Of a DNA stretch of 8,815 bases, positions 1 to 8,815 are shown piece by piece (position 1 is the stretch's first letter; each line of letters opens with the position of its first letter). The position numbers were made by a program, and so were the translations under genes. Origin of the DNA: Acidimicrobiaceae bacterium. GTDB lineage: Bacteria > Actinomycetota > Acidimicrobiia > Acidimicrobiales > UBA8190. Location of the stretch: the NCBI GenBank assembly GCA_003131945.1, contig PKWD01000142.1, forward strand, positions 896 to 9,710, written 5' to 3'. The notes below the pieces were generated by a model. The model ran no database searches and was not told the origin of the DNA. It saw only the letters and a list, made by a program, of their open reading frames with translations.

Positions 1-331
1 TCTCGAAGCCGCCGCCCATGGCGACGCCGTTGACGGCGGCGATGATCGGCTTCGAGAACGTCCGCTGGACGATGCCGGCGAATCCCCCGGGGGCGCCCAT
101 GATCGGCCCACCCTCGCCCGAGGCGAAGGCCTTCAGATCCATTCCGGCTGAAAAGGCCTTCTCCCCGGATCCGGTCAGAATGACGACCCAGCAATCGTCG
201 TCGACCTCGAGTTCGTCCAACGCGCTCGACATGGCCTGGCTCACAGCGCCGTTGACGGCGTTGCGGGCCTCGGGCCGATTGATGGTGAGGATTTCGACGT
301 GACCGCGACGCTCACGCTCGACTGCTGACAT
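1..331 (-). CDS. Enoyl-CoA hydratase/isomerase (crotonase family), N-terminal part, runs off the left edge
   Basis: The reading frame starts at ATG 331-329 and stays open to the window edge, giving 110 residues of a protein that is usually about 250-270. Visible crotonase features are an N-terminal strand with LTINRPEARNAV (residues 15-26), the CoA/oxyanion-hole segment AFSAGMDLKAF (59-69), and AAVNGVAMGGGFE (98-110). The last visible residue, E110, is at the position of the first catalytic glutamate of rat enoyl-CoA hydratase; the second lies outside the window. Enzymes of this family hydrate trans-2-enoyl-CoA in beta-oxidation, and some isomerise or cleave instead. An AAAGGGAG Shine-Dalgarno at 344-337, 5 nt before ATG, supports the start. 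It is the last visible gene of a minus-strand set with an acyl-CoA dehydrogenase, a thioesterase and a thiolase-like protein. Family is certain; the exact substrate (possibly a steroid side-chain enoyl-CoA) is inferred from context. Confidence 0.93.
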   Translation of the reverse strand, partial: MSAVERERRGHVEILTINRPEARNAVNGAVSQAMSSALDELEVDDDCWVVILTGSGEKAFSAGMDLKAFASGEGGPIMGAPGGFAGIVQRTFSKPIIAAVNGVAMGGGFE

Positions 332-354
332 GTCCGCTCCCTTTCGTCCTTCGC

Positions 355-377
355 GTCGGCGGGCCGTCGCCGCCGAC
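355..377. other. GC-rich stem-loop between thiolase-like gene and enoyl-CoA hydratase
   Basis: GTCGGCGG (355-362) and CCGCCGAC (370-377) form a perfect 8-bp stem around a 7-nt loop. It lies in the 153-bp gap 332-484, the only sizeable spacer between these two minus-strand genes, just upstream of the hydratase ribosome binding site. No U-tract follows on the minus strand, so it is not a standard intrinsic terminator. It could be an mRNA processing or attenuation hairpin, or chance in GC-rich DNA. I see nothing else in the gap. Confidence 0.35.
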
Positions 378-484
378 CCCGGGCCGGACGTTGACCGTGG
401 GGATTCGCCTTGTTCTGTGAGTCTCGCCGCGGGCAGGGCCCCACCGCCATCCGGGTCGTGGCGTGGCCTTGGCCGTCAGCGCCG

Positions 485-1948
485 TTATCCGGAGATCCGG
501 TAGCGCAGAGGCGGGCCGCGCACATCGATCCGAGAACCCACCAGGTTGCGTGCCGCCAGGCACGGGAGCTCGGAGACGTCGGCGGCCGCCGCTATGTGGC
601 GTCCGTCTTCGAGGCGGGCGATAACCGGCGCGGCGGTGATCTCGCCCCCGCGGCCATTCACCACAGTCGAGGCGACCACGACAGCCGGACCGGCGGCTTC
701 GGTGGCGATCTCGACGGCCGTGGCGTCAATGGCCGCCTGCGCTGCGGTGGTGTCGCCCGGGCGCCATCCCCGGGGTGGGGGCTCCGCTCCGTAGACCCCG
801 GCCGCGTGTTTCGTCAGGTACCAGCCGAAGGCGGTCACGAGCCCGGTGCCACCCCCGACGCGCAGGCGGTCGACCATCGTGGCCACCGCATGCAGCGAGT
901 AGTTGTTCCCGGGGCCGCCGAAATAGGGGAGTCCGCCGGTGACGGTCAGGCGTCGCTCATCATCGAGCGCCACCCCGAGCGCATCGGCCGCCAGTTCCAC
1001 GGCGCACGGGAAGCATGAATAGAGGTCGAAGGCACTGAGCTCATCGACACCGGTGCCGGCCGCCTCCAGGGCCGCCGACGTACTCGCCGACATGGCGGGA
1101 GCCGTACCCGGGTCGGGACGGGCGGCGGGGAACCACACGTCTGTGCATTCGGCGCCCGACCAGCAGAACACGGCCTCCTCGTCCACGCCCGCTCGTCGCG
1201 CCGCCGCCAGCGAGGTGACGACGACGGCAGCGCCCTGGTCGACGGTGAACATGGCACACATGTTCTTGGCGTAAGGCTCGGAGATGAGCCGGTTGTCGGG
1301 CGTGATCTCGGACAACTCGGCCGGTGTGCGGGCGTCGGGGAACCACGCGTAGTCATGCGCGGCTGCCACCGTCGTGAAGGGAGCCAAGAGCCGGCCCAGT
1401 TCGGCGCGGTGTTCGGCCGGACTCCGGCCCGCACGGTGGGCAATGACGCTCTCGAACAGTGCGTAGAGGTGGATGGGGGCGATCAGGCCGGCTTGAAACT
1501 CGGCCGGGCTCACCGGAGGTCGGTCATCGCCGATGACGGGATCGGGTGGACCAGCTGTGTGGCCCCTGTCGTCGGGGACCGAACCACCTTCGCGCGCCGA
1601 GCGCTGGGCCTCAGCTCCGGCGATGAGGACGACGTCGATGTCGCCGGCGCTGATGGCCTTGGCGGCCCGGTTGACGAGCCATTGTGGCGAGTTCCCGCCG
1701 ACCGTCGTCGTCTCGGTGCGGGCGGGCGACAGGTGCAGCCGTCGGGACAGATCGGCCCCCGGTGCGCTCCCCGCCGGTGAGATGATGTTGACGACGGAGA
1801 CCTGCTGGACCTCGGCCTGCAGCTTGGGCACGCGGTCGAGCGCCACCCGGGCGGCGCGCTCAGCCAGATCCAGCGCCGACACCGTGGTCAGGCGTTCGAT
1901 GGATTGTCCGGTCGCCACCACTACCGGAAGCCGGTCGTCCGATGTCAC
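485..1948 (-). CDS. Thiolase-like protein, TLP1 type (acetyl-CoA acetyltransferase-like) with C-terminal extra domain
   Basis: 487 residues from GTG 1948-1946, chosen because AGGAGAGG (1960-1953) sits 4 nt upstream. A longer in-frame GTG at 2011 would only add a Thr-rich 21-residue tail. The N-terminal ~390 residues have thiolase architecture: the nucleophile-loop region TVGGNSPQWLVN (82-93), the SCP2/thiolase-like segment LYSCFPCAVE (309-318), and GGPGNNYSLHA (344-354) where thiolases carry GHPxGxTG. The normally invariant nucleophilic Cys is replaced: S87 occupies that place, and the usual C-terminal CxG appears as HAAGVYG (381-387). Residues ~395-487 match what is known of the additional C-terminal domain of mycobacterial type-1 thiolase-like proteins (TLP1). 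Those proteins are generally thought not to be classical thiolases; they may bind CoA or lipid, or act as lyases with a partner. Many databases label them acetyl-CoA acetyltransferase. Role here: probably a late step of acyl-CoA or steroid side-chain degradation, inferred from neighbours. Confidence 0.9.
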   Translation of the reverse strand: MTSDDRLPVVVATGQSIERLTTVSALDLAERAARVALDRVPKLQAEVQQVSVVNIISPAGSAPGADLSRRLHLSPARTETTTVGGNSPQWLVNRAAKAISAGDIDVVLIAGAEAQRSAREGGSVPDDRGHTAGPPDPVIGDDRPPVSPAEFQAGLIAPIHLYALFESVIAHRAGRSPAEHRAELGRLLAPFTTVAAAHDYAWFPDARTPAELSEITPDNRLISEPYAKNMCAMFTVDQGAAVVVTSLAAARRAGVDEEAVFCWSGAECTDVWFPAARPDPGTAPAMSASTSAALEAAGTGVDELSAFDLYSCFPCAVELAADALGVALDDERRLTVTGGLPYFGGPGNNYSLHAVATMVDRLRVGGGTGLVTAFGWYLTKHAAGVYGAEPPPRGWRPGDTTAAQAAIDATAVEIATEAAGPAVVVASTVVNGRGGEITAAPVIARLEDGRHIAAAADVSELPCLAARNLVGSRIDVRGPPLRYRISG

Positions 1949-1952
1949 GAAG

Positions 1953-1960
1953 CCTCTCCT
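1953..1960 (-). promoter_or_regulatory. Ribosome binding site that decides the thiolase-like start
   Basis: The minus strand reads AGGAGAGG four bases before GTG 1948-1946. No comparable site precedes the upstream in-frame GTG at 2011, so translation most likely begins at 1948. Confidence 0.75.
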
Positions 1961-2012
1961 TGTGTCGGTGGTGGCGGTGGTGTCGGTGACGGTGACGGTG
2001 GCGACCGACACA
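1961..2012. repeat. Short-period CACCG-type repeat bounded by a 9-bp inverted repeat
   Basis: The spacer before the thiolase-like gene is a low-complexity run built from 5-6 nt units of the type CACCGT, CACCGA and CACCAC on the minus strand. It is bounded by TGTGTCGGT (1961-1969) and its exact complement ACCGACACA (2004-2012). The arms could pair around a 34-nt loop immediately upstream of the ribosome binding site. Function unknown; it may simply be slippage-generated sequence. Confidence 0.5.
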
Positions 2013-2047
2013 GCGCGTCGCCGAGTCGGGAGTCCGACAGCGTGACC

Positions 2048-2146
2048 TCAGCCCTGACCGGCGGCGAACCGTTCGGGATCGACGGCCACGAACAACGATT
2101 CCGCTTTGGCCAGGAGGACGTCTCCATGGCGCGCCTCCCCGGCCAT
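2048..2146 (-). pseudogene. Detached C-terminal fragment of the hot-dog thioesterase (frameshifted continuation)
   Basis: This 32-residue frame, too short for usual ORF calling, begins at ATG 2146-2144 and ends at TGA 2050-2048. It contains GDVLLAKAESLFVAVDPERF, the expected final strand and tail of a PaaI/4HBT thioesterase. Reading the same frame backward adds RKLLM before the Met's successor residues, again as the family predicts. It lies in the -1 frame relative to the upstream piece. The upstream stop and this ATG overlap as TGATG, so the fragment could be made by stop-restart translation. Otherwise it marks a recent one-base loss, a two-base gain, or a sequencing error. No canonical slippery heptamer is visible. 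Confidence 0.75.
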
Positions 2147-2748
2147 CAGAAGCTTCCGAAGTCTCTACTGGTGAGACGGGCACGGAATTCCAACGGGACC
2201 CCGATCGGTACCGGTGCCCGGTACGTCACGGTGAGCCGGCCGGTGAAAGCAGGTGTGCAGTTGATCGAGAGGACGAAACCCATGGCCTCGTCGAAGAGGG
2301 CGGCCACCATGCCGCCATGAGCCCGCCCCGGGGCACCCTCGAAGGCGTCGCCGAGGGTGCAGTGCAGAACAGCGTCATCCCCGTCGCGAAACGTCTGGGC
2401 CGCGACACCCATGGGATTGGCCGGGCCGGTCACGATGCAGTCGGTGAAATGACTGCCTCGGACACCCCCCTGGGTAGGGGGAACGACGAAAAGGTCGCGG
2501 CTCATGTTCAGCGTGGGGCGCTGTCGCGGGGGAGATGCCTCCACCTGTGCCAGCAACTCTTCCACCGTCGTCGTCATGCGATGCAAGACGTCGTCGTCCA
2601 TCTCGTGGGCCACGATGGCGTGACCCAGTCGACGCATCGCAGCAGCCGCCTCCAGTCGTGCTGGGGATACCAACGTCCCGTCGCCGTCGAGGGCGGCGGT
2701 ATCGCTGGAGTCGTCGATGGCGGTCAATTGTGGGTGATCTGAGCCCAC
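2146..2748 (-). CDS. PaaI/4HBT-family hot-dog acyl-CoA thioesterase, C-terminus frameshifted
   Basis: A 200-residue frame from GTG 2748 to TGA 2148-2146. Hot-dog thioesterase signatures are GRAHGGMVAALFDEAMG (141-157), with HGG at 144-146 and D153 in the catalytic or oxyanion region, followed by the strands FTGRLTVTYRAPVPIG (168-183). A helical N-terminal region (~30-75) precedes the domain. The family hydrolyses acyl-CoA thioesters, releasing CoA. GTG 2748 overlaps the end of the dehydrogenase gene by 25 nt and has a modest AAGGG upstream; TTG 2727 is an alternative. The expected last beta strand is missing from this frame: after LTSRD the frame reads FGSF and stops, while the true continuation lies in the -1 frame at 2146-2048. 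As it stands the product would lack the last strand of the sheet, so it may be inactive unless the second piece is supplied. Confidence 0.85.
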   Translation of the reverse strand: MGSDHPQLTAIDDSSDTAALDGDGTLVSPARLEAAAAMRRLGHAIVAHEMDDDVLHRMTTTVEELLAQVEASPPRQRPTLNMSRDLFVVPPTQGGVRGSHFTDCIVTGPANPMGVAAQTFRDGDDAVLHCTLGDAFEGAPGRAHGGMVAALFDEAMGFVLSINCTPAFTGRLTVTYRAPVPIGVPLEFRARLTSRDFGSF

Positions 2749-3935
2749 GCGACGCCCTTGTCCGCCTCGAAGTCGCGGGGGAGTCCCAGGATCCGCTCGG
2801 CCATCTGGTTGCGCAAAACCTCTGACGTGCCCCCTTCGATGGTGTTGGCCCGGGCCCGCAGGAAGGTCGTGGCCCGGGCTTGGGACTTTGTGTCGTCCGA
2901 GGCCCAGGCGATTCCGGCCATACCGTTGACATCGACAGCGAAACTCGATCGTCGTTGGTTGTACTCGGCGTTGAACACCTTGTTGACCGCTCCCTCCGGT
3001 CCCGGCTGCTGGCCCCGCATGCGGGCTGAGTTGGCCCGGAAGGCGGTGATCTCCTTCACTTCGGACTCGATGTAGAGCTGGGCCAGTCTCTGGCGGACGC
3101 GCCGGTCGGTCCGGTCAGGGATCTGATCGAGATAGGACTGCCAGGCGTCGCGCCGCACGCCTCCCGAGAACGAGACGGGGTCGAGAGATATACCGGCCAA
3201 CGCCACGCGCTCGTTCATCAAGGTGGTGCGGGCGCAGCGCCAGCCGTCACCCACATCACCCACCCGGTTGGCGTCGGGTATGCGCACATCGGTCAGGAAT
3301 ACTTCGTTGAACTCCGAGGAGCCGGTCATCTGCCTCAAGGGGCAGACTTCGATCCCTGGTGTTTTCATCTCCACAATGAAGTAGGTGAGGCCCTCGTGCT
3401 TGGGCACGTCAGGATTGCTGCGGGCCAGCAACATGCCGAAAGCAGCGAACTGGGCAATCGTCGTCCAGACCTTCTGACCGTTCACGACCCACTCGTCGCC
3501 GTCGCGCACGGCCCGCGTCCGCAGCGAGGCCAGGTCGGTGCCGGCTTCGGGTTCGGTGTAGCCGATGGCGAAGTTGATGTCCCCGGCCAGGATGCCGGGC
3601 AGGAAGTAGGACTTCTGCTCCTCGGTGCCGTAGCGCATGATGGTCGGTCCCACGGTGTTGACGGTGACGAAGGGGAACGGCGCGTCGGCCTTGCGGGTCT
3701 CGACGAAGAAGATGAACTGGTCGGTGGCCGGTCGGCCCTGGCCGCCGTACTCCTTCGGCCAACCGACGCCGAGCCAGCCGTCGGCGCCGATCTTGCGCAC
3801 GGTGTCACGCCAGCGCTCGCCGCCTTCGCCCACTTCGCCGATGCCGGCCCGGACCTCGTCGGTCATGAGCGCGGCGAAGTAGGCGCGCAACTCCTGCCGT
3901 AGGGCCTGCTGCTCGGGGGTCTCCTCTAAGAACAT
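2724..3935 (-). CDS. Acyl-CoA dehydrogenase (FadE26/FadE28-like)
   Basis: 403 residues, full length for the family. It catalyses FAD-dependent alpha,beta-desaturation of acyl-CoA, passing electrons to electron-transfer flavoprotein. Visible features are an N-terminal helical domain (PEQQALRQELRAYF, 7-20), WPKEYGGQG (59-67), the flavin/substrate signature GYTEPEAGTDLASLRT (125-140), VVNGQKVWTT (150-159), and the C-terminal IEGGTSEVLRNQMAERILGLPRD (366-388). E367 is at the usual catalytic base position. It resembles the mycobacterial FadE26-type enzymes that act on cholesterol side-chain CoA esters. Those work as two-gene heterotetramers, while only one subunit gene is visible here. ATG 3935-3933 is the first gene of the minus-strand operon, 36 nt from the nearest edge of which, at 3986, further upstream lies a KstR-like operator (50 nt from the ATG). 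Its ribosome binding site is weak. The stop overlaps the thioesterase start region. Family is secure; steroid substrate is inferred. Confidence 0.95.
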   Translation of the reverse strand: MFLEETPEQQALRQELRAYFAALMTDEVRAGIGEVGEGGERWRDTVRKIGADGWLGVGWPKEYGGQGRPATDQFIFFVETRKADAPFPFVTVNTVGPTIMRYGTEEQKSYFLPGILAGDINFAIGYTEPEAGTDLASLRTRAVRDGDEWVVNGQKVWTTIAQFAAFGMLLARSNPDVPKHEGLTYFIVEMKTPGIEVCPLRQMTGSSEFNEVFLTDVRIPDANRVGDVGDGWRCARTTLMNERVALAGISLDPVSFSGGVRRDAWQSYLDQIPDRTDRRVRQRLAQLYIESEVKEITAFRANSARMRGQQPGPEGAVNKVFNAEYNQRRSSFAVDVNGMAGIAWASDDTKSQARATTFLRARANTIEGGTSEVLRNQMAERILGLPRDFEADKGVAWAQITHN

Positions 3936-3984
3936 GGTCGCCCGTCCGTTCGGTCCGGGCCGGGGCTACCCGGTCCCGGCCTCG

Positions 3985-3990
3985 CTATAA
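3985..3990 (-). promoter_or_regulatory. Possible -10 element for the minus-strand operon
   Basis: The minus strand reads TTATAG at 3990-3985, an AT-rich island in GC-rich DNA about 50 nt before the dehydrogenase ATG. It overlaps the operator at 3986-3999, as expected for repression. No convincing -35 box is visible, so this is tentative. Confidence 0.3.
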
Positions 3991-3999
3991 CTTGTTCTA
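3986..3999. promoter_or_regulatory. KstR-like operator, left copy
   Basis: TATAACTTGTTCTA is an exact match to TNNAACNNGTTNNA, the consensus published for KstR, the TetR-family repressor of cholesterol catabolism genes in mycobacteria and rhodococci. It lies 50 bp upstream of the acyl-CoA dehydrogenase start, in the promoter position for the minus-strand operon. Eight fixed positions make a chance match in a 200-bp gap unlikely, and a second copy lies in the same gap. The regulator gene itself is not in this window. Confidence 0.7.
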
Positions 4000-4097
4000 C
4001 TTTTTGACGCTACCAGTAGGGCCCAGCCGTCCGACAATCGCAGACGGGCCCTGCCGCGCGCCACCGGGCCATGCTGGTGCCCGGAGAGGGCCGGGCG

Positions 4098-4103
4098 TAT
4101 CAT
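4098..4103 (+). promoter_or_regulatory. Possible -10 element for the P450 operon
   Basis: TATCAT differs from TATAAT at one base and would put the transcription start near 4110, at the left edge of the second KstR-like palindrome. That gives a leader of about 26 nt. The -35 region is not convincing. Confidence 0.35.
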
Positions 4104-4109
4104 CCCAAG

Positions 4110-4123
4110 TGGAACACGTTCTA
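4110..4123. promoter_or_regulatory. KstR-like operator, right copy
   Basis: TGGAACACGTTCTA is a second exact match to TNNAACNNGTTNNA, centred 19-20 bp before the P450 ATG. Its last base is also the first base of the AGGAGG ribosome binding site. Bound repressor would cover the likely transcription start. Together with the copy at 3986-3999 it suggests joint repression of both divergent operons. Confidence 0.72.
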
Positions 4124-4128
4124 GGAGG
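4123..4128 (+). promoter_or_regulatory. Ribosome binding site that decides the P450 start
   Basis: A perfect AGGAGG lies 7 nt before ATG 4136. The in-frame upstream TTG at 3992 has no such site and would translate the operator region, so the start at 4136 is preferred. Confidence 0.85.
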
Positions 4129-4135
4129 ACCAGGC

Positions 4136-5380
4136 ATGGAGCTCAGCGACATCGATCTCACCGATGCGGAGGCCTATGTCGCCGCCGTCCCCCACGAGCA
4201 GTTCACCTTCCTGCGCCAGAACGCCCCCGTCTGGTGGCACGAGGAGACCGACGGCCCCGGCTTCTGGTGCGTGACCAAGTACGACGACTGCGTGGCCGTC
4301 AACCGCGAGTACGACACCTTCTCCTCGGCGAAGAAGGCCACCTTCATCTGGGAGCTGCCCGACGACGCCATCGAACAGCAGAAGCTGATGATGCTGAACA
4401 TGGACCCGCCGCTGCACACCCGCTACCGGCGGCTCGTGAACAAGGGCTTCACCCCCCGGACCATCTCGCAGCTCGAGGAGAAGATCCACGAGACGGCCGA
4501 CGACATCATCGACGCCGTCATCGAGAAGGGCGAGGCCGACTTTGTCACCGACATCGCCGCCGAACTGCCCCTCGTCGTCATCGCCGATCTCCTGGGCGTG
4601 CCCCAGGAGGACCGCCACAACATGTTCGACTGGTCCAACCGGATGATCGGCCGGCTCGACTCGGAGTACGCCGAGGACGGCGCCGGCGATCTCGACGATC
4701 CCGAGTACGTGACCCAGGCGGCCATGGAGCTCTACGCCTACGCCGCCGATCTGTACTCGAAGAAGCGGCTGGATCCGCACGAGGACCTCATGAGTGTCCT
4801 CACCCAGGTCGAGTTGGAGGGCGACAAACTCTCCGAACTCGAGCTCGAGCTGTTCTTCCTGCTCCTCACCGTGGCCGGCAACGAGACGACGCGGAACCTC
4901 ATCTCGGGGGCCATGTACACCTTCTTCCAGAACCCCGACCAATGGGAGAAGCTCCGCAACGACCGGTCCCTCATGGCCAAGGCCGTGGAGGAGATGCTCC
5001 GCTACGTCACCCCGGTCATGAACTTCCGGCGCCAGACGACCAAGCCGACGGAGCTGCGGGGCCAGAAGATCGACGCCGACCAGAAGGTCGTCTTCTTCCA
5101 CATCTCGGGCAACCGCGACGAGGACATCTTCGAGAACCCGCAAGTCTTCGACATCGCCCGCTCCCCCAACCCGCACATGGCCTTCGGCGGCGGCGGCCCC
5201 CACTTCTGCCTCGGGGCCAACCTGGCCCGTATGGAGATCCGGGTGATGTTCCAGCACCTGCTCGACCGGCTCCCCGACATGCGCCAGGACGGGGATCTTC
5301 AGCGCCTCCAATCGTCGTTCATCAACGGCGTCAAGCACCTACCCATCGCCTTCTCGCCCGGCCAGCCCGTCCGGCGCTGA
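4136..5380 (+). CDS. Cytochrome P450, CYP125/CYP124/CYP142-like
   Basis: 414 residues, soluble bacterial P450 length, no membrane anchor. Landmarks are the I-helix oxygen-activation motif AGNETT (247-252), ExxR as E286-M-L-R289, and the haem loop FGGGGPHFCLG (350-360) with C358 as the thiolate ligand. Segments such as PVWWHEE (31-37), MMLNMDPPLHTRYRRLVNKGFTPR (starting at 85), LLGVPQEDR (152-160) and VAGNETTRN closely resemble, from memory, mycobacterial CYP125. CYP125 is the cholesterol C26/27 hydroxylase, and the related CYP124 and CYP142 also oxidise terminal methyl groups of sterols and branched lipids. Electrons would come from a ferredoxin and reductase, not present here. It leads the plus-strand operon, with a KstR-like operator touching its ribosome binding site; the next gene begins 48 nt downstream. 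P450 identity is certain. Terminal hydroxylation of a sterol or methyl-branched lipid is a strong inference. Confidence 0.96.
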   Translation: MELSDIDLTDAEAYVAAVPHEQFTFLRQNAPVWWHEETDGPGFWCVTKYDDCVAVNREYDTFSSAKKATFIWELPDDAIEQQKLMMLNMDPPLHTRYRRLVNKGFTPRTISQLEEKIHETADDIIDAVIEKGEADFVTDIAAELPLVVIADLLGVPQEDRHNMFDWSNRMIGRLDSEYAEDGAGDLDDPEYVTQAAMELYAYAADLYSKKRLDPHEDLMSVLTQVELEGDKLSELELELFFLLLTVAGNETTRNLISGAMYTFFQNPDQWEKLRNDRSLMAKAVEEMLRYVTPVMNFRRQTTKPTELRGQKIDADQKVVFFHISGNRDEDIFENPQVFDIARSPNPHMAFGGGGPHFCLGANLARMEIRVMFQHLLDRLPDMRQDGDLQRLQSSFINGVKHLPIAFSPGQPVRR

Positions 5381-5428
5381 CGCGCCGCGACGGGTCACGG
5401 ACGACGAGGGCGGGCATCGGAGTCCGGC

Positions 5429-6325
5429 GTGCGCTTCCACCAGGCGGTGACCTTTCTGCCCACCCACCATCAGGTGGCGTTGGCCCGAGCAGCCGACGAC
5501 CAGGGCTACGACGGGATCTACCTCTCCGATCACATGTTCTCGCCGCGCGACCGTCAGTCGCGCTACACCTACTCGAAGGCTGAGGACGGCGCTCCCGGCT
5601 GGGAGGCCGACACCGAATGGCCCGACGTCTGGTGCGTCATCTCGGCCATGGCGGCGACGACGAAGAGGGTTCGCTTCACCACCGGCGTCTACGTGGCCCC
5701 CGCCCGCGACCTCATCACGGTGGCCAAACAGGTCGGCACCGCCGCTGTGCTCTCGTCCAACCGTGTGACACTCGGGGTCGGCGTCGGGTGGTGCAAGGAG
5801 GAGTTCGACGCCACCGGTCAGGACTTCTCCACCCGGGGCAAGAGGCTCGACGACATGATCCCGGCCCTGCGGGCGCTGTGGAGCGGCGGCTGGGTCGAGT
5901 ACCACGGACCCCAGTACGACTTGGCCCCTCTCAAGATGGAACCATCACCGACCGCCCCCATCCCCATCATCGGCGGGGGCCACTCGGCACCGGCTCTGCG
6001 TCGGGCCTCTGAATTGTGCGACGGCTGGGTGGCGGCCGGGGCCTACACCCCCGACGAAGCGCGCCAGTACCTCGGACTGCTGCACGAGGCCCGCCACCGG
6101 GCCGGACGCGAGAGCGAACCCTTCGACATCTTCCTGTCGCTGTGGACCAACCCCGATGTCGACACCTACCGGAGATTCGAAGAGGACTACGGCGTCACCG
6201 ACATGCTGAGCGCGCCGGCCATGGTGGCCGAGGTCGACCCCTCGGACTCCCCCGACGCCCAGTTGCAGACGCGCATCGACGCTTCGGCCCGCTACGCCGA
6301 AGAGGTCATGCAGAAGATGCAATGA
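5429..6325 (+). CDS. LLM-class (luciferase-like) F420-dependent oxidoreductase, Rv2161c/TIGR03619-like
   Basis: 298 residues from GTG 5429, with GGAG at 5419-5422, 6 nt upstream. The bacterial luciferase-like TIM-barrel pattern is visible: LARAADDQGYDGIYLSDHMF (18-37), TTKRVRFTTGVYVAPARD (77-94), the core strand LGVGVGWCKEEF (115-126), RGKRLDDMIPALRALW (136-151), and the phosphate-binding strand IPIIGGG (178-184). Members bind F420 or FMN. In actinobacteria most of this subgroup use F420 for hydride transfer, but the cofactor cannot be proven from sequence alone. It sits 48 nt after the P450 and 25 nt before another LLM enzyme, suggesting one transcript and a redox step on the same substrate class. 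The substrate is unknown. Confidence 0.9.
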   Translation: MRFHQAVTFLPTHHQVALARAADDQGYDGIYLSDHMFSPRDRQSRYTYSKAEDGAPGWEADTEWPDVWCVISAMAATTKRVRFTTGVYVAPARDLITVAKQVGTAAVLSSNRVTLGVGVGWCKEEFDATGQDFSTRGKRLDDMIPALRALWSGGWVEYHGPQYDLAPLKMEPSPTAPIPIIGGGHSAPALRRASELCDGWVAAGAYTPDEARQYLGLLHEARHRAGRESEPFDIFLSLWTNPDVDTYRRFEEDYGVTDMLSAPAMVAEVDPSDSPDAQLQTRIDASARYAEEVMQKMQ

Positions 6326-6350
6326 CGAGCGCCACGGCCAAGGAGGAGTC

Positions 6351-7385
6351 ATGGGAAAGCTGAAGCTCGGCCTGCAGATGGGCTACTGGGGTTCAGGGCC
6401 CCCACCCGACGCCGCCGCCCTGGTGCTCGAAGCCGAGCGCCTCGGCTACGACTCGGTGTGGACGGCCGAGGCCTACGGGTCCGACGCTCTCACCCCGCTG
6501 GCCTGGTGGGGGGCGGCCACCACCAAGGTCCGCCTCGGCACCGCTCTGTGCCAGCTGTCGGCCCGCACGCCCACGGCCATGGCCATGGCCGCCCTCACCC
6601 TCGACCACCTGTCGGAGGGTCGCTTCACCCTCGGTCTCGGAGTGTCGGGACCGCAGGTGGTCGAAGGTTGGTACGGCCAGGACTTCTCGAAGCCTCTGGC
6701 CCGCACCCGCGAGTACGTGTCGATCGTGCGCCAGGTGCTCGCCCGCCAAGCGCCCGTCAGAAACGCCGGGCCCCACTACCCGTTGCCCTACCCCGGTGGC
6801 CTCGGCCTCGGTAAGCCCTTGAAGCCCATCGTGCATCCGCTACGGGCCGACATCCCCATCGTCCTCGGGGCCGAAGGGCCGAAGAACGTGGCCCTGGCGG
6901 CCGAGATCGCCGACGGCTGGTTCCCCATCTTCTTCTCCCCCCACCACATGGGTGAGTTCAAAGACGCCCTCGACGAGGGCTACGCCCGGCCCACGGCGCG
7001 GCGCAGTGCGAAGGACTTCGAGGTCATCGCCTTCTGCCCGGTGGTCGTGAACGACGACGTCGAGCAGGCCGCCGATCTCTACCGGCCCATGCTCGCCCTC
7101 TACATAGGAGGGATGGGGGCGCGCGACATGAATTTCCACTTCGACGTCTTCGTCCGCATGGGTTTCGAGAGCGAGGCGCAGAAGATCCAGGATCTCTACC
7201 TCGAAGGTCACAAGGAGGACGCCGCGGCGGCGGTGCCCACGGCCATGGTGGAGAAGATCGCCCTCATCGGTCCCCGGGCCAAGATCGTCGACGACCTCGC
7301 CGCCTGGCAGGAGTCCTTCGCTACCTCCCTGCTCGTGGCCGGCAACGCCGCCACCCTGCAGATGATGGCCGAGCTCCTCCTCTGA
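6351..7385 (+). CDS. LLM-class F420-dependent oxidoreductase, Rv3520c/TIGR03559 family
   Basis: 344 residues from ATG 6351, preceded by GGAGGAG at 6342-6348. It has the luciferase-like barrel with subfamily-typical stretches: KLGLQMGYWG (5-14), SVWTAEAYGSDALTPLAWWG (35-54), the core LGLGVSGPQVVEGWYGQ (94-110), a long KPLKPIVHPLRADIPIVLGAEGPKN run (155-179), and LALYIGGMGARDMNFH later. These match what I recall of M. tuberculosis Rv3520c, a predicted F420-dependent enzyme encoded near cyp142 in the KstR-controlled cholesterol region. Its reaction is not established. It is distinct in sequence from the LLM gene just upstream, so this is not a recent tandem duplication. Context points to a reduction or oxidation in steroid or lipid breakdown. 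Confidence 0.92.
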   Translation: MGKLKLGLQMGYWGSGPPPDAAALVLEAERLGYDSVWTAEAYGSDALTPLAWWGAATTKVRLGTALCQLSARTPTAMAMAALTLDHLSEGRFTLGLGVSGPQVVEGWYGQDFSKPLARTREYVSIVRQVLARQAPVRNAGPHYPLPYPGGLGLGKPLKPIVHPLRADIPIVLGAEGPKNVALAAEIADGWFPIFFSPHHMGEFKDALDEGYARPTARRSAKDFEVIAFCPVVVNDDVEQAADLYRPMLALYIGGMGARDMNFHFDVFVRMGFESEAQKIQDLYLEGHKEDAAAAVPTAMVEKIALIGPRAKIVDDLAAWQESFATSLLVAGNAATLQMMAELLL

Positions 7386-7429
7386 GGGTTTAGGGTTGCC
7401 ACTGGCGTCCCGATCCTCGAGGTGACGAC

Positions 7430-8476
7430 ATGACGTGGATGATCTACGGCGCGTACGGCTACACCGGCCGGCTGGTGGCCGCCCTGGCCACCGAGCGGGG
7501 CGAGCTCCCCATCCTGGCCGGACGCGACGAACGCCGGCTGCGTGACCTGGGCGAACTCTTCGAGTTGGAGCACCGCGCCTTCGACCTCGCAAACGCTGAC
7601 GCTGTGCGCCAGGGTCTAGAGGGGATCGACGCCGTGGCCCACTGCGCCGGGCCCTTCTCGTCCACCGCCGCCCCCATGGTGGACGGCTGCCTGGCCACCG
7701 GCACCCACTACCTCGACATCACCGGCGAGATCGACGTTTTCGAGGCCGTGCTTGCCCGGGGGGACGAGGCCCGGGAGGCCGGGATTTCCCTCCTGCCCGG
7801 ATCGGGCTTCGACGTCGTGCCCTCGGACTGTCTGGCCGCCCTGCTCGGTCGGGCCCTCCCTGAGGCCACCCGCCTCGAGCTCGCCATCAAGATGGGCGGC
7901 GGCGTCTCACCGGGCACGGCCAAAACGGCCATGGAATCCCTCGGCAGCGCCGGCCGGGCCCGCATCGGAGGGGTCATCGGACCCGTGCCCTCGGACCGCC
8001 GGCGCCGTCAGGTCACCTTCGCCGACGGGAAGTCCACCGTCTTCGCCATCGCCTGGGGCGACGTCAGCACCGCCTACCACTCCACCGGGATCGGCGACAT
8101 CGTCGTCTACGCGGCACTGCCGGCAGCGGTCGGCGCCATCACCGGCGTGGCCCAGATGGCCGGCCCCGCCGCACGCAGTGCCATCGTCCAAGGGACACTG
8201 AAGCGACTGGTGAGCCGGCTCCCCGGTCCCTCGGCCAAAGCCCGCTCGGAGGGCCCCGGTCAGCTGTGGGGCCAGGTGTCGGATCGCAACGGCACCCGTG
8301 TCCAGGGCACCATCACGACACTGAACGGCTACGACCTCACCGCCGATGCCGTCGTGCGCATCGCCCAGTCGCTCACGGCCGGGAAGGTCGAGCCCGGTGC
8401 GCTCACTCCCTCACAGGCTTTCGGTCCCGACTTCGTGCGCGAGCTCGACGGCTCCCAGGTGCACGCCATCGGCTGA
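7430..8476 (+). CDS. Saccharopine dehydrogenase-like NAD(P)-binding protein (trans-acting enoyl reductase-like)
   Basis: 348 residues from ATG 7430, with GAGGTGA at 7419-7425. The N-terminus is a Rossmann fold with a GxxGxxG motif as G7-A-Y-G10-Y-T-G13, a second-strand ILAGRDERRL (28-37), and AVAHCAGPFSSTAAPMVDGCLATGTHYLDITGE (68-100), a hallmark of the saccharopine dehydrogenase NADP-binding family. The region LLPGSGFDVVPSDCLA (121-136) is also typical. In actinobacteria, homologues with this architecture include the trans-acting enoyl reductases of glycolipid synthesis and many uncharacterised proteins. True lysine-pathway saccharopine dehydrogenase is unlikely in this company. It lies 44 nt after the Rv3520c-like gene and ends 21 nt from the convergent gene. 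A reductase role in the same lipid pathway is plausible but unproven. Confidence 0.88.
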   Translation: MTWMIYGAYGYTGRLVAALATERGELPILAGRDERRLRDLGELFELEHRAFDLANADAVRQGLEGIDAVAHCAGPFSSTAAPMVDGCLATGTHYLDITGEIDVFEAVLARGDEAREAGISLLPGSGFDVVPSDCLAALLGRALPEATRLELAIKMGGGVSPGTAKTAMESLGSAGRARIGGVIGPVPSDRRRRQVTFADGKSTVFAIAWGDVSTAYHSTGIGDIVVYAALPAAVGAITGVAQMAGPAARSAIVQGTLKRLVSRLPGPSAKARSEGPGQLWGQVSDRNGTRVQGTITTLNGYDLTADAVVRIAQSLTAGKVEPGALTPSQAFGPDFVRELDGSQVHAIG

Positions 8477-8501
8477 CCGCCATGAGAGATGCGTCGGTCA
8501 G
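8473..8501. terminator. Short inverted repeat spanning both convergent stop codons
   Basis: CTGACCG (8473-8479) and CGGTCAG (8495-8501) form a 7-bp stem with a 15-nt loop. Each arm contains the stop codon of one of the two convergent genes. It may act as a weak bidirectional terminator. No U-tract is seen on either side, so confidence is low. Confidence 0.35.
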
Positions 8502-8803
8502 GGAACCCAGGCGTCGTGGTGTTCCCGGGCGAATCGCCTTTCGTCATCGGTCAAGTCCGAGTCCCGGACGGGGGTCACGAGGCTCCAGTGTTTTCCGACC
8601 GGACAGCGCTGGACCCGGGCCACGCCGAGATCCAGTGCCTTGAACTTCACCCCGGGAATCCAGATCGTCGTGAAGAGGTGACCCTGGCGGCACCGCACGA
8701 CGACGTTGCCGCCCACCTTGTAACCGAGAAGCCTCGCCACCAACGTTCCCGCGCCGACGACGGCGATGATGAGGACCAGGGGGGAGATGGGTCGCCGGGA
8801 CAC
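8498..8803 (-). CDS. Small single-helix membrane protein with a Cys/His (zinc-ribbon-like) tail, unknown function
   Basis: 101 residues from GTG 8803; the frame remains open to the right edge, so the true start may lie beyond the window. One hydrophobic helix spans about residues 7-25 (PLVLIIAVVGAGTLVARLL region). It is followed by VGGNVVVRCRQGHLFTTIWIPG (30-51), then VQRCPVGKHWSLVTPV (64-79). The pattern C38-x3-H42 and C67-x4-H72 could bind one metal ion. The tail is acidic and helical. I recognise similar conserved hypothetical proteins in actinobacteria but no assigned function. It converges on the NAD(P)-binding gene with a 21-nt gap and is probably not part of the lipid operons. Confidence 0.78.
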   Translation of the reverse strand: MSRRPISPLVLIIAVVGAGTLVARLLGYKVGGNVVVRCRQGHLFTTIWIPGVKFKALDLGVARVQRCPVGKHWSLVTPVRDSDLTDDERRFAREHHDAWVP

Positions 8804-8815
8804 CGAGTCATTGTG

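Follow-up and report, generated by a model that had tools for sequence, protein, structure and literature searches.

Two palindromes in the gap between a divergently transcribed acyl-CoA dehydrogenase operon and a cytochrome P450 operon very probably serve a KstR-like TetR repressor as operators, each of the two promoters having its own, by the mechanism set out below. They lie in an 8815-bp stretch of DNA, the whole of which was analysed and is called here the window. The original prediction had ascribed the control of both operons to a KstR-type TetR regulator, perhaps in a lineage in which none had been described. At the level of sequence, the first part of this proposal is supported by the conservation of the sites, by a KstR-like protein in relatives and by the co-occurrence of operator and regulator across the order. 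As to the second part, no report of KstR in the Acidimicrobiales or in the class Acidimicrobiia was found among the open-licence PMC papers listed, in line with what had been suspected. Thus, what is seen here appears to be a known kind of control system that reaches a deep branch of the phylum, for which those papers yielded no earlier report.

Two palindromes occupy the gap between divergent operons

The original prediction had described two exact palindromes in a 200-bp gap between the dehydrogenase and P450 operons and had found no other full match in the window. Both were confirmed at the coordinates listed in Table 1, and exactly 200 bp (3936-4135) were found to separate the two divergent start codons. 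A search of all 8815 bp on both strands for the pattern TNNAACNNGTTNNA returned operators 1 and 2 as the only full matches. The accompanying estimate, that two such matches would arise by chance about 5 times in a million under uniform base composition, has the right order of magnitude by arithmetic. On average 0.03 matches to TNNAACNNGTTNNA would be expected per window, and two in one sequence never occurred in 200 dinucleotide shuffles. We also scored the window with a KstR matrix derived exclusively from 47 published mycobacterial sites (Table 3 of Kendall et al. 2007, PMC1995591), which gave 19.5 bits for operator 1 and 24.8 bits for operator 2. The published mycobacterial sites themselves range from 12.7 to 26.3 bits on this matrix, and the best score in 200 random Markov windows was 17.9 bits, below both operators.

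The sole other match above 10 bits in the window (10.3, at 4616) falls within the P450 gene, where a further AACNNGTT core, AACATGTT, occupies positions 4619-4626. Since the 14-mer of this region, or a one-base variant of it, recurs inside the P450 genes of seven relatives (L001-L005, L011 and L012), it probably reflects coding conservation. The actinobacterial LexA/SOS box is a GAAC...GTTC palindrome with a four-base centre. It shares these outer bases with the window operators, but the centre of the latter has two bases, and identity with a LexA box was set aside on the length of the centre.

Table 1. Features of the window, with positions counted from its first nucleotide
Feature	Position	Strand	Description	Basis
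Crotonase-family protein	2-331	-	truncated at window edge	Pfam ECH_1
Thiolase-like protein	485-2011	-	458 bits, under cut-off of 654	NCBIfam PRK08257.1-3; PDB 4egv, E 4e-63
Thioesterase-superfamily protein	2146-2748	-	overlaps end of dehydrogenase gene	Pfam 4HBT, 33.6 bits (cut-off 20.6)
Acyl-CoA dehydrogenase, ChsE-like	2724-3935	-		Pfam acyl-CoA dehydrogenase domains
Operator 1 (putative)	3986-3999	-	TAGAACAAGTTATA on - strand (TATAACTTGTTCTA on + strand); assigned to acyl-CoA dehydrogenase operon	exact motif match
Candidate -10, dehydrogenase promoter	4007-4012	-	TAGCGT, 7 nt upstream of operator 1	read from sequence
Candidate -35, dehydrogenase promoter	4032-4037	-	TTGTCG, 19 nt from -10	by eye, weak
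Candidate -10, P450 promoter	4098-4103	+	TATCAT, 6 nt upstream of operator 2	
Operator 2 (putative)	4110-4123	+	TGGAACACGTTCTA; assigned to P450 operon; between -10-like hexamer and ribosome-binding site	exact motif match
Ribosome-binding site	4124-4129	+	GGAGGA, immediately 3' of operator 2	read from sequence
Cytochrome P450, CYP125-like	4136-5380	+	steroid C26-monooxygenase type	PDB matches
F420-type luciferase-like oxidoreductase	5429-6325	+		NCBIfam TIGR03619, above cut-off
F420-dependent oxidoreductase, Rv3520c family	6351-7385	+	476 bits (cut-off 335)	NCBIfam TIGR03559
Saccharopine-dehydrogenase-like NAD(P)-binding protein	7430-8476	+		Pfam Sacchrp_dh_NADP

The genes around the operators (CYP125-like P450, ChsE-like dehydrogenase and Rv3520c-family oxidoreductase) fit sterol side-chain catabolism. 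Among P450s of known structure, that of the window is closest to CYP125. Its best PDB matches were the ancestral CYP125, CYP125MRCA (E 2e-155), and mycobacterial CYP125 (about 1e-99), CYP124 and CYP142 ranking lower. In the case of the dehydrogenase, the only PDB matches at E <= 1e-40 were Tcur3483 and 4x28, which we take to be heteromeric sterol side-chain dehydrogenases. Judging by its spacing, the saccharopine-dehydrogenase-like gene is probably part of the P450 operon.

The sites are conserved in related P450 loci

The closest relative of the window P450 (91% identity) was found in an Acidimicrobiaceae metagenome bin of the GTDB collection (G001), followed at 59-77% identity by eleven further metagenome bins of the same collection. 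Eight of these twelve bins are labelled Acidimicrobiales or Acidimicrobiaceae, three 'uncultured actinobacterium' and one 'Acidobacteriota' (L012, genome G006). Beyond them, at 35-46% identity, came a Frankiaceae bin, three Nocardioides and a Frankia. Judging by these relatives, the Acidimicrobiales are the most likely source of the window. We compiled 46 P450 loci, that is, 16 of the 17 loci in the first set of relatives (all but L011, in which the P450 start is missing) and 30 more; L001 and L135, both among the 46, are the same gene. The divergent dehydrogenase was detected by searching the minus-strand translation upstream of the P450 for a motif, and a KstR matrix match of at least 11 bits was counted as a gap site.

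A divergent acyl-CoA dehydrogenase was present upstream of the P450 in 11 of the 46 loci. Conservation of the operators in relatives, which had been suggested as a check, was evident in these: the gap held at least one matrix site in all 11 and two sites in 10, and in eight (L002, L003, L004, L005, L012, L136, L138 and L140) one site faced each gene. As for the remaining three, L143 has one site and L148 and L150 have two sites 22 bp apart. These last are two identical TGAAACAGGTTATA sites upstream of the P450, arranged as a direct repeat, a layout unlike that of the window. Among the 35 loci with no detectable divergent dehydrogenase, 14 had a match within 420 bp upstream, including L001/L135, which lies at a contig end, and 21 had no matrix match upstream of the P450.

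A side-by-side comparison was made of the window and eight relatives that were chosen for having both sites facing both genes, the unselected count being that of the 46 loci. On the dehydrogenase strand, operator 1 reads TAGAAC-NN-GTT-NNA in all nine sequences, and its place holds a full TNNAACNNGTTNNA match in each of the eight relatives, chosen as they were for holding both sites. Operator 2 reads TGRAACRCGTTCT in nine out of nine; the last A of the published core occurs here in the window only, with G or C in the eight relatives. Across these nine loci of the same layout the operators are 54-201 bp apart, and either site keeps its place at its own promoter throughout. From the sequences, each operator seems to move together with the promoter that it serves, and the two look like separate operators, one per promoter, rather than a shared one. 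Because of this variation in spacing, a single operator serving both promoters was set aside.

In the closest relative both 14-mers are unchanged, and the locus is split across two contigs (L096 and L097). The identical operator 1 precedes the same dehydrogenase gene (G001:C62, that is, L097) and the identical operator 2 lies 25 bp before the P450 (L001/L135). Although operator 1 is identical, the 3' part of the operon differs between the window and this relative: the shared dehydrogenase is followed by the thioesterase-like and thiolase-like genes in the window (485-2748) and by a ChsH2-domain protein and a second dehydrogenase in L097 (56-2273).

It could be argued that only one of the sites is functional and that the other, presumably operator 1, which is further from the consensus, is weak or vestigial. 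The lower matrix score of operator 1 points in this direction, as do its counterpart in L004, with only 11.9 bits, and the single site of L143. However, the score of operator 1 lies inside the range of the published sites, and its TAGAAC-NN-GTT-NNA is kept in the window and all eight compared relatives, so we consider a single working site very unlikely and prefer the reading with two functional operators.

Two further observations concern these loci. The contig titled 'Acidobacteriota bacterium' (L012) carries the same divergent pair with both operators, and a KstR-like gene is present in its genome; this is either a mislabelled bin or a transferred locus. In L003, a further operator of 21.9 bits (8781-8794) overlaps the start of another acyl-CoA dehydrogenase-like frame of that contig (7604-8788, minus strand).

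Promoter layout and proposed mechanism

Both operators sit just downstream of candidate -10 hexamers, a position that, as far as can be judged from the sequence, would be suited to blocking RNA polymerase. By eye, seven of the nine compared sequences (window, L002, L003, L004, L005, L012 and L136) have a TANNNT hexamer 6-8 nt before operator 1, and none was seen in L138 and L140. A weak resemblance to the candidate -35 of the dehydrogenase promoter, TTGTNN, was noted by eye in L002, L003, L004, L012 and L136. Before operator 2, TATCAT is present in seven of the nine (window, L002, L003, L004, L005, L012 and L138) and -10-like variants in the other two (TATGAT in L140 and TAACAT in L136), with a distance of 2-6 nt between hexamer and operator.

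According to the mechanism that we propose, when no inducer is present a repressor dimer would occupy each operator, over or just after the transcription start, and would block RNA polymerase sterically. The bound dimer would cover the stretch just after the -10 and, at the P450 promoter, would reach the ribosome-binding site. A breakdown product of the sterol side chain would then bind the repressor, and both operators would be freed. The inducer of KstR, 3-oxo-4-cholestenoyl-CoA, is of the acyl-CoA thioester type and, by analogy, the same may be expected here. As a result, both operons would be switched on together, that of the P450 for hydroxylating the end of the side chain and that of the dehydrogenase for side-chain beta-oxidation.

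Relatives encode a KstR-like TetR regulator

The original prediction had also pointed to a KstR homologue as something to be looked for. Using the NCBIfam KstR model NF033703, whose curated cut-off is 280 bits, we found one clearly separated KstR-like TetR protein in 16 of the 17 relatives' genomes, including that of the closest relative; it was not found in G012, where the best match to the model reached 26 bits. In 11 of the 12 closest bins the scores were 141-163 bits. The Frankiaceae bin reached 234, two of the Nocardioides 278 and 264, and the Frankia 155, while the third Nocardioides has the protein in two pieces (156 and 94 bits). The regulators of the two Nocardioides species are therefore nearer to the KstR model than those of the 11 closest bins. 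The next matches in each genome scored 31-51 bits, except for 67 in G007 and 81 in the Frankia. None of the 17 relatives' genomes and none of the 198 genomes of the order had a protein passing the 280-bit cut-off, which one Nocardioides protein also narrowly missed, at 278. Given the distance between this cut-off and the scores in the 11 closest bins with the protein, we keep to the cautious name 'KstR-like'. TetR genes within the loci, or a general TetR search, were uninformative by themselves for spotting KstR.

The closest relative has a single KstR-like TetR protein (P0001; 156 bits, next match 51 bits), and we infer that the window's own genome carries such a gene as well. The best solved-structure match of P0001 is KstR (E 3e-31; next different protein 1.1e-22), and the DNA-binding helices of KstR are kept in it almost word for word. 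When the proteins of 11 relatives were compared with a Nocardioides KstR, the DNA-binding half was 58-70% identical and the ligand half 28-35%. A protein search returned 2562 relatives of the regulator at E <= 1e-30. Among the 120 matches listed, 18 bear the JGI name 'cholesterol catabolism regulator', so that at least one annotation pipeline already identifies the regulator. At the regulator's own locus, a matrix match of at least 13 bits was present in only 3 of 11 relatives (L051, L059 and L060), so that self-regulation may not be general. Several genomes of the order (G157, G160, G170, G086 and others) hold two or three full-length KstR-like proteins, which suggests the existence of paralogous regulators.

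An alternative explanation is that the operators are used by a different TetR repressor with a KstR-like recognition helix, namely a paralogue that responds to another inducer, e.g. another lipid or a bile-acid-type acyl-CoA. This would agree with the low identity of the ligand half, with regulator scores below the KstR cut-off and with the presence of at least two KstR-like proteins in G157, G170, G160 and G086. Nevertheless, the closest relative has just one such protein, and the targets are of the steroid type (a thiolase above the cut-off of its model, ChsH2 domains and a CYP125-like P450). Overall, we regard a different TetR repressor as improbable and favour a KstR-like repressor of sterol genes.

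Operator and regulator co-occur across the order

We then considered 198 genomes of the order, classing as KstR-positive those with a best E < 1e-20, a line drawn after seeing a gap between 5.6e-22 and 5.6e-14; G042 and G158, which have only fragments of the protein, were counted as positive. A KstR-like protein was present in 63 genomes and absent in 135. Of the 63 regulator-positive genomes, 38 contained the strict palindrome TAGAACNNGTTCTA (107 sites), compared to 8 of the 135 regulator-negative ones (8 sites), whereas a reversed control pattern gave 5 and 33 sites, respectively. The Fisher test for this co-occurrence gave P = 2e-16, a value that overstates independence because the genomes share ancestry. 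The strict operator was missing in 25 of the 63 genomes with the regulator.

Looser patterns behaved differently. The permissive TNNAACNNGTTNNA exceeded its reversed control in 7 of 10 genomes, in some of them narrowly; it tied with the control in G001 and was below it in G005 and G009. The one-mismatch form of the strict pattern was at or below the control in 11 of 12 genomes and above it in one. Since loose patterns were not clearly enriched in single genomes, we relied on the exact strict pattern across the 198 genomes and on the matrix of published sites. With respect to the exact palindrome, the motif is not scattered at random; random scatter is the outcome that the original prediction had named as speaking against it.

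Taken together, the shuffles, the matrix scores, the sites in 11 of 11 divergent loci and the co-occurrence with the regulator led us to reject a chance match. We likewise hold it to be extremely improbable that the palindromes are there by chance or have been kept for promoter or RNA reasons rather than for repressor binding. Such a reading could draw on the looseness of a motif with eight fixed positions and on the lack of clear enrichment of the loose forms per genome; against it, a site is found in every divergent-pair locus despite the changing spacing, both operators outscore 200 random windows, and operator and regulator occur together. Binding by a KstR-like repressor would account for these sites better.

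G012 (L006) has three exact strict sites, yet no KstR-like protein was found in it; alongside its seven strict or one-mismatch palindromes there are 11 matches to the reversed control, and its P450 is not preceded by a site. It may be an incomplete bin or a genome with another regulator.

Comparison with known KstR systems

The M. tuberculosis genes Rv3545c and Rv3546 are presumably cyp125 and fadA5. The gap between them and the Rv3520c/Rv3521 region each contain a KstR site with a positive gel shift (Table 3 of PMC1995591). The mycobacterial KstR regulon, as presented in that paper, resembles the window in having the same palindrome, in sharing kinds of targets (cyp125, an Rv3520c-family oxidoreductase and a steroid thiolase) and in placing many sites between divergent genes, one region having two sites. 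The position relative to the promoter differs: the mycobacterial kstR site is upstream of and partly over the -10 (PMC1995591), while the window operators are just downstream of it. Compared to Mycobacterium KstR, the Acidimicrobiales relatives represent a deep branch in which the ligand-binding half has diverged and self-regulation may not be the rule. KstR is also known in Nocardioides (PMC7807495, PMC7593942), whose CYP125-like loci L014 and L015 are like the window in having two KstR-type palindromes upstream of the P450.

KstR2 is likewise a TetR repressor of cholesterol catabolism. Its palindrome differs from that of KstR. Furthermore, KstR2 governs ring C/D genes and not side-chain genes (PMC4810484). 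The string 'Acidimicrobi' is absent from the main text of that survey of steroid degraders, and marine Acidimicrobiales with CYP125 and cholesterol genes have been described (PMC10205998).

The system described here would widen the known range of KstR control, which so far covers chiefly mycobacteria and a small number of other Actinomycetia, to an order whose members are mostly uncultured, and it supplies operator positions that can be tested. A regulator with a conserved DNA-binding half and a diverged ligand half lets one ask what it senses. In addition, the operator may help to annotate sterol degradation in metagenome bins of the Acidimicrobiales.

Other predicted targets are side-chain genes

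The steroid 3-ketoacyl-CoA thiolase model NF005889 was matched above its cut-off in 97 of the 198 genomes, so that the thiolase is commoner than the regulator (63 of 198). We took the 20 thiolase loci with the best E-values, one per genome, and applied a matrix threshold of at least 11 bits. A site was present within 250 bp upstream of the thiolase gene in 17 of the 20 loci, compared to 4 matches in the remaining 74.8 kb of these loci, and 18 of the 20 genomes had a KstR-like protein. In G055, both the P450 and the thiolase gene have a site, and no KstR-like protein was found; G113 has neither site nor protein; the other thiolase loci lacking a site, L208 (G018) and L211 (G039), belong to genomes with a KstR-like protein. 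In 5 of the 17 thiolase sites (L198, L204, L206, L207 and L209), AAC-NN-ATT replaces AAC-NN-GTT, e.g. TAGAACAGATTCTA, which is possibly a lineage variant of the operator.

We also inspected the neighbours of sites in 20 regions from the relatives. The site adjoins a steroid thiolase, identified by the model, in L098, L106 and L111, a double-length acyl-CoA dehydrogenase in L114, and a dehydrogenase followed by a gene with ChsH2 domains in L097. In L101 it adjoins a CoA ligase that faces a short-chain dehydrogenase, with a luciferase-like oxidoreductase after it; the ligase is also found in L105. In L099 the site and a second P450 are about 0.7 kb apart. In G008 (L115), the oxidoreductase pair known from the window faces a dehydrogenase, and the stretch between them contains two sites at a distance of 42 bp but no P450. 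No evident sterol gene was seen beside the site in L100, L102, L104, L110 and L112 of the 20 regions.

The predicted targets are thus sterol side-chain genes of the CYP125-like, steroid thiolase and ChsE/ChsH types. Of the 12 relatives searched, two have KshA_C and two a KstD-type protein above 400 bits, all counts being from draft bins, which makes the absence of KshA or KstD weak evidence. None of the 12 relatives reached the KstD cut-off, and the Nocardioides check genome also fell below it. As most of the 12 relatives have the regulator and no clear KshA or KstD, it is conceivable, if rather doubtful, that KstR control predates the split between the Acidimicrobiales and other Actinobacteria, that it first served to sense and regulate the removal of the sterol side chain (P450, CoA ligase, dehydrogenases, hydratase and thiolase), and that full control of the ring genes was added later in mycobacteria and their kin. 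The question raised is whether side-chain control was the ancestral core of the KstR regulon.

Finally, a small protein containing the wording VVRCRxGHLFTT is encoded near the P450 operon (8498-8803, minus strand); the window copy had no Pfam or NCBIfam match at E <= 0.001. A similar-looking protein of the VVRCRxGHLFTT type is found in L106 (1604-1978, minus strand), beside the KstR site and the steroid thiolase.
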